Shown piece after piece: positions 1-64,000 of a stretch of DNA of 64,000 nucleotides; position 1 is the stretch's first letter; the number at the start of each line of letters is the position of its first letter. Under the pieces are notes generated by a model. It did no database searches. It saw only the letters and a list, made by a program, of their open reading frames with translations, and was not told where the DNA came from. The translations under genes and the position numbers were made by a program. Source of the stretch: Roseibium aquae (GTDB taxonomy: Bacteria; Pseudomonadota; Alphaproteobacteria; Rhizobiales; Stappiaceae). The stretch covers positions 1 through 64,000 of the forward strand of contig NZ_VXDC01000013.1 of the NCBI RefSeq assembly GCF_008711285.1. Reading direction: 5' to 3'.

Positions 1-94
1 CCACCCGATCCCATCCCGAACTCGGCCGTGAAACGCTCCAGCGCCAATGGTACTTCGTCTCAAGACGCGGGAGAGTAGGTCGCCGCCAGGCCCG
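1..94 (+). rRNA. rrf: 5S ribosomal RNA, 3' portion (5' end outside the window)
   Basis: The sequence matches the 3' three quarters of an alphaproteobacterial 5S rRNA, including the GTGAAACGC block, GCCAATGGTACT, and GCGGGAGAGTAGGTCGC. The closing stem strand CCAGG at about 86-90 marks the 3' end; its partner lies to the left of the window. The 3' end is placed at about position 94 and could be a few bases off. No tRNA follows before the terminator, so this is the last gene of its rRNA operon. Confidence 0.93.
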
Positions 95-151
95 CTAAAG
101 ACAGAAAAAAACTCTTCAACTTAAAACCTAATGATCAACAGACCAATTCAC

Positions 152-182
152 CCGCCCAAGATCCTTCTTGGGCGGTTTTTTG
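152..182 (+). terminator. Rho-independent terminator of the rRNA operon
   Basis: Nine-base perfect arms CCGCCCAAG / CTTGGGCGG enclose the loop ATCCTT and run directly into seven T residues. It lies about 60 bases after the 5S gene, as expected for the end of an rRNA operon. Confidence 0.92.
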
Positions 183-257
183 CATTCTAACGCCAGGAAG
201 ATCGCCTGACCGTTGCCTGACAGGCTGGCGCTACGAGATTAGGCGTCTGAATTCGCC

Positions 258-269
258 ATTTGATCAAAT
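258..269. promoter_or_regulatory. Palindrome ATTTGATCAAAT, possible second RutR-type half operator
   Basis: This is a perfect 12-bp palindrome 40 bp upstream of the RutR-like box. Its TTGATCA core resembles the left half of the box in front of preT (TTGATCA, 4730-4736). A further half site TTGACCA lies at 277-283. Together these suggest an operator cluster, but the assignment is inference. Confidence 0.4.
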
Positions 270-309
270 TATCGCCTTGACCATTTGCTCGGCAGTTTCC
301 TACCTTTTC

Positions 310-325
310 TTGACCAGATGGTCAG
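310..325. promoter_or_regulatory. RutR-type operator
   Basis: TTGACCAGATGGTCAG matches the known RutR consensus TTGACCA-NN-TGGTCAA at 13 of 14 defined positions. RutR is a TetR-family sensor of uracil/thymine that controls pyrimidine catabolism. The site lies about 190 bp before the binding-protein start, and a related box precedes preT, which fits a pyrimidine regulon. The RutR gene itself is not in the window. Confidence 0.7.
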
Positions 326-385
326 GGATCGTGACGGTGGGACCCCACAGTCAACGAAGATCTGCAGGACATCGGCTGGCCTGGC

Positions 386-411
386 ACGCGGATTTGATGA
401 AGGATCCGCGT
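386..411 (+). other. Leader hairpin before the binding-protein gene
   Basis: Arms ACGCGGAT / ATCCGCGT (8 bp) enclose a 10-base loop. It lies in the presumed 5' leader, between the RutR-like box and the start codon. No T-run follows, so it is not a terminator. Its role is unknown. Confidence 0.35.
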
Positions 412-511
412 CCGGCCGGCTTCTTGCGCTCGGTCTCTTGCGCCCGGTTTCTGGCGCCTTCTGGTGAAGAACAGAACGCCTGTCCGTCAGGCCAATATGA
501 GGAGAAGGGGA

Positions 512-1507
512 ATGGCACTCGCGAAATGGAAAACATGGGCGGCGGCCTCGGCTGTCTCGGCCGGCTTGATCGCCGGACCGGCCCATGCCCTGGATGAGCT
601 CACCTTGCAGCTGAAGTGGGTCACACAGGGACAGTTTGCCGGCTATTATGTGGCCGCGGACAAAGGGTTTTATGAGGAAGAAGGCCTGGATGTCACGATC
701 AAGCCGGGCGGCCCGGACATCGCGCCGCCTCAGGTGATCGCCGGCGGCGGCGCCGATGTGATCGTCGACTGGATGCCGTCCGCTCTGGCCTCGCGTGAAA
801 AAGGCGTGCCGCTGGTCAACATCGCGCAGCCGTTCCAAAAGTCGGGCATGATGCTGACCTGCCGAAAGGAAACCGGCATCACCTCGCCGGAAGATTTCCG
901 CGGCCGCACGCTCGGGGTCTGGTTCTTCGGCAATGAATACCCGTTCCTGTCCTGGATGAGCCAGCTTGGCATACCGACCGATGGCAGCGACGGTGGGGTA
1001 ACCGTTCTCAAGCAGGGGTTCAACGTCGATCCCTTGCTTCAAAAACAGGCCGATTGTATCTCGACCATGACTTACAATGAATATTGGCAGGTGATCGACG
1101 CCGGCATCCCGGCCGAAGAGCTGGTCGTTTTCAAGTATGAAGATCAGGGCGTGGCGACCTTGGAAGACGGCCTTTATGTTCTGGAGTCGAGCCTTGAAGA
1201 CCCGGCAATGGTCGACAAGCTGGCGCGGTTCGTGCGTGCGTCCATGAAGGGTTGGGCCTATGCGGCCGAGAACCCGGAAGAGGCTGCGGACATCGTGCTG
1301 GAAAACGACGCGACGGGCGCGCAGACCGAAAAACACCAGGTGCGCATGGTTAGCGAGATCAACAAGCTCGTTGATGGTTCGACCGGCGTCCTCGACATGG
1401 ATGCGTATCAGCGCACGGTTGACACGCTCCTGGCTGGCGGTTCCGATCCGGTGATCACCGCAGCGCCGGAAGGGGCAACGACAACGGTCGTCACGGATAA
1501 AATGTAA
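512..1507 (+). CDS. NMT1/THI5-like ABC transporter substrate-binding protein
   Basis: A periplasmic binding protein of about 331 residues in the NMT1/THI5 (ThiY/SsuA-like) family, which bind pyrimidine-type or sulfonate-type ligands. The start at 512 is chosen because GGAGAAGGGG lies just upstream and it gives a normal signal peptide (charged MALAKWK, hydrophobic stretch, cleavage near AHA-LDE). Family features are visible: LQLKWVTQGQFAGYYVAADKG near the mature N-terminus, then GFYEEEGLDVTIKPGG. No permease or ATPase gene is next to it, so it is an orphan component here. The RutR-like box upstream and preTA downstream on the other strand suggest a pyrimidine or related ligand; that ligand is inference. 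The C-terminal 30 residues are Thr/Ala-rich and look unstructured. Confidence 0.88.
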   Translation: MALAKWKTWAAASAVSAGLIAGPAHALDELTLQLKWVTQGQFAGYYVAADKGFYEEEGLDVTIKPGGPDIAPPQVIAGGGADVIVDWMPSALASREKGVPLVNIAQPFQKSGMMLTCRKETGITSPEDFRGRTLGVWFFGNEYPFLSWMSQLGIPTDGSDGGVTVLKQGFNVDPLLQKQADCISTMTYNEYWQVIDAGIPAEELVVFKYEDQGVATLEDGLYVLESSLEDPAMVDKLARFVRASMKGWAYAAENPEEAADIVLENDATGAQTEKHQVRMVSEINKLVDGSTGVLDMDAYQRTVDTLLAGGSDPVITAAPEGATTTVVTDKM

Positions 1508-1566
1508 AGGCGGCGGCTCCGCGGCGAAAAGGTCTGGCCAGCGATCCTTTTGGGGCTGTCAGACCG

Positions 1567-1611
1567 TTTCCCGGTCAGCTTGAAGCGATACGCTCCAGTT
1601 TGACCGGGAAA
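1567..1611. repeat. Interrupted palindrome, intergenic repeat or bidirectional hairpin
   Basis: The outer arms TTTCCCGGTCA / TGACCGGGAAA are perfect over 11 bp, and an inner pair AGCG/CGCT continues the symmetry around the centre. It sits 60 bp after the binding-protein stop. It may act as a bidirectional terminator or be a copy of a dispersed palindromic repeat. I see no second close copy in the window. Confidence 0.6.
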
Positions 1612-1897
1612 ACAAACACAATTCCAAAAAATTATAGAGAGTTGCCCTGCTCCGATAGATCGTGAAGCGATCCAATCGGGTCAGGGATTGTTCCGAACCG
1701 GGTCAAGGATATTGGGCTGCCGGCGGGCGTTTTGCGCCGGGCGCCGGATCGGAGCTGGGGGCGGTCCGGTTCGAATGCGGGTCGCTTCCCGTGAGGCGAA
1801 GCCCGTGTCCGTTGCCATAAAGATGACATACCCGACGGACCAAACAGCGGGAACCGAGGGTGGCAGCGGGTCAGAAATCAGGGCAGGCAGAGCATAT

Positions 1898-1922
1898 GCC
1901 GCCCGGTCATGGACCGGGCGGC
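1898..1922 (-). terminator. Hairpin behind preA, possible terminator
   Basis: Eleven-base perfect arms GCCGCCCGGTC / GACCGGGCGGC enclose a three-base loop, 23 bp past the preA stop. There is no T-run on the - strand, so termination may be weak or the hairpin may protect the mRNA end. Confidence 0.5.
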
Positions 1923-1945
1923 GCATAAAGCTTGTGGGATCCGTC

Positions 1946-3259
1946 CTACTCTGCGGCTTCGCGAACGGCCATCGGATTGTTCGGATGGGTGGTCCAGTTG
2001 GCGTAGTTCGGATCAACGCGCTTGCCGGTGCGTGGATCGATCTCGCCGGCAGCCATCGGCTCCATGGTGATGCAGTCTTCAACGGGGCAGACATTCACAC
2101 ACAGATTGCAGCCGACACACTCCGCGTCGATCACCTCGAACTTGCGCACCCCGTCGACCATGTTGGTGATTGCCTGATGAGAGGTGTCCTCGCAGGCGAT
2201 GTGGCAGCGTCCGCAGCTGATGCACAGGTCCTGATTGATTTTCGCTTTCGCGATGTAGTTCAGGTTCAGGTGCTGCCAGTCCGAACAGTTGGGAACCGCT
2301 TTGCCGATGAATTGGTCGGTCGAGGTGTACCCGGCGCTGTCCATCCAGTCCTTCAGGCCCTCGATCATCTCTTGAACCACCTTGAAGCCGTAGGTCATCG
2401 CGGCGGTGCAGACCTGGACGTTGCCAGCGCCGAGCGCCATGAACTCGGCCGCGTCGCGCCAGGTTGTCACGCCGCCAATTCCGGAGATCGGCAAGCCGTG
2501 GGTGGCGGGATCGCGGGCAATCTCGGCAACCATGTTGAGAGCGATCGGTTTCACGGCCGGGCCGCAATACCCGCCATGTGCGCCCTTGCCATCGACGGTG
2601 GGGGTTGGCGCCATGGCGTCCAGATCGACACCGACGATCGAGTTGATCGTGTTGATCAGGGACACCGCATCGGCTCCGCCATTCTTCGCGGCCTGGGCCG
2701 GTTTGCGGATGTCGGTGATGTTCGGGGTCAGTTTCACGATCACGGGCATGCGCGTGTGCTTTTTGCACCAGCGGGTCACCATCTCGATGTATTCGGGCAC
2801 TTGACCAACGGCCGAGCCCATGCCGCGCTCGCTCATGCCATGGGGACAGCCGAAGTTCAGCTCGATGCCATCCGCTTCCGTATCCTCGACTTTCTTCAGA
2901 ATGTCGATCCAGTTCTGTTCCTCACAAGGAACCATCAGCGAGACGACCATGGCCCGGTCCGGCCAGTCGCGTTTGACGCGCTTGATCTCCTGGAGATTGA
3001 TTTCCAGCGGCCGGTCCGTGATCAGTTCGATATTGTTGAACCCGATCAGTTGCCGGTCCTTGCTATGAATGGCGCCGTAGCGCGGACCGTTGACATTCAC
3101 CACCGCCGGGTCTTCGCCGAGCGTCTTCCAGACAACGCCGCCCCAACCGGCCTTGAAGGCGCGGACAACGTTGTATTCCTTGTCCGTGGGCGGAGCGGAG
3201 GCCAGCCAGAACGGATTGGGGGATTTGATTCCGATAAAGTCCGAGCGCAGATCAGCCAT
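1946..3259 (-). CDS. preA: NAD-dependent dihydropyrimidine dehydrogenase subunit PreA
   Basis: The FMN/Fe-S subunit (437 aa) of the two-subunit dihydropyrimidine dehydrogenase, which interconverts uracil/thymine and their 5,6-dihydro forms in the first step of reductive pyrimidine breakdown. The dihydroorotate-dehydrogenase-like barrel spans about residues 1-310, with NFGCPHG at 135-141 and GGYCGPAVKPIAL near 228-241. Two 4Fe-4S ferredoxin motifs follow: CISCGRCHIAC (346-356) and CVGCNLCVNVC (381-391). The start at 3259 has AAGGAGAT 8 bases upstream; an in-frame start seven codons earlier lacks this. It follows preT by 27 bp and is surely co-transcribed. The position matching the catalytic Cys of the mammalian enzyme appears to be Val in GMGSAVGQ (146-153). 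Confidence 0.96.
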   Translation of the reverse strand: MADLRSDFIGIKSPNPFWLASAPPTDKEYNVVRAFKAGWGGVVWKTLGEDPAVVNVNGPRYGAIHSKDRQLIGFNNIELITDRPLEINLQEIKRVKRDWPDRAMVVSLMVPCEEQNWIDILKKVEDTEADGIELNFGCPHGMSERGMGSAVGQVPEYIEMVTRWCKKHTRMPVIVKLTPNITDIRKPAQAAKNGGADAVSLINTINSIVGVDLDAMAPTPTVDGKGAHGGYCGPAVKPIALNMVAEIARDPATHGLPISGIGGVTTWRDAAEFMALGAGNVQVCTAAMTYGFKVVQEMIEGLKDWMDSAGYTSTDQFIGKAVPNCSDWQHLNLNYIAKAKINQDLCISCGRCHIACEDTSHQAITNMVDGVRKFEVIDAECVGCNLCVNVCPVEDCITMEPMAAGEIDPRTGKRVDPNYANWTTHPNNPMAVREAAE

Positions 3260-3286
3260 GACGGGATCTCCTTCAAGCAATGAGAA

Positions 3287-4642
3287 TCAGGCGCTGAGCG
3301 CGCGGTGAATGGAGGCCGCGGCGATCTTGCCATCCTCGACAGCGGCCACGGTCAGATCTTCCCCGCCAAGGATGCAGTCGCCGCCCGCCCAGACATCTTC
3401 AAGGCTGGTCTTCCGGTCGGCATCAACCACGATGCGGCCCTTTTCGATCTGAATGTTGGGTCCCGAGCCGTTCAAGTCGGTCTGGACAAGGGTTTGCCCG
3501 ACCGCTTTGAACACCATGTCGGCCGGCAGACGGATGATGGTGCCTGTGCCCACCAGAGCACCGTTGTCATCCCGCGTCCGTTCGAGGTCGATGGCGGTGA
3601 TGTGCCCGTTCTCCGCGACAAGCTCTTTCGGCTGGGCCCATGTCAGGATCTTGACCCCGTTGGTCTGGGCCAGATGCTGTTCGTACTCACTGGCATTCAT
3701 CCGGTCCTGCCCACGCCGGTAGGCGATTGTGACATCCTCTGCTCCGAGGCGTTTGGTCTGGACCGCGATATCAACTGCGGTCATCCCGCCGCCGATCACC
3801 ACGACGCGCCGGCCAACGGGCAGATCCGCGTAGTTTTTCGTTTGTCTCAGATCGGCGATGTAATCGACGGCATCGAGAACTCCATCCGTGTCCTCATCCG
3901 CCAGGCCGAGGGCATTCACCCCGGCAAGGCCCATGCCGAGAAACACGGCGTCATAGCTGGCCCGAAGCTCGGCAAGGTGAACATTCTCGCCCAGCTTCTT
4001 ACCGGTTTTCAATGTGATGCCGCCAATCGACAGGATGAAGCCGACTTCTTTCGCCGCATAGTCATCGACCGTCTTGTAGGTCGCGATGCCGTACTCGTTC
4101 AGGCCGCCGGCTTTTTCCCGGGCTTCGTAGATATCGATGTCGTGCCCCTCGACCGCCAGAGCATGCGCACAGGCAAGACCGGCGGGACCGGCTCCGATCA
4201 CCGCGATCTTCTTGCCGGTTTCGGCTTTGCGGGTGAAGGGCGTCATGTCATTTTCCGACATGTAGTGATCAGTGGCATAGCGCTGAAGCTGGCCGATCTT
4301 GACGGGCTTGCCTTCGGCGACCTCCCGCACGCAGACCTGTTCGCACAGCGTTTCTGTGGGACAGACACGGGCGCACATGCCACCCAGAATGTTCTGGTCG
4401 AAGATCGTTTTCGCCGACCCGGTGGGGTTGCCGGTCGAGATCTGGCGGATGAATTGCGGAATGTCGATGCTGGTCGGACAGGCCTGAACGCAGGGAGCAT
4501 CGTAACAGAAGTAGCACCGGTCCGCTTCCACCGTGGCCTCATGCGGGCTGAGAAGTGGGTGCAGATCGGCGAAATTGCGGGCGTAGTCCTCATCGGACAG
4601 GCGGCCCGCGGCCACATCGGGTGCGCGGTTGGATTGGGTCAT
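3287..4642 (-). CDS. preT: Dihydropyrimidine dehydrogenase subunit PreT, glutamate-synthase-small-subunit type
   Basis: The FAD/NAD(P)H subunit (451 aa) that passes electrons to PreA. The N-terminal Fe-S domain carries Cys43, 46, 51 and 55 in CYFCYDAPCVQACPTS and a second Cys set in MCARVCPTETLCEQVC. A Rossmann FAD site GAGPAGLA starts at about residue 150 with the partner AREKAGGLNEYGI. A second dinucleotide site, VVVIGGGMTAVD, lies near 285. The C-terminal VWAGGDCILGG closes the FAD fold. GGAGG lies 6 bases before the ATG. It is the first gene of preT-preA. A RutR-like box lies about 90 bp upstream, so pyrimidine-responsive control is likely. Confidence 0.96.
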   Translation of the reverse strand: MTQSNRAPDVAAGRLSDEDYARNFADLHPLLSPHEATVEADRCYFCYDAPCVQACPTSIDIPQFIRQISTGNPTGSAKTIFDQNILGGMCARVCPTETLCEQVCVREVAEGKPVKIGQLQRYATDHYMSENDMTPFTRKAETGKKIAVIGAGPAGLACAHALAVEGHDIDIYEAREKAGGLNEYGIATYKTVDDYAAKEVGFILSIGGITLKTGKKLGENVHLAELRASYDAVFLGMGLAGVNALGLADEDTDGVLDAVDYIADLRQTKNYADLPVGRRVVVIGGGMTAVDIAVQTKRLGAEDVTIAYRRGQDRMNASEYEQHLAQTNGVKILTWAQPKELVAENGHITAIDLERTRDDNGALVGTGTIIRLPADMVFKAVGQTLVQTDLNGSGPNIQIEKGRIVVDADRKTSLEDVWAGGDCILGGEDLTVAAVEDGKIAAASIHRALSA

Positions 4643-4729
4643 TCAAGACCTCCGGAAGGAATGGCGATTGGTGTTTCTTGACGCAACCTTCATTTTGCGA
4701 GGCAGCTGTCGATTTCATGAGAAAAAAAT

Positions 4730-4745
4730 TTGATCAATTAGTCAA
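4730..4745. promoter_or_regulatory. RutR-like operator upstream of preT
   Basis: TTGATCAATTAGTCAA matches the RutR consensus TTGACCA-NN-TGGTCAA at 12 of 14 defined positions, with one symmetric change in each half (C to T, G to A). It lies 88 bp upstream of the preT start in an AT-rich stretch, a plausible promoter region. Confidence 0.6.
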
Positions 4746-4768
4746 ATATTTTTGGAGAGTGAATATTT

Positions 4769-4785
4769 ATGAGTAAAACACTCAT
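4769..4785. promoter_or_regulatory. Short dyad ATGAGT-N5-ACTCAT
   Basis: A perfect 6-bp inverted repeat with a five-base spacer in the AT-rich region upstream of preT. It could be a second operator. No family assignment is possible from the sequence alone. Confidence 0.3.
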
Positions 4786-4807
4786 GAAATAATGTATCGC
4801 TATTCCA

Positions 4808-4831
4808 ATGCCTTATGAAAAATATAGGCAT
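4808..4831. promoter_or_regulatory. Dyad ATGCCTTAT / ATATAGGCAT
   Basis: An imperfect inverted repeat with ATGCCT / AGGCAT outer arms. It may be an operator or a weak hairpin after the upstream - strand operon. There is nothing decisive. Confidence 0.25.
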
Positions 4832-5037
4832 GTGCTGAAAATACCGGCAGCATCCAAATCAAGCCGGGAAAGACCAAAGGATTGCCGAAGGGCCTGGCCC
4901 GAACGCCGGGTTTCATCGATCAGGAGAGCGTCACCCGGAGCACTTGCGCGCAATGCAGGCAGGCGGTTCGCCCTCCGCAAACGAGGGAGAACCAACGTCC
5001 GGAGCCTGCCGCGCGGTCCACGAAGCACGCGATCGGT

Positions 5038-6711
5038 TCAGGGGGCCATCCACAACCGGACCTCGGCTGCGTCGCGCTCGATGATCACATGGTGATTGGC
5101 GAACACACGGTAGGTGTGGCTCCAGTCGCCATCCGGCCAGCGCACCCGGACCTCGGCTCGCTCCGATACACCAAGGCCGAAGTGGAGAAAACCCATCTGA
5201 CCCGAGGCGTGGCCGCCGCCAATCAGGACATCCCGTGTCACGGTCCGGTTGCCAATTTTCACGCTCACTTTTGCGCCAACGGCACGGGTGTTCGGCTGGC
5301 CGGGCTGGCGAAGGTCGATGGCCAGCCAGTTCCCAAGCGGACGGGTCTGGTTGGCATCGCCGCGGCCGACATTCCGGAACAGGCTGACCGGCGCGGACCG
5401 GTTCACCACGATCACGTCGAGAAGGCCGTCGAGATTGAAGTCGGCAAGCCCGGCCCCCCGCCCCCGGCTATCCTTGGCAAGACCTGAGCTATCTCCGACC
5501 TCGACAAACCGTCCGTCCCATTGTCCCAGCAAAAGATTGTCCGGATCAAAGGCCGCGAAATCCGGCATCGCTTCGACATTGCCCTTCGCGATGAACAGGT
5601 CCCAAAGGCTGTCATTGTTGAGATCCTGAAAATCGGCATGCCAGCCGGTGGATGGCCGCAAATCGTCCCCGGTATAGGGCCGATGGGCGGTCACGCCGGT
5701 ATCGAAGGCGATATCCCGGTAGATCGGCAGGGTCTCGTCGGCTTCGTCGTCAAGCATCTGAAGCTTCGTGTCGCCCATGCTCGTCAAGGCATATTCCGGA
5801 AACCCGTCCACGTTCAGATCGATGGAGGCGATGCCCATGCCCCAGATCCTGACCGTCCGCCAGCCATCCGACGCGCGGTAGGGCCGTGGCGGACGGCCGG
5901 CTGGCACGGCCCAGAGCTGTTCTTGCCCATCGCGGTAGTAGTGCCGGTCGTTGGACATTCGCAGCGCCGGTTCGCCGGACCGGTTCCAGTCGGTGAACAG
6001 AATCGACAACGCGCAATAGCCGGGCGACAGCCGAAAGGCCTCCGGGTAACGGGGGGCCAGAGCGCCATTGGGACGGAACAGGAAATTGTCGTGGCAGGTG
6101 CCCCACGGTGCGCCCGGCGCCGAACGGTCCACATAGTTGCCGAAAGCGAGGGTCGGGAAAGTCTCTCCCGTTTCCCAAACGGCTGAAAAGGATGTGGTCC
6201 ATTCCCGGCCGCCGTCAAAACCGAGTGCCCGGTTGGCGATCTCGAACCGGCAGTCCCCCTGGCCCGCGAGCAGAAGGTTTTCACCGAGCCGTAGAACCGC
6301 AAGGTCAAGAATGTCATCGTTGTTGAAATCCAGGGGATAGGCTCCCAGAACCCGCGTCATCTGGCGTTCGGGCACCCCGGTCGTCGTGAGTTCGAAGGTC
6401 AGCGGCCCGCCCGACTCGCTTCGGTTTCGATAGAGACTTGCCCGGTTCTCGCCGCCGGCAAGAAAGATGTCGGGCCGGCGGTCGCCATCGCAATCGAAAA
6501 CGGCGGTGCCGCCGCCGACGAAATACTCCCATGGCCCGTCGTAGCGATGCGCGATGCCTGCGGTTCCGGTTTCGTCCAGGAAGGCGGGCACCGGCGCAAG
6601 TGAGGTTGGTCTCGTGTCGGCTTGGGCGAGGCCCGGGCCGGCGAGGAGCGCGGCGGCCAGCGCCGATCGCCGGAGCCATACGGCGGCAGGTGATACACGG
6701 CACGGTGTCAT
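5038..6711 (-). CDS. Secreted FG-GAP repeat protein with ASPIC/UnbV domain (CRTAC1-like)
   Basis: A predicted exported protein of 557 aa. A signal peptide covers about residues 1-32 (LRRSALAAALLAGPGLAQA). A beta-propeller of FG-GAP/VCBS repeats carries calcium-type loops FDCDGDRRPD (72-81), LDFNNDDILD (127-136), DLNVDGFPE (298-306), DLNNDSLWD (363-371) and DFNLDGLLD (424-432). The C-terminal ASPIC/UnbV domain spans about 460-545 (NWLAIDL ... GGGHASGQMGFLHFGLG ... VRWPDG). The family is extracellular or periplasmic; its biochemical role is generally unknown. It is the last gene of a three-gene operon: its ATG overlaps the stop of the di-haem oxidoreductase by 4 bp. A partnership with that cytochrome is inferred from the overlap. 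Confidence 0.88.
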   Translation of the reverse strand: MTPCRVSPAAVWLRRSALAAALLAGPGLAQADTRPTSLAPVPAFLDETGTAGIAHRYDGPWEYFVGGGTAVFDCDGDRRPDIFLAGGENRASLYRNRSESGGPLTFELTTTGVPERQMTRVLGAYPLDFNNDDILDLAVLRLGENLLLAGQGDCRFEIANRALGFDGGREWTTSFSAVWETGETFPTLAFGNYVDRSAPGAPWGTCHDNFLFRPNGALAPRYPEAFRLSPGYCALSILFTDWNRSGEPALRMSNDRHYYRDGQEQLWAVPAGRPPRPYRASDGWRTVRIWGMGIASIDLNVDGFPEYALTSMGDTKLQMLDDEADETLPIYRDIAFDTGVTAHRPYTGDDLRPSTGWHADFQDLNNDSLWDLFIAKGNVEAMPDFAAFDPDNLLLGQWDGRFVEVGDSSGLAKDSRGRGAGLADFNLDGLLDVIVVNRSAPVSLFRNVGRGDANQTRPLGNWLAIDLRQPGQPNTRAVGAKVSVKIGNRTVTRDVLIGGGHASGQMGFLHFGLGVSERAEVRVRWPDGDWSHTYRVFANHHVIIERDAAEVRLWMAP

Positions 6712-8117
6712 TGAGGGATCTCAAGGCTACGCAGAAACGCGATGATCGATTCCCGCTCTATTTCCGGAAGAGTTTCATAGGCTTTTCGGGCGGCCGTGGC
6801 GGCCCCGCCATGGGCCCGGATGACTTCATCGAGGGTCGTGAGATCGCCGCGATGACCGTAGGGGGCCGTGCTGCCAACGCCCCACAGTTCCGCGGTGAGG
6901 AACTCGTCGCGCGGCACGAAACGTTGGCTCAACAACTCGTTTCCAAGCCGGTCCTGGGCGGCATCGGCGATCTTGTGACGTTTCAGGTCTCCGAAGAGCG
7001 GCACAAGAACACGTCCTTGCTCATCCCGGTCCAAGGCCTTCACCCAATCGAGCGTGGCCAGGTCCATGTGAATCCCGTCAGTCACATCGCCGGGCCGCAG
7101 CGTGCCAGCGGTTTCATAGGGCCCGGGATCCTCGAAAATCAGGCTGTCCAAAGGCAGGGCAGGGACATGGCACTGCGCGCAGCCGATCGCGCCGAACTGC
7201 TGCTCGCCTTTCTCCGCGGCCCGTGCCCAGATCTCTGGCATGATCTGCTTTCGCGCAGGGGTGGCCAGTGTGGCTTGCCAGACGACCAGAGCAGACACAT
7301 CGCCTTCGGTGATCTCGGCCGCTAGGCCGTCTTCGTCGAAATCGTCCGTCCCCGTCCAGACGGCCCCGAACCGTTCGCTGGCCTGGATGCCGTGATGATG
7401 GTTGAGCGCGTTGACGGTGAATTGGCGCAGCGACGTGAAAACACCTTTCTGGCTGAACGGCCTCAGTGTGAGATCCGGGTCGATGCCCTCGATCTCGTGG
7501 ACATCGAGGGAGCCGTCCGGATGAGCGGTCAGGCGCCCGAACGAGATGCCTTTCGCCGAAAGGTCAATTGTTTGGGCCGTGCCGGTCGAACGGGCAAGGT
7601 GCGCCACGTCCCTGCGCTGGTCACGCAGCTCCTTGGTCATTTCACGGGCCAGAAGTTCGATCAGGCCGGCGCCTTGAAGCGCTGTGGTGCCCCGTTCGTT
7701 GGAAAACTGCGGATCGATCGTCTCGAAATCCGCACTTTCAAATCCTTCGGAGACGAAAACGTTGGTGGTGAAGTCCCCGGCGGCACCGGCGACCGGATCA
7801 TGATGGCAGGAGGCGCAGGAGTTTGCGTCGAGACCGGCGAGGCGCTGAAACGTGAGCGGCGAGGGGCGGCGCCTTTTCGTCGGCACGATGGCCTGAGTGG
7901 CTGCCGGCCGTCCCGCGCCGTCCGCCGTCGTGAACTTGCCGATAAACAGCCGTTCGCCGTGGCTGATCAGCAATTCCATGGCGGCCGTATCCTGGCTGGC
8001 CAGCTTCTCGAAGTTGAGCGGGCGGTCGAGAATGTTTTCCGACCAGGGTGGCGCATCATCTGCCATGGCGGCGCTGGCGAACAGAACAATTCCCGTCAGA
8101 AAGAGGGCATGTTTCAT
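6708..8117 (-). CDS. Di-haem c-type cytochrome oxidoreductase (DHOR family, 'thiol oxidoreductase')
   Basis: A predicted periplasmic protein of 469 aa. A signal peptide ends near residue 19 (FLTGIVLFASAAMA-DD). Two c-type haem motifs are visible, CASCHH at 101-106 and CAQCH at 313-317. The latter lies in the family block GEQQFGAIGCAQCHVPALPL, and the C-terminal TAELWGVGSTAPYGHRGD is also typical of the DHOR/DUF1111 group. Family members are annotated as thiol oxidoreductases, but substrates are rarely proven. The start overlaps the stop of the ROK regulator (ATGA), with a good AGGAAGGAG upstream, and the stop overlaps the ASPIC/UnbV start in the same way. Translational coupling of a cytosolic regulator with two exported proteins is unusual. 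Confidence 0.9.
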   Translation of the reverse strand: MKHALFLTGIVLFASAAMADDAPPWSENILDRPLNFEKLASQDTAAMELLISHGERLFIGKFTTADGAGRPAATQAIVPTKRRRPSPLTFQRLAGLDANSCASCHHDPVAGAAGDFTTNVFVSEGFESADFETIDPQFSNERGTTALQGAGLIELLAREMTKELRDQRRDVAHLARSTGTAQTIDLSAKGISFGRLTAHPDGSLDVHEIEGIDPDLTLRPFSQKGVFTSLRQFTVNALNHHHGIQASERFGAVWTGTDDFDEDGLAAEITEGDVSALVVWQATLATPARKQIMPEIWARAAEKGEQQFGAIGCAQCHVPALPLDSLIFEDPGPYETAGTLRPGDVTDGIHMDLATLDWVKALDRDEQGRVLVPLFGDLKRHKIADAAQDRLGNELLSQRFVPRDEFLTAELWGVGSTAPYGHRGDLTTLDEVIRAHGGAATAARKAYETLPEIERESIIAFLRSLEIPQ

Positions 8118-9379
8118 GCCGGCGCTCCTTCCTTGGGGTAGGAGCCGCGCGCGGGTCTGCCATGCGCCGTTTCGCCGGTGTGGCCACGGTCGAGCCGCTC
8201 CATGGCCTGGGCGATCAGTCCCCGCCGGATGTAGTCTTCTTTCCAGGGCAGCACATCGATCTCGAAATTCTGCCGAAGATCGGCCACGAGCGCCTCCTCG
8301 AGCCCCGATTTCATGCCCTCTTCCATGAACGAGAACGCCCGGACAGCCGCTCCGGTCAGGACGATCCGTTTCGGATCGATCAAGGCCACGATGCGGGCGA
8401 GACCATAGCCCAGAACGGTTCCCGCTTGGTGGAAGGCTTGCAAGGCGCCGCTCTCGCCGGCCTTTGCGCGGTCAATCAGGGTGGCAAGCCCCGATTGACC
8501 GGCCGCGATGCCATCGGGTGACGTCGTTTCCGGAAGGCCATCCGCGGCCCGAACCAGCGCGTAGTCGGAAAGATACGCTTCGAGGCATCCACGCTTGCCG
8601 CAGCGGCACAAGGCGCCCCCGGGGATGTGATTCGCGTGTCCGAACTCCGCCGCGGTCCCATTTGCGCCGGAGAACAAATGGTCGTCGAGATAGAGACCCA
8701 TGCCCACACCATAGTCGAGCATCACGACGGCGAATGTCCCGCTGTAGCGGTCCGGATCCGACCAGTGCAGGGCTTCGGTGATCATGTTCGTATCGTTGGA
8801 GAGCGCGCAATCGGCGTGAAAGGCCTCCGAAAGAGGCTGAACGATCGGGATCTTGCGTCCCGAAAAGGCCGGGCTCCAGGCGACCAGGCCCGTTTCGGTC
8901 TCCACCACCCCCTGGGCTGCGATGCCAATCTCCAGAACCTTGTCCGGTGAGAGTTTGGCGTCCTCCAGGAAGGATCGGATCGCGGCGATCAGGATGGGCG
9001 GAAAGCTTTTGGCATCGGCTGCCGCGCTGTTGAAGGCCGCGCGTTTGGTGAAAAACGTTTCTCCGGTGAAATTGGCGAGGGCCATCTCGATGCTGTTCAC
9101 GGACAATCGGATGGCAATGACGCACGCGGCATCCGGGTTGAGCCGCAGCATCGAACGCGGGCGGCCGCGCCCTTGAGGGCCTTTGGGCTCGTCCGCCTCA
9201 ATTCCTTCGATCAGGCCTTGATCGAGCAGATCGGAGGTAATCGCCGTCACTGTCGCCGGGCTCAACTGCGTGATCTGGCCAAGATCGATTCGGGCCATCG
9301 GGCCCTGGCGCCGCAGCGCCTGTAGGATAATCGCCCGGTTTTGCCGCCGGATCTGGTCGCGGTCCGCCTTGCGTGACAT
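8114..9379 (-). CDS. ROK-family transcriptional regulator (probable xylose repressor)
   Basis: A 421-aa protein with an N-terminal winged helix (IRRQNRAIILQALRRQGPMARIDLG ... LSPATVTAITSDLLDQGLI, about 10-60) and a C-terminal sugar-kinase-like ROK domain. The ROK zinc motif CRCGKRGCLE is present, as is the sugar-site glycine block GVGMGLYLDD. I take the ATG at 9379; an in-frame GTG at 9409 would add ten residues. It is divergent from xylF and is the likely repressor of xylFHG-BA, with D-xylose as presumed effector. It also heads the operon that carries the di-haem oxidoreductase and the ASPIC/UnbV protein, so it probably autoregulates those too. Confidence 0.9.
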   Translation of the reverse strand: MSRKADRDQIRRQNRAIILQALRRQGPMARIDLGQITQLSPATVTAITSDLLDQGLIEGIEADEPKGPQGRGRPRSMLRLNPDAACVIAIRLSVNSIEMALANFTGETFFTKRAAFNSAAADAKSFPPILIAAIRSFLEDAKLSPDKVLEIGIAAQGVVETETGLVAWSPAFSGRKIPIVQPLSEAFHADCALSNDTNMITEALHWSDPDRYSGTFAVVMLDYGVGMGLYLDDHLFSGANGTAAEFGHANHIPGGALCRCGKRGCLEAYLSDYALVRAADGLPETTSPDGIAAGQSGLATLIDRAKAGESGALQAFHQAGTVLGYGLARIVALIDPKRIVLTGAAVRAFSFMEEGMKSGLEEALVADLRQNFEIDVLPWKEDYIRRGLIAQAMERLDRGHTGETAHGRPARGSYPKEGAPA

Positions 9380-9437
9380 GCGCGCGTATCGCCCTCGCTG
9401 TTTCCTCACCCATGCCGGGTTGTCCCGGTCTTTGGTG

Positions 9438-9468
9438 GTTGGGGCCGTTTTTGGTCGGTGGCCCCAAC
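9438..9468. promoter_or_regulatory. Inverted repeat GTTGGGGCC / GGCCCCAAC in the ROK-xylF control region
   Basis: Perfect 9-bp arms with a 13-base spacer, placed between the divergent starts. On the - strand it would be in the ROK 5' leader. It could be an RNA hairpin or an operator. Confidence 0.45.
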
Positions 9469-9490
9469 GTTTTTCAAAACCATGTTGACA
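9469..9490 (+). promoter_or_regulatory. AT-rich dyad and -35-like hexamer upstream of xylF
   Basis: GTTTT-TC-AAAAC (9469-9480) is a short perfect dyad, followed at 9485-9490 by TTGACA, a consensus -35 hexamer. No good -10 hexamer stands at 16-18 bp spacing, so the promoter call is tentative. Confidence 0.35.
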
Positions 9491-9511
9491 GTAGCCGCGC
9501 TTTAGAGCAAC

Positions 9512-9534
9512 TTTTTTTCGGACGTCGAAAAAAA
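9512..9534. promoter_or_regulatory. Palindrome TTTTTTTCG-GACGT-CGAAAAAAA, candidate ROK operator
   Basis: Nine-base perfect arms flank a five-base centre, about 105 bp before xylF and just after a -35-like hexamer. ROK repressors of sugar genes often bind AT-rich palindromes, so this is the best candidate operator in the divergent region. Confidence 0.5.
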
Positions 9535-9638
9535 TAAGAAGCCGGGCGTCTGCGCAGGATCCTTTCGCGGATCATCTGCGGGCGACGAAATCAAAAAGGC
9601 CCATTGATCGAACCGGGCCACTTGGAGGAAACACCGTT

Positions 9639-10670
9639 ATGCGCAAGATCGCCGTACTTCTGGCAGGGGCGCTTCTGTCCACATCCGCCATCACAGCCGT
9701 TCAAGCACAAGACATCACCGTTGGGGTAAGCTGGTCCAATTTCCAGGAAGAGCGCTGGAAAACCGACGAGGCGGCCATCAAGGCGGCCCTGGAAGCCGCG
9801 GGCGCCACCTACATTTCCGCGGATGCGCAAAGCTCATCCGCAAAGCAATTGTCCGATATCGAAGCCTTGATTGCCCAGGGGGCCGATGCCCTGATCATCT
9901 TGGCTCAAGATGCCCAAGCGATCGGTCCCGCGGTCCAGGCCGCCGCCGATGAAGGCATCCCCGTTGTCGGCTACGACCGGTTGATCGAGGATCCGCGGGC
10001 GTTTTATCTGACCTTCGACAATGTTGAAGTCGGACGCATGCAGGCGCGCGAAGTGCTGAAAGCGGCGCCTGAAGGCAACTACGTTATGATCAAGGGCTCG
10101 CCCACCGACCCGAACGCGGATTTCCTGCGCGGCGGCCAGCAGGAAGTGCTTCAGGAGGCGATTGACAGTGGCAAGATCACGATCGTCGGGGAAGCCTATA
10201 CCGATGGCTGGTTGCCGGCGAACGCCCAGCGGAACATGGAGCAGATCCTGACCGCCGCCAACAACGATGTCGATGCCGTTGTCGCTTCCAATGACGGAAC
10301 GGCCGGTGGCGTCGTGGCCGCCCTGACGGCTCAGGGGATGGAAGGCATTCCGGTCTCCGGTCAGGATGGCGACCATGCCGCGCTGAACCGAGTGGCCAAA
10401 GGCACGCAAACCGTATCGGTCTGGAAGGATGCCCGCGACCTTGGAACGGCTGCCGGTGAAATCGCGGTGGCTTTGGCCGGTGGCGCGTCTATGTCCGATA
10501 TTGATGGGGCCCAGAGCTGGACGTCTCCCGCCGGCACTGAGCTGACTGCGCGCTTCCTCGAGCCGGTGCCGGTCACGGCCGACAACCTGACCGTTGTGGT
10601 CGATGCCGGGTGGATCGAACAATCCGCGCTGTGCCAGGGCGTCGAAAACGGTCCGGCTCCCTGTAACTGA
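9639..10670 (+). CDS. xylF: D-xylose ABC transporter, periplasmic substrate-binding protein
   Basis: A 343-aa sugar-binding protein of the XylF group. A signal peptide ends near residue 23 ([12 protein letters not shown]). Typical segments include [50 protein letters not shown] and [20 protein letters not shown] final Cys pair region ([15 protein letters not shown]) is also typical. GGAGG lies 9 bases before the ATG. It is the first gene of xylF-xylH-xylG and delivers xylose to the XylH channel. A hairpin follows its stop, which usually raises xylF transcript level over the downstream genes. Confidence 0.96.
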
Positions 10671-10684
10671 TCAACCCTGACTAT

Positions 10685-10715
10685 TGGCGGGCCTCACGCA
10701 TGTGAAGGTCCGCCA
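10685..10715 (+). other. Hairpin between xylF and xylH
   Basis: Arms TGGCGGGCCT / AGGTCCGCCA (one G-T pair) flank an 11-base loop. There is no T-run. Such hairpins after binding-protein genes commonly stabilise the 5' message, giving more XylF than XylH/XylG. Confidence 0.55.
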
Positions 10716-10799
10716 GCGGCTTGAGTGCGGGCTCCGCCTCGACCCGGAAGGAGACAGCCGGCTGCCTGCGCGCCGGGTCTCATGCAAGGAGCATTGTCC

Positions 10800-12095
10800 A
10801 TGTCCGATTCCGCCCTGTCCGGGTCCCCGGCCCCGACGGCACGAACCATGTTTGCCGCGCTGCAACTGGATACGCGCCTGCTCGGAATGATTGGCGCGTT
10901 TGTTGTGCTGTGCCTGGCATTCAACGTGGTGACCGACGGCGCTTTCCTGACACCGCGCAACATTTTCAATCTGACGATCCAGACCGTATCTGTCGCCATC
11001 ATGGCCACCGGCATGGTGTTCATCATCGTGACCCGGCATATCGACCTGTCGGTCGGTTCGCTCTTGGCAACCTGTTCCGCGATAATGGCCATGACCCAGA
11101 CGGTCGTGACGCCGGAATGGCTGGGGCTGGGCTTGAACCACCCGCTGACGCTTCCCATCACCATTTTGGTGGGTGTCGTGGCTGGCGTTCTGATCGGCGC
11201 GTTCCACGGCTGGCTTGTCGGCTACCTGGCTATCCCCGCGTTCATCGTCACGCTTGGCGGGTTGCTGGTCTGGCGAAACGTCGCCTGGTTCATCACCAAC
11301 GGTCAAACCATTGGTCCGCTTGACGCCAACTTCACGAAAATCGGCGGCATTGGCGGGACCATGGGAGAAACCTGGTCCTGGGTCTTTGGCATCGTCGCGG
11401 TTCTGGCTGCCCTTTCCCTTCAATATGTGGCCCGCAGGCGCCGTGCGGCCCATGGCTTTCCGGTCAAGCCCTTCTGGGCGGAACTGACGATCAGCGGTTT
11501 GGTCAGCGCATCCATTCTCGGTTTCGTCGCCACCTTGAACGCCTATGAAATCCCTGAACGCCGGTTGGAGCGCATGTTCGAGGCCCGCGGCGAAACGCTG
11601 CCGGATGGGATGACCATGGGCTATGGCATTCCCTTCTCCGTGCTGTTGCTGATTGCCGTTGCCGTGATCATGACCCTCGTTGCCCAGCGGACGCGTCTTG
11701 GCCGCTATGTTTTCGCTGCGGGCGGCAACCCGGACGCGGCCGAACTGTCCGGCATCAATACCCGCTTTCTGACAGTCAAGGTGTTCGCCATCATGGGCGG
11801 GCTCTGCGCCCTCGCCGGTGCTGTCGCCTCCGCCCGATTGGGGTTCTCCACCAATGACATCGGGACGCTTGACGAGCTGCGTGTGATCGCGGCCGCCGTG
11901 ATTGGCGGCACCGCCTTGTCGGGCGGCATTGGCACGATCTATGGCGCGATCCTGGGCGCGTTGATCATGCAGTCGCTTCAGTCGGGCATGGCCATGGTCG
12001 GCGTAGACGCGCCCCTTCAAAACATCGTGGTCGGCGTTGTCCTTGTGATCGCCGTCCTGATCGACATCATCTATCGCAAGCGCACGGGGGAGTGA
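10800..12095 (+). CDS. xylH: Xylose ABC transporter, permease
   Basis: A 431-aa polytopic inner-membrane permease of the RbsC/XylH family. It begins with a hydrophobic helix ([18 protein letters not shown]), followed by the family block [32 protein letters not shown] central charged insert (about 220-285) and the conserved late segment ATYAAGG-like [18 protein letters not shown] are typical of XylH. The start at 10800 is chosen for the AAGGAG 10 bases upstream; an in-frame codon at 10725 would run through the intergenic hairpin region and lacks a site. XylG starts 4 bases after its stop. Confidence 0.95.
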
Positions 12096-12099
12096 AGCG

Positions 12100-12888
12100 A
12101 TGACAGCCCCTCTCGTTGAAATGAAAGACATGTGCATCTCCTTCGGCGGGGTGCGTGCGGTCGACCACGTTTCGGTCGATCTGCATCCTGGCGAAGTCGT
12201 CGGCCTGCTCGGTCACAATGGCGCCGGCAAGTCCACGTTGATCAAGATCCTCTCCGGGGCCTACAAGGCCGACAGCGGCGAGATCCGGATCGACGGCAAG
12301 CCTGTGACCATCAACAGCCCGCGGGATGCGCGGACGCACAACATCGAAACCATCTATCAAACGCTCGCGCTGGCGGACAATCTCGATGCGGCCTCCAATC
12401 TCTTCCTGGGACGGGAACTGACCACACCTTTCGGTTTCGTCGACGATGATGCGATGGAGGCCGAAACCCGCAAAATCATGGGCAAGCTGAACCCGAACTT
12501 CAAAAAATTCAGCGCGCCGGTGAAAGCCTTGTCGGGCGGCCAGCGCCAGTCGGTCGCGATTGCCCGGGCGGTCTATTTCAACGCGCGCATCCTGATCATG
12601 GATGAGCCGACCGCCGCGCTCGGTGTTCACGAAACGCAGATGGTGGCCGAACTGATCCAGGAACTGAAGAAGCAAGGGCTCGGGATCTTCCTGATCAGCC
12701 ACGACATCCACGATGTGTTCCAACTGTGTGACCGGATTGCTGTCATGAAAAACGGCCAACTGGTCGGAACGGCTTTGACTCATGAGGTCAGTGACGATGA
12801 CGTGCTTGGCATGATCATTCTCGGCAAGTGCCCGCCGCACGCAACGCCGGGGCCGGGCGCCTTGGTCGATGACACGGCGCTCGGTTAG
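12100..12888 (+). CDS. xylG: Xylose ABC transporter, ATP-binding protein (single nucleotide-binding domain)
   Basis: A 262-aa ATPase. Visible motifs are Walker [10 protein letters not shown] (about 38-46), signature LSGGQRQS (about 145-152), Walker [13 protein letters not shown] (about 165-176) and the switch His in LISHDIHD. Unlike the double-domain XylG of E. coli it has one ABC domain, as is common in alphaproteobacterial xylose systems. It sits 4 bases after xylH. An internal terminator follows, so it ends the transporter segment of the operon. Confidence 0.94.
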
Positions 12889-12932
12889 TCATCGGGCCTG
12901 AATAGGAACCGGACGGCGGATGAATTTCAAAC

Positions 12933-12958
12933 AGCCGGCCCATGGGCCGGCTCTTTTT
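12933..12958 (+). terminator. Rho-independent terminator between xylG and xylB
   Basis: A perfect 20-bp palindrome (AGCCGGCCCA and its complement) is followed by C and five T. It ends only 25 bp before the xylB start. It may separate transporter and catabolic transcription, or allow partial readthrough. Confidence 0.8.
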
Positions 12959-12983
12959 GGCAAGTGTTTGAGGGGCGCACCTC

Positions 12984-14435
12984 ATGTTTATGGGCCTCGA
13001 TATCGGGACCAGTTCGGTCAAGGCAATCCTGATTGATGATGATCAGGCCGTTTTGGCGTCTGCCACCGCTGGCCTCAGTGTGAATCGCCCGCATCCGGGA
13101 TGGTCCGAACAGGATCCGCAGAGCTGGTGGCGTGCTGTTGAAACCGTCATGGACCAGATCGCGGCAAGCCATCCCGACAAGATGGCGGCCGTCCGGGGGA
13201 TTGGCTTGTCCGGTCATATGCACGGAGCGACCCTTCTTGGCGCCGATGACATGCCGCTTCGCCCCTGCATCTTGTGGAATGACGGCCGGTCCGCGGCGCA
13301 ATGCGCCGATCTTGAGGAAAGAGAACCGAAATTCCTCAGCCTTGGCGGAAACAGGGTCATGCCCGGTTTCACCGCGCCCAAACTTCAATGGGTGCGGGAG
13401 AACGAGCCCGGCATTTTCGAAAAGACCGTGAAGGTCCTCCTGCCCAAGGATTATGTGCGTCTAAAACTCACCGGCGAGCATGTGGGCGACATGTCCGACA
13501 GTGCCGGCACGCTCTGGATGGATGTTGCGGCCCGGGACTGGAGCGACGATTTATTGTCGGCGACCGGTCTGTCGCGGACACATATGCCGCGTCTTGTCGA
13601 AGGCTTGGCGCCGTCCGGTCAAGTGCGTCCAGAGCTTTGCACCCGGTGGGGCATGACGGGCCGTCCCGTCGTTGCCGGCGGTGGCGGGGACAATGCGGCA
13701 TCGGCCTGCGGGATCGGGGCCGTCGAGCCCGGCTCGGCCTTCGTCTCGTTGGGTACGTCCGGCGTTCTGTTCGTCACCAATGACCGGTTCTCGCCGAACG
13801 TGGACAATGCGGTTCACGCCTTCTGCCATGCTGTTCCCGCAACCTGGCACCAGATGGGGGTGATCCTGTCCGCAACTGACAGCCTGAACTGGTTGGCCCG
13901 GACTTTGAACAAGAGCCCGTCTGAATTGACCGGCGCGCTGGGCGCGGTCGGCCGGCCTTCGGATGTTGTTTTTCTGCCGTATCTCGCAGGGGAGCGCACG
14001 CCGCACAATGATGTGGCCATTCGGGCGGGTTTTGCCGGGATTTCGCACGAAACCTTGCCCGAAGATCTCACCCATGCCGTGCTGGACGGCGTCGCATTCG
14101 CCCTAAAAGACTGCCTGGTAGCCCTAGAGGTGGCCGGCACCAAGGTCGAACGGCTGATGGCCGTCGGGGGCGGATCACGGTCTCAAACCTGGCTGGAAAT
14201 CATTGCCGCGGTCCTTGGCGTTCCGGTGGATGTGCCCGCCGATGGCGATTTTGGTGCGGCGCTCGGCGCGGCCCGACTTGGACAGGCCGCAGCCCTGGGC
14301 ACGGCGGACGGGCTTTTCGCCAAACCGCCCCTGTCCGGCACAATCGAGCCAAAGGCAGCGCTCACTCAATCCTACGCCGGCGCTTATCAGCGTTGGCGCC
14401 CTCTCTATTCGGCTTTCAAGACCGCCGGTTTTTAA
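12984..14435 (+). CDS. xylB: Xylulokinase
   Basis: A 483-aa FGGY-family sugar kinase that phosphorylates D-xylulose to xylulose 5-phosphate. The N-terminal phosphate-binding motif MFMGLDIGTSSVKAILID and the segment GIGLSGHMHGATLL are characteristic. The C-terminal FGGY signature region (VGGGSRSQTWLEIIAAVLGVPVD) is also present. The length is normal. AGGGG lies upstream. It follows xylG across a terminator and precedes xylA by 12 bp. Confidence 0.95.
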   Translation: MFMGLDIGTSSVKAILIDDDQAVLASATAGLSVNRPHPGWSEQDPQSWWRAVETVMDQIAASHPDKMAAVRGIGLSGHMHGATLLGADDMPLRPCILWNDGRSAAQCADLEEREPKFLSLGGNRVMPGFTAPKLQWVRENEPGIFEKTVKVLLPKDYVRLKLTGEHVGDMSDSAGTLWMDVAARDWSDDLLSATGLSRTHMPRLVEGLAPSGQVRPELCTRWGMTGRPVVAGGGGDNAASACGIGAVEPGSAFVSLGTSGVLFVTNDRFSPNVDNAVHAFCHAVPATWHQMGVILSATDSLNWLARTLNKSPSELTGALGAVGRPSDVVFLPYLAGERTPHNDVAIRAGFAGISHETLPEDLTHAVLDGVAFALKDCLVALEVAGTKVERLMAVGGGSRSQTWLEIIAAVLGVPVDVPADGDFGAALGAARLGQAAALGTADGLFAKPPLSGTIEPKAALTQSYAGAYQRWRPLYSAFKTAGF

Positions 14436-14447
14436 GGAGACTTTCCC

Positions 14448-15767
14448 ATGAGCACCGGATTTTTCGGCGACCTCGCTCCGATCCCCTATGCCGGGCCGGA
14501 CAGCCGCGACCCGCTGACCTACCGCCACTACAACAAGGATGAAGTGATCCTTGGCAAGCGCATGGAGGATCATCTGCGCTTTGCCGTGTGCTACTGGCAC
14601 AATTTCTGTTGGCCAGGAACGGATCCTTTCGGCGGCGACACCTTCCAGCGGACCTGGATGGCGGCGGGCGGCGACCCGATGGAACAGGCGAGACTGAAGG
14701 CCGATGTTGCCTTCGAGATGTTCCAGATCCTCGGAATGCCGTTCTTCACCTTTCACGACCGGGACATTGCGCCGGAAGGCAATACGCTGGCCGAAAGCAA
14801 CGCCAACGTGAACGCGATCGCCGACATTTTCCAGAGGAAGATGGAAGAAACCGGCGTGAAGCTGCTTTGGGGCACGGCCAATATGTTCTCCAACCGGCGC
14901 TACATGTCGGGAGCTGCGACCAATCCCAATCCGGACGTCTTTGCCTATGCGGCCGCGCAGGTGAAGAACGCGATGGACGTCACCCACCGGCTCGGCGGTG
15001 CGAATTATGTGCTATGGGGCGGGCGCGAAGGCTATGAAACGCTGCTCAACACCAATATCAAACAGGAGCTGGATCAGCTTGGCCGATTCCTCAGCATGGT
15101 GGTGGAGTACAAGCACAATATCGGGTTCGGCGGCGCGATCCTGATTGAGCCCAAGCCGCAAGAGCCCTCAAAACACCAGTACGATTACGATGTCGCGACG
15201 GTCTACGGCTTTCTGAAGGCCTACGGTCTTGAGACCGAGGTCAAGATGAACATCGAGCAGGGCCATGCCATCCTGGCCGGGCATTCCTTCGAGCATGAAC
15301 TCCACATGGCCCACTCGCTGGGGATTTTCGGGTCGGTCGACATGAACCGGAACGACTATCAATGCGGCTGGGACACCGACCATTTCGGCATGAATGTGCC
15401 CGAACTGGCGCTGGCCTATTACGAGATCCTGATGGCGGGCGGGTTCACGTCCGGCGGGACCAATTTCGACGCAAAGCTGCGCCGCCAGTCGATTGATCCG
15501 GTTGATCTTATTCAGGCCCATGTCGGGTCCGCCGACGCGATCGCCCGTGGTCTGAAAGCGGCGGCTGAGATGATCGAGGATGGGCGGTTGAAGAGTTTCG
15601 TTCATGAGCGCTACGCCGGATGGCAGAAGCCGGAAAACGCCGCGATCCTGAGAGGTGAAACATCGCTGGAGGCGCTGGCCGAAAGGGTTCATGGCCAACA
15701 TCTCGAACCACAACCGGTATCGGGCCGCCAGGAGTATCTGGAAAGCCTGGTGAACCTCTTTGTGTGA
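14448..15767 (+). CDS. xylA: Xylose isomerase
   Basis: A 439-aa metal-dependent TIM-barrel enzyme converting D-xylose to D-xylulose. Visible motifs are [13 protein letters not shown] (catalytic His and Asp), [29 protein letters not shown] (metal Glu), [19 protein letters not shown] and [18 protein letters not shown]. This is the longer (class II) type of about 440 residues. AAGGAGA lies 8 bases before the ATG. It is the last gene of the xylose operon, closed by a clear terminator. Confidence 0.97.
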
Positions 15768-15778
15768 TTAAATTTTAT

Positions 15779-15814
15779 GCGGTGGCTGCTATTGGGCAGC
15801 CGCCGCTTTTCTTT
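15779..15814 (+). terminator. Terminator of the xylose operon
   Basis: Arms GCGGTGGCTGC / GCAGCCGCCGC pair with one G-U and enclose a short loop, followed by TTTTCTTT. It begins 12 bp after the xylA stop. Confidence 0.85.
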
Positions 15815-15907
15815 ACTGCGCATTTTGTTAAAGAGGTCCCGAGATCATCAGGGCCCGCAGGTTGGCTTGATACCCGCAGTTGGCCTTTCCAGACACCGGA
15901 CGGTTTC

Positions 15908-16645
15908 ATGGAAACACCCCCGCACGTTCGGCCGGACATGGCTTTGTTCCTTGATTTCGATGGAACATTGGTCGACTTGGCGCCAAGACCAGAGCAAGTT
16001 GCCGTTTCGCCCGGTGTGGTCGACACGCTCTCCCGTCTTCAGGTGTGCCTCGATGGGGCGGTCGCCGTCATATCCGGCCGGCCAATTGCCGAGATCGACC
16101 ATTTTCTAGATCCGTTGCAGCTGCCGGCCGCAGGCCTGCACGGTCTGGAACACCGCAAGGCCGTTGGTGCCGATATCATTCGCGACAAGCCGACCGGTGC
16201 AATTGCGCAGCTCAAGGCCGATCTGGAAGCCTCCGACTTGCTGACGAACGGTGTTTTCCTGGAGAACAAGGGCGTCGCGCTCGCCGTGCACTATCGCGCC
16301 AACCCGGACCGCGAGGAGGATGTGCGGGGCGTCATGCAGGAAGCCGTTGCCGGTCTCGACAACTTGCACCTTGTCGAAGGCAAGATGGTGATCGAGGCCA
16401 AGCCGGCCACCTCCGACAAGGGGCGCGCGGTTGAGGCATTCATGGCGCATGCGCCCTTCAAGGACCGGACACCCGTTTTCATCGGCGACGACGTAACGGA
16501 CGAAGACGGCCTCGCTGCCGCCCAGCGTCTTGGTGGACTGGGGGTCAAGGTTGGCATGGGGCAGACCTGTGCGCACTATCGGCTGTCTTCTGTCCCGGCG
16601 GTTCACGCCTGGCTGACCAGCAATTTTCTTGCTTTGGAGCATTGA
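15908..16645 (+). CDS. otsB: Trehalose-6-phosphate phosphatase
   Basis: A 245-aa HAD-superfamily phosphatase that removes phosphate from trehalose 6-phosphate. Motifs are LFLDFDGTLVDLAPRP (catalytic Asp pair), VAVISGRPIAEID, GLHGLEH, KPATSDKG and FIGDDVTDEDG. The start at 15908 is chosen because the in-frame GTG at 15764 would run through the xylA terminator; ribosome binding at 15908 is not strong. It is the first gene of otsB-GH15-otsA, and the GH15 gene begins 4 bp later. Confidence 0.93.
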   Translation: METPPHVRPDMALFLDFDGTLVDLAPRPEQVAVSPGVVDTLSRLQVCLDGAVAVISGRPIAEIDHFLDPLQLPAAGLHGLEHRKAVGADIIRDKPTGAIAQLKADLEASDLLTNGVFLENKGVALAVHYRANPDREEDVRGVMQEAVAGLDNLHLVEGKMVIEAKPATSDKGRAVEAFMAHAPFKDRTPVFIGDDVTDEDGLAAAQRLGGLGVKVGMGQTCAHYRLSSVPAVHAWLTSNFLALEH

Positions 16646-16648
16646 GTC

Positions 16649-18457
16649 ATGTCCTGGACCTCTCCGGTCAAATCTGAAAGCTCGCTCGATCTTGCCATGA
16701 TCGGCAACTGCTCGATTGCGGCGCTGATTGACAAGATGGGCACTCTTGTCTGGTGTTGCCTGCCGCGTTTTGACGGCGATCCGGTGTTTCATTCGCTGCT
16801 GGGAACCATTGGCGAGGAAGGCGACGCGGCCTTTGCGATAGAGCTGAACGGGGCCGTGCGGTCCGAGCAGGAATATGTTCCGAACACGGCCATCGTGAAG
16901 ACCCGAATTTTCGACGGGCAGGGCAATGCCATCGAGATAACGGATTTCGCGCCCCGCTTCACCGCAAAGGGCCGCATGTTCCGGCCGAATGCTGTGGTGC
17001 GCCGTGTCCGCCCGCTTGCCGGTCATCCGCGCATCCGTGTTCGCTGTCGTCCCCGGTTCGCCTGGGGCAAGCGGGTGCCGGACATCACGTTCGGCTCCAA
17101 CCATGTGCGCTGGGTGGGAAACGGCACGACCTTGCGGCTGACCACAAATGCCTCCGTGACCTATGTGCGCGAGGAAACCCCGTTTCTTCTCGACGGTCCT
17201 TTGTCCTTTTATCTCGGGCCGGATGAATCGCTCACCGACCATCCCGACAAGATCCTGCGAGATTTCGAGGAAAACACGGAAGTCTATTGGCGCCACTGGA
17301 CCCGCCGGTTGAGCTTGCCGCTTGAGTATCAGGAAGCCGTCATCCGGGCGGCGATCACCCTAAAATTGTGCACCTATGAGGAAACGGGCGCGATCATCGC
17401 GGCGGCGACGACCTCCATTCCGGAAGCGGCCGGAAGCGAGCGCAATTGGGACTACCGCTATTGCTGGCTGCGTGATGCGTTCTTCGTGATTCGCGCCCTG
17501 AACTCCCTCTCCGAAATGGAGACGATGGAGAATTATCTGCGCTATCTCAACAATATCGCGGCCGTCACCAATGGCGGCCACGTCCAGCCGCTTTACGGGA
17601 TCGGGCTGGAAGAAAAACTGATCGAGGAAATCACGGATCTGCCGGGGTATCGGGGCAACGGACCTGTGCGGGTCGGCAATCAGGCCTACGAGCACTTCCA
17701 GCATGATGTTTATGGCAACATCGTCCTCGGGGCCGCCCAGGCTTATTTCGACAAGCGGCTTTTGCACCAACCGGGATTGGAAGATTTCCGCCGGCTGGAA
17801 CAGGTCGGCGAGCGCGCCTTTGCGATGCACGACCAACCGGACGCCGGAATTTGGGAATTGAGAACCCGTGCCCGTGTTCATACCTCTTCTTCCTTGATGT
17901 GCTGGGCGGCGTGTGACCGGATCGCGAAAATCGCCGACCAATTCGGATTGGTTGACCGCGCGACCTATTGGCGCGAACGGGCGCAAAAGATCCACGGGGT
18001 TATTTGCGAACGTGGCTGGAACCCGGATGTGGGCGCTTTCGTCGAGAGTTTCGAAGGCAGCGATCTCGATGCCAGCTTGCTTCTCATGGCGGAAGTCGGC
18101 TTTCTGCCGGCAAAAGATCCACGCTTCATCGCGACCGTCGACAAGATTGGTGAAACGCTCCGGCGCGGAAATCACCTCTTCCGCTATCATGCGGCGGATG
18201 ATTTCGGCGCGCCGGAAAACGCCTTCAACATCTGCACCTTCTGGTACATCGATGCCCTGGCGCGGATCGGGCGGACGGATGAGGCGCGCGAGATTTACGA
18301 AACCATGTTGTCTTGCCGCAATCATGTCGGGCTATTGTCTGAAGACACGACGCCGTCGACCGGGGAGCTTTGGGGCAATTTCCCGCAGACCTATTCCATG
18401 GTCGGTATCATCAACGGTGCCGTCCGGCTGAGCAAAGGCTGGGAGAGCGTGATCTAG
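16649..18457 (+). CDS. Glycoside hydrolase family 15 protein (glucoamylase/trehalase-like)
   Basis: A 602-aa cytosolic protein (no signal peptide) with an N-terminal beta-sandwich (DLAMIGNCSIAALIDKMGTLVWCCLPRFDGDPVF) and an (alpha/alpha)6 catalytic domain. The GH15 block GSERNWDYRYCWLRDAFFVIRAL is clear. The late segment GLLSEDTTPSTGELWGNFPQTYSMVGIINGAVRL with its acidic residues is the usual GH15 C-terminal block. It lies between otsB and otsA, with only 3 bp after otsB. In actinobacteria GH15 enzymes act as trehalases; by context trehalose or a related glucoside is the likely substrate, but this is inference. Confidence 0.9.
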   Translation: MSWTSPVKSESSLDLAMIGNCSIAALIDKMGTLVWCCLPRFDGDPVFHSLLGTIGEEGDAAFAIELNGAVRSEQEYVPNTAIVKTRIFDGQGNAIEITDFAPRFTAKGRMFRPNAVVRRVRPLAGHPRIRVRCRPRFAWGKRVPDITFGSNHVRWVGNGTTLRLTTNASVTYVREETPFLLDGPLSFYLGPDESLTDHPDKILRDFEENTEVYWRHWTRRLSLPLEYQEAVIRAAITLKLCTYEETGAIIAAATTSIPEAAGSERNWDYRYCWLRDAFFVIRALNSLSEMETMENYLRYLNNIAAVTNGGHVQPLYGIGLEEKLIEEITDLPGYRGNGPVRVGNQAYEHFQHDVYGNIVLGAAQAYFDKRLLHQPGLEDFRRLEQVGERAFAMHDQPDAGIWELRTRARVHTSSSLMCWAACDRIAKIADQFGLVDRATYWRERAQKIHGVICERGWNPDVGAFVESFEGSDLDASLLLMAEVGFLPAKDPRFIATVDKIGETLRRGNHLFRYHAADDFGAPENAFNICTFWYIDALARIGRTDEAREIYETMLSCRNHVGLLSEDTTPSTGELWGNFPQTYSMVGIINGAVRLSKGWESVI

Positions 18458-18475
18458 AGACGGCTGCCACGTCTC
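18457..18475 (+). other. Short hairpin between the GH15 gene and otsA
   Basis: GAGACG-N7-CGTCTC lies right at the GH15 stop. No T-run follows. It could modulate otsA expression. Confidence 0.3.
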
Positions 18476-18579
18476 CTGTCTCTCCCACCAGCCTTGTTTG
18501 CGCAACGGCCAGCGGTCGCCGGTTTGCCGCGCGCCGTGTCCTCCTGATACGGTCTGTCCACAAAGCGGGAGGAAAAGGA

Positions 18580-19956
18580 ATGGGACGTCTCATCGTCGTA
18601 TCGAACCGGGTCGGGCCGCTTAAGGATACCGGCCGGGCCGGGGGGCTTGCGGTCGCCCTTGTCGATGCTCTTAGCCAGACAGGCGGGATCTGGTTCGGTT
18701 GGAGCGGTGATGTCAGCGACGAGGGAACATTCTCGACCCTGAAAAAAACCCGCGCGCGCTCCGTCCAGATGGTGCAGCTCGACATGACCCGGGAAGATTA
18801 TGATGGGTTCTATGCCGGCTATGCGAACCGCACGCTCTGGCCCGTGCTGCACTACCGGCTGGATCTGGCCGACTTCAACCGGAAATTTGAAAGAACCTAT
18901 CGCTATGTGAACGAGCGGTTTGCCGCCCGTCTCGGGCCCTTGATCGAACCGGAAGACGTGATCTGGGTCCACGACTATCACTTCTTGACCTTCGCTGCAG
19001 ATCTGCGCGGGATGAATGTGCAGAACCCGATGGCTTTTTTTCTGCACATTCCGTTCCCCGCTCCGGAAATTCTCGCCGCGCTTCCCAATGCCAAGTCGAT
19101 TTGCCGGGCGATGCTGGCCTACGACCTTCTCGGGTTCCAGACCCATCGGGATGCGCATAACTTCAAGCGGTTTGCGGTTGAGGAAGCCGGTGCGACCGAT
19201 ATCGGCGATAATCAACTGCGCATCGGTGGCCGGGTGGTGACCGCCCGGGCCTATCCAATCGGCATCGACGCGGATGCGTTTTCCAAGCTGGCCATGTCGC
19301 CGGATGCCCGCCGGCATATCGCCCGCCTGGAAAAGCTGATGGGCGGCCGTCAGCAGATCATCGGCGTCGACCGGATCGACTATTCGAAAGGCCTGCCGGA
19401 ACGGTTCCGCGCCTATGAACGTCTTCTGGAGGATTATCCGGAAAACCGGGGACGTTTGTCGCTCATGCAGATCGCGCCGCCATCGCGATCGGAGCTGGAT
19501 GCCTACATCGATATCCGCCGCGAGCTGGAATTGTTGGCAGGTCATGTCAATGGCCGGTTCGCCGACCTTGACTGGACACCCGTGCGGTTCCTCACGAAGT
19601 CCTTTCCCCGCCGGGCGCTCGCCGGGATCTACCGTGCCAGCCGTGTCGGTCTGGTGACGCCGTTGCGCGACGGCATGAATCTTGTCGCCAAGGAATACAT
19701 TGCCGCACAACGCGCCGAGGATCCTGGCGTGCTTGTCCTGTCGCGCTTTGCCGGCGCGGCCGAGCAAATGCCGGAGGCGGTTATCGTGAACCCGCATTCG
19801 GCCGAAGAGGTCGCCGCCGGAATCCAGACCGCCATCACCATGCCGATGGAGGAGCGGCGGGACCGGTGGCAAGCCATGTTCAACCGGCTTTGCGAGCATG
19901 ACGCCATCGCGTGGTCCCGGTCGATCATGGAGGATGTGAAGGCGATCAGCCGGTAG
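18580..19956 (+). CDS. otsA: Trehalose-6-phosphate synthase
   Basis: A 458-aa GT20 enzyme joining UDP-glucose and glucose 6-phosphate. It shows the family blocks LIVVSNRV near the N-terminus, [35 protein letters not shown] and [15 protein letters not shown]. The start at 18580 has GGGAGGAAAAGGA directly upstream. It is the last gene of the trehalose cluster. Its 3' end overlaps the convergent small zinc-finger gene by 11 bp. Confidence 0.96.
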
Positions 19957-20110
19957 TGGAGCCGGGCCGTTTTTGGCGCTCGCGCCGGCAGCGGTCGGAG
20001 CAATAGCGCACGTTTTCCCAGTCCTTGGCCCATTTTTTCCGCCAGGCGAAGGGGAGGCCGCAGGTCTGGCAGGTTTTTTGCGGCAGGTCGGATTTCTTGC
20101 GCATTTTCAT
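19946..20110 (-). CDS. DUF2256 small zinc-finger-like protein, photolyase partner
   Basis: A 54-aa basic protein with two CxxC pairs (CQTC at 14-17 and CSDRC at 37-41) around [16 protein letters not shown], the DUF2256 pattern. Its ATG overlaps the photolyase stop by 4 bp, so translation is probably coupled. DUF2256 genes commonly sit beside or fuse to photolyase/cryptochrome genes; the molecular role is unknown. Longer in-frame starts exist upstream, but they would lie inside the photolyase gene. Confidence 0.87.
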
Positions 20111-21672
20111 GAGGCGGGGCCGATCCGATCGAACAGGTCGGGCTGTGCATCTGGTGCGGGTTTTTTCCGGCGCGGCGTTTTCTCGCGGCCGCGCATGGGA
20201 ATGCCACTCTTGCGGCTGCCGTGTTTTCCCTGGATCGATTGCGCGCTCGATCTGAATTCGGCGCCTTTGCGCACGCCCCATACCTTTTCCCTTGCGTCCT
20301 TGGCCGCGCTCAAGTGATCGACGAGCGGGAAAGGATAGCGCTTGCCGAGCACACGTCCGGCATTCGGAGCGGTCCAGGGTTCATGCAGATGCCGCGCGTC
20401 GATCTCGCCAAGCTCCGGCACCCATCGCCGGATGAAGGCGCCGTCCGGGTCCTGGTCCCTGCCCTGCTTGACCGGATTGTAAATACGCACTGTGTTGATG
20501 CCGGTGGTTCCGGATTGCATCTGGACCTGAGGCCAATGGATGCCTGGCTCATAGTCGGTGAAAAGGCGTGCCAGATGCAGGCCCGGTTGCCGCCAGTCGA
20601 GCCACAGGTGATAGCTGGAAACGGCGACCAGCATGGCCCGCATGCGGAAATTCATCCAGCCTGTCGCGGTCAGCGCCCGCATGCAGGCATCGACAAAGGG
20701 CAGCCCCGTTTCGCCCGCCTGCCAGGCCGCCAATCGCGCGGGATCGGGTTCGGAAGGGCGCAGGCCATCATAGGCCCGGTGGAGGTTTTCGAATTCCAGC
20801 CGGGGTTCGTCTTCCAGCTTCTGCACGAAGTGGCAATGCCAGTGAAGGCGGCCGGAAAAAGACCGCATGGCCGCCCGCCATTGGGTGACGCCGGGTTCTG
20901 AGGATTGTTTCAACTCCCGTTGGCGCGCATATGCAGCCTGTGCGACCTCCCGCATGGACAGGCATCCCCATGCCAGATAGGGCGAGACCCGTGAGCATGC
21001 GTCAAAGGCGGTCACGGGTGTCGACATGGCTTTTTGATAGGGTTTGCCGCGGTGGAACAGAAAACTCTCCAGCGTCCCCAGCCCGTCACAGCGTCCGCCG
21101 GGCTGCCGCTCCTCGCAGGGGTCGGGGGCGAGCCCAAGGTCGTTGGCGGAGGGTATTCGGCCCGCTTCAAGGTCGTGCAAAGGGCGAAGGACCGGAGCGC
21201 CGATCACGGGCTTTGCCATGAAATCGTCCCAGCGGCCGGCCCAGCCGTTGCGCGAGCCAAGACGCCGGATCACGCCCGTTTGCCGGTCCTCATGCCACGG
21301 AACACCGTTTTCCCGGCACCAGGCGGCGACCTTGAGATCGCGCTGATACGTCCATGCATTGCCGGTTTCCTCGTGCGACCAGAGTGCGCCGACAGGATCG
21401 CTCGCATGAATGTGGGAAAGCGTTTCGACGACGCTTCCTGTCCGGACCACAAGCGGTTGACCGATCGCGGCGAGATCCTCGCGCAGAGCACGCAGACATT
21501 CGGTCAGGAATGCATAGTGCCGGGCGGACATGTCCGGCTGCGCCCACAAATCCGGTTCGACGACAAAGAGCGGTAGGACGGGACCGCGCCGCGCCGCGCG
21601 GGCGAGCGGGGCATGATCCTCAATCCGCAGGTCCCGTTTGAACCAGACCACCTGGAGGGCTGTTCCGCTCAT
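20107..21672 (-). CDS. phr: Cryptochrome/deoxyribodipyrimidine photolyase family protein
   Basis: A 521-aa flavoprotein predicted to repair UV-induced DNA lesions or sense blue light. The N-terminal photolyase alpha/beta domain begins [16 protein letters not shown]. The FAD-binding helical domain includes [54 protein letters not shown] and the region around [19 protein letters not shown]. The C-terminal 50 residues are basic and low in complexity (KTPRRKKP). It heads a two-gene operon with DUF2256 and precedes the SOS-type repair gene mmcB. The exact subfamily (photolyase versus cryptochrome) cannot be settled by eye. Confidence 0.92.
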
Positions 21673-21734
21673 TGCAATTCCGCTGACCTTTTTGTCTTCG
21701 GAGGATTTACGCAGATCGAGGCCGCTGGATTTCG

Positions 21735-22244
21735 CTATCCGCCAGACAAGATACGGCGCGCCTCGGGATCCATCAGGTCGTGAAGACGCGCGGCCGCAGT
21801 CCGGGCAAAACGGTGGCTGACGGCCTTGCGGGTCGCTGCCGGCAGTTTGTGCTCGGGGGCTTCGCGCAGCACCAGTCCACCGAACCCATCTGACACGATC
21901 AGGCCGGCCTCGTCCGGGAAGATATCAGGCGGTACGTCCGGAGATGTCGCGAAAAAAAGGCGGTCACAATGGTGCCGGTAATCCGGCCATTTGTTGTCGG
22001 CCCGAAAATCCGCAATGGAGGATTTCACCTCGACGATCCAGATTTCATGGCGTGGCCCGAGCCCGATCAGATCCGCCCGCCGACCCGAGGCGAGTGTCAG
22101 TTCCGGCAGGCAAACAAAGTCCCATTGACGCAAGAGCCGTGAGGTTCCGCGCCAAATCAGCGAGGCTTGCCCGGACTGACGCCCGTCCGTTAAGGGGTCA
22201 TCAAGCTGGATCGGTCCGCTGGCGGCGGCGGTGTCTCGGTTCAT
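21735..22244 (-). CDS. mmcB: MmcB family DNA repair protein
   Basis: A 169-aa protein of the MmcB family, known from Caulobacter as an SOS-regulated protein linked to mitomycin C resistance. It has a restriction-endonuclease-like core: ELTLASGRRADLIGLGPRHEIWIVEVKSS gives the D...ExK-type acidic/lysine pattern (VEVK), followed by DFRADNKWPDYRHHCDRLFFAT. A perfect alphaproteobacterial LexA box lies 10 bp upstream of the ATG, so DNA-damage control is very likely. Confidence 0.9.
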   Translation of the reverse strand: MNRDTAAASGPIQLDDPLTDGRQSGQASLIWRGTSRLLRQWDFVCLPELTLASGRRADLIGLGPRHEIWIVEVKSSIADFRADNKWPDYRHHCDRLFFATSPDVPPDIFPDEAGLIVSDGFGGLVLREAPEHKLPAATRKAVSHRFARTAAARLHDLMDPEARRILSGG

Positions 22245-22253
22245 TCCACTAAT

Positions 22254-22268
22254 GTTCTATTTTTGTTC
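22254..22268. promoter_or_regulatory. LexA (SOS) box GTTC-N7-GTTC
   Basis: GTTCTATTTTTGTTC is an exact match to the alphaproteobacterial LexA direct repeat. It sits 10-24 bp before the mmcB start and about 230 bp before the divergent secreted-protein gene. Control of mmcB is expected. Confidence 0.85.
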
Positions 22269-22500
22269 GAAAAATTCAAGTCAATTCCGCGCAAAACTTG
22301 ACGAAATTGCCGTAAATTCGGCGCGCGCGGTAAGGTTTCGGGAAAGCGTGCCGAGGCGGCCCGGGGCGCCGATCTTGGTCCGGTCCGGACATGCCTGGTC
22401 GCTTTTCGTTGCGTCAAAGCCCATTTCCGGCAAAACTCCGGCTCGTTTCGGTTTGGGGTTGGCTATCGTCCGGGCCAAAGAGGGCAGATGGAGGGGCGTC

Positions 22501-22986
22501 GTGACCTTGCGCAGGTTGGGGCCATGCTTTGGAGTTTTTCTGAGTCTTATCCTTGTGGGTCCGGTTCTCGCGGCAAAGGGCGACCGGCAGCTGTCCGTCC
22601 GGCCCTCGCCGCCCTTGTTGGAGGGCAAGGTCCTGGATTTGCGCTTTGCGGGCTTCGCGCAAGGGATCTGGATCGGGGCTGAGGCCGATTGCGCGGTCTT
22701 GACGCGGATCGATCGCGGCCCTCCCGGCCAGGTCGTCGCCATTCACCGGGGCTTGATGGAAACCCCGACACGCATTTGCCAGGTCTATGGCGCGGAACAA
22801 AGGCCCCAAGGTGCGCAGCGCGCCGCGATGAACTGCCGGCTTGACACTGGCGCGAGCGCGCTGGGGATGGTCACGGTTCGCAAACGCGGGGATGAATTGC
22901 TGGTCGTGCAGGACGGTGAGAAGCAGCCGAAAGTGTTTCGGTTCTGCCGCGAAATCCCGCCGGTGATCAACACGGCGGGTCAATAG
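22501..22986 (+). CDS. Secreted protein of unknown function
   Basis: A 161-aa protein that I do not recognise. The start is taken as GTG at 22501, with GGAGGGG upstream. It gives a clean signal peptide (LRRLGPCFGVFLSLILVGPVLA-AKG). The frame stays open further upstream, but that stretch lies across the mmcB promoter. Mature Cys residues in EADCAVL, TRICQVY, MNCRL and RFCREI could form disulfides in the periplasm. The C-terminus overlaps the convergent alpha/beta hydrolase gene by 20 bp. Confidence 0.65.
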   Translation: MTLRRLGPCFGVFLSLILVGPVLAAKGDRQLSVRPSPPLLEGKVLDLRFAGFAQGIWIGAEADCAVLTRIDRGPPGQVVAIHRGLMETPTRICQVYGAEQRPQGAQRAAMNCRLDTGASALGMVTVRKRGDELLVVQDGEKQPKVFRFCREIPPVINTAGQ

Positions 22987-24049
22987 GCCCCGGGACATCT
23001 CCCAGTGCCAGATCGAGCGCTTGGGAGAGCTTGCGCATGTTTTCATCCACTGGAAAACGTTTGCAGGTTTGAGCAAGGGCCTCTCGCGCCTCGGAACACC
23101 GGCCAAGGGCCACGAGCGCTTCGACCCGCCGCAGCGGGATCTGTTTTCTCCAGCGCTTCGGCAGCTTGCCCCAAATATCGTGGGTTTCGATCGCATGGTC
23201 GAGATTGCCGAGCGCGACAATCATGCCTGCCTGATCCCCCGCGCGCCCAAGGGCTTCGGCATGAAGCAGCCGGATACCGGGATTGCGCGCGAAACCGGGA
23301 GCGGCCGCGAGGCGGCCCGGCGGGACGTGGTCCCCGGCGCTGAACGCCTCCTGCGCCGCGCCGAACATGGCCGCATCCGTCATGCCGCCGGGATAGACCA
23401 GATGTTTGGCGGCAAGTTCAACCGCCGGATCCCTGTTGAAGGTCGTGATGAGGCGGCGGATCACATTGAGACTGTAGAGATGGTCGTGAGCAGCGTGACT
23501 TGAGGACAGCCCATGGAGGCTTGCTTGCGGCATATGCTGCGCGGCATAGGCGGCATTGGCCGCATCCGTTCCGTCAAACAAACCGTAGTAAAGATGGAAA
23601 TTGCCATCGGCTGTTGGCGCGTCAAACCCCGAAAAGTCCGGGAAGCGGCTGTCATCGGGCGGAACGCCATACCGCGCGCTCTGCGAACCCGGGCGTCCTG
23701 GGCGCAATTCGGCGCCAAAGGCATGAACGGTGCCATCGCGGCGGCGGAGCCCGGTGGCCAAGGCCGCTGTTCCGCCCATCGATGATCCATAATAGATGAT
23801 CCGCCCCGGCGCAGCCGTGGAAACCGCGCGATCGATCGCAGCGTCGATGTCCCGCTCCAGCCCGAGATACCAGCCGTTTTCCGTGTCGTTCAAGAACAGG
23901 CATCCGTGGCGCGTGGCGGCGAACAAGCGTTCCAGCCCGAACCTTCCGGCCGGGACCCGAACCTGCGAGAACACGACCGCAAGCTGTCCGCTGGAACCGG
24001 GGCGGAAACGGTCCTGCAGCCGGCCGGAATGGGGATGTTGAACGCTCAT
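22967..24049 (-). CDS. Alpha/beta-hydrolase-fold protein of unknown function
   Basis: A 360-aa protein. The first about 215 residues resemble an alpha/beta hydrolase: a nucleophile elbow GSSMGG in RIIYYGSSMGGTAALATGL, an acidic loop YYGLFDGTDAANA, and His in SSSHAAHDHLYSL as possible acid and base. The C-terminal about 130 residues are helical and look like TPR-type repeats (EALGRAGDQAGMIVALGNLDHA; VEALVALGRCSEAREALAQTC). There is no signal peptide. I do not recognise a named family. Its neighbours (mmcB side and SulP side) give no functional hint. Confidence 0.65.
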   Translation of the reverse strand: MSVQHPHSGRLQDRFRPGSSGQLAVVFSQVRVPAGRFGLERLFAATRHGCLFLNDTENGWYLGLERDIDAAIDRAVSTAAPGRIIYYGSSMGGTAALATGLRRRDGTVHAFGAELRPGRPGSQSARYGVPPDDSRFPDFSGFDAPTADGNFHLYYGLFDGTDAANAAYAAQHMPQASLHGLSSSHAAHDHLYSLNVIRRLITTFNRDPAVELAAKHLVYPGGMTDAAMFGAAQEAFSAGDHVPPGRLAAAPGFARNPGIRLLHAEALGRAGDQAGMIVALGNLDHAIETHDIWGKLPKRWRKQIPLRRVEALVALGRCSEAREALAQTCKRFPVDENMRKLSQALDLALGDVPGPIDPPC

Positions 24050-24085
24050 GGCCCGTGGATGACAGGGGCGTTCTTCAAAATCAAG

Positions 24086-25870
24086 TCAGATGACTGGGCC
24101 GCTCCAAACATCGGACTGGGCGTTTTTCTTCGGGGTATGGGATTCGGCGACATGGGCCGTTAGCGGATCGAGGGTGCGGAAGGCCTCATACTGGCTGAGG
24201 AAGACTTGACCGGTGAGGTGATCGAGAAAATCGGTCCGTTGCAGACGGTCCATCACCGGTCCTTTCACCTCCGACAGGTGAAAGGTGACCCCGCTGTCGG
24301 ACAGGCGGTGATTGATTTCTTCCAGGCTTTCCAGGGCGCTGGCGTCAATCTCGTTGACCGCCGGGCACATGAGCACAACATGCTCGATTGCCGGACGGTC
24401 GGCGACCAGCGCATAAATCCGGTCCTCCAGATAGCGGCTGTTGGCGAAGAACAGGCTCTCATCGACCCGCAAGGTGAGGACCTTGCTGCCGGTGACAACG
24501 GTGTGCCGGTCGATATTTCGGAAATGCTCCGATCCGGGCACAACGCCGACGATGGCCATATGCGGACGGCTGGACCGGTAGAGATACAGCGCGATGGACA
24601 GGGCGACACCGGTCACAACACCTTGCTCGACCCCGAAGAACAGCGTGATGGCGATTGTTGCCGCCATGGCGGAAAAGTCGCTCTTCGAATAGGCATAGGT
24701 GCGTTTGATCGCGCCGAAATCAACCAGCGACAGGACCGCGACGATGATGGTCGCGGCGAGGGTTGCCTGCGGCAGGTTGGTGAGGAGCGGGGTCAGAAAC
24801 AGCGTGGCGACGGCTATGCCAATGGCGGTAAATGCGCCGGCCGCCGGGGTCGCGGCTCCGGCGTCGAAGTTGACCACGGAGCGGGCGAAACCGCCGGTCA
24901 CCGGATAGCCGCCGGAAATGGCCGATGCGACGTTGGACGCGCCCAGCCCGATCAATTCCTGATCCGGATCGATGCGCTGCCGCTTCTTGGCTGCGAGCGT
25001 CTGGGCGACGGACACGGATTCGACGAAGCCGATCACCGAGATCAACAGCGCTGGGGCCGCAAGGTCCAGCCAAAGCTGGCTGTCTAAGGGGGGCAATTGC
25101 GGCATGGGCAGACCCGAGGGAATATCTCCCACAAGGCGCACGCCTTCTTCGCCAAGTTCGAGCAGGGCCGCGAGCAGAGTGGTTGCGGCAACGGCGGCAA
25201 CCGGGCCGGCCTTGGTCACGATATCCGCCCAGAAGGGCTTCAGCCCCAGACCGATCAAGAGTGGCTTCAGTCCCTTGCGCACCCAAAAGAGAAACGCGGT
25301 CGCGGTGGCGCCGATGGCAAGGGTGATCCAGTTGACGTCCGCGATATGGCTCCCGATCGACAGGAGGATGTCGTAGAGCGTATGACCCTGTGCCGGGACT
25401 CCCAGGATATGCTTGAGCTGACTGGAGGCAATTAGAAGGCCGGACGCGGTGATGAAGCCGGAAATCACGGGGTGGCTGAGCAGATTGGCGAGAAATCCGA
25501 GTTTCAGGAAGCCCATCACCATCAGCATCAGGCCGGACAGGAAGGCCAGCGCGATCGCAGCCCCGAGATACTCCGGGGTGCCCTGCTGGGCGAGCTCGCC
25601 GACCGCCGAGGCTGTCATGAGGGACACGACGGCGACCGGGCCGACGGCCAGCGCCCGGCTGGTTCCGAAAATGGCGTAGGCGACGAGCGGTAAAATCGAG
25701 GCGTAGAGCCCCACTTCCGGGGGCAGGCCGGCCAGCAGCGCATAGGCCAGGGACTGCGGGATCAGCATGATGGTGACGATGACCGCGGCAACAAGATCGC
25801 TGGTTGCGGTTTCACGGTCATAGGTCCGGCCCCAAGTCAGGATGGGAAAGTAGCGGACAAAAAGGGTCAT
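24086..25870 (-). CDS. SulP family inorganic anion transporter with STAS domain
   Basis: A 594-aa membrane protein. The transmembrane domain begins at about residue 25 with DLVAAVIVTIMLIPQSLAYALLAGLPPEVGLYAS, the SulP signature, and continues to about residue 425. The C-terminal STAS domain (about 445-560) contains LTLRVDESLFFANSRYLED and VVLMCPAVNEIDASALESLEEI. Substrates in the family include sulfate and bicarbonate. It lies downstream of the persulfide module on the same strand, so sulfate or sulfite export or uptake is the likely link; that is inference. Confidence 0.92.
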   Translation of the reverse strand: MTLFVRYFPILTWGRTYDRETATSDLVAAVIVTIMLIPQSLAYALLAGLPPEVGLYASILPLVAYAIFGTSRALAVGPVAVVSLMTASAVGELAQQGTPEYLGAAIALAFLSGLMLMVMGFLKLGFLANLLSHPVISGFITASGLLIASSQLKHILGVPAQGHTLYDILLSIGSHIADVNWITLAIGATATAFLFWVRKGLKPLLIGLGLKPFWADIVTKAGPVAAVAATTLLAALLELGEEGVRLVGDIPSGLPMPQLPPLDSQLWLDLAAPALLISVIGFVESVSVAQTLAAKKRQRIDPDQELIGLGASNVASAISGGYPVTGGFARSVVNFDAGAATPAAGAFTAIGIAVATLFLTPLLTNLPQATLAATIIVAVLSLVDFGAIKRTYAYSKSDFSAMAATIAITLFFGVEQGVVTGVALSIALYLYRSSRPHMAIVGVVPGSEHFRNIDRHTVVTGSKVLTLRVDESLFFANSRYLEDRIYALVADRPAIEHVVLMCPAVNEIDASALESLEEINHRLSDSGVTFHLSEVKGPVMDRLQRTDFLDHLTGQVFLSQYEAFRTLDPLTAHVAESHTPKKNAQSDVWSGPVI

Positions 25871-25944
25871 GAAGGGTTTGTCTTTGCGTTCACGCCCGTT
25901 TGAATGCCTCCATCACTCCAGATTGTCATGGGCGGACGGTGGGC

Positions 25945-25975
25945 GTGCGGTCGGCAATGAACCGACCGTACGCAC
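25945..25975 (-). terminator. Hairpin between the DUF442 gene and the SulP gene
   Basis: GTGCG/CGCAC and GTCGG/CCGAC form a stem with a small internal bulge, 12 bp past the DUF442 stop on the - strand. There is no T-run. It may attenuate transcription into the SulP gene. Confidence 0.35.
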
Positions 25976-25986
25976 GGCGGGCTTGG

Positions 25987-26391
25987 TTATTGTCCAAAAA
26001 GAGATCTGAGATCGTATCCGGCAGCGGCGGTCTGCTCCAAAATCTCGTTAGCAGGCCGGGTCTTTGCCTGGGAAAAGGCCCAGGCTGTTGCGCAGCGGGT
26101 GCCGCTTCGGCAGTAGGCGAAGACCGGTTTTGGAAGATCTTCCATGGCCGCCGCGAACGCATCGACGTCGTGCTGCGTCATGCCGCCGGAGACGATCGGC
26201 AAGTTCCGGATTTCCAGACCGGCTGCGGCGGCTGCCGCTGCGATCTCCTCATAGGAGGGCTGGTCCGGGCTTTCGCCATCGGGGCGGTTGCAGATCACTG
26301 ATTTGAAGCCAAGCGCCTTGATGTCCGCCAGGTCTTCAGGGTCGATTTGAGGGCTGACGGATATCTCGTCGGTGATCTGTTTCGGGGTCAT
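25987..26391 (-). CDS. TIGR01244/DUF442 sulfur transferase-like phosphatase
   Basis: A 134-aa protein of the DUF442 (dual-specificity-phosphatase-like) family with the Cys loop AYCRSGTRCATAW carrying the CxxGxR active-site pattern. In BigR-type operons this domain is fused to an ETHE1-like metallo-beta-lactamase in Blh proteins; here it is a separate gene 28 bp after the metallo-hydrolase. The context indicates sulfane-sulfur handling in hydrogen sulfide detoxification. Confidence 0.9.
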   Translation of the reverse strand: MTPKQITDEISVSPQIDPEDLADIKALGFKSVICNRPDGESPDQPSYEEIAAAAAAAGLEIRNLPIVSGGMTQHDVDAFAAAMEDLPKPVFAYCRSGTRCATAWAFSQAKTRPANEILEQTAAAGYDLRSLFGQ

Positions 26392-26419
26392 GGATGTCCT
26401 CGCAAATTTCCTGTGGTCA

Positions 26420-27313
26420 TTAAAGCCCGTTGACCGGGACCTTCAGGAAGGTTTTGCCGCTGTCATCGGCCGGTGGCAACTGCCCGGCGCGCATATTCAC
26501 CTGCAAGGAGGGAATAATCAGTTTCGGCATGGCGAGTTGCGCATCGCGTTCGGTCCGGAACTTGATGAAGTCTTCCCGTGTCTTGCCGCCGCCAACATGG
26601 ATGTTGTGGGCTTTTTCGTCCCCCACGGTCGTTTCCCACCGGATTTCCCGGCCGTTCGGCCCGTAATCGTGGCACATGAACAGCCGCATGTCGTCCGGCA
26701 GGGCGAGCACCTTCTGGATGGAGTCATACAGCGTGCCCGCGTCGCCGCCCGGGAAATCTGCCCGCGCCGATCCGCCGTCCGGCATGAACAGAGTATCTCC
26801 GACAAACGCCGCATTCCCGACCACATGGACCATACAGGCAGGCGTATGGCCAGGCGTGTAGATCGCGAAAGCAGTCATGGTGCCGATCTGGTAGGTATCG
26901 CCATCCACGAACAGACGGTCGAACTGGCTGCCGTCCCTCTGAAACTCGGTGCCTTCGTTGAAGACTTTGCCGAAGGTGTCCTGCACAACGGTGATCTTGT
27001 CGCCGATGCCGATTTTGCCGCCCAGTTTTCCTTGGATATAAGGCGCGCCGGAAAGGTGATCGGCATGGACGTGGGTTTCGATCAGCCACTCGACCTTCAG
27101 GTCATTCTTTTGAACGAAGGCGATGATCTCGTCGGCGCTGTCATAGGTGATGCGGCCGGCGGCGTAGTCGATGTCCATGACACTGTCGACAATCGCGCAT
27201 GCGTTCGAATTCGGATCCTTCACCACATAGCTGATGGTGTTGGTGGCCTCGTCGAAGAAGCCGGTCACTTCAGGCTTGACCGACATATCGACCGGATAAG
27301 GGGTGTTGGTCAT
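26420..27313 (-). CDS. MBL-fold metallo-hydrolase, persulfide dioxygenase (ETHE1/Blh)-like
   Basis: A 297-aa metallo-beta-lactamase-fold protein. Metal motifs are THVHADHLSGA (about 80-90), GHTPACMVHV, FVGDTLFMPD and the late His in FMCHDYGP. The segments SARADFPGGDAGTLYDSIQKVLALPDD and EKAHNIHVGG are typical of the ETHE1/Blh persulfide dioxygenase branch, which oxidises glutathione persulfide to sulfite. GGGAGAT precedes the ATG. The gene lies between two half-size YeeE/YedE transporters and the DUF442 gene. Confidence 0.92.
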   Translation of the reverse strand: MTNTPYPVDMSVKPEVTGFFDEATNTISYVVKDPNSNACAIVDSVMDIDYAAGRITYDSADEIIAFVQKNDLKVEWLIETHVHADHLSGAPYIQGKLGGKIGIGDKITVVQDTFGKVFNEGTEFQRDGSQFDRLFVDGDTYQIGTMTAFAIYTPGHTPACMVHVVGNAAFVGDTLFMPDGGSARADFPGGDAGTLYDSIQKVLALPDDMRLFMCHDYGPNGREIRWETTVGDEKAHNIHVGGGKTREDFIKFRTERDAQLAMPKLIIPSLQVNMRAGQLPPADDSGKTFLKVPVNGL

Positions 27314-27384
27314 TTCGATCTCCCTTTTGTCCTGTCACGGGCTTGGGGCACGAAACAGGCTTGTTTCGGTAGCCCGGCTCCGCC

Positions 27385-27837
27385 TTACGTTGCGGAGGAA
27401 TTTGCAATGGGCTGTTTCGGTTGGGTCAGCTGGGTTGCCAGCTTGTAGGCGGCCATTCCGGCGAGGATCGCGGCCGCGGCGATGAAAGGCTCGAAACGCC
27501 CCAGACCGAGGGCCGGAACAAGGCCGCCCGGGCAAAAACCCGAAAAGCCCCAGCCGATCCCGAAGACCGCCGAACCGCCGACCAGGCGAAGGTCGATATC
27601 CTTGCGGGTCGGCAGGGAAAATCCATTGGCGAGAACGGGGTGCGGCATACGGAACACAAGCCGGTAACCGATCGCGGTCACCAACAGCGCCCCGCCCATG
27701 ACGAACGCCAGGCTGGGATCCCAAGTCCCCGCGATGTCGAAGAAATTGAGAACTTTTGCGGGATTGGCCATGCCCGAAATCATGATCCCCGTGCCAAAGA
27801 CGAGGCCAATGCCAAATGCGGTCAAGATGCGGAACAT
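27385..27837 (-). CDS. YeeE/YedE family half-transporter (second subunit)
   Basis: A 150-aa membrane protein with the YeeE/YedE signature WGFSGFCPGGLVPALGLG and the N-terminal block FGTGIMISGMANPAKVLNFFDI. It begins 4 bp after the stop of the partner half-transporter. Full-length YeeE proteins (TsuA-like) import thiosulfate as one chain; half-size pairs (PmpA/PmpB type) occur in BigR sulfide-detoxification operons. It is probably a heterodimer with its neighbour. Confidence 0.9.
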   Translation of the reverse strand: MFRILTAFGIGLVFGTGIMISGMANPAKVLNFFDIAGTWDPSLAFVMGGALLVTAIGYRLVFRMPHPVLANGFSLPTRKDIDLRLVGGSAVFGIGWGFSGFCPGGLVPALGLGRFEPFIAAAAILAGMAAYKLATQLTQPKQPIANSSAT

Positions 27838-27840
27838 TGA

Positions 27841-28269
27841 TCAGCCTCCAATGACATGACGCATGACAAACACGGTCACGAGACCCGTTGCCATGAAGGT
27901 CACGGTCGCGACGATCGAACGGGCGGATAGGCGGGATATACCGCAAACGCCGTGGCCGCTGGTGCAGCCGGAACCGAGCGATGCGCCGATACCCACCAAA
28001 AACCCGCCAATGGCGAGCAGCAAGGGTTCGACTGGCACCTCGATCGCCGGCATCGAGCCGGTCACCCACATCATGGCGATCGGGCTGGCAATCATCCCGG
28101 CGATGAAGGCGGCCCGCCACCCCCAGTCCGGGGAGGTTGGCATGGCGAAAAGGCCGCTGACGATCCCGTTGATCCCTGCAATCCGCCCGTGGATTGCCAT
28201 GAGAGCAACAGTTGCGACCCCGATCAGGGCACCGCCCAGCAGCGCTGAGAAAGGAGTGAACTCGGTCAT
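27841..28269 (-). CDS. YeeE/YedE family half-transporter (first subunit)
   Basis: A 142-aa membrane protein with the matching half-signature GIGASLGSGCTSGHGVCGISRLSARS, whose Cys residues are the expected sulfur-relay positions. It is the first gene of the sulfide module: half-transporters, persulfide dioxygenase-like protein, DUF442, then SulP. An AT-rich dyad lies 18 bp before the ATG. No ArsR-type regulator (BigR) lies beside it. Confidence 0.9.
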   Translation of the reverse strand: MTEFTPFSALLGGALIGVATVALMAIHGRIAGINGIVSGLFAMPTSPDWGWRAAFIAGMIASPIAMMWVTGSMPAIEVPVEPLLLAIGGFLVGIGASLGSGCTSGHGVCGISRLSARSIVATVTFMATGLVTVFVMRHVIGG

Positions 28270-28287
28270 GATCCTCGATCCAATAGT

Positions 28288-28301
28288 TTCATTAAATTGA
28301 A
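28288..28301. promoter_or_regulatory. AT-rich dyad TTCATTAAATTGAA, candidate operator of the sulfide module
   Basis: TTCA/TGAA arms with an AT core, 19-32 bp upstream of the first half-transporter start. BigR-type ArsR repressors bind AT-rich dyads in this position, but no regulator gene is in the window to support the match. Confidence 0.4.
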
Positions 28302-28554
28302 TATAAAGAGCGGATGGGCCTTAATGCAAGGCCCTGCCGGAATATTTTCGCGAGCCGCTCCGGCGCGCAAGCTGGTGAAGTACCTTAGGCGCTTGTCGCG
28401 ATGGCCTTCGCCGATGACCGATGCGTCGTTTGAAATCCGCTAGGATCCGGCAGCGCGCCACGCTCAGGCGCTTTACGTATCACGGGCCTTGCATCTATGA
28501 AAAAAAGGCCTTCCGGGCCACAATGGCGAAGAGTTGCAAGAAAGGGGTCCTGAC

Positions 28555-29670
28555 ATGCGCCGGTGCTTGAACGCAGTGTCTTGTCTGGTTTCGGGTTTTC
28601 TGGTGTCGGTGGCACCCATGGCCTCGGCGGAAGAAGCGCTTCCCCGTGTTGCCCTCGAACTGTTCGGTCAGGAAGACATCGAAGGCGGTCTTGGCGGATG
28701 CTACTTTGCGATCTGGCAGCACAATCGGGATCCCGAAAAGGACCGGTTTGCCTATGCTTTTCATACGGATTTCGGCGAGAATGTCGCGCCCAATCCGGCA
28801 CGCATCGAAATCGCCGGGACTGTCCATCGGGTCGCGGAACTTGTCAGCGGCGGCCCCATCAAGGGCGGCCTTGCGACCCAGCATCTTTATGCCAATGGGG
28901 ACCGCTCGATACGGGTTCATATCGAAGTTCTGGACGCCGGCTATGCGAATGCCTTGACCACCCTCCATGATGTTTCCATGACGGTGATCGAGCGGGGCAA
29001 GGTTCCGTTCGTTCTGTCAGGCAAAGGCGTGCACGGATGCCCAAAGGCTGCGGGCACGGCCGGAAAACGGCAGGCGCCTGAAGTAGCGGCCGCAGATCAA
29101 GCACCCTTGAAGCGGCGGATCGAGCCCCGTCCCGCACCCTCCGGTCTCGGCTCAATGCCCGCGGGTCTTGCGTTCGGCCCGCCGGTCGATCTTGTCGAGC
29201 GTGGTGACGTCCCGGCGGCGTTGCAACGCGCCGCGCGGGAATGGGCTGGATCCGAATGCGACTTCGACCTGCCGGCCGCATGGCCGGGGACGCGCTACAG
29301 CGTCAATGACTTTTATGTTCTCTGGCAGCTTCCCTGTTTCAGTGGCGCGTACCAGGCATCGAGTGTCTTCGGTGTGACCCAGAATCCGCCCGGCGATTGG
29401 GCTGACATTCTGCTTCTCCCGGATCCAGCGACCCCCACTGGCAGCCTTTACGGCGCAATGAACGCCAAAGTCGATCCGCGGACAGGCCGGCTCGAAACCA
29501 CAGCCCTTGCCCGGGGGCTGGGTGATTGCGGCACCTATGCTGCCTACCGGCTTGTCGACGGGCCTGGTGAGGTGCTCGAATGGGATCTCCTGGAGTACCG
29601 GGCAAAACCGGAATGTGACGGGCAGGTCATTGCACCGGAACACTGGCCGCTGGTTCAGCGGACCTATTGA
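28555..29670 (+). CDS. DUF1176 domain-containing secreted protein
   Basis: A 371-aa protein. The start at 28555 has AAGAAAGGGG upstream and gives a signal peptide (LNAVSCLVSGFLVSVAPMASA-EEA). The C-terminal half (about 210-365) matches the DUF1176 pattern: VLWQLPCFSGAYQASSVFGV, RGLGDCGTYAAYRL and a final Cys region near ECDGQVI. The N-terminal half is of unknown fold. The function of the family is unknown; the likely location is the periplasm. The 3' end overlaps the convergent DedA-PAP2 gene by 44 bp. Confidence 0.8.
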   Translation: MRRCLNAVSCLVSGFLVSVAPMASAEEALPRVALELFGQEDIEGGLGGCYFAIWQHNRDPEKDRFAYAFHTDFGENVAPNPARIEIAGTVHRVAELVSGGPIKGGLATQHLYANGDRSIRVHIEVLDAGYANALTTLHDVSMTVIERGKVPFVLSGKGVHGCPKAAGTAGKRQAPEVAAADQAPLKRRIEPRPAPSGLGSMPAGLAFGPPVDLVERGDVPAALQRAAREWAGSECDFDLPAAWPGTRYSVNDFYVLWQLPCFSGAYQASSVFGVTQNPPGDWADILLLPDPATPTGSLYGAMNAKVDPRTGRLETTALARGLGDCGTYAAYRLVDGPGEVLEWDLLEYRAKPECDGQVIAPEHWPLVQRTY

Positions 29671-31687
29671 TCCCCTGAGCTTGTGCCGGCGAGACGGCAA
29701 GGACAACGGTTCGCCCGTCGGGGCGTATCCGCGTGAGGGCCCCCGGCAGTGTCAATGCCGGGTTATTGATGGCATCGGGCATGTCACGGTCCGTGCGCGG
29801 CCCAGAAAATTCGCCCATGGGCCGGACTATCGACTCGTGAACGACGCTTCCCGCGTGGATCTCAAGGCGTCGGCCTCCGTCCATCAAATCAAATCGGGTT
29901 GGCCAAAGCCGCAGAACCCAGCGACCTTGGTTTGGCGTCGGCTCGCGGTCTTCTTTCATGAGAACCAGATCCGGAGGCAAGCCATTATGCGTTCTGGGAA
30001 GCACGGGGAGGGCTTCGGCCGGTGTTTCGCCGACCACGAACCCCGCCGCCGATGAGAGAGACCACTTGGGGGCTGGGGTCCAGCCGCTGGCGGCCAGCGC
30101 GTGGACGAGGCTGTCCGGTGGGCCGGCGTATTGAATGATCAAGGGTTCTTCGATTTCGCCATTCAGCTCGATCCGGTTCCGCGGCAGTTCCAGCCATGCT
30201 TGCCCTTCCCATGCTTTGCGTGTGATGACCTCGCGCTCGATGCGCGGCGCATAGGCGGCGGCGGCCGTGTTGAAGTCCGATGAGACGTGCCAGGCTCCGA
30301 AGGTTGCAAGCGTGCCGGTGACCAGGCCGGCCAAGGTCCACCGCCCCACCTTTTCGTTGTGGATCGGGCCAAAAACAAAACCGAAAGCGGCCACCATGGC
30401 GGTCCCGAACAAGAAACCCGCCAGAACATCAGACATCCAGTGGGCACCAAGATAGACCCGGGAAAATCCGATCGAAATGATGAAGATTGCGGCGATGGTG
30501 AAGATCCCGGCCTTCGACCAGCGGCTGCGGTCATGGGCAACAAGAACCGCGCAGATTCCAAATAGAACAGTGATCAGTGTGGTATGACCGCTGGGGAAGC
30601 TGAAGGCGTCGGCGCCGGTGTACAGGTCCATGGGACGGGACCGGTGCAACAGCAGTTTGATGACCGGCACGAACAGCGCGGTCGAGGCCATCGCGATCAA
30701 GAAGCCGGTGCCGCGGCGCCAGGCCTTCCGGGCAAACAGATAGCAAGCCACCACAAGGGTCAAAACGGTCACAACGATGCCATCGCCCAGCATGGTGATG
30801 GTTATCATGATATGGTCGCCGGTTGGTGTGCGCAGGCTTTCGAACATGTTCAAGATCGCCACATCCGCCCGCACCATCGGCTCGCCGGGCGAGATCTCGC
30901 CCATCAGCCACAAAAAGGCTGGAATTGTGACCAGCAGGAGAAGCGCGGAGGCGAGCATGCCCGTCGATCGGGGATGCGCGGGATCGAACGTCCGCCCGAC
31001 CCATTGCGACAGCCGGCCGGGCCGTCGCGCGAACCAGTTTGCGAATGCCGCATGGGCGCCGGGAAACAGCGGAATGATGATCAGGATCAGCCAGCGCCCA
31101 AGCATGATGGCGAGGAAGAGGACCAGCAGCAGCGCCCCGGCGACCAGGGCGAGACGGCCGCTCACTTCGCCAAGCGCCGAAAGGGCCGTTCCGGCCAGAA
31201 TTCCCGGCGCAATGTGAGACGCGGTCCAGGCAATGGCCGATGTGACATTCACGAAGGTGAAGCGCCAGGCATTCATGCCGACCATGCCGGCGATCCCCGG
31301 AACCACCGATTTCACGCCTGGGACAAAGCGGCCGATGAAGACGCTCTTGCCGCCATGACGCTCGAAGAAGGCTTCGCCGCGGTCCATGATGATCGTATAG
31401 CGCGACAGCGGCCAGATGTTTCTGAGACGGTCCTTGTAAACATACCCCACCCAGTAGGAAATCGCGTCGCCGGCAATTGCCCCAAGGGTGGTCCAGACAA
31501 AGATCGTCCAGCCATCCAGTTTCCCCAGACCGATGAGCGTCCCGGCGCCAACCAGAACAACGGTGCTTGGGACAAACAGGCCAACGATAAACAAGGCTTC
31601 GCCCATGGCGGCGGCAAAGCAGATAAACCCGGCAATACCCGGGTTGTCGCCAATGAATGTAACGATTTGATTCAGAAAGTCGGTCAC
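29627..31687 (-). CDS. DedA - PAP2 phosphatase - LssY C-terminal fusion membrane protein
   Basis: A 686-aa polytopic protein with three domains. Residues 1-200 form a DedA/SNARE-associated domain (GLFVPSTVVLVGAGTL; GKSVFIGRFVPGVKSVVPGIAGM). Residues about 240-440 form a PAP2 lipid-phosphatase domain with all three motifs: KLLLHRSRP (344-352), FPSGH (364-368) and SRVYLGAHWMSD (409-420). Residues about 490-660 resemble the LssY C-terminal domain (WTPAPKWSLSS ... HNGLPPDLVL ... LRLWPTRF). DedA proteins flip polyprenyl or phospholipid phosphates, and PAP2 enzymes remove the phosphate. A combined flippase/phosphatase for undecaprenyl pyrophosphate or a phospholipid is a fair inference. Confidence 0.9.
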   Translation of the reverse strand: MTDFLNQIVTFIGDNPGIAGFICFAAAMGEALFIVGLFVPSTVVLVGAGTLIGLGKLDGWTIFVWTTLGAIAGDAISYWVGYVYKDRLRNIWPLSRYTIIMDRGEAFFERHGGKSVFIGRFVPGVKSVVPGIAGMVGMNAWRFTFVNVTSAIAWTASHIAPGILAGTALSALGEVSGRLALVAGALLLVLFLAIMLGRWLILIIIPLFPGAHAAFANWFARRPGRLSQWVGRTFDPAHPRSTGMLASALLLLVTIPAFLWLMGEISPGEPMVRADVAILNMFESLRTPTGDHIMITITMLGDGIVVTVLTLVVACYLFARKAWRRGTGFLIAMASTALFVPVIKLLLHRSRPMDLYTGADAFSFPSGHTTLITVLFGICAVLVAHDRSRWSKAGIFTIAAIFIISIGFSRVYLGAHWMSDVLAGFLFGTAMVAAFGFVFGPIHNEKVGRWTLAGLVTGTLATFGAWHVSSDFNTAAAAYAPRIEREVITRKAWEGQAWLELPRNRIELNGEIEEPLIIQYAGPPDSLVHALAASGWTPAPKWSLSSAAGFVVGETPAEALPVLPRTHNGLPPDLVLMKEDREPTPNQGRWVLRLWPTRFDLMDGGRRLEIHAGSVVHESIVRPMGEFSGPRTDRDMPDAINNPALTLPGALTRIRPDGRTVVLAVSPAQAQGINRSAEPAASVPVQ

Positions 31688-31965
31688 AGCATCATCACAC
31701 TGACAATGGAATGGGTTGCCGTCTCAACCGTCTTGCCTGGTAGAGTCCGTTATCCCCGCTTCATATAGGCGGCCGGCAGGCTGTCCAAGGACAAAAAGCG
31801 GCCAGCCGCTCGCACGCGTCCTGTTGCAGTGTACTGGCAAGCGGCCGGTTTTGCTTCTTGTCCCACAATGGAGCTAAGCTTTCCCGACGTTCGCGCGCGC
31901 CACGCGCGTCAATGGTTGATTTACGGTCCATGACCCATGATCGACCGGCTGGAAAGGGATCTCTC

Positions 31966-33435
31966 ATGTTTGCATCGGCCGAATTGCCCCAGAAACTGGA
32001 CAGGAAAACGTTCAAGGCCCTTGAGACGCAGATCCGCGAAGAGCTTCTGTCGGCGCAATTGGCAATGATCGAAAAGAAAAGCTTTGCCACGCTCATCCTG
32101 GTTGATGGACTGGACGGGGCGGGCAAGGGCGAATCCATCGCGCGGCTCTATGCCTGGATGGACGCCCGGCATCTTGTTTGCAATGCCTATGGCGAGATGA
32201 TGGATGAGGCGAAACTCCGTCCTCCGTTATGGCGGTATTGGCGGGATCTTCCCGAGCGCGGGGAAACGGCGATTGTTTTCGGCAGTTGGTACCAGACCCT
32301 GCTCAAGCGCAGGATCTACGAAGAGATTGATGACGCCGAGTTCTCTCTGGAACTGAAACGGATCCGCCGGTTCGAGGAAATGCTGACAGATGAAAAGATC
32401 CTGGTCTTGAAGTTCTGGTACGTGTTGCCGAAAGAGGATCAGGAGCGCCGGCTGAAGAAGATCGAGCAAAAAAAGAGCAAGGCCCGCCATGTGCTGTCGG
32501 ACTGGGCCACATTGAAAAACCATGAGATTGCATCCCAGGTGGGTGAGAAGATCATTCTCGAAACCAGCACCGGACAAGCCCCCTGGTTTGTCATTCCCTC
32601 CCAGGATGCCGACTATCGGGATGCGGCGCTGGGCCAAACGGTGTCCCGCGCGATCCAATTGAAGTTGGCGGATGGGGAGCCGAGGAATGTGGCCGCACCG
32701 CCGATCGTCGGCGGAGTGGAGCACAGGTCTGCCGTGGATGCGATCGATCTGTCCGCGCGGATTGAAAAGGCCGACTACAAGGCGCAACTGGACAGTCTGC
32801 AGGAAAAATTGTCGGATCTTTCCGACAGCAAGGCGTTTTCCAAACGCGGAATGATCCTCGTTTTCCAGGGAAACGACGCCGCCGGAAAGGGCGGCGCGAT
32901 ACGCCGGGTCATTCGCCCGCTCGATCCGCGCATCTACAAGGTGCACCCGATTTCCGCGCCATCCGACGAAGAAAAGGCCCGGCCCTATCTCTGGCGGTTT
33001 TGGCGCCGGATTCCCCGGCGCGGACATATCGCGATTTTTGACCGGTCCTGGTACGAACGCGTCCTTGTCGAACGCGTCGAAGGTTATGCCGGGCATGAAG
33101 ACTGGTTGCGGGCCTACAATGAAATCAACGAATTCGAGGAAGAACTGGCCGGGTTTGGATACATCATTTGCAAATTCTGGCTGGCGATCAGCGAAGGCGA
33201 GCAACTGACCCGGTTCAAGGCGCGCGAAGAAACCGCCTACAAGCAGTACAAGATCACCGACGAAGACTGGCGCAACCGTCTGAAATGGGACCAATACGCC
33301 ATCGCGGCCGGGGACATGGTCGACCGCACCTCCACCCACTACGCGCCATGGACGCTCATTTCATCCGAGGACAAGCGTCACGCGCGCATCGAGGTTCTCA
33401 AGACGATCTGCGCGCGGCTTGACCTGGAGCTCTAA
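31966..33435 (+). CDS. pap: Polyphosphate:AMP phosphotransferase (tandem PPK2 domains)
   Basis: A 489-aa protein with two PPK2 domains in tandem (class II PPK2), which uses polyphosphate to phosphorylate AMP to ADP. The C-terminal half has intact Walker A GNDAAGKGG (302-310) and FDRSWYERVLVERVEG (358-373). The N-terminal half keeps GLDGAGKGE (48-56) but its second motif is degenerate (FGSWYQTLL, near 105), in line with the known inactive first half of such enzymes. The start at 31966 has GGAAAGGGAT upstream; earlier in-frame starts lack a site. It is a single-gene unit, convergent with the aminotransferase, which it overlaps by 4 bp. Confidence 0.93.
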   Translation: MFASAELPQKLDRKTFKALETQIREELLSAQLAMIEKKSFATLILVDGLDGAGKGESIARLYAWMDARHLVCNAYGEMMDEAKLRPPLWRYWRDLPERGETAIVFGSWYQTLLKRRIYEEIDDAEFSLELKRIRRFEEMLTDEKILVLKFWYVLPKEDQERRLKKIEQKKSKARHVLSDWATLKNHEIASQVGEKIILETSTGQAPWFVIPSQDADYRDAALGQTVSRAIQLKLADGEPRNVAAPPIVGGVEHRSAVDAIDLSARIEKADYKAQLDSLQEKLSDLSDSKAFSKRGMILVFQGNDAAGKGGAIRRVIRPLDPRIYKVHPISAPSDEEKARPYLWRFWRRIPRRGHIAIFDRSWYERVLVERVEGYAGHEDWLRAYNEINEFEEELAGFGYIICKFWLAISEGEQLTRFKAREETAYKQYKITDEDWRNRLKWDQYAIAAGDMVDRTSTHYAPWTLISSEDKRHARIEVLKTICARLDLEL

Positions 33436-34616
33436 AGAGCCGCCGCGAGATAGTCCTGAGCGGCAACAATGCCGCCACTTGTTCCGGTTTTTCCCAGCTT
33501 GGCCAAACCAAGTTCAATGGCGGACAGTGTGCCCAGCAGCATCACGGCATTCACATGCCCCATATGGCCGATCCGGAAACCCTGCCCGACCATTTCACCG
33601 ATCGTGCCGCCGATGGTCACGCCGCACACATCATGGGTGAAATTGCGCAGACCTTCCACTTCCCAGCCGGTGGTGCGCACGACCGTGACGCTGTTCGCCC
33701 GGGCGCGTGGGTCGACGATGTTGAACTCGACCGCGCCGGCTTTCTCCCAGACGGCCACGGCCCGCCGGCTTGCTTCGGCCAGAAGGGCATGCCGGTGCCA
33801 GACCCGTTCGAGACCTTCGTCAAAGATGAGATCAAGGGCGGCCTTGAAACCAAAAAGCAGGTGTTCCGGCGGCGTCCCGCAGTATTTTTGATAGTGAATG
33901 GGCCCATCCCGGAAGGACCAGTCCATATAGTGCGTGCGCAGGTCTGCGGTCAGGTGCGCCTTTCGCGCCCGTTCGCCGCCGGCGACGAAGGACAGGCCCG
34001 GCGGGCACATCAGACCTTTTTGCGACCCGGTCAGTGCAACATCCACGCCCCAGTCGTCCATGTGGAAGGGCACGCAGCCCAGCGAGGCGATCGTGTCAAC
34101 CATGAAAAGGGCCGGATGGCTGGCCGCGTCGATCGCCTTGCGCAGCGCCGCAATGTCATTCCACACGCCGGATGCCGTATCGACCTGGACGACCAGGATG
34201 GCCTTGATCTTGTGGCCCTTGTCGGCCCGTAACTTGTCTTCCAGAGCCGACGGATCGACCGGCTCCCGCCAGCTGCCGGGAAGCGTGTCGAGGTTCAAGC
34301 CCATCATGCCCGCCGCCCGACCCCAACCGGAGGCGAAGAGACCCGATTCCAGCACGAGAATCCGGTCGCCGCGGCTCAATGTGTTCGAGAGTGCGGCATC
34401 CCAGGCGCCATGGCCGTTCGCGGCGTAGATATACGGCGGGTACCCGGTCTTGAAGAGCCTCTTCAGACCGGCAAGACAGGCATCGGTCGTCTCGACCAAA
34501 GGGCCCTCGTAAATATCGATCGCTGGCCGGTGCATCGCCCGCAAGACCGCATCCGGAACGTTTGTCGGTCCCGGGATCATCAAGAATTCCTTGCCTTGGC
34601 GAAGAGTGGTTCCCAT
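33432..34616 (-). CDS. Class V aminotransferase, alanine/serine/aspartate-glyoxylate type
   Basis: A 394-aa PLP enzyme. The N-terminal IPGPTNVPDAVLRAM, the cofactor region ANGHGAWDAALSNTLSRGD, FMVDTIASLG (PLP-interacting Asp) and VALTGSQKGLMCPPG (Schiff-base Lys) all fit alanine- or serine-glyoxylate aminotransferases. The C-terminal FRIGHMGHVN is also typical. The exact amino donor is not predictable; BhcA-type aspartate-glyoxylate enzymes are related. No pathway partners lie beside it. Confidence 0.9.
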   Translation of the reverse strand: MGTTLRQGKEFLMIPGPTNVPDAVLRAMHRPAIDIYEGPLVETTDACLAGLKRLFKTGYPPYIYAANGHGAWDAALSNTLSRGDRILVLESGLFASGWGRAAGMMGLNLDTLPGSWREPVDPSALEDKLRADKGHKIKAILVVQVDTASGVWNDIAALRKAIDAASHPALFMVDTIASLGCVPFHMDDWGVDVALTGSQKGLMCPPGLSFVAGGERARKAHLTADLRTHYMDWSFRDGPIHYQKYCGTPPEHLLFGFKAALDLIFDEGLERVWHRHALLAEASRRAVAVWEKAGAVEFNIVDPRARANSVTVVRTTGWEVEGLRNFTHDVCGVTIGGTIGEMVGQGFRIGHMGHVNAVMLLGTLSAIELGLAKLGKTGTSGGIVAAQDYLAAAL

Positions 34617-34643
34617 CGGTGTTGTCCTCCTTCAGGCAGCTTC

Positions 34644-34706
34644 TAGAGCATCTCCTGACAAGATTGAATCACTTTGCGATCCGTTATGTCAGGAATCGAT
34701 GCTCTA
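34644..34706. repeat. TAGAGCATC intergenic palindromic repeat
   Basis: Arms TAGAGCATC-TCCTGACA and the complement of TAGAGCATC-GAT-TCCTGACA match over 17 bp apart from a three-base bulge, around a 26-base centre. Palindromes with TAGAGCAT ends are dispersed repeats typical of Hyphomicrobiales. Only this copy is seen in the window. Confidence 0.75.
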
Positions 34707-34713
34707 ACACTCT

Positions 34714-34731
34714 AAAATTGCGAGCAATTTT
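34714..34731. promoter_or_regulatory. Dyad AAAATTGC-GA-GCAATTTT
   Basis: A perfect 8-bp inverted repeat with a two-base centre, just beside the palindromic repeat and about 100 bp upstream of the aminotransferase start. It is a possible operator for the aminotransferase. Confidence 0.35.
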
Positions 34732-34990
34732 CCCCGATCAGATTGGAGCGTGCCGCTTCACCCCGTGGCGTCCTCTGGTGCCTGACTTGTGGTTAACCTG
34801 TAAGCGCCATTTGAGAAACAGGCGGATTGCCCTAAGAGCCGAAGGGAGCGCAAAAACCGGCTGGCCAGGGGAACGGAGCCATCGAAGCCGTCGATCCAGG
34901 GATTTCACGCGTCTGTTTCCGAATTGTCTTGTTTCCGTAGAGTAAAGAAATCAAACTGGAGACCCGACGGATTGTGTGTGAGGCTTTGAA

Positions 34991-36019
34991 ATGATCCGCG
35001 TTGAAAAGGGCGATGGTCCGCTGATCCTGTGTTTGCCGCGAGCCGGGACCGAGATACATCCTTCGATCCTGCCACGTTTGAGCGCAACGGGCCGCCTTCA
35101 GACCGATGTGTCCTGGCGATTGGAAACAGTGCTGGACCTTGCCAGGGAACTGGATGCCACGGTCGTCCGCTCGACCGTGTCCCATTATGTCGTGGACCCG
35201 GACCAGGATCCTTCGCCCTTCCGGGCAACGCGCGCCACGGACACCGCCCTTTGCCCTGTAGTCACGCTCGACAATAAGCCGATCTACAAACCGGACGAAC
35301 AGCCCGGCCCGACGGAAATCGAGCAGCGTTTGATCTTGTTTCACAGCCCCTTTCACGACGCGCTGTGCCGGGAAATCGAGCGGCTTTCCGCCCGCCACGG
35401 CAAGCTGATCCTGTTGGATTGCCAGTCGGCCCGGTCCCGGATCAAGGGATTTTGCGACCGCGGCCTGCCCATCATCAGCCTGGGAACCGGTGGTGGGAAC
35501 TCCTGCGACCCGGAAATCAAGTCGCTTTTGGCCGGGGTTCTGGCCGAGACGGGGGGGTATTCCGTCGGTGTGGACGATGTTTTCAAAGGTGGTTTCATCA
35601 CCCGCAGTTACGGGCGCCCGGAAGCCGGTTTGCACGCCCTGACAATGGTCGTGGCGCAACGCGCCTACCTGCGGCACGAAACGCCGCCGTTCGAACCGGA
35701 CAAGCTTCGGCTGGGCCGGTTGAAAACGGCACTTCGCGATGCGCTCCTGAGACTGGGCGATTGGGCGGCTCCTGGATATACCGACAGCCGCCAAAACGCG
35801 CTGGCTGCGGTCACGGGTGGGCAGGACGTAACGGGGCTGTCAGCGGCCGCCCGCTTCCGGCCGCCGGTCCATAAATCGCTCTCCGAGTCCTTGCCGAACC
35901 CGGTAGCCCGGCCCGTTCGGGTCGAGGATCTGGTTACCCATCCGCGGCCGGGTTTGAGCAAGCCCGGCTCCATCACAGATACGGGCCTGTTACCGTCTCA
36001 CGTTTTGGTTGCCGAGTAG
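34991..36019 (+). CDS. Degenerate N-formylglutamate amidohydrolase (HutG)-like protein with C-terminal extension
   Basis: A 342-aa protein. Residues 1-256 follow the HutG (N-formylglutamate deformylase) family from end to end, e.g. GFCDRGLPIISLGTGGG and KGGFITRSYGRPEAGLHAL. The usual HutG key residues are replaced: PHxGT is PRAGT (16-20), DTDWH is TDVSW, SRYVVDLNRP is SHYVVDPDQDP, DAHSIRS is DCQSARS (143-149), and ITRHYG is ITRSYG. The zinc and substrate ligands are therefore largely lost, and hydrolase activity is doubtful. An 86-residue tail (257-342), rich in Arg, Pro and Ser, has no known domain. No other hut genes are adjacent. It may be a non-enzymatic binding protein; its function is unknown. 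Confidence 0.75.
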   Translation: MIRVEKGDGPLILCLPRAGTEIHPSILPRLSATGRLQTDVSWRLETVLDLARELDATVVRSTVSHYVVDPDQDPSPFRATRATDTALCPVVTLDNKPIYKPDEQPGPTEIEQRLILFHSPFHDALCREIERLSARHGKLILLDCQSARSRIKGFCDRGLPIISLGTGGGNSCDPEIKSLLAGVLAETGGYSVGVDDVFKGGFITRSYGRPEAGLHALTMVVAQRAYLRHETPPFEPDKLRLGRLKTALRDALLRLGDWAAPGYTDSRQNALAAVTGGQDVTGLSAAARFRPPVHKSLSESLPNPVARPVRVEDLVTHPRPGLSKPGSITDTGLLPSHVLVAE

Positions 36020-36055
36020 TGTGCGGATATTTCTGCCGGAACCGGACAGGCGGTG

Positions 36056-37237
36056 TTAGACCACGTTCCGCTCGACGAGCGGCCTGTTTCTGGCAAGCCG
36101 TTCAATGCCGAGCGGGGACAGATCCAGCGTCTGGTACGCACCCGTTGCGATGAGTTCGGACAGCCCGCGCCCGATTGCGGGGGCTTGCTGCAGGCCGTGG
36201 CCCGAGAAACCGAGCGCGAGATAAAACCCCTCGATCCCGGGAACAGAGCCGACAAAAGCGTTGTGGTCGAACAGATTCATGTCGTAGCTGCCGGCCCATG
36301 CCGCGCCTGGTTTGATGGCTTCGAAGGCGGGAACCCGCGCGGCCAGCGTGGGCCAGATATGCTCTTCGAACAGCGTATGGTCGACATCGAAATCGTCGCA
36401 ATCGGGATCTTGATCCGGCGGGGGTGCCGATCCGCAGATGAACCCTGTCCCCTCCGGCCGGACATAGGTTCCCGTCGGATCGATGAGGAGGGGAAACCCG
36501 TCCAGCTTTTCCCGGCATTCGAAGGTGAACACACACCGCTTTCGGCTGTGGACGGGAAGGTCCAAGCCGGCTTGCCGGCACAGGTTTGCGCCACCGGACG
36601 CTCCTGCGGTGTTCACCACGACCGGACTTGTGATCGCTGCGCCGTTGGAAAGGGCGACTTGCCAGCCATTGCCCGACCGTGTCAGGCGGTCCGCTCTGGC
36701 CGCAACATAGTCCACCCCGAGGGCACGGGCCTTTTTGCGGAACGCCTGTAGCAGGCCATAGCCATCGAACCACCCTTCGCCGGTCAACCCGTGGCAGCCG
36801 GCCGATAGATCCCGCGTTTCCAGCCAGGGAAATTTGTCCGCAAGGCCGGCTGGATCGTAAAAGCCGATATCCGCGCCGAGCTTGGTCTGGAGTGCGTGAT
36901 TTTCGCGAAGGATCGGCTCCTTGTCCGGAGTTGCCAGGAACAGGTAGCCACCTTCATGCAGATCGATTGCCGGTTTTTCGCCCTCCACCGCGAGCGCTTC
37001 CCCGATCCGGCGCAGGAAATCTATGCCGAACAGGGAAATCTCGATGTTGATCGCGCTGGAGAATTGTTGGCGGATGGACGCGGCGGATCGGGCGGAGGCG
37101 CAAGTCTGGTAGGAAGGATCGGCCTCGACCACGACGATACGGCCGGAAAAATCCGGCCGCTGGGCCAGTTGACAGGCCACGGACGATCCCATGACGGCCC
37201 CGCCGACAATCACAACGTCTGCAGTGTGGTGCGCCAT
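36056..37237 (-). CDS. FAD-dependent oxidoreductase, DAO family
   Basis: A 393-aa flavoprotein of the D-amino-acid oxidase/sarcosine oxidase superfamily. The N-terminal Rossmann motif DVVIVGGAVMGSSVACQLAQR binds FAD, with the acidic end VVVEADPSYQTCASARSAASIRQQF. The C-terminal block GFYLALGFSGHGLQQAPAIGRGLSELI completes the FAD site. There is no signal peptide. The substrate is probably a secondary or N-methyl amine or amino acid; nothing nearby specifies it. Confidence 0.88.
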   Translation of the reverse strand: MAHHTADVVIVGGAVMGSSVACQLAQRPDFSGRIVVVEADPSYQTCASARSAASIRQQFSSAINIEISLFGIDFLRRIGEALAVEGEKPAIDLHEGGYLFLATPDKEPILRENHALQTKLGADIGFYDPAGLADKFPWLETRDLSAGCHGLTGEGWFDGYGLLQAFRKKARALGVDYVAARADRLTRSGNGWQVALSNGAAITSPVVVNTAGASGGANLCRQAGLDLPVHSRKRCVFTFECREKLDGFPLLIDPTGTYVRPEGTGFICGSAPPPDQDPDCDDFDVDHTLFEEHIWPTLAARVPAFEAIKPGAAWAGSYDMNLFDHNAFVGSVPGIEGFYLALGFSGHGLQQAPAIGRGLSELIATGAYQTLDLSPLGIERLARNRPLVERNVV

Positions 37238-37265
37238 GGGTTGGTCCGTTCAGACTGTTGAAGTC

Positions 37266-38483
37266 TCAGAAGAACGCCTGCAATCCGGTCTGTGCCCGGC
37301 CGAGGATCAGCGCGTGAACATCGTGCGTGCCCTCGTAGGTGTTGACGGTTTCCAGGTTCTGAGCATGACGCATCACGTGATACTCCTCCTGGATTCCGTT
37401 GCCGCCGTGCATGTCGCGCGCCATCCGGGCAATGTCCAGAGCCTTGCCGCAATTGTTGCGCTTGACGATGGAAATCATCTCGGGTGCCGCTTTTCCGGCA
37501 TCGAACAGACGGCCGACACGCAGCGAGCCCTGCAATCCGAGCGAGATCTCGGTCTGCATGTCGGCGAGTTTCTTTTGGAAAAGCTGGGTTTGGGCCAGCG
37601 GACGGCCGAATTGTTCGCGCTCCAGACCATATTGCCGGGCCCGATGCCAGCAGTCTTCGGCGGCCCCCATAGCGCCCCACGAGATTCCATAGCGGGCACG
37701 GTTCAGGCAGCCGAACGGTCCTTTCAGGCCAGAGACATTGGGAAGCAGGGCATCTTCGCCAACTTCGACATTGTCCATGACGATCTCGCCGGTGATCGAA
37801 GCCCGCAGGGACAATTTGCCGCCTACCTTCGGCGCGGATAGCCCTTTCATGCCCTTGTCGAGCACGAAACCGCGAATGGCACCGTCATGGGCATCCGACT
37901 TGGCCCAAACAACGAACACATCGGCAATCGGCGAGTTCGAGATCCACATCTTGGATCCGGTCAGGCGATAACCGCCGTCGGTCTTGACGGCCCGGGTCCG
38001 CATCCCGGCCGGATCCGAACCGGCATCGGGTTCTGTCAGGCCGAAACAGCCGACATATTCGCCAGAGGCGAGCTTCGGGAGATACTTCTTGCGCTGCTCT
38101 TCGGACCCATAGGCATAGATCGGGTACATCACCAGGGACGACTGGACACTCATCATGGACCGGTAGCCGGAATCCACGCGCTCGACCTCGCGGGCGACCA
38201 AGCCGTAGGCAACATAAGACGCGCCGGCACAGCCGTAGTCTTCCGGCATCGTGACACCGAGCAGGCCGAGCTCGCCCATTTCATTGAAGATCGACCGGTC
38301 GGTCTTCTCCTCGCGGTAAGCCTCGATCACGCGCGGCAGAAGCCGTTCCTGCGCATAGGCCCTCGCGCTCTCCATGATCAGAACTTCGTCTTCATGCAAC
38401 TGATCGCGCAGCATGAAGGGGTCCTGCCAATCGAAGATGCCGCCGCCGGTCGGGGACGATTTCACGTTTGCTGGTGCGTTCAT
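37266..38483 (-). CDS. gcdH: Glutaryl-CoA dehydrogenase
   Basis: A 405-aa acyl-CoA dehydrogenase of the glutaryl-CoA type, which oxidises and decarboxylates glutaryl-CoA to crotonyl-CoA in lysine/tryptophan breakdown. It shows [40 protein letters not shown] and the catalytic Glu region [20 protein letters not shown]. The start at 38483 has AAGGAGAT upstream; an in-frame codon 19 residues earlier lacks a site. A LysR regulator is transcribed divergently from the same control region, the usual arrangement for gcdH. Confidence 0.95.
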
Positions 38484-38553
38484 GTCAGATCTCCTTGGCT
38501 GCGCCGCCGCTGGGGCATGCCGCTTTTTCGCGGCGCTCATGTTGCGCAGTAGC

Positions 38554-38635
38554 TATTCCAATATTGCACAGTATCGCAAGTCTCCCGATTGCAATAAAGC
38601 GATCAATGCTCCATGGTTCATGCCAATATGGAATA
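38554..38635. promoter_or_regulatory. Paired inverted repeats in the gcdH-lysR control region
   Basis: TATTCCAATATTG (38554-38566) and CCAATATGGAATA (38623-38635) are inverted copies that differ by one inserted base, 56 bp apart. Shorter TTGC/GCAA dyads lie between. This spacing and the AT-rich arms fit a LysR-type activation region shared by gcdH and the regulator. Confidence 0.5.
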
Positions 38636-38664
38636 AACCGATTTTTTCCAAGGTCCTTTTATCG

Positions 38665-39588
38665 ATGAAACGCGCCTTTGTTCCGCCCGCCGACACACTC
38701 ATCGCGTTCGAGTGCGCGGCGCGGCACGAAAGCTTCACCCGTGCCGCGAAAGAACTCCATCTGACCCAAGGCGCGGTTTCCAAGCAGGTGCGGCATCTGG
38801 AGGACCGTTTGGGCGTTGAACTCTTTCGCCGCGTTCGCCAGCGCATCATTCTGACGGACGCCGGACGGCTCTATTTGCACGATATCCGGGGCGCTCTGGA
38901 GGATTTGACCGCGGCGACCCGGCAAGTCATGTCCTATGCCGGCAGTCAGGACGTTTTGAATCTTGCCGTCCTGCCGACGTTCGGTACACGTTGGCTCGCG
39001 CCGCGTCTGTCCCGCTTTATGCGGATCTATCCGCATGCCGGCCTCAATATCAGCGTGCGCCTGCAGCCCTTCGATTTCGAGACCGAGCCCTTCGACGGCG
39101 CGATCCATCATGGCGATCCGGTCTGGGCGGGAGCGATTGCCGATCCGTTGTTTCCAGAGGATGTCATTCCGGTTTCCTCGCCTGTTTTCAGGGACCGGCA
39201 TGGCATCGAAGCGCCTGCCGACCTTGCCCGGGTCCCGCGGCTTCAACTCGCCACGCGGCCAAATGCCTGGAAGCAGTGGTTCGATGCCCTGGAGATATCG
39301 GCCGCCACGGCGTTCCAGGGAGTTCGGTTCGAGCAATTCGTCATGATCTCGGAAGCGGCAATTCATCACTTGGGAGCCGCGCTCGTGCCGCGCTTTTTTG
39401 TCGAGGACGAGCTTGCCTCCGGCCGCTTGGTCCAGCTTTTCGACCTTCCGTTGACCCAAAGCTCGGCCTATCATTTCGTTTATCCCGAGACCCGCACGCT
39501 CCGGCCGGTTGTCTCGGCGTTCCGGACTTGGCTCATCGAAGAAGCCCGGGCTGAGCGCACCGGGGAAGATCCGCTCCTGCCAGGCTAG
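38665..39588 (+). CDS. LysR-family transcriptional regulator, probable gcdH activator
   Basis: A 307-aa regulator. The helix-turn-helix is in residues about 8-65 (LIAFECAARHESFTRAAKELHLTQGAVSKQVRHLEDRLG), followed by a periplasmic-binding-protein-like effector domain (VLNLAVLPTFGTRWLAPRL ...), of the GcvA-like subgroup. The start at 38665 gives the standard LysR N-terminus; longer in-frame starts overlap gcdH and its promoter. Divergence from gcdH suggests it responds to glutarate or glutaryl-CoA, which is inference. Confidence 0.92.
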   Translation: MKRAFVPPADTLIAFECAARHESFTRAAKELHLTQGAVSKQVRHLEDRLGVELFRRVRQRIILTDAGRLYLHDIRGALEDLTAATRQVMSYAGSQDVLNLAVLPTFGTRWLAPRLSRFMRIYPHAGLNISVRLQPFDFETEPFDGAIHHGDPVWAGAIADPLFPEDVIPVSSPVFRDRHGIEAPADLARVPRLQLATRPNAWKQWFDALEISAATAFQGVRFEQFVMISEAAIHHLGAALVPRFFVEDELASGRLVQLFDLPLTQSSAYHFVYPETRTLRPVVSAFRTWLIEEARAERTGEDPLLPG

Positions 39589-39663
39589 GCCATTGGCAGC
39601 CGTTGTTCTGCACCGGCGCAAACCCTTTCCGGAAGAACCCGAACCATCGTTTTCGAGACAAGC

Positions 39664-40584
39664 ATGACATCACGACACCTCAGATTGATTCTGAACGGAA
39701 AATCCGCCGACCGACCGGATGTCAGGGAAGCCGTCGCGGCCTTGCGGGATCACGGTCATCACGTCTCGGTCCGGGTCACGTGGGAAGGCGGCGATGCCGG
39801 CCGGTTCGCTGCGGAAGCCGTAAACCATCAATCCGAAGATCCATTCGACGTCGTGGTTGCAGGCGGCGGTGACGGGACTGTCAATGAAGTCGTTGGCGGG
39901 ATGCTCGATGCCGCCCAAACGGCTGGAGTAACGCCGCTGGCACTTGCGGTGCTCCCGCTGGGGACGGCCAACGACTTCGCCGCGGGGCTCGGTCTCGATC
40001 CTGCGGAGCCGGCAGCGTGTCTGCGCATCGCGGCCGAGGGCCGGTTCAGCCCGCTTGACATTGGCCGTGTGAACGGCCGCCCTTTCGTCAACATGGCGAC
40101 CGGAGGCTTTGGCGCGACCGTGACCACCGAGACGGACCCTGTGTTGAAGCGGCGGATTGGCGGAGCAGCCTATCTTTTCACCGGCTTGCGGCGGTTTTCG
40201 GAACTCGCCGGGTGCGAAGGGCGGATGGAGGGAGAAGGCTTTTCCTGGTCGGGACGTTTCCTGGCGCTCGCCATTGGCAATGGTCGCCAGGCCGGCGGTG
40301 GGGCGGTTCTTTGCCCCGATGCGCGGATAGATGATGGTCTGCTGGATCTCACCATCATTCCCTTTCCCGCGCGCGAGGAGATTGGCCCCTTTTTTTCCCG
40401 CCTTTTTGAATCAGGGGTGCGGGCACTGGAAGACGAAGTTGTGACGGCTCAAGTTAAGCGTTTGCGGATCGAGACAACCGCCCGGATCCAGATGAATCTG
40501 GATGGAGAGCCGATTCGCGGCCGCAGCATGGACATCGAGATTGAACCCTCTTGTCTGATGATTGCCCACCCGAAGGGGAATTAG
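39664..40584 (+). CDS. YegS/BmrU-type lipid kinase (diacylglycerol kinase catalytic domain)
   Basis: A 306-aa lipid kinase. The nucleotide-binding motif VVVAGGGDGTVNEVVGG (about 60-77) and the block LPLGTANDFAAGLGL are diagnostic. The C-terminal half holds the DGEP loop (NLDGEPIRG). Family members phosphorylate diacylglycerol, phosphatidylglycerol or related lipids at the inner face of the membrane. It is a single-gene unit before the glycan region. Confidence 0.93.
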   Translation: MTSRHLRLILNGKSADRPDVREAVAALRDHGHHVSVRVTWEGGDAGRFAAEAVNHQSEDPFDVVVAGGGDGTVNEVVGGMLDAAQTAGVTPLALAVLPLGTANDFAAGLGLDPAEPAACLRIAAEGRFSPLDIGRVNGRPFVNMATGGFGATVTTETDPVLKRRIGGAAYLFTGLRRFSELAGCEGRMEGEGFSWSGRFLALAIGNGRQAGGGAVLCPDARIDDGLLDLTIIPFPAREEIGPFFSRLFESGVRALEDEVVTAQVKRLRIETTARIQMNLDGEPIRGRSMDIEIEPSCLMIAHPKGN

Positions 40585-40723
40585 AACCTCGACAGAGGCA
40601 TCCATATTGGCAAATCGGCCTAGCCTGTCGTTTGAATGACCATGCTTTTTGTGGAAAGGCGGAAGGAAAGCCCATCGCGGTGGCCTTCCATCGATTTGGC
40701 GGCGCCTTGCCGCGCCATTTTTG

Positions 40724-40729
40724 TATAAT
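40724..40729 (+). promoter_or_regulatory. Consensus -10 hexamer upstream of pseB
   Basis: TATAAT occurs 40 bp before the pseB start. A TTGCCG sequence lies only 11 bp upstream, too close for a standard -35, so the promoter is likely but its -35 is unclear. Confidence 0.4.
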
Positions 40730-40768
40730 GTTCATGAACCTGAGCCGCATCACGTTTCTGGGGCCGAA

Positions 40769-41767
40769 ATGCTATCGAATTCAACGATTTTGGTGACCGG
40801 CGGAACGGGATCTTTCGGCCATGCATTCGTGCCGATGACCCTGAAACGCTACAACCCGGCAAAGATCATCATTTTCTCCCGGGATGAGATGAAGCAGTGG
40901 GAGATGGCGAAGCTGTTTTCCGGCGACGAGCGTGTGCGGTTCTTCATTGGCGATGTCCGCGACCGCGACCGGCTTTACCGGGCTTTTGACGGCGTCGATT
41001 ATGTCGTTCACGCCGCCGCCACCAAGATCGTCCCGACCGCTGAGTACAATCCTTTCGAATGCATCAAGACAAATGTGATCGGCGGTATGAACGTCATCGA
41101 TGCCGCCATCGACCGGGGCGTCAAAGGTGTGGTTGCGCTTTCAACGGACAAGGCGTCCAGCCCGATCAATATCTACGGGGCGTCGAAACTGGCCTCCGAC
41201 AAGTTGTTCGTGGCCGGAAATTCCTATTCCGGCGGCCGGGAAACGAGGTTTTCTGTCGTTCGCTATGGCAATGTCATGGGTTCCCGCGGCTCGGTCATCC
41301 CGTTTTTCTTGAGCATCCGCGACACTGGCATCCTGCCCATCACCGATCCGCGCATGACCCGGTTCATGATCAGCCTCGATCAGGGCGTGGAGCTTGTCTG
41401 GCATGCGTTTGAGGACATGGTGGGCGGCGAAATCTACGTCAAGAAAATCCCCTCCATGCGGGTGACGGACATCGCCCGGATCATCGCGCCGGATGCCAAG
41501 CAGGAAATTGTCGGCATCCGGCCCGGTGAAAAACTGCACGAACAGATGGTTGGCCTTGAAGACGCCCACTACACCTATGAATATGAAGGCTACTACAAGA
41601 TCCTGCCGGCCATTCACAGTTGGGCAACGTCGGTTGAGCGGATCAAAAACGGCGCAAAGGTATCTGAGGATTTTGTGTATTCCAGCGATACCAATCCGGT
41701 GTGGATGTCGGAAAGCGAGTTGGCCGCTTGGATCGAGGCCAACTGGGACGAAATCGGAAAGATCTGA
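40769..41767 (+). CDS. pseB: UDP-N-acetylglucosamine 4,6-dehydratase (inverting)
   Basis: A 332-aa extended SDR of the PseB/FlaA1 type. It converts UDP-GlcNAc to UDP-2-acetamido-2,6-dideoxy-beta-L-arabino-hex-4-ulose, the first step toward pseudaminic-acid-type sugars. The nucleotide motif VTGGTGSFGHAFV (about 9-21) and the catalytic STDKASSPINIYGASK block are clear, with IRPGEKLHEQM near the C-terminus. The start at 40769 is the family-typical N-terminus. The stop overlaps the pseC start (TGATG). Confidence 0.95.
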   Translation: MLSNSTILVTGGTGSFGHAFVPMTLKRYNPAKIIIFSRDEMKQWEMAKLFSGDERVRFFIGDVRDRDRLYRAFDGVDYVVHAAATKIVPTAEYNPFECIKTNVIGGMNVIDAAIDRGVKGVVALSTDKASSPINIYGASKLASDKLFVAGNSYSGGRETRFSVVRYGNVMGSRGSVIPFFLSIRDTGILPITDPRMTRFMISLDQGVELVWHAFEDMVGGEIYVKKIPSMRVTDIARIIAPDAKQEIVGIRPGEKLHEQMVGLEDAHYTYEYEGYYKILPAIHSWATSVERIKNGAKVSEDFVYSSDTNPVWMSESELAAWIEANWDEIGKI

Positions 41768-42924
41768 TGATCCCGTATGGCCGCCAGGACATCAATGACG
41801 CCGACATCGCGGCAGTCGTTGCGGTTTTGAATTCGGATTTTCTGACACAGGGGCCGGCCGTGCCCCGGTTCGAACGGGCGCTCGCGGATCGTGTGCAGGC
41901 GCGCCATGCCGTGGCCGCCAACTCGGCGACGTCCGCCCTGCACATGGCTGTTGCCGCGCTGGGTCTCGGGCCGGGTGATACCCTATGGACATCGCCGATC
42001 ACTTTTGTCGCTTCCGCGAATTGCGCAAGGTATTGCGGCGCGCATGTCGATTTTGTCGATATCGATCCGGACACCTTCAACATGTGTCCGCAGGCCTTGG
42101 CGGAAAAGCTCGAAGCGGCGAACCGATCCGGCACCTTGCCGAAGGTTGTCGTGCCGGTTCACATGACCGGCCAATCGCCGGCGATGGCGGAGATCGGCGC
42201 ACTGTGCCGCCGCTTTGGGGTGCGGGTTGTTGAAGATGCCAGTCATGCCATTGGTGCGCAGTATCTGAAAGCGCCGGTCGGCAATTGCGCCCATTCCGAT
42301 GTGACTGTGTTCAGCTTTCACCCGGTCAAGATCATCACCACGGGAGAAGGCGGCGTTGCGGTGACCAATCAGGCGGATCTGGCGGGTTGGATGGAGCGTT
42401 TTCGCAGCCACGGGATTACCCGCGAAGCGTCCCTCATGACCCATCCGTCCGATGGACCTTGGTATTATCAGCAGCTTGAGCTCGGATGGAACTACCGGAT
42501 GACCGATCTCCAGGCGGCTCTGGGATACAGTCAACTGAACCGATTGGACGAATTTGTCGCCCGTCGCCGCGCGCTGGCGGCCCGCTATGACGAAAAGCTC
42601 GCCGATGTGCCCGTTCAGTGTCCGGTGCAGCATGCGGACGGACGCTCGTCATTTCACCTTTACGTCATTCGCCTGACCGGCGCATCGGCCGGCCGGCATC
42701 GCGATGTGTTTGAAAGCCTCAGAGACAGAGGGATCGGGGTGAACCTTCACTACATTCCGGTCCATCTCCAGCCTTACTACCGGCAGTTCGGGTTCGGTCC
42801 GGGCGATTTCCCCGAAGCCGAGGCCTACTATCGCGAAGCCATCAGCTTGCCTCTGTTTGCCGGATTGTCCGAGCAGGACCAGGACAGCGTGATTGAAGCG
42901 CTTCGGATGGTGCTTGAGCGCTGA
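41767..42924 (+). CDS. pseC: UDP-4-amino-4,6-dideoxy-N-acetyl-beta-L-altrosamine transaminase
   Basis: A 385-aa PLP-dependent sugar aminotransferase (DegT/DnrJ/EryC1 family). IPYGRQDINDADIAAVVAVL is the typical PseC N-terminus. The PLP Lys is in VTVFSFHPVKIITTGEGG, the Asp in VVEDASHAIGA, and LGWNYRMTDLQAALG is conserved. It acts on the PseB product. The remaining Pse genes (PseH, PseG, PseI, PseF) are not in the window, so the pair may instead feed a 4-amino-6-deoxy sugar into a surface glycan. Confidence 0.95.
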   Translation: MIPYGRQDINDADIAAVVAVLNSDFLTQGPAVPRFERALADRVQARHAVAANSATSALHMAVAALGLGPGDTLWTSPITFVASANCARYCGAHVDFVDIDPDTFNMCPQALAEKLEAANRSGTLPKVVVPVHMTGQSPAMAEIGALCRRFGVRVVEDASHAIGAQYLKAPVGNCAHSDVTVFSFHPVKIITTGEGGVAVTNQADLAGWMERFRSHGITREASLMTHPSDGPWYYQQLELGWNYRMTDLQAALGYSQLNRLDEFVARRRALAARYDEKLADVPVQCPVQHADGRSSFHLYVIRLTGASAGRHRDVFESLRDRGIGVNLHYIPVHLQPYYRQFGFGPGDFPEAEAYYREAISLPLFAGLSEQDQDSVIEALRMVLER

Positions 42925-42999
42925 TCCTTGTTGACGAGGCCGCAAATATCGGCTGAGTGAGGCGGCACGTTTTCGGCCGAATCGATACGGATTGACCCC

Positions 43000-44085
43000 A
43001 TGCGACAGAACTTGCGCGCCCGCTACCATACCGCGCGAAAGGCCCTTGCCGGACGTGTGGAGGGCCTTTGGCCGTCTGTCTTGTTCTCAGATGTGACGGA
43101 AACGGTCTTCGAACGCGATCCGGAAGCCCGCTCCTTCGAGCCCTTGCCGTCTGCCTTTCCAGAACAGGCCAGAAGCTTCGTGGCCCGCGCGGGGCTGGAG
43201 AAGAATGCGGAGAGGGTCTACCGCACCACGGTTCCGTGCACGATCGATCCGAAAATGGGCATCTTGTTTGCCGGATCCAAGGTCGTCTGGGGATCGAGCG
43301 ATATCCCCGACCGGGAAAGGGGCCCTTCCTTTCACCGGCATTTGTCCAGACCCTCTTTGACGCTCCCGGCAGGCATTCTTCTGCACCACTTTCATTCCGA
43401 CAATTACTTCCATTTCATCTTCTACGTCCTGACCAAGGTACATTTGGCGGAAAAGGCGGGGCTGCCGGCAGACGTCCCGTTCGTGCTTCCCGAGAAAACG
43501 GCGGGCACTGTCTTCTTCCGGCAGGCCCGGGACCTCGGTGTCTTCGGCAAGCGGGAAGTGGTGGTTCAGGGCCGCAAACAGGTTCTGGCGGTGGACCGGG
43601 CTTTTTTGATCCGCGAGCGGTTTTGCGATCCGCAAGCCATGGATTGGCTGTGTGACCGGTTTTCGGTCCCGATGGCTGCGCCGCAGAACCGGCGCCTCCT
43701 CGTGGTCCGGGCGAAGGATGCTGCCAACGGACGAAGCTGGCGCAATCAGGCCGAGGTCGAGGCGACGGCCGCCCGGTTTGGCTTTGAGGCGGTGGATCCG
43801 GGAACGCTGCCTTTGAAAGACCAGGCCAGGCTTTTCAGCGAGGCAAGCGTGGTGGTTGGCGCGCATGGCGCAGGACTTACAAATCTTGTCTTCCGGCGCC
43901 ACGCGCCGGGACATCTGGTCGAGCTTTTTTCGCCTCAAATGGGCGGCGCGCATTACTTCATGATCGCGCGCGCAAAGGGGTTCGGCTATGACAGTCTCCT
44001 GACGCGCAATCCGGAAGGCCGCGACTTCCGCGCCACGACGGAAGTGGACTGCGCCGACCTTGAACGGGTTCTGGGCGCGCTTTGA
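43000..44085 (+). CDS. Glycosyltransferase family 61 protein
   Basis: A 361-aa cytosolic-side glycosyltransferase of the GT61/DUF563 type. The N-terminal half contains the His-rich block LHHFHSDNYFHFIFYVLTKVHL. The C-terminal half has RRLLVVRAKDA and the diagnostic VVVGAHGAGLTNLVFR. Sugar specificity in bacteria is unknown. It lies 75 bp after pseC and ends 11 bp from the convergent UDP-xylose synthase, whose product (UDP-xylose) is a plausible donor since plant GT61 members use pentoses; that is inference. Confidence 0.87.
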   Translation: MRQNLRARYHTARKALAGRVEGLWPSVLFSDVTETVFERDPEARSFEPLPSAFPEQARSFVARAGLEKNAERVYRTTVPCTIDPKMGILFAGSKVVWGSSDIPDRERGPSFHRHLSRPSLTLPAGILLHHFHSDNYFHFIFYVLTKVHLAEKAGLPADVPFVLPEKTAGTVFFRQARDLGVFGKREVVVQGRKQVLAVDRAFLIRERFCDPQAMDWLCDRFSVPMAAPQNRRLLVVRAKDAANGRSWRNQAEVEATAARFGFEAVDPGTLPLKDQARLFSEASVVVGAHGAGLTNLVFRRHAPGHLVELFSPQMGGAHYFMIARAKGFGYDSLLTRNPEGRDFRATTEVDCADLERVLGAL

Positions 44086-44096
44086 CCTGTTCTGGA

Positions 44097-45065
44097 TCAG
44101 GGCGTGGCGTTCAAGCTTCCCGACAGCAGCGCATCGAAATAGGCGATGGTCTTGGTCAGGCCGTGTTTCAGCTCGGTCGTCGGTTGCCACCCAAAAAGTG
44201 TGTTTGCCCGTGTCAGGTCCGGCCGCCTTTGCTTCGGATCATCCACCGGCAGGTCCTTGAAGACCAGCTGGGACCTGGAGCCGGTAATCTCCAACACGGC
44301 CTCGGCGAGTTCCAGCATTTCGAACTCACCGGGATTTCCGATGTTGACCGGCCCCGGGTTCGATGGGTCGAGGTCCATGAAGCGGACCAGCCCGTCGATC
44401 AGATCGTCCACATAGCAGAAGGACCGGGTCTGTTTGCCGTCGCCATATATCGTGATGGGGTCGCCGCGCAGGGCCTGGCAGATGAAATTTGACACGACGC
44501 GGCCGTCATTGACGTCCATGCGCGGGCCGTATGTGTTGAAGATCCGGGCGACGCGGATATCCATCCTGTGCTGGCGGTGATAGTCGAAAAACAGGGTTTC
44601 CGCGCAGCGTTTGCCTTCATCATAGCATGACCGGGGTCCGATCGGATTGACCCGCCCCCAATAGTCCTCAGGTTGCGGATGGACTTCGGGATCGCCGTAG
44701 ACCTCGCTGGTCGAGGCTTGAAAGATCTTGGCTCCGGTGCGCTTGGCAAGTCCAAGCATATTGATCGCGCCGTGGACGCTCGTCTTGGTCGTTTGAACCG
44801 GATCGCGCTGGTAATGGATCGGCGAGGCCGGGCAGGCCAGATTGTAGATTTCGTCGACTTCGATGTAGAGCGGGAAGGTCACATCGTGGCGTAGCAGTTC
44901 AAACCGCGGGTTCTGAATGAGGTGGTAGATGTTCCGCTTGTTGCCCGTGTAAAAATTATCGAGGCATATCACTTCATCGCCGCGGGCCAGAAGCACTTCG
45001 CACAGGTGAGAACCGAGGAAGCCGGCACCGCCGGTCACCAATATGCGTTTTTCATTCATCTTCAT
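44097..45065 (-). CDS. UDP-glucuronate decarboxylase (UDP-xylose synthase)
   Basis: A 322-aa extended [23 protein letters not shown] binds NAD; the block [24 protein letters not shown] is diagnostic of UXS, as are [20 protein letters not shown] and the catalytic YDEGKR. It converts UDP-glucuronate to UDP-xylose, a nucleotide sugar for surface glycans. It is the last gene of a - strand block with three glycosyltransferases. Confidence 0.94.
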
Positions 45066-45103
45066 CTATCCGGGTTTGGCCGTTCGCGGGGCTATTTGGC
45101 GGG

Positions 45104-45889
45104 TCACAGGTAGTTCTTGAAACTCGGCGTGGGAAGCCCGTGCAGGATCTGGTTCCGGTATTCGTAGACAAGCGGATGGAAAACATCCGCGCAGATAAAG
45201 CTCCAGGGCAAGGGATACCCATCGGCTTGGTTCCGGCCGGCTTCTCTTTTCGCTCGGGGATCGTCTGCCGGGGATTCGCGCAAATCCGGTTCGGCGATGT
45301 CGAGCCGGGCGTTGATCGTCGATATCCAGGCTGACGTCAACGGTGTGTTCGGGCGCAGGATATACGCACAGCTTCCGATCAGGGACCGCCAGTTCAGACG
45401 CAAACGCCGATAGGTGATCCAGGCTTTGAGCCGGCTAACCGGCTGGTCACTGAGATACGGTTTTCCCTGGAGCCTATGGCGATGAACGTGGGCCACACCC
45501 TTGGCGCTCTTTTCGGTGTATCCAATGCCGAGCGCCCCGGGGTTTTCTGACAGGCGGTCAAGGCTCGGCAGCCATGATTCACGGGTCATCTTGATGTCGG
45601 CATAACCGCCGCCATGATGATGCATGAAATAGGCGCGCAGATAATCCGAGCGGTGCACGGCGCTCAGATGGGGATAGGCCCGATGCAACGGGTGCCCCGC
45701 GACGAGCCAGCCGTCCAAATTGGCCGGCGTGACGAGATTGACCTCAAAGCCTGTGTTCCGAAGCGAATCCAGGCATCGTTTCCGGTCGTCCGACATGGGA
45801 TTGTCGCCGGTCCAGAAACAAAACAGGCGGGCGGGCAAGGCCCCGGTCTCCTCGTGGGTCACCGCGTTATGTTCCATCGACTGTGTCAT
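45104..45889 (-). CDS. Capsular-polysaccharide-type glycosyltransferase (GT32-like)
   Basis: A 261-aa protein with LFCFWTGDNPMSDDRKRCLDSL at the N-terminus and the GT32-like core HRSDYLRAYFMHHHGGGYADIKM. The usual DxD metal motif is DIK here, so the second acidic residue is missing. The C-terminal SFICADVFHPLVYEYRNQI is typical of capsular-synthesis glycosyltransferases. The start overlaps the GT2 gene by 23 bp. Donor and acceptor are unknown. Confidence 0.8.
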   Translation of the reverse strand: MTQSMEHNAVTHEETGALPARLFCFWTGDNPMSDDRKRCLDSLRNTGFEVNLVTPANLDGWLVAGHPLHRAYPHLSAVHRSDYLRAYFMHHHGGGYADIKMTRESWLPSLDRLSENPGALGIGYTEKSAKGVAHVHRHRLQGKPYLSDQPVSRLKAWITYRRLRLNWRSLIGSCAYILRPNTPLTSAWISTINARLDIAEPDLRESPADDPRAKREAGRNQADGYPLPWSFICADVFHPLVYEYRNQILHGLPTPSFKNYL

Positions 45890-46820
45890 AATAGGTTGAT
45901 GGCCGGTGCATCAGGCCCGACAGGCTTCCGAGACCACGTGCCAGCCGCATCCGGCCTTTATAGTAGAGGTTGGTGCCCTGCTGCGTCAGGAAGGGCTTCA
46001 GGATGAGCCCGGCCCCGGCACTTGCGCTGCCGGAGACAAGGCGGCGAACCGCGGAGAAACCAAATCTCAGCAGCGTCCTGGCGGATCCATGCCGCAGATA
46101 GGAGGCTTGGGCGCGCGCCGCTGCGCCCGCATAGGCGGACTGGAGGATCCGGTCCGGTGTGGTTCGGCTCGCGGGAAATGTCGTGCGGACAACAGCTTGT
46201 GGCGCTGAAATGATCAGATGGCCGGCCTCGTGAGCCCGCTCGAAGAAGTCCAGATCCTCGTAGCCGCCCATAAACACCGGATTGAACGTCAAACCGCTGT
46301 TCGCGGGATCGATGAGGGCGCGAGAGAAGACAACATTACAGGTCGACGCGCGGGTCAGGGACTTGCCCTCCGGCTCCGGTGTCATCGGCGACAGCTTGGA
46401 CCATGCGGGTGGCAGGACCTCGAAATGTTCGTCCACAAAGCCGTAGCTCACCTGTGCCGCATAGCGGTGAAGCGCCGCCATATGGGCTTGAAGCCAGCCG
46501 GGTTCGGCGATCTCGTCGTCGTCGATAAGAGCAATCCAGTCATAGCCCCGCTCGAGGGCCTCCCGCACCGTCCGGTTGCGGGCGAAGGGAATCCCGCGCC
46601 GGGGTTCCAGCCGGTAGTGAACCGGAAACGGGGCGCTCGCCGCGATCTGGTCGACAACCGCCTTTGATCTGGGTTCGGAATCGTTTTCAACAACGCAGAT
46701 CTCGAGCGACCAGGTGTCGCTGGTCATCTGGCCAACCAGGCTGGTCAGGCATGCCTCCAGCATCACGGGCCGTTCGCACGTGCAGACCATGATCCCGATC
46801 GAGATGTTTGGCACAGTCAT
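45867..46820 (-). CDS. Glycosyltransferase family 2
   Basis: A 317-aa GT-A-fold glycosyltransferase. The N-terminal ISIGIMVCTCERPVMLEACLTSLVGQ and the metal-site region YDWIALIDDDEIAEPGWL (DDDE) are typical of GT2. GYEDLDFFERAHEAGH is the usual acceptor/base region. The start overlaps the GT4 stop by 4 bp (ATGA), so the genes are translationally coupled. The product is likely an enzyme of capsule or exopolysaccharide assembly. Confidence 0.9.
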   Translation of the reverse strand: MTVPNISIGIMVCTCERPVMLEACLTSLVGQMTSDTWSLEICVVENDSEPRSKAVVDQIAASAPFPVHYRLEPRRGIPFARNRTVREALERGYDWIALIDDDEIAEPGWLQAHMAALHRYAAQVSYGFVDEHFEVLPPAWSKLSPMTPEPEGKSLTRASTCNVVFSRALIDPANSGLTFNPVFMGGYEDLDFFERAHEAGHLIISAPQAVVRTTFPASRTTPDRILQSAYAGAAARAQASYLRHGSARTLLRFGFSAVRRLVSGSASAGAGLILKPFLTQQGTNLYYKGRMRLARGLGSLSGLMHRPSTYYDTVDGT

Positions 46821-47899
46821 AAGGGGTCCGGTTCAAGCTGACGGTCCAGGCAAGCGTCATATGCGGCAGCAACCGCTGCGAGATCAAGTGTGGACAATAC
46901 ATGCCGCCGCGCGGCTTCCGAAAGCGCCATCCGTTTTTGTTCGTCGTTGATCAAGCCGCGCAGGGCTGCGGCGAGGTTTTCGCCGGTTGTTTCGGCTTCT
47001 GATCGGGGAAGGAGGATTGCACAGGTTCCAGCTGCCTCCGGCGTCCCGCCGCTGGCCGTGGCGATCGTTGCGCAGCCGCACGCCATGGCTTCGACCACCG
47101 CCCGGGGAAACCCCTCTTCCACGATCGAGGGCAAAGCGGCGATCGCAGCCTGCCCCAGCCTGCCTTTCACCTCGGATGAGGTCAGATTCCGAAAAATCGA
47201 GATAGGCTCGTCCGGTGCGACTTTCGCGCCAATCCGCTGGAAATAGGCGCGTTCCGCATCGGTCTGAACCCCGAGGACCAGGTCCAGATGCCAGCCTGGC
47301 TGCCGTATGTCCTTGAACGCATCCAGAAGAATGTCCACCCCTTTGTCTTCGCGCGCCCTGCCGACATAGATGACCGTCTGGTTCTTGCGCTCGAGCGGGC
47401 GCCATTCCCGGCAGTCGACACCGTTGAACACCACGGAGGTTTTTGGTTCTAGGTGCGGATAGGCACGGAGGAAGCCTTGCCGGATGAAGTCGCTGACGAA
47501 GATGAAGCCATGAATGGGCTTCAGGGACCGGCCTTTGCGCCATCGCGACAGCCAGCCCCGTTTGTGACGCATCAATCCGTGCCGGTGCAGGACAACAGGT
47601 ACAGGCGCGCAGAACCGGGAGATTGCCGCCGCGCTTTCAGGATGCTGGTGGACAACGACAAGATCGGGCAAATCGGATTTGAGTATCCCGGCCGCCTTCC
47701 GGATGAACTCAGCCTGCGACTCCGCTTCAACCGGGCGGAAATCGACCCCGTCGAACGGTTCCCGAACGCCGGCTCCGATCACATAGGTGCTCTCTTTGTA
47801 GCGGCTTGCCTGATAGAGATCATGGGCCACCAGATCGATCGAGGTCGCGCCTTTGGGTGAGAAAACCATGCCGCGCGGCAGGATGACAGCGACTTTCAC
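46817..47899 (-). CDS. Glycosyltransferase family 4
   Basis: A 360-aa GT-B glycosyltransferase. The nucleotide-sugar-binding C-terminal half has VIYVGRAREDKGVDILLDAF and the ExxxxxxxE motif in EEGFPRAVVEAMACGCATIATASGGTPE. The N-terminal half contains DLVVVHQHPESAAAI and VVLHRHGLMRHK. It heads the glycosyltransferase block; the methyltransferase gene lies 33 bp upstream on the same strand. Confidence 0.92.
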   Translation of the reverse strand: MKVAVILPRGMVFSPKGATSIDLVAHDLYQASRYKESTYVIGAGVREPFDGVDFRPVEAESQAEFIRKAAGILKSDLPDLVVVHQHPESAAAISRFCAPVPVVLHRHGLMRHKRGWLSRWRKGRSLKPIHGFIFVSDFIRQGFLRAYPHLEPKTSVVFNGVDCREWRPLERKNQTVIYVGRAREDKGVDILLDAFKDIRQPGWHLDLVLGVQTDAERAYFQRIGAKVAPDEPISIFRNLTSSEVKGRLGQAAIAALPSIVEEGFPRAVVEAMACGCATIATASGGTPEAAGTCAILLPRSEAETTGENLAAALRGLINDEQKRMALSEAARRHVLSTLDLAAVAAAYDACLDRQLEPDPL

Positions 47900-47932
47900 A
47901 TCGGCTCCAAAGGCTGGGGGATGATGCGTGGA

Positions 47933-48400
47933 TTAAATCCAGCGCCGGACACGGGATTTGTAAGCGTGGTACTGCGCACCGAACAGGATTTCCAGCGCCG
48001 CCTCTTCCGGTTTGATCTGGAATTCCGTCAGATACCAGAGGACGGCGGCAATCACCAGAGCGCCCGGCAAAACCGCCCCCAGGTGCAGGCTCCAGGCGGT
48101 TAAAAGCAGCGCAAGGCCAAGATACATCGGGTTACGCGTGAACCGGTACGGGCCTTCGATCACCAGACTGGAGGCCTTCTGGGGCCTGAGCGGATTGACC
48201 GTTGTTTTACGGCGGATGAAACGGCCGACGCCCCAGCCTTCCAGCAGGAGGCCTGCCACGGCAAACCCAAGGCCAAGTGCGGTCTTTCCCGGGAAATCGA
48301 TGGCGAGTCCGGGAGCGAGTGTGACCATGCCCCAAATGCCGGCAGCCCCGGTGAGGCCGACCACGGGTGGGGGAACAACAAGTTTCACGAAAGGCTCCAA
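47933..48400 (-). CDS. Isoprenylcysteine carboxyl methyltransferase-like membrane protein
   Basis: A 155-aa membrane protein with about four hydrophobic segments and the ICMT/PEMT-like block LVIEGPYRFTRNPMYLGLALLLTAWSL followed by EFQIKPEEAALEILFGAQYHAYKSRVRRWI, where SAM-binding residues sit. Bacterial members methylate lipids or unknown carboxylates. It precedes the glycosyltransferases by 33 bp and may be co-transcribed. Confidence 0.85.
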   Translation of the reverse strand: MEPFVKLVVPPPVVGLTGAAGIWGMVTLAPGLAIDFPGKTALGLGFAVAGLLLEGWGVGRFIRRKTTVNPLRPQKASSLVIEGPYRFTRNPMYLGLALLLTAWSLHLGAVLPGALVIAAVLWYLTEFQIKPEEAALEILFGAQYHAYKSRVRRWI

Positions 48401-48575
48401 GGTTGCGGCATGTTCCCAAACTCAAACATGGCCTGCGGTGTCAACACAAGGCGCCCCGCGTTCGCCCCGGAAGGCTTTCCGAAGGTCACCAGTTTCCATT
48501 CGCCGTTTCCGGTCTATAGTGGCCCAAAACGCTGAAATAAAAAGCGATAAGAAACCGAGCAAGGGAGGAAACGCC

Positions 48576-50210
48576 GTGAACGGCTTGATGATGAACCGTC
48601 CGCTGAAGATCTCGGACATCCTGGATTTTGCAGCAAGCGTGCATCCGGAGGCGGAGATCGTTTCGGTCACGGCCGAGGGTGGCCTTCACCGCACGACCTA
48701 CCGGAAAACGGCAAAACGCGTGGCCCAACTCGCCTTTGCCTTGAAGGGTCTGGGGGTTCGGATGGGGGACCGGATAGCGACCCTTGCGTGGAACGGGTAT
48801 CGTCATTTCGAACTGTACTATGCCGTGTCCGGGATCGGATCTGTTTGCCACACGATCAATCCGCGTCTCTCCGCCGAGCAGATGCTCTATATCATTCGCC
48901 ACGCTCAAGACCGGCTTTTGTTCACCGATCTCACGTTCGTCCCGATCCTGGAAGGGCTGGCTGCGGAGCTACCGTCCGACCTGAAGATTGTCGTGATGAC
49001 GGACCGCGCCCACATGCCTGACAGCAGGTTGCCGGGTCTTTTATGCTACGAAGAGCTGCTGGACGGGCAACCTGCCGAGATCGACTGGCCGGACTTTCCC
49101 GAAGAGACCGCGGCGGGTCTGTGTTATACGTCCGGTACGACGGGAAATCCAAAGGGAACGTTGTACACGCATCGATCCACGGTGCTGCACGCCATGATGG
49201 TCTCGCTCTCGATACCCGCCGCCCTGCAGGAAGGTCGGCGGATTCTGCCGGTCGTGCCCCTGTTCCATGTCAATGCCTGGGGCCTGCCTTACGCCGCCCC
49301 GCTGACCGGCGCCTCCCTGATCTTCCCGGGGCCGAAGCTCGATGGCAAAAGCCTGTTCGATCTGATGGAGAACGAGAAGGTCTATTCGGCCTGGGGCGTG
49401 CCGACCGTCTGGCTTGGCCTGCAAAACCAGATCGCCGCCGAGGGCCGCCTGCCGGACAGCTTCGGCCATGTCGTGGTCGGGGGATCCGCGGCTCCGAGAT
49501 CCATGATCGAGGCGTTTGAGACGCTTGGTGTGGAGGTCTGCCACGCCTGGGGCATGACGGAGATGAGCCCGGTGGGCACCCAAGGGTCGCTGCCGGCTCA
49601 TCTGACCGGTTTGCCCGAGCAAGAGAAAATCGACCTGAAGGCAAAGCAGGGGCGCCGTGTTTTTGGCGTCGATCTGAAAATTACCGACGATCTCGGTAAC
49701 CGTTTGCCGCATGACGGCAAGTCTCCGGGCAATCTTTTTGTGCGCGGGCATGCGGTCACATCCGGGTATTTCGAAGACGAGGCGGCAAACACCCACGCTT
49801 TCGACGCCGAAGGCTGGTTCCGGACCGGGGATATCGCCACCATCGATGAAAACGGTTTTCTGATGATCACCGACCGCGCCAAGGACCTGATCAAGTCCGG
49901 AGGGGAATGGATCAGCTCGCTCGATCTGGAAAATGTCGTCATGGCGCATCCAAATGTTGCCAGTTGTGCGGTGATCGCCGTGCCGCACCCCAAATGGGAC
50001 GAACGGCCCTTGCTGGTCGTGCAGCCGCGGGATGGGGAGCAAGCGCCGAAGGAAGAACTCTTGGAGATGCTGGCGCAGCATTTCGCCAAGTGGCAGTTGC
50101 CCGACGACGTGGTCTATGTCGACGGATTGCCGCTGACCGCAACTGGCAAGGTGTCCAAGCTCACTTTGCGCAAGCAGTTTGCGGAACATGCGCTTCCGGA
50201 AACCGGGTGA
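48576..50210 (+). CDS. AMP-dependent fatty-acid--CoA ligase
   Basis: A 544-aa acyl-CoA synthetase of the ANL superfamily that activates a fatty acid to its CoA ester. AMP-binding motif CYTSGTTGNPKGTLYTHRS, acyl-site region HAWGMTEMSPVGT and C-terminal hinge GWFRTGDIATIDENGFLMITDRAKDLIKSGGEWIS (with catalytic Lys later) are all present. The start is taken as GTG at 48576, with GGGAGGA 6 bases upstream. The frame is open much further left, but that stretch is antisense to the methyltransferase. It is the first of four + strand genes of acyl metabolism. Confidence 0.93.
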   Translation: MNGLMMNRPLKISDILDFAASVHPEAEIVSVTAEGGLHRTTYRKTAKRVAQLAFALKGLGVRMGDRIATLAWNGYRHFELYYAVSGIGSVCHTINPRLSAEQMLYIIRHAQDRLLFTDLTFVPILEGLAAELPSDLKIVVMTDRAHMPDSRLPGLLCYEELLDGQPAEIDWPDFPEETAAGLCYTSGTTGNPKGTLYTHRSTVLHAMMVSLSIPAALQEGRRILPVVPLFHVNAWGLPYAAPLTGASLIFPGPKLDGKSLFDLMENEKVYSAWGVPTVWLGLQNQIAAEGRLPDSFGHVVVGGSAAPRSMIEAFETLGVEVCHAWGMTEMSPVGTQGSLPAHLTGLPEQEKIDLKAKQGRRVFGVDLKITDDLGNRLPHDGKSPGNLFVRGHAVTSGYFEDEAANTHAFDAEGWFRTGDIATIDENGFLMITDRAKDLIKSGGEWISSLDLENVVMAHPNVASCAVIAVPHPKWDERPLLVVQPRDGEQAPKEELLEMLAQHFAKWQLPDDVVYVDGLPLTATGKVSKLTLRKQFAEHALPETG

Positions 50211-50224
50211 GGAAGGAAACTGCA

Positions 50225-50713
50225 ATGACTGTCGATCTCCGACCAGGACCGGTGACCCGAAGCGAGCTGGAGCAGCTTGTCGGCAAGGAGGTGGGGGTCT
50301 CGCGCTGGTTCGAGCTCGATCAAAGCCGGATCGATGCATTCGCCAGGGTGACGGAAGATCATCAATTCATCCATGTGGATCCGGAGCGGGCGGCGCAAAC
50401 CGCGTTTGGCGGGACAATTGCCCACGGCTTCCTGACCCTGTCGATGCTGTCGGCGATGGGCGTGGACGCTCAGCCCCGGATCGCCGATCAGGTCATGGCG
50501 GTCAACTACGGTTTCGACCGGGTTCGCTTTCTTGCCCCGGTCATGGCAGGGGACCGCGTGCGCGGCCGGTTCACGCTTGAGACGCTTGCGGAAAAGGCAT
50601 CCGGACAGGTCGATATCGGCTGGGGCGTGACCGTGGAAATCGACGGCCGGGACCGGCCGGCACTGGCGGCCGTTTGGCTGAACCGGTTCATTCTGGGCAG
50701 CGCTGAGAATTGA
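50225..50713 (+). CDS. MaoC family dehydratase
   Basis: A 162-aa hotdog-fold (R)-specific enoyl-CoA hydratase-like protein. The catalytic Asp/His signature is in DHQFIHVDPERAAQTAFGGTIAHGFLTLSML, which is the MaoC hydratase-2 motif. GAGGAAGGAA lies upstream of the ATG. It starts 14 bp after the acyl-CoA ligase stop and is surely co-transcribed. Confidence 0.93.
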   Translation: MTVDLRPGPVTRSELEQLVGKEVGVSRWFELDQSRIDAFARVTEDHQFIHVDPERAAQTAFGGTIAHGFLTLSMLSAMGVDAQPRIADQVMAVNYGFDRVRFLAPVMAGDRVRGRFTLETLAEKASGQVDIGWGVTVEIDGRDRPALAAVWLNRFILGSAEN

Positions 50714-50735
50714 TCTCCATGTCAGGGAAAGGCGA

Positions 50736-51785
50736 ATGGTGGACACATCATTAGGCAATGAAGCGCTTGGCGGGCTGGATGTCCGGGCCGTCGAAGATTG
50801 GCTGAAACGGGAAGTCGAGGGGGTTAGCGGTCCTCTGCGGGCCGAGAAAATCGCCGGAGGCCAATCCAACCCGACTTTTCGCCTTTTCACGCCTGACAAG
50901 ACCTTTGTTCTGCGGCGCAAGCCACCTGGAACGCTGCTGAAATCCGCGCATGCCGTCGAGCGGGAGTATAGGGTTCAAAAGGCCCTTTCTGGCTCGGATG
51001 TCCCGGTTCCCAAAATGCTGGCCCTGTGTGAGGACGACGGGGTCATCGGCTCGGCGTTTTATGTCATGGAGCATGTTACCGGCCGGACATTCGATGATCC
51101 GTGTCTGGAGGGCGTAGCGCCTTCGGAACGGCGTTCCATCTATCTGGAAATGATTCGTGTTCTGGCTGCAATCCACTCCATTGATCTGGAAGCGCGCGGG
51201 CTCACCGATTACGGGCCGGGCCACAACTACTACCGTCGTCAGATCGACCGGTGGACCAAGCAGTACCGGGCCAGCGAAACCGAGCCGATTGCCGATATGG
51301 AACGGCTGATCGAATGGCTGGATGCCCATGCGCCGGAAGATGATGGCCGCCGCAGCCTGGTTCACGGCGATTTCCGGATCGACAATCTGCTGTTCGCGCG
51401 TTCCGGGCCGGACTGTGTGGCGGTCCTGGACTGGGAACTGTCGACCATCGGGCATCCCTTTGCCGATCTGGCGGCCTTGATCATGCAGTGGGGCAGACCC
51501 ACCGGACCGGAGCATCGCGGCTTGCAAGGGGTGGACCGGGCCGCGCTGGGCATTCCGGCCGATGACGCGGTGATCGCGGCCTATTGCGAGAAAACGGGCT
51601 TGAGCGGCATTGAGAATTTCGGGTTCTACGTCGCCTTTTGCGCGTTTCGTATGGGCGCGATACTTCAGGGAGTCAAAAAGCGGGCGCTCGACGGGAATGC
51701 GTCGGATCCCGAACGCGGCTTGCAGCTTGGCGCCTATGTTCCGGGATTTGCCGCCGATGGTCTGAAAGCAGCCGGGCATGGCTGA
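50736..51785 (+). CDS. Phosphotransferase family protein (APH-like, ACAD10 type)
   Basis: A 349-aa kinase-fold protein related to aminoglycoside phosphotransferases. It has the catalytic loop LVHGDFRIDNLLF and metal Asp in VAVLDWELSTIGHPFADLA. The N-terminal GGQSNPTFRL...FVLRRKPPG is typical of the acyl-metabolism subgroup that accompanies acyl-CoA dehydrogenases. These proteins are thought to phosphorylate hydroxyacyl-CoA intermediates (ACAD10/11 analogy). An antibiotic-resistance role is unlikely in this context. It overlaps the SDR gene by 8 bp. Confidence 0.9.
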   Translation: MVDTSLGNEALGGLDVRAVEDWLKREVEGVSGPLRAEKIAGGQSNPTFRLFTPDKTFVLRRKPPGTLLKSAHAVEREYRVQKALSGSDVPVPKMLALCEDDGVIGSAFYVMEHVTGRTFDDPCLEGVAPSERRSIYLEMIRVLAAIHSIDLEARGLTDYGPGHNYYRRQIDRWTKQYRASETEPIADMERLIEWLDAHAPEDDGRRSLVHGDFRIDNLLFARSGPDCVAVLDWELSTIGHPFADLAALIMQWGRPTGPEHRGLQGVDRAALGIPADDAVIAAYCEKTGLSGIENFGFYVAFCAFRMGAILQGVKKRALDGNASDPERGLQLGAYVPGFAADGLKAAGHG

Positions 51786-52566
51786 GGGCCTTTTTGCCGG
51801 ACAGGTGGTGCTCATTACCGGTGCTGCTCGCGGGATCGGCGCGCGTGCGGCAGAACGATTTGCGCAAGAAGGCGCAACATTGGCGCTCTCTGACCTGAAT
51901 GGCGACAGGCTCTCTCCGCTGGTCGCAAGTCTGTCCGCGACCGGCGCCGATGTTTTCGGCACTTGCCTTAACGTGTCCTCGGAGAAAGAGGTGTCCGCTC
52001 ATATCGCGGGTATACTGGACCGGTACGGCCGGCTGGACGTGGCGATCAACAATGCGGGACTGGTCCATGCCGTGACGCAGTTGAGCGATCTGGACCTCGA
52101 CGTTTTCGAGAGAATGATGAGTGTGAATGCCCGTGGCGTGTTTTTGGGCCTGAAGCATCAGTTGCCGCCGATGCTGGCGGCCGGGCGCGGCGCGATTGTC
52201 AATGTTGCGTCCGTGGCGGGGCTGGTCGGCGCCGGCGGTCTGTCGGCTTACGCAGCGTCCAAACACGCGATCATCGGTCTGACCCGTTCGGCGGCCGATG
52301 AGGTGGCGTCGAAAGGCGTCCGGGTCAACGCGGTCTGCCCGTCCTTTGCCGAAACGCCCATGTTCGATGGCATGGCGCAGGATTTGGCGCAGAGGCGCGG
52401 CCTGGACACCCAGGCCACCCGGGACCGGTTCACCCAGCGGGTGCCCATGCGCCGGATCGTGACGCCGGAAGAGGTGGTCGAGGCTATTCTTTGGCTGGCC
52501 TCGCCACGCAATACCGCCATGACCGGTCAGGCGCTTGCCGTGGACGGAGGCCTGACCGCGATCTGA
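51778..52566 (+). CDS. SDR family oxidoreductase
   Basis: A 262-aa classical short-chain dehydrogenase. It has the cofactor motif LITGAARGIGARAAERF (TGxxxGIG), NNAGLVHAV, the catalytic Ser in NVASVAGLVG and YAASK. The C-terminus ends MTGQALAVDGGLTAI, as usual. It is the last gene of the + strand acyl cluster; a hydroxyacyl-CoA oxidation role is likely by context. It ends 7 bp before the convergent FadJ-type gene stop. Confidence 0.93.
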   Translation: MAEGLFAGQVVLITGAARGIGARAAERFAQEGATLALSDLNGDRLSPLVASLSATGADVFGTCLNVSSEKEVSAHIAGILDRYGRLDVAINNAGLVHAVTQLSDLDLDVFERMMSVNARGVFLGLKHQLPPMLAAGRGAIVNVASVAGLVGAGGLSAYAASKHAIIGLTRSAADEVASKGVRVNAVCPSFAETPMFDGMAQDLAQRRGLDTQATRDRFTQRVPMRRIVTPEEVVEAILWLASPRNTAMTGQALAVDGGLTAI

Positions 52567-52573
52567 CCCGGCC

Positions 52574-54661
52574 TCAGCCGTTGCGGTCCGCGAACGTACC
52601 GCCGGTTTCCGCGAGCTCGCTCAAGAGCGCGGGTACCTTCCAGAAGTAAGCGTCTTCTTGTGAATAGGCCTCGATCCGGCGCACCAATTCGCCCGCGCCA
52701 ATCGCATCCGCCGTGTGCATCGGGCCGCCGCGGAACCGGGGAAAGCCATATCCAAAGAGGTAAACCGCATCGATGTCGATCGGCCTGAGCGCAATCCCGT
52801 CTTCCAGGATCGTTGTTGCTTCCATGATGATCGCCGTCATGATCCGGTCGGTGATCTCCTTTTCCGAGAAGCTGCGCGGCGCAATCCCGGCTTTCTCCCG
52901 CTCCTCGTCAATGATCTTCAGAACGTCCGGGTTCGGCGTGACGCCATCTTCGCCATAGACGAAGAACCCGCGTCCGGTTTTCCGTCCGAACCAGCCCTGT
53001 TCGCAGATCCGGTCCGGAATGGGGACGTAACGCTCTTCCGCGGGGCGGGTCGGCGCGAGGCGCTTGCGGGCGGCCCAGCCAATATCGAGGCCCGCAAGGT
53101 CCGACACGGCGAACGGCCCCATCGCGAAGCCATAGTTCGTGAGGGCGTTGTCGATCTCTTCCGGGCTCGCGCCATCCATCATCAGATAGTCGGCGGCGGC
53201 CTTGTAGGTGTTGAGGATGCGGTTTCCGATAAAGCCATCGCAGACACCCGCACGGACGGCGATTTTCTTCAAGCGCTTGGCAAGGGCAAACCCGGTTGCC
53301 ACGAGGTCCGGCGCCGTCTTGTCGGCCACGACGACTTCCAAAAGCCGCATGATGTGGGCGGGCGAGAAAAAATGCAGGCCGATCACGTCTTGAGGCCGCT
53401 TGGTGACGGCTGCAATTTCGTTGACATCGAGATAAGATGTGTTGGTGGCTAGGATCGCACCCGGCTTGCAGATGCCGTCGAGCTTGGAGAAGACGTCTTT
53501 TTTGACGTCCATATCCTCGAAAACGGCTTCAATCACCAGATCGGCGTCGGCGAAAGCTCTGTAGTCGGTGGTTGTGGAATAGGCATTGGACAGGATGGCG
53601 TCGCGCTTGTCCGCCGCAAGTTTTCCGCGCTTCACGGCGCCTTCCAGGTTCTTTTCGACAATCGACCGCCCGCGCGCCGCAGCCTCTTCGTCCCGCTCGG
53701 CCATGATGACCGTGACCCCGGCCAGCAGACAGCTGGTCGCTATGCCCGATCCCATGGTGCCGCCGCCAATCACGCCGATCGTTTCGACCTTGCGCGGCGT
53801 TTCTTTGGCTTCCGGAATTTTCGTAACCGCCCGCTCGGCGAAGAAGGCGTGGATCAGCCCCGCGCGCTGCGGGCTGTTCATGCAGTCTTCAAACAGCGCG
53901 CGCTCGGTTGCCAGGCCTTCAGCAAGCGGCTTTGTGCTCGCGGCGACCGCTTCCACGCATTTGTGCGGTGCGAAGAGGTTGGGCTGTGTTTTTTGAAGCT
54001 GGGCCTTTGCGGCTTCAATCGCGGCCGGATCTGGCTCTACTGCCCGTTCGCCAGTCCGGCGGGTGGCGAGCTGGCCATCAAGAACGTCTTGCGCCGCCAC
54101 CATGGCGATGTCCCGCGGATCTCCGGTCTCAATCCGGTCCACAAGGTCGAGTGCGAGCGCCTCTTGCGCACCGATCCGTTTGCCCGTGGTAATTAGATCC
54201 AAGGCTGCGGAAATGCCGGCCAATCTGGGCGCCCGCTGCGTTCCGCCTGCGCCTGGCAAAATGCCGAGGGTCACTTCCGGGAAGCCGATTGTCAGCCCTG
54301 GCAGAGCGATCCGGGCATGGGCCGCCATCGCGACTTCGAGGCCTCCGCCAAGCGCATTGCCGTGAAGCACTGCGATGACCGGTTTTTCCATGGCCTCGAT
54401 GCGATTGCACACCTCTGGCAGCCAGGGATCCTTGGGCGGCATCCCGAACTCCTTGATGTCAGCCCCTGCGATGAACGTGGTGCCGGCTCCGTAGATCGCG
54501 ACCACTTTGACGTCCGACGTGCTGGCCAGGGTGTCCATGGCTTCAACCAGACCCGCACGCAGGGCATGGGAAGCGGCATTGACGGGCGGATTGTTCAATT
54601 TGATCAGGGCGATTGGTCCGGAAGTTTCAATTGAAACCAAGGAGGCGGAGGTATCGGTCAT
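52574..54661 (-). CDS. fadJ: Bifunctional enoyl-CoA hydratase / 3-hydroxyacyl-CoA dehydrogenase (FadJ type)
   Basis: A 695-aa beta-oxidation multifunctional enzyme. The N-terminal crotonase domain (about 1-190) has VLHGNALGGGLEVAMAAHARIALP and FPEVTLGILPGAGGTQR with both catalytic Glu positions. The dehydrogenase domain (about 300-590) begins IGVIGGGTMGSGIATSCLLAG and includes LHFFSPAHIMRLLEVV. A second C-terminal 3HCDH repeat follows. The start at 54661 gives a normal N-terminus; the frame is open for another 124 codons upstream but without family similarity. Ribosome binding at 54661 is weak, so the start is less sure. It is convergent with the acyl cluster it serves. Confidence 0.94.
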   Translation of the reverse strand: MTDTSASLVSIETSGPIALIKLNNPPVNAASHALRAGLVEAMDTLASTSDVKVVAIYGAGTTFIAGADIKEFGMPPKDPWLPEVCNRIEAMEKPVIAVLHGNALGGGLEVAMAAHARIALPGLTIGFPEVTLGILPGAGGTQRAPRLAGISAALDLITTGKRIGAQEALALDLVDRIETGDPRDIAMVAAQDVLDGQLATRRTGERAVEPDPAAIEAAKAQLQKTQPNLFAPHKCVEAVAASTKPLAEGLATERALFEDCMNSPQRAGLIHAFFAERAVTKIPEAKETPRKVETIGVIGGGTMGSGIATSCLLAGVTVIMAERDEEAAARGRSIVEKNLEGAVKRGKLAADKRDAILSNAYSTTTDYRAFADADLVIEAVFEDMDVKKDVFSKLDGICKPGAILATNTSYLDVNEIAAVTKRPQDVIGLHFFSPAHIMRLLEVVVADKTAPDLVATGFALAKRLKKIAVRAGVCDGFIGNRILNTYKAAADYLMMDGASPEEIDNALTNYGFAMGPFAVSDLAGLDIGWAARKRLAPTRPAEERYVPIPDRICEQGWFGRKTGRGFFVYGEDGVTPNPDVLKIIDEEREKAGIAPRSFSEKEITDRIMTAIIMEATTILEDGIALRPIDIDAVYLFGYGFPRFRGGPMHTADAIGAGELVRRIEAYSQEDAYFWKVPALLSELAETGGTFADRNG

Positions 54662-55046
54662 CGGTGTGCGGAATCCAGATCGGTAAATGAGGGATGCAGG
54701 ACGCCCTGCGGCGAGGCATGTTGATTGGCGCCGGGTGCGGATGGGGCAACAGTGGCGCGACAGCGGTCGGATCGTCAAGCCGCAGATCGTCTGAAACAAG
54801 GATCTGGGAAGGCAAGGGGGTGTCTCCAAACGCGAGACAGGTCCGGCGCTTTCACGCCGATGCGTTCCGGTCCTCGATCCAGATCCTTGAGCCGGATAGC
54901 CGCCTTTTGCGGGCCGGGGGCCGGTGGACTGGAAGTGAAAGCCGGGTGTGAAGACATCAACGCCAAGAATGCCTTGCATTGCTGGTCTGAAAACGCGATG
55001 ACCTACCCGAATTTTCAATCCGAATGGCAACACATTGGAGGGTTCT
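54662..55046. other. Intergenic region between fadJ and rmlA (divergent)
   Basis: A 385-bp GC-rich stretch. Both strands hold long open frames without stops or recognisable content, so no gene is called. No clear terminator, dyad or consensus promoter stands out apart from the rmlA ribosome-binding site at 55037-55042. Confidence 0.5.
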
Positions 55047-55925
55047 TTGAAAGGTATCGTCCTTGCCGGAGGAAGTGGGACCCGCCTCTACCCCATGACC
55101 ATGGCGGTTTCCAAGCAGATCCTTCCCGTTTACGATAAACCCATGATCTACTATCCGCTCAGCGTTTTGATGCTGGCGGGGATTTCCGATATTCTGATTA
55201 TCTCGACGCCGCGCGATCTGCCGTTGTTCCAGTCGCTTCTTGGCGATGGTTCACAGTTCGGGATTAGTTTGACCTACGCCGCGCAACCTGAACCCAACGG
55301 ACTGGCGGAGGCCTTCATCATTGGCCGGTCCTTCGTGGGAACAGCGCCGTGTTCGCTCATTCTCGGGGACAATATCTTTTATGGCGCGGGCATATCGCAG
55401 CTGTGCAAGGCCGCCATCGCAGAACCCTCCGGGTCGACCGTGTTCGCCTACCATGTTTCTGATCCGCAACGTTACGGCGTCGTCAACTTCGACCCGGCGA
55501 CACGCAAGGCGCTGGACATCGAGGAAAAGCCTGTGCAACCGAAGTCGAACTGGGCCGTGACCGGGTTGTATTTCTACGACAATGATGTTCTCGATATTGC
55601 CGCAAATGTCAGGCCTTCGGCGCGTGGCGAACTCGAAATCACCGACGTCAACAACGCTTATCTCCAGCGCGGCGATCTAAGAGTGGCAACCCTCGGGCGC
55701 GGCTATGCGTGGCTGGACACCGGCACCGTCGACAGCATGCATGAGGCGTCCGCCTTTGTGCGCACCATCGAACACCGGCAAGGAACGAAGGTTGCCTGCC
55801 TGGAGGAGATCGCGTTCCTGAATGGTTGGCTCACGGCCGATGAAGTGCTTGAGCGGGCGATCGTTCTCGGCAAGTCGGGTTACGGTGAATATATGAGAGC
55901 ATGCGTCAAGGAGTACCGGCCATGA
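55047..55925 (+). CDS. rmlA: Glucose-1-phosphate thymidylyltransferase
   Basis: A 292-aa enzyme making dTDP-glucose, first step of dTDP-L-rhamnose synthesis. The start is taken as TTG at 55047: it yields the canonical N-terminus ([17 protein letters not shown]) and has GGAGGG 4 bases upstream. A TTG four codons earlier overlaps that site. Motifs include the thymidylyltransferase signature (GGSGTRLYP), [26 protein letters not shown] and VEEKP-like DIEEKP. The stop overlaps rmlC (ATGA). The operon order is rmlA-rmlC-rmlB-rmlD. Confidence 0.95.
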
Positions 55926-56485
55926 CTGAGATCCGCCCTCTCGGTTTGGAGGGTGTCGTTGAGATCATTCCGAAAAAGTTCGGGGACGAGCGCGGTTTCT
56001 TTTCGGAGACCTTTAATGCCAAGGTCTTGAAAGAGGCCGGGATCGAAATTGATTTCGTTCAGGACAATCATTCCTTTTCGGCGCAAAAAGGCGTTTTGCG
56101 GGGGCTGCACTTCCAGACGCCGCCCTTTGCCCAGGACAAGCTCGTGCGGGTGACCCGCGGCGCGGTCTTCGACGTCGTTGTCGACATCCGTAAGGGATCG
56201 CCGACATTCGCCAAGTGGGTCGGGGTCGAGATCTCCGCCAAGAAATGGAACCAGGTTCTGGTGCCGAAAGGGTTCGCACACGGTTTCGTTACCCTCGAGC
56301 CGGACACCGAGTTCCTGTACAAGGTGTCGAACTACTATTCGAGGGACTGCGACCGGTCCATCCGCTTCGACGACCCGCAAATCGGCGTCGAGTGGCCGAT
56401 TGACAGTGCCGTGATCCTCTCGGACAAGGACCGGGCGGCGGGTCTTCTGGCGGAGACGGAAACCGGATTTCACTGCGAGGTTTGA
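55922..56485 (+). CDS. rmlC: dTDP-4-dehydrorhamnose 3,5-epimerase
   Basis: A 187-aa cupin epimerase. The active-site His is in [22 protein letters not shown], the Asp-linked block [15 protein letters not shown] follows, and PKGFAHGF is present. It starts inside the rmlA stop and precedes rmlB by 3 bp. Confidence 0.96.
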
Positions 56486-56488
56486 GCA

Positions 56489-57562
56489 ATGCGATTTCTG
56501 ATCACGGGCGGCGCGGGGTTCATCGGCTCGGCCGTTTGCCGGCTTCTAGCGGCTGATCCAAAAAACTTCGTGCTGAATGTCGACAAGCTGACTTATGCCG
56601 GCAACTTGGCTTCGTTGCGATCGGTCGACAATCAGCCGAATTACGTCTTCGCCCAGGCCGACATCTGTGACGGTCCGGTGATCGCGAGCCTGCTGCGCCA
56701 GCATGATATCGACATCATCATGCATCTGGCCGCTGAAAGTCATGTGGACCGGTCGATCGATGGTCCAGGCGCGTTTATCGAGACAAACATCATCGGCACC
56801 TTTCAGATGCTGAACGCGGCCCGCGGCTACTACGAAAGCCTGACCGGGGACAAGCGCGAGCGGTTCCGCTTCCATCACATCTCCACCGATGAAGTCTTTG
56901 GCGACCTGCCCTTTGACAGCGGCATCTTCACGGAGGAAACGCCCTACGCGCCGTCCTCACCCTATTCCGCCTCTAAAGCCTCATCCGACCATCTGGTGCG
57001 GGCCTGGCACGAGACCTATGGCCTTCCCGTGGTGCTGTCGAACTGTTCCAACAACTACGGCCCGTTCCACTTCCCGGAAAAGCTGATCCCGCTGGTGATC
57101 CTGAACGCGCTCGACGAGCGCGAGTTGCCGGTTTACGGCAAGGGCGAAAACGTGCGCGACTGGCTGTATGTGGTCGATCATGCAGCGGCGCTGCATCTCG
57201 TTGCGACCAAGGGCGTTCCCGGCCAAAGCTACAATATCGGCGGCAACGCGGAACGGCGCAACATCGATGTGGTCACCAGCATCTGCGCGATCCTCGACCG
57301 CAAGCGGCCTCGCGCCGGCTGCGGGTCCTATTCCGATCTCATCCAGATGGTCACCGACCGGCCCGGCCATGACCGGCGCTATGCAATCGATGCCTCGAAA
57401 ATCCGCCGGGACCTGGGCTGGAGCCCGTCGCAGACCTTCGAGACCGGGCTGGAAGCGACGGTCGACTGGTATCTCGCCAATGACTGGTGGTGGGGTCCGA
57501 TCCGCAAGAAGCAGGGGTATGAACGGCTCGGAACGCTAAAAACCGCGGGGGCAGACGGATGA
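56489..57562 (+). CDS. rmlB: dTDP-glucose 4,6-dehydratase
   Basis: A 357-aa extended [22 protein letters not shown] binds NAD. The catalytic block is [13 protein letters not shown], and [24 protein letters not shown] carries the active-site Tyr and Lys. [18 protein letters not shown] is diagnostic. The stop overlaps the rmlD start by 4 bp. Confidence 0.97.
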
Positions 57563-58377
57563 GGGTCCTTGTCACCGGCAAGGAAGGTCAGGTGGCCCGG
57601 TGCCTCGCCGACCGGGCGCCATACCATCCAGCCCTCGAGCTTGTCTTCGCGGCCCGCCAGGGGACGGAGATCCTTTTGGACTTGGCGCGGGAGGAAACGA
57701 TCCGCGCCGCCGTGGCCATGACCAAACCGGATGTCATCCTGAACGCCGCCGCCTACACTGCCGTCGACCAGGCCGAGGACGAGCCCGAGCTGGCGATGGC
57801 GATCAACGGCTGGGCGCCGGGCATCCTGGCGCAGGAAGCCGCGAAGATCGGGGCCCGGATCATCCAGATATCCACCGACTATGTGTTCGACGGGGAACTG
57901 GACCGCCCCTACTTGCCGTCGGATCCCGTCAACCCTATCGGGGTTTACGGCAAGACGAAGCTTGCCGGGGAGGAGGCCGTGCGCGCGGCCACTCCGGACC
58001 ATGTGATTGTCCGCACCGCCTGGGTGTACAGCCCCTATGGCAAGAACTTCTACAAGACCATGCTCCAGCTTGCCGAAACGAGGGATGAAATCTCGGTCGT
58101 TGATGACCAGATCGGCAATCCGACCAAGGCGCATGACATTGCCGACGGTCTGTTAACGATTTGCAACGACTGGGCGGCGGGGAGAAGCATGCGGCTCGCC
58201 GAAACCATTCATCTTGTCGGACCTGATGAAATGACATGGTGCGGGTTTGCCCGCAGGATTTTCGCCGAAAGCGCCGCTTCCGGTGGCCCCTTCTGCCATG
58301 TTAATGCCATAACCACTTCGGATTATCCGACCCGGGCAAAGCGGCCGAGGAACTCACGGCTCGTGCAACCGGTCTGA
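57559..58377 (+). CDS. rmlD: dTDP-4-dehydrorhamnose reductase, C-terminally short
   Basis: A 272-aa SDR reductase for the final step to dTDP-L-rhamnose. The N-terminal [49 protein letters not shown] and [12 protein letters not shown] are all present, so the catalytic core is intact. The protein ends right after [18 protein letters not shown] with four residues (VQPV). Family members usually continue about 25 residues past NSRL with a Cys/Lys-rich helix and a W-R region. An alternate frame after the stop reads [19 protein letters not shown], which has the C/R and W spacing of such a tail, so a frameshift near 58366 is likely. Confidence 0.88.
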
Positions 58378-58462
58378 ATTGTCTATGAATTGGCACCCCT
58401 TGTTTGCAACAGTGCTGCCTTAAAATCTCACACAGCGTGTTGGTCGCGGGCGAAGGTGAAGC

Positions 58463-59674
58463 ATGAGCCTTGAAATAGAACATTCGGGCAAAGCGTTGGA
58501 CCTCGAAAGGCGCAACGACGGGGACCCGGTCGCGTTTATCGACGACGATGGTGCGTTACGAACCTGGTATGCGCGATACTTCAAGAAGCGGACCTCATTT
58601 TTTCTGGCTGTCGTTCTTCCGAGCCTGCTCTGCGCGATCTACTATGGCTTTATTGCAAGCAGCCAATATGTGGCCGAAACACGTATGATCGTTCGTACTA
58701 TTGGGGTGAGCGAGCGCGTCAGCACTTCAGAAGCCCGCGAAGGCCGCGCCATGATCGGCGGCGACTCGCTGACGCAAGATTCCTACATTGTCGCAAATTT
58801 CCTGGAATCGCCTGATCTCGTGAGGACGCTGGATGCAACAATCGGGCTGAAGCAATTGTTTTCGAAGAAAGACATCGATTTCCTGTCGCGTCTTTCGTCG
58901 AATGCGTCTTTCGAAGAACTTCACAGATACTGGCAGCGGCAGGTGGACACCTATGTGGATGGGCCATCCGGGATCATTGTTTTCACCATCCGCGCATTTT
59001 CCCCCGAAGATTCGGTGGTGATGCTAAACGCCGCTTTGGCAGCAGCTGACGAGATGATCGACCGCATTTCCGAAAAGGCGAAAAACGATCTTGTGGCGCG
59101 TGCTGAACGGGATGTGAAAGCGACGCAAGCGGATTATCAGCAGGCGCTCAACGAACTTCAAGCCTACCAAAACGAGACCGGTATCCTGGACCCGGTATCG
59201 ATGGCCAAGCTGGGTCTGACGGTCATTGCCAAGCTGACGCAGGAAAAGCTTGCAATGGATATCGAACTAGAATCGCTCAAAGCGGCGAATGCCGGAGATT
59301 CCGCTAGAGTGCGCCAGATGGAACGGACAATTGCCGCGCTCGATGGCGAAATTGCCCTTCGGCGCAATAGCTTGGCGGGCCAGGCGGCTTCCGGGATCCA
59401 GCTGTCCGATCAGCTGACCGAGTTTTCCCGTCTGGAAACACGCAGAGTTGTTTCTCAAGCGATCTACGAGGCTGCAATCCGCAATCTCGACACGGCCAAG
59501 GCGACTGCGCTGCGGCGTACCACCTATGTTTCGGTTTTCTCCAATGCGCAATTGCCCGAAGAATCCAGGTATCCAGAGCGCCTGTCAGCTTGGCTGATCT
59601 TCGCTGTCGGCCTTTTGACGCTTTGGGTCACGGCAACGCTGATCTGGCTATCTATCCAGGATCACCGGACGTGA
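58463..59674 (+). CDS. kpsE: Capsule polysaccharide export inner-membrane protein, KpsE-like (first copy)
   Basis: A 403-aa polysaccharide co-polymerase/export protein of the KpsE/CtrB (Wzz-like) type. Transmembrane helix 1 (about 45-67, FFLAVVLPSLLCAIYYGFIA) and helix 2 (about 376-398) flank a large periplasmic part with long coiled-coil segments (about 215-340). The start at 58463 has GAAGGTGAAG upstream. It links the ABC exporter to the outer membrane. The kpsT gene follows at once. It differs in sequence from the second copy at 60354. Confidence 0.85.
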   Translation: MSLEIEHSGKALDLERRNDGDPVAFIDDDGALRTWYARYFKKRTSFFLAVVLPSLLCAIYYGFIASSQYVAETRMIVRTIGVSERVSTSEAREGRAMIGGDSLTQDSYIVANFLESPDLVRTLDATIGLKQLFSKKDIDFLSRLSSNASFEELHRYWQRQVDTYVDGPSGIIVFTIRAFSPEDSVVMLNAALAAADEMIDRISEKAKNDLVARAERDVKATQADYQQALNELQAYQNETGILDPVSMAKLGLTVIAKLTQEKLAMDIELESLKAANAGDSARVRQMERTIAALDGEIALRRNSLAGQAASGIQLSDQLTEFSRLETRRVVSQAIYEAAIRNLDTAKATALRRTTYVSVFSNAQLPEESRYPERLSAWLIFAVGLLTLWVTATLIWLSIQDHRT

Positions 59675-59677
59675 GTG

Positions 59678-60331
59678 ATGATCACATTGGACAGAGTAAC
59701 GAAATTCTACAAAACCGCGGGTCATCGCAAATATGTCCTGCGCGACCAGACCATCCATTTTGAGCGCGGCACCTCCTACGGGATTCTCGGGGTCAACGGC
59801 GCCGGTAAGTCGACAACCATGCGCCTGATTTCCGGAGCGGAGCTCCCGAACAAGGGCCGGGTAAGGAGGGCCGTGCGCGTTTCCTGGCCGCTTGGGTTCG
59901 GCCAAGGCTTCAACCCCATGCTAAGTGGAAAGGAGAACCTGAAATTTGTCGCTCGGGCCTATGGCGAGGACCATCAACGCGTGTTGCGCTTCGTCAGTGA
60001 GTTTGCTGAGATTGGCAGCTATATGAACGAGCCCTTGCGAACCTACTCTTCAGGGATGTCTGCGCGTTTCGCCTTCGGCTTGTCAATGGCGGTCGAGTTC
60101 GATTGTTACCTGGTGGACGAGATCACTGCCGTTGGTGATTCCAATTTCCAACGTCGGTGCCGCGACGCCTTCAATGCGCGCAGAGAGCGTTCAGATGTCA
60201 TCATGATTTCGCATGACATGGGTACGATCAAGGATTATTGCGATGAGGTTCTGGTTCTCATCGATGGTCATCTGGTGCATTTCACTGATATTGAAGAGGG
60301 CGTTGCAACCTACATGCGCCTGAACCGCTAG
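59678..60331 (+). CDS. kpsT: Capsule polysaccharide ABC transporter ATP-binding protein
   Basis: A 217-aa ATPase of the KpsT/ABCA family for capsule export. Walker A VNGAGKSTTMRL (about 45-56), the signature YSSGMSARFAFGLSMAV and Walker B CYLVDEITAVGD are seen, followed by MISHDMGTIKDYCD. GTG at 59675 and ATG at 59678 are both possible starts. It lies between the two KpsE-like genes. Confidence 0.94.
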   Translation: MITLDRVTKFYKTAGHRKYVLRDQTIHFERGTSYGILGVNGAGKSTTMRLISGAELPNKGRVRRAVRVSWPLGFGQGFNPMLSGKENLKFVARAYGEDHQRVLRFVSEFAEIGSYMNEPLRTYSSGMSARFAFGLSMAVEFDCYLVDEITAVGDSNFQRRCRDAFNARRERSDVIMISHDMGTIKDYCDEVLVLIDGHLVHFTDIEEGVATYMRLNR

Positions 60332-60353
60332 GCAGGAAGCTCAAGGATGACTG

Positions 60354-61613
60354 ATGTCTGACCAGAACACTCCGCTGACCGAAAGCGCAGGGCGGTCGCT
60401 TGTGGTTCAGAGCCAGAAGATGGCGGCGGCCCTCAGTTCTTATGCCCGCGCCCTTACCTTCGAGAACCGCAGCCGCCGCAATCTCTACCGCCTCGCGGGG
60501 CTGACGCCCCGCTTCCGGGACAAGATCTTCGCCAGACTGCTGGTCGCGTCCTTTATATGTTGTTTCGTTTTACCGCTTGGCCTCAGCGTTGTGTATTTTG
60601 GCCTCCTGGCAAGCAAGGTCTATGTCTCCGAGGTGCGTTTTGTCTTGCGCTCCTCCGCGCCGATGCTGTCCCGCGACCGCTTTTCGAGCGAGACGGTCGA
60701 ACCGAAGGCGAAGATTGTCCAGGACACGGCGATCGCTCTCAACTATCTCGACAGCCCGGCCATCGTCCAAGATCTCCGAGAACACATGGATTTCGAGGGG
60801 TTTTATGCCCGCCCGGAAATAGATTTCATCGCCCGGCTTGATTCTGAAGCCACCCAGGAAGAGGTGCTGGACTATTGGTCCGGCAAGTACTCCAGCTGGG
60901 TCAACCCAAAAAGCGGGATCGTCGAACTGGAGGTTCATGCCTACTCGCCTGAAGAAGCGCATGAGCTGATGGAAATCGTCCTTGAGCTTGCCGAACAGCG
61001 CGTGAACCAGCTGAGCGCCGGCATGTGGGATGGGCTGATGACATCCGCCCGCCTGGATGTTGACGCGGCCAGCGCGGAGCTTACCGCGCTGCGCGACCGC
61101 TACCGCGACCTGCAGAACCAAACCGGTATCTATGACGTCTCGCTCGCCGCGGACGGGCTGGTGACGGTGCTGACCGGTCTGGAATCCGAGCTGGCAAGTC
61201 TAAAGGCGCGCCGCGCCGCACTGGCTGAGAGTGTGGACCGAAGCGCTCCGCAGTTTCAAGAGCTCGACCGCCAGGTTGCGGCACAGGAGGTGCAGATTGC
61301 AGCGCTCAAATCGGAAGCCGCCGGACAAGACGGGGAAACCCTCGCGGGGCATTCCCGAAAATTTGAGGATCTTCAGCTTGAACTTGATTTGGCTGAGCAG
61401 CGCCTCGCCTCGGCGATCCGCGAACTTGAGAAAGTCCGGCTGGTCAGTTCGCTTCAACTTGTTTATCTTGACGCATTCACGGAACCGACGCAACCGGACA
61501 CCCATAAGTATCCTAATGTGCCCTTGAGCCTGTTGCTGGCGTTTCTCGCCTCGGCCGTCCTATGGGGGAGCGTCTCGGGAATCATTATCTTAATTCGGAA
61601 TAAGCTGGATTGA
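60354..61613 (+). CDS. Capsule polysaccharide export inner-membrane protein, KpsE-like (second copy)
   Basis: A 419-aa co-polymerase-type protein. Helix 1 (about 62-86, LLVASFICCFVLPLGLSVVYFGLL) and helix 2 (about 395-415) flank a coiled-coil-rich periplasmic domain. A longer N-terminal cytosolic part (about 60 residues) and a different helix 1 set it apart from the first copy. CAAGGATG precedes the ATG. It sits between kpsT and kpsM. Confidence 0.85.
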   Translation: MSDQNTPLTESAGRSLVVQSQKMAAALSSYARALTFENRSRRNLYRLAGLTPRFRDKIFARLLVASFICCFVLPLGLSVVYFGLLASKVYVSEVRFVLRSSAPMLSRDRFSSETVEPKAKIVQDTAIALNYLDSPAIVQDLREHMDFEGFYARPEIDFIARLDSEATQEEVLDYWSGKYSSWVNPKSGIVELEVHAYSPEEAHELMEIVLELAEQRVNQLSAGMWDGLMTSARLDVDAASAELTALRDRYRDLQNQTGIYDVSLAADGLVTVLTGLESELASLKARRAALAESVDRSAPQFQELDRQVAAQEVQIAALKSEAAGQDGETLAGHSRKFEDLQLELDLAEQRLASAIRELEKVRLVSSLQLVYLDAFTEPTQPDTHKYPNVPLSLLLAFLASAVLWGSVSGIIILIRNKLD

Positions 61614-61668
61614 TCATGCCCAACCCCCGGTTCTGCGCTCCCCGAACCTGGTCAGGAGCATCGGAACG

Positions 61669-62499
61669 ATGACCGAAATTCTTGCAGAACCAGCACGGCC
61701 GGCAGGATCTCAGTCAACCATCACTATTGCCGATGCGCTGAAACAGAAGCGAAACGTGATGCATGCAGTGGTGCTGCGCGATATCCGCAGCCGCTTTTTC
61801 GATCATGGCCTGGGCTTTCTGATCGTTCCTCTGATGCCTCTCGGGCACATGATCATTCTTCTCACAGTGTATTCAGTCGTTGGCAAAAAGACGGCCTTTG
61901 GCGACGACCTCAATCTGTTCTTCGCGACCGGACTCATGCCGGCTATCTCCTTCATGTATGTCTCCCGGTTCATGTCAATCTCGCTGCTTGCCAACAAAAG
62001 CATGATGGCCTTCCCGGTGGTGCGCCTTCTGGACATCGTCATCGCCCGCGCTTTCCTGGAACTGATCGGGATTATCCTAGCGGGTACTTTGATGGTGATC
62101 GTCCTCGTTTCCCTCGGCAGCGATCCGACACCCCGCGACCCGGGCGAGGTCCTGCTGGCAATGGTCTTTGTTTTAATCTTTGCTCTTGGCATGGGGATAG
62201 TCGCCAGTGTGATTACTGCGATTGTGCCTGCTTTCGCCATGGTCTACGGGCTTTCGATGATCATTTACTATTTAAGCTCAGGTGCGCCAATTTATCTCCA
62301 TACTTGGCCGGAGCAGATCGTTTATTGGTGCTCTTGGAATCCGGTGTTTCACGCAGTGGAGTGGATGCGTACCGGCTATTATCTCGGGTATCCGGATCAA
62401 TCACTTGATAAGGGCTACTTGATCGCCTGCGCCTTCGGTAGTCTTGCGATTGGGCTGATCATGGAGCGCGGTTTGAGAAAACAGATGCTGGCTGCGTGA
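61669..62499 (+). CDS. kpsM: Capsule polysaccharide ABC transporter permease
   Basis: A 276-aa permease of the ABC-2 type. The N-terminal block LRDIRSRFFDHGLGFLIVPLMPLGHMIILL and YYLSSGAPIYLHTWPEQIVYWCSWNPVFHAVEWMRTGYYLGYPDQSLDKGY are typical of KpsM/CtrC. It partners with KpsT. It ends the capsule export cluster; the outer-membrane channel (KpsD) and the lipid-anchor enzymes (KpsC/KpsS) are not in the window. Confidence 0.94.
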   Translation: MTEILAEPARPAGSQSTITIADALKQKRNVMHAVVLRDIRSRFFDHGLGFLIVPLMPLGHMIILLTVYSVVGKKTAFGDDLNLFFATGLMPAISFMYVSRFMSISLLANKSMMAFPVVRLLDIVIARAFLELIGIILAGTLMVIVLVSLGSDPTPRDPGEVLLAMVFVLIFALGMGIVASVITAIVPAFAMVYGLSMIIYYLSSGAPIYLHTWPEQIVYWCSWNPVFHAVEWMRTGYYLGYPDQSLDKGYLIACAFGSLAIGLIMERGLRKQMLAA

Positions 62500-62518
62500 A
62501 TAGTGGAGCGCATCCGCG

Positions 62519-63218
62519 TTATGTTGGTTCATATCCGGCGGCAGCGAAGTAGTTGGCACATTCCTGTGGCTTGAAGAGGGTGCAGAGGTCGCCAACGGAG
62601 TTCCACAGGGCGTCCAGTCCGCTCCGCCTTGGCGCGTAACAGACCTTGAATTTCGAAAACGCCATCTTGATCGCGTTGAGGTCGGGACTATAGGGCGGCA
62701 GATAGCGCAGTTCGGCACAAACGCTTTCAATGGCTTCCTGGACGCCGGCCGCCTTGTGGGCCGCCAGTTTGTCCATCACGACGATATCGCCCCGTGGCAG
62801 CGTCGGTACAAGGGTTTGCTCGACCTAGGCCAGGAAAGCGGCGCCGTTCATGGCACCGTCGAGCACCATCGGGGCCGTCATGCCGCTCAGGCGCAAGGCT
62901 CCGGTGAACGTTGTCGTTCGGGCTTGCCCCGGAACCGGTGGCGGGCCAGCGCCCTCACTCCAGTGGCCATGGGGAACGCCTGCCCGGCACCGCTCTCCCT
63001 TCAGGGACCGTCCGCGCAGCCGCGCCATCTTCGTATTCAAACCGGTCTCGTCAATGAAGACGAGTTTGGTCGGATCAAGATCAAGCTGCCTGTCGAACCA
63101 GGCCTGTCTCTGCATCATCAGCGCTGGGCGTTCCTGCTCCAATGCGTGTGCGGTCTTATTTTTATGTGAACCCGCGGGAGCGCAGCCATTTGCTCAACAT
63201 CCTCCGCCCGATCTGACC
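62519..63218 (-). pseudogene. Broken IS630-type transposase, apparently cut by an IS481 element
   Basis: A - strand transposase remnant of the IS630 DDE family: KLVFIDETGLNTKMARLRG, ALRLSGMTAPMVLDGAMNGAAFLA, then [17 protein letters not shown] and the acidic region [21 protein letters not shown] (normally NPIEMAFSK). The 62825-63142 and 62519-62779 pieces are in one frame, split by a TAG codon at 62825-62827 where the family has a Tyr (AFLAYVEQ). An extra 14-residue Gly/Pro insert follows GHW. A third piece in another frame (near 63162-63218) reads QIGRRMLSKWLRSRGF, so a frameshift lies near 63160. The N-terminal half is absent and may be beyond the IS481 insertion. Confidence 0.88.
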
Positions 63219-64000
63219 TTGCCCCCGGTGCTAGATGTTTAGTCCCAGAGTGTGATGGTGCATCAATGTGCCACCACAGAAGGGAGAAACTATGGGCCAA
63301 GTACTTCACGGATGCGCCTCGACCACCCACGCTGTCCGAGCAGCAATACAGCGATCGCAAGCTTCGATCGCGGAGTTGAGCCGGATCTACGGGCTCAATC
63401 CAAAGACAGTGGCGAAGTGGAATAAGAGAGACAGTGTGAACGATGCACCGATGGGACCGAGCGAGGTACGTTCAACCGTTCTCAGCAAAGAGGAAGAGGC
63501 TTTGGCTGTTGCCTTCCGCCGCCATACTCTGTTCAACTTGATGACTGCCTCTACGCACTGCAAGCCAGCATCCCGCACCTGACACGGTCTTCTTTGCACC
63601 GCCTTTTTCAGCGTCACGACATCAGTCGCTTACCAGATGTCGAGGGAACGAAGCCAAAGAAGAAGTTCAAGACCTACCCGATTGGATATTTTCACATCGA
63701 CATTGCCGAGGTCTGGACCGATGAGAGCAAGCTCTACATGCTCGTTGCTATTGACCGGACCAGCAAGTACGCGTTCGCCGAGTTGCACGAACGCATTACC
63801 CGGCGCGACGCAGCGAACTTTTTGCGCCGTCTGATCGACGCGGTTCCTTACAAAATCCATACGGTGTTGACCGACAATGGAACCCACTTCACCGACCCGA
63901 AAGGCAATATGTGGACCGCAGCCGAGTTGCGTGAACTGATCGCGCGGCAAGAGGCTTTCCGGTGCCACGCCTTCCCGTTGGCCTGCGCCCAGAACGACAT
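63219..64000 (+). mobile_element. IS481-type insertion sequence, left part
   Basis: The left end is placed at about 63215-63235, where IS630 similarity stops and a GCCCCCGGTGCTAGATGTTT stretch begins; the true inverted repeat needs comparison with a full copy. A transposase gene starts at 63292. The element runs out of the window. Confidence 0.7.
63292..64000 (+). pseudogene. IS481 family transposase, frameshifted (3' end outside the window)
   Basis: The first frame (63292-63582) reads MGQVLHGCASTTHAVRAAIQ ... SIAELSRIYGLNPKTVAKWNKRDSV, the IS481-type helix-turn-helix N-terminus. It breaks at HTLFNLMTAST. From about 63534 another frame continues as QLDDCLYALQASIPHLTRSSL ... KKKFKTYPIGYFHIDIAEVWTDESKLYMLVAIDRTSKYAF ... 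DAVPYKIHTVLTDNGTHFTDPKG, with no stop to the window edge. A one-base deletion near 63532-63533 explains both. Two catalytic Asp positions of the DDE core (HIDIAEV; LTDNG) are visible. Confidence 0.88.

Follow-up and report, generated by a model that had tools for sequence, protein, structure and literature searches.

A conserved, presumably non-hydrolytic HutG paralogue of Roseibium with a recurrent C-terminal VAE tip

Introduction

The closest described relative of the protein studied here, which we call pHutG, is the N-formylglutamate deformylase HutG (TIGR02017, PF05013), which belongs to the same family over the full domain. The two differ in that pHutG scores below the HutG cutoff, lacks D41, N71, H145, Q218 and E220 (and, in the species studied here, also H17), lies outside the hut cluster and carries a long tail with a VAE tip. 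For the active-site plan we used aspartoacylase, an N-acyl-aspartate hydrolase, as an analogy, with a putative mapping of its residues to HutG. As given in PMC10998430, its Zn ligands are H21, E24 and H116, its substrate contacts R63, N70, R71, R168 and Y288, and its base E178. A search for N-formylglutamate with HutG and structure gave no HutG structure paper, judging by titles, and we found no paper joining N-formylglutamate amidohydrolase with a pseudoenzyme or with Roseibium. Together with Labrenzia, N-formylglutamate led only to a taxonomy paper, in the available passages of which the term is absent.

The tail of pHutG brings in a second group of described systems. PMC8973945 presents CpdR as a ClpXP adaptor and also lists it among the ClpXP substrates of Caulobacter, in which, according to the same source, ClpXP recognises non-polar C-terminal residues. 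As quoted in PMC9382460, LAA forms the end of the ssrA tag and LVA that of a variant in use. KidO of Caulobacter, described as degraded by ClpXP, is a metabolic-enzyme homologue in the alphaproteobacterial ClpXP network (PMC8973945); it differs from pHutG, whose ClpXP link is putative, in being homologous to an NAD(H)-binding oxidoreductase and not to an FGase. A full-text search found no paper pairing 'N-formylglutamate amidohydrolase' with cpdR, and with ClpX nothing relevant was listed, only a genome re-annotation.

Results

An uninterrupted HutG-like gene outside the hut cluster

The window, a stretch of 64,000 nucleotides from Roseibium aquae, contains the gene and domain below.

34991..36019, + strand: pHutG gene, 342 aa, presumed non-hydrolytic HutG paralogue (ORF and profile matches)
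34991..35770, + strand: FGase/HutG-like domain, residues 1-260 (TIGR02017 match 2-260, Pfam FGase 10-227)

An earlier note on this DNA had described a HutG-like protein whose fold-defining segments align end to end with the family and whose frame is intact, and both statements hold. The frame runs from ATG to stop through 342 codons without interruption, and the Pfam FGase model (PF05013) matches residues 10-227 over profile positions 2-219 of 219 (E 5.1e-45), its 154.7 bits against a gathering score of 28.9 placing pHutG in the FGase family. By the HutG equivalog model TIGR02017 (residues 2-260) pHutG falls outside HutG proper, with 213.9 bits against a cutoff of 278.75; two of its orthologues score 214.3 (L036) and 207.0 bits (L038), and the HutG of the same genome 368.1 bits. 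About 82 residues of pHutG lie beyond the end of this match. AlphaFold, given five sequences each time, returned a mean pLDDT of 36.4 for the whole protein and 36.3 for the domain, and the models are unusable.

The own-genome HutG is 36% identical to pHutG and is clustered with hutU, hutH, hutI and hutF, and the genome (4.40 Mb, 37 contigs) contains further, more distant FGase paralogues. pHutG lies in no hut cluster at any locus examined. Judging by gene content, histidine breakdown can do without the window gene.

Loss of active-site residues

The earlier note had also stated that the HutG motifs are altered at metal- or substrate-binding residues. The alterations are real: PHxGT reads PRAGT, DTDWH reads DVSWR, the D-x-NR stretch reads DPDQ, DCHSIRS reads DCQSARS and TRHYG reads TRSYG. 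The statement fails as a description of the family for PHxGT, because the His of this motif (H17) is kept in 48 of 51 orthologues, R, D and N each replacing it once. PRAGT is thus a change of the window species, which has gone further than its relatives.

We counted a residue as lost when at least 24 of 25 HutG rows keep it, both distant FGase paralogues (L003 and L004) share it and none of the 51 orthologues has it. D41, N71, H145, Q218 and E220 were found in this way; many other positions kept in 24-25 of the 25 HutG rows also differ in the orthologues. The replacements are S (32), A (18) or G (1) for D41, D in all 51 for N71, Q (46), R (2), K (2) or S (1) for H145, and mostly L or V for E220. 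The codons of interest in the window are as follows.

35039..35041, + strand: codon 17, R for the PHxG His; H in 48/51 clade rows
35111..35113, + strand: codon 41, S for the second Asp of DTDWH; lost in 51/51
35201..35203, + strand: codon 71, D for the Asn of the NR motif; D in 51/51
35423..35425, + strand: codon 145, Q for the His of DCHS; lost in 51/51
35648..35650, + strand: codon 220, V for the Glu kept by HutG; lost in 51/51

Hence all four presumed ligands and base (the PHxG His, the second Asp of DTDWH, the DCHS His and Glu 220) are absent from the focal protein, and the last three from all 51 orthologues. On the aspartoacylase analogy, the losses would include two of three metal ligands, the carboxylate-binding Asn and the general base. 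In the six rows from the sister genera g28 and g29, the His at position 43 is retained and D41 and H145 are already absent, which is consistent with D41 and H145 having been lost first.

Conservation and selection across three genera

In a search of 87 genomes of the taxonomic family, all 45 from the genus itself (Roseibium/Labrenzia for the named orthologue loci), all five of g28 and the single one of g29 gave a match at E <=4.2e-65. The best matches in g26, g27, g30 and g31 were at E 1.6e-55 or weaker, and the seven that were read all had HutG motifs. After merging of identical protein rows, the comparison held 51 clade rows (45 from the genus and six others) and 25 HutG rows, the latter being a fetched set and not every HutG of these genomes. 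In a maximum-likelihood tree of the domain, with a midpoint root for drawing only, a branch with 100/100 support divided the 51 distinct orthologues from the 25 HutG rows.

Orthologues that keep the HutG motifs had been named in the earlier note as a sign that this copy is simply decaying. They do not keep them: all 51, from three genera, share the loss of the five residues. No internal stop was seen in the listed pHutG matches of the 45 genus genomes, and the motif LRHE[ST]PPFEPD is present in 42 of 45 genus rows. By the Nei-Gojobori method, with some dS near or above 1, dN/dS was 0.03-0.18 for the domain in 17 close pairs; for the tail it was 0.14-0.85 in the 12 computable Roseibium tails and 0-0.08 in three 17-codon tails of g28. 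As the focal species has no close pair, these values speak for the family. Since orthologues are universal in the genus and its two relatives, share their losses and have a domain dN/dS this low, we conclude that pHutG is kept by selection and is not decaying. The proposal of a non-hydrolytic role rather than decay thus gains support from the shared losses, the 100/100 branch and the purifying selection on the domain, hydrolysis itself being presumed absent.

A DNA pattern of the RHExPPFE type, which is not exhaustive since it missed the pHutG genome G029, matched 13 of 397 genomes of the order; nine of these have pHutG, and the other four loci (G064, G451, G423 and G193) held no relative, the best tblastn E being 0.15. 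An ATGRLQ-type pattern matched 4 of 385 genomes of the class, one of them our own, and the other three loci had no tblastn match at E <=1. No relative was found in viral contigs with A1 or with HutG as the query.

A gene within an apparently split operon

The neighbours of pHutG in the window are metabolic genes and a regulator.

34617..34990, no strand: divergent intergenic region between the aminotransferase gene and pHutG (ORF map and synteny)
33432..34616, - strand: class V aminotransferase, divergent from pHutG in 35/35 loci, 34 of them distinct (profile matches and synteny)
36056..37237, - strand: FAD-dependent (DAO family) oxidoreductase, convergent neighbour, not found adjoining pHutG in 9 loci (profile match and synteny)
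37266..38540, - strand: member of the acyl-CoA dehydrogenase family, from the split operon (the best NCBIfam models all score below their cutoffs; we label it 'glutaryl-CoA dehydrogenase-like')
38413..39588, + strand: LysR-type regulator, best model GcvA just below cutoff, with a mechanical ORF start that overlaps the dehydrogenase (profile match)

Synteny was read for genus genomes with flanks; the 35 loci are 34 distinct ones, as L038 and L091 are the same locus, and the contig of L039 ends just after pHutG. The distance between the aminotransferase gene and pHutG is 253-500 bp in all loci except two, where it reaches 1543 and 2319 bp. Genera g27 and g31 have no pHutG; in nine of their loci the aminotransferase and DAO genes are adjacent, 76-124 bp apart and in one direction, and therefore pHutG looks like an opposite-strand insertion between them; loss of pHutG from the other genera could be an alternative. 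The constant adjacency to the aminotransferase gene may mark a functional pair, and a single ancient insertion that was never undone would give the same adjacency.

In sister genera the dehydrogenase, DAO and aminotransferase genes form a contiguous operon, which in the window (33432-39588) is interrupted by pHutG. Any transcript that read through from the DAO gene into the aminotransferase gene would have pHutG in antisense.

A variable tail with a recurrent C-terminal tip

35771..36016, + strand: variable tail, residues 261-342 (orthologue comparison)
36005..36016, + strand: C-terminal tip LVAE; VAE in 39/51 clade rows (orthologue ends)

A long tail rich in Arg, Pro and Ser had been described for the window protein. 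The long tail is genuine; its composition is not conserved, the net charge being +1 in the window and 0 to -31 in ten other rows computed, and the conserved part is the last 3-6 residues. The proteins of g28 and g29 have 281-282 residues and those of the genus 273-367. VAE stands at the very end of 39 of 45 genus rows, the exceptions being L007, L011, L014, L044, L045 and L090, and of none of the six rows outside the genus. In the 39 rows with VAE, L stands at position -4 in 30 and Q in 7, L at -5 in 30 and P at -6 in 28, and upstream of the tip, from -7 to -40, identity goes down to 0.13-0.59. The last three codons each vary at the third base among these rows, and the constraint therefore acts on the protein. 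By comparison, [VA]AE ends occur in 3 of 428 neighbouring ORFs, a rough figure since these are mechanical calls and many are mutually orthologous, and AE ends in none of the 25 HutG rows. From these sequences we describe the tail as a linker that evolves fast and that ends, in 39 of 45 genus rows, in a fixed VAE. Twelve of the 51 clade rows have no such tip, and whatever maintains the domain can therefore do without it.

We rejected the idea that LxVAE is a tag common to many proteins, since matches were below the reversed-pattern control in all four genomes (2 vs 10 in G000, 7 vs 16 in G002, 6 vs 12 in G021 and 3 vs 12 in G009), as they were for a narrower tip pattern in G000 (2 vs 4). The LxVAE pattern needs Leu or Phe at -5 and also accepts TGG; it misses the pHutG of G000 (VLVAE) and G009 (PLVAE) and counts some matches that are not ends.

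Some tails of the main Roseibium clade, such as those of L010, L016 and L018, share a second short motif, approximately IIPVDPMTL, about 20 residues before the tip.

An intact FGase paralogue beside cpdR with a similar end

On another contig of the own genome (C12, L073:5408-6871), an FGase paralogue (5408-6421) lies head-to-head with a cpdR-like response regulator gene, the product of which we take to be CpdR from its sequence. The papers searched gave no function for this paralogue. Ninety paralogue loci were collected, one of which (L188) gave no match, leaving 89 rows. The 23 order-level rows were hand-picked from lists (11 from the genus, 2 from g28/g29 and 10 from other families), and the other 66 came from the 29 best class loci besides our own and 40 picked of 144 (two of those order-level), the 144 being genomes, out of 240 searched in the class, that matched at E <=1e-35, some perhaps through other FGases. 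The active-site residues are kept in 87-89 of the 89 rows. AAE closes the protein in all 23 order-level rows, and AE does so in 18 of the 66 others (16 AAE, 2 SAE), which is not an unbiased rate because rows were hand-picked or best-scoring.

A CpdR match on the opposite strand lies nearby in 49 of the 89 rows. AE ends are found in 30 of these 49 and in 11 of the 40 without CpdR, that is, without a match at E <=1e-10 within ~3.5 kb; these 11 show that the link between tip and cpdR is loose. Among the 48 paralogue rows without AE, five end in AA, against 10 of 428 in the background (about 1.1 expected), a comparison made post hoc.

Of the 49 CpdR proteins themselves, 35 end in AA and 4 in VA. 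Three of the latter (L149, L167 and L214) end in LLVA and carry the letters of the common pHutG tip minus its Glu. At L143 (G014), CpdR ends in MLAE and not MLAA, and the pHutG of the same genome (row L007) has no VAE tip.

Two FGase families of one genome thus have the same uncommon kind of C-terminal end, a likeness that was spotted post hoc. The ends are similar and not identical, AAE in the paralogue and VAE in pHutG, and the paralogue differs from pHutG in its intact active site and in a shorter stretch before the tip. With its site lost and cpdR adjoining the other paralogue, pHutG is not itself the FGase of this gene pair.

Discussion

Here, we have described a HutG paralogue that is conserved in Roseibium and two sister genera and is presumably non-hydrolytic, a part of our reading that the sequence comparisons support well. 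We propose that pHutG acts as a regulatory pseudoenzyme with a tip that serves for docking or as a degron, with CpdR/ClpXP as the best candidate reader, and we hold this proposal as a whole to be somewhat more probable than its negation. A gene of the HutG/FGase family would have come, on the opposite strand, between the DAO and aminotransferase genes of an operon that related genera still have in one piece. In the ancestor common to Roseibium and the two sister genera, the protein would then have been retained while losing two of its presumed metal ligands, together with the Asn and the Glu presumed to bind the carboxylate and to act as general base; here the shared losses, the clade and the selection are observed, and the absence of hydrolysis is presumed. 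The Roseibium protein carries a variable linker that closes with a fixed VAE, mostly as LVAE or QVAE. As the most likely mechanism, the folded domain would hold a partner or ligand that it does not turn over, and the tethered tip would contact a protein that reads C-termini. CpdR/ClpXP is our best candidate for this reader because the intact FGase paralogue beside cpdR has the same kind of tip (AAE), the single observation from which we infer it, and the ClpXP link is accordingly a lead. Several observations speak against the proposal: the neighbours of pHutG are metabolic genes, the tip is absent in 12 of 51 clade rows (six outside the genus and six inside) and AE in 48 of 66 paralogue rows outside the order, tip and cpdR are only loosely linked, LxVAE ends show no enrichment in other proteins, and the own-genome SspB has another end.

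Decay of a HutG copy whose frame is open by chance is suggested by the focal protein's own changes (H17R and R65H), by its somewhat long branch (0.61, compared with 0.43 and 0.53 in the two nearest rows) and by the very long branch (1.42) of the row of genome G094 (L090). For the pHutG family it is largely contradicted by the stop-free orthologues in 45 of 45 genus genomes, by the low dN/dS of the domain and by clade-fixed residues that differ from HutG, such as D71 and the LRHE[ST]PPFEPD motif, and we regard it as highly improbable. An enzyme that is still active, its old pocket now using a new chemistry that is metal-free or relies on different binding, with the tail as a side feature, has more in its favour. 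D71, which is new in the clade, and D39, D69, R113 and S146, which are common to HutG, are invariant polar residues, H17 is kept in 48 of 51 rows, and a metabolic role would agree with the aminotransferase gene that is divergent from pHutG in 35 of 35 loci. However, no recognised catalytic set is left, three species do without H17 and the position of the presumed base Glu mostly holds L or V, and we consider continued activity unlikely, though it is the strongest of the competing explanations.

Two further explanations would make pHutG a helper of a known protein. As a regulatory or structural partner of HutG, a pseudo-subunit of histidine degradation, it might use its C-terminal Glu to imitate the N-acyl-glutamate substrate. 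Its membership of the same family as HutG would agree with such a role, as would the presence of three or more FGase-family matches in 44 of 45 genus genomes and the chemistry of a C-terminal Glu. Against it, the gene is in no hut cluster at the loci examined, N71D takes away the Asn that should bind the carboxylate, and genomes G094 and G072 keep pHutG without a HutG-level match (best others at E 3.7e-18 and 2.9e-21). This persistence argues against a HutG subunit and is neutral on ClpXP, and we find the HutG partner improbable. The adaptor SspB consists of a folded domain, a linker and a C-terminal ClpX-binding peptide, and pHutG, with its domain, variable linker and fixed C-terminal peptide, matches this architecture. 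Yet the own-genome SspB, the one SspB that was read, ends in EVVSLDAFRKKT, which we take to be ClpX-binding and which is unlike LVAE, so that an SspB-like adaptor is a shade more doubtful still. An SspB-like ClpX-binding motif in pHutG was rejected on this difference, and we found no literature on SspB with ClpX and LRVVK.

A bolder variant of our proposal concerns the Glu itself. In chemical terms, a protein that ends in Glu presents an N-acyl-glutamate, a group shaped like the known substrate of the FGase family. Because the tips minus Glu read AA and LVA, it is conceivable that AAE and LVAE are ClpXP-type signals (AA, LVA) hidden by one Glu, and that the intact FGase would uncap them as a glutamyl carboxypeptidase. 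As pHutG cannot cut itself, it would be a client or competitor, its level reporting FGase activity to the proteolysis network. We offer these Glu-capped degrons as a long shot; if true, they would add a new layer of ClpXP control in Alphaproteobacteria.

pHutG points through its tip to an FGase gene beside the proteolysis adaptor cpdR, which has a conserved AAE end of its own in the order. It also offers a well-sampled case of an enzyme that presumably became a non-enzyme within one bacterial genus and gained a short tail motif, a case in which the gain of a new role can be traced step by step.
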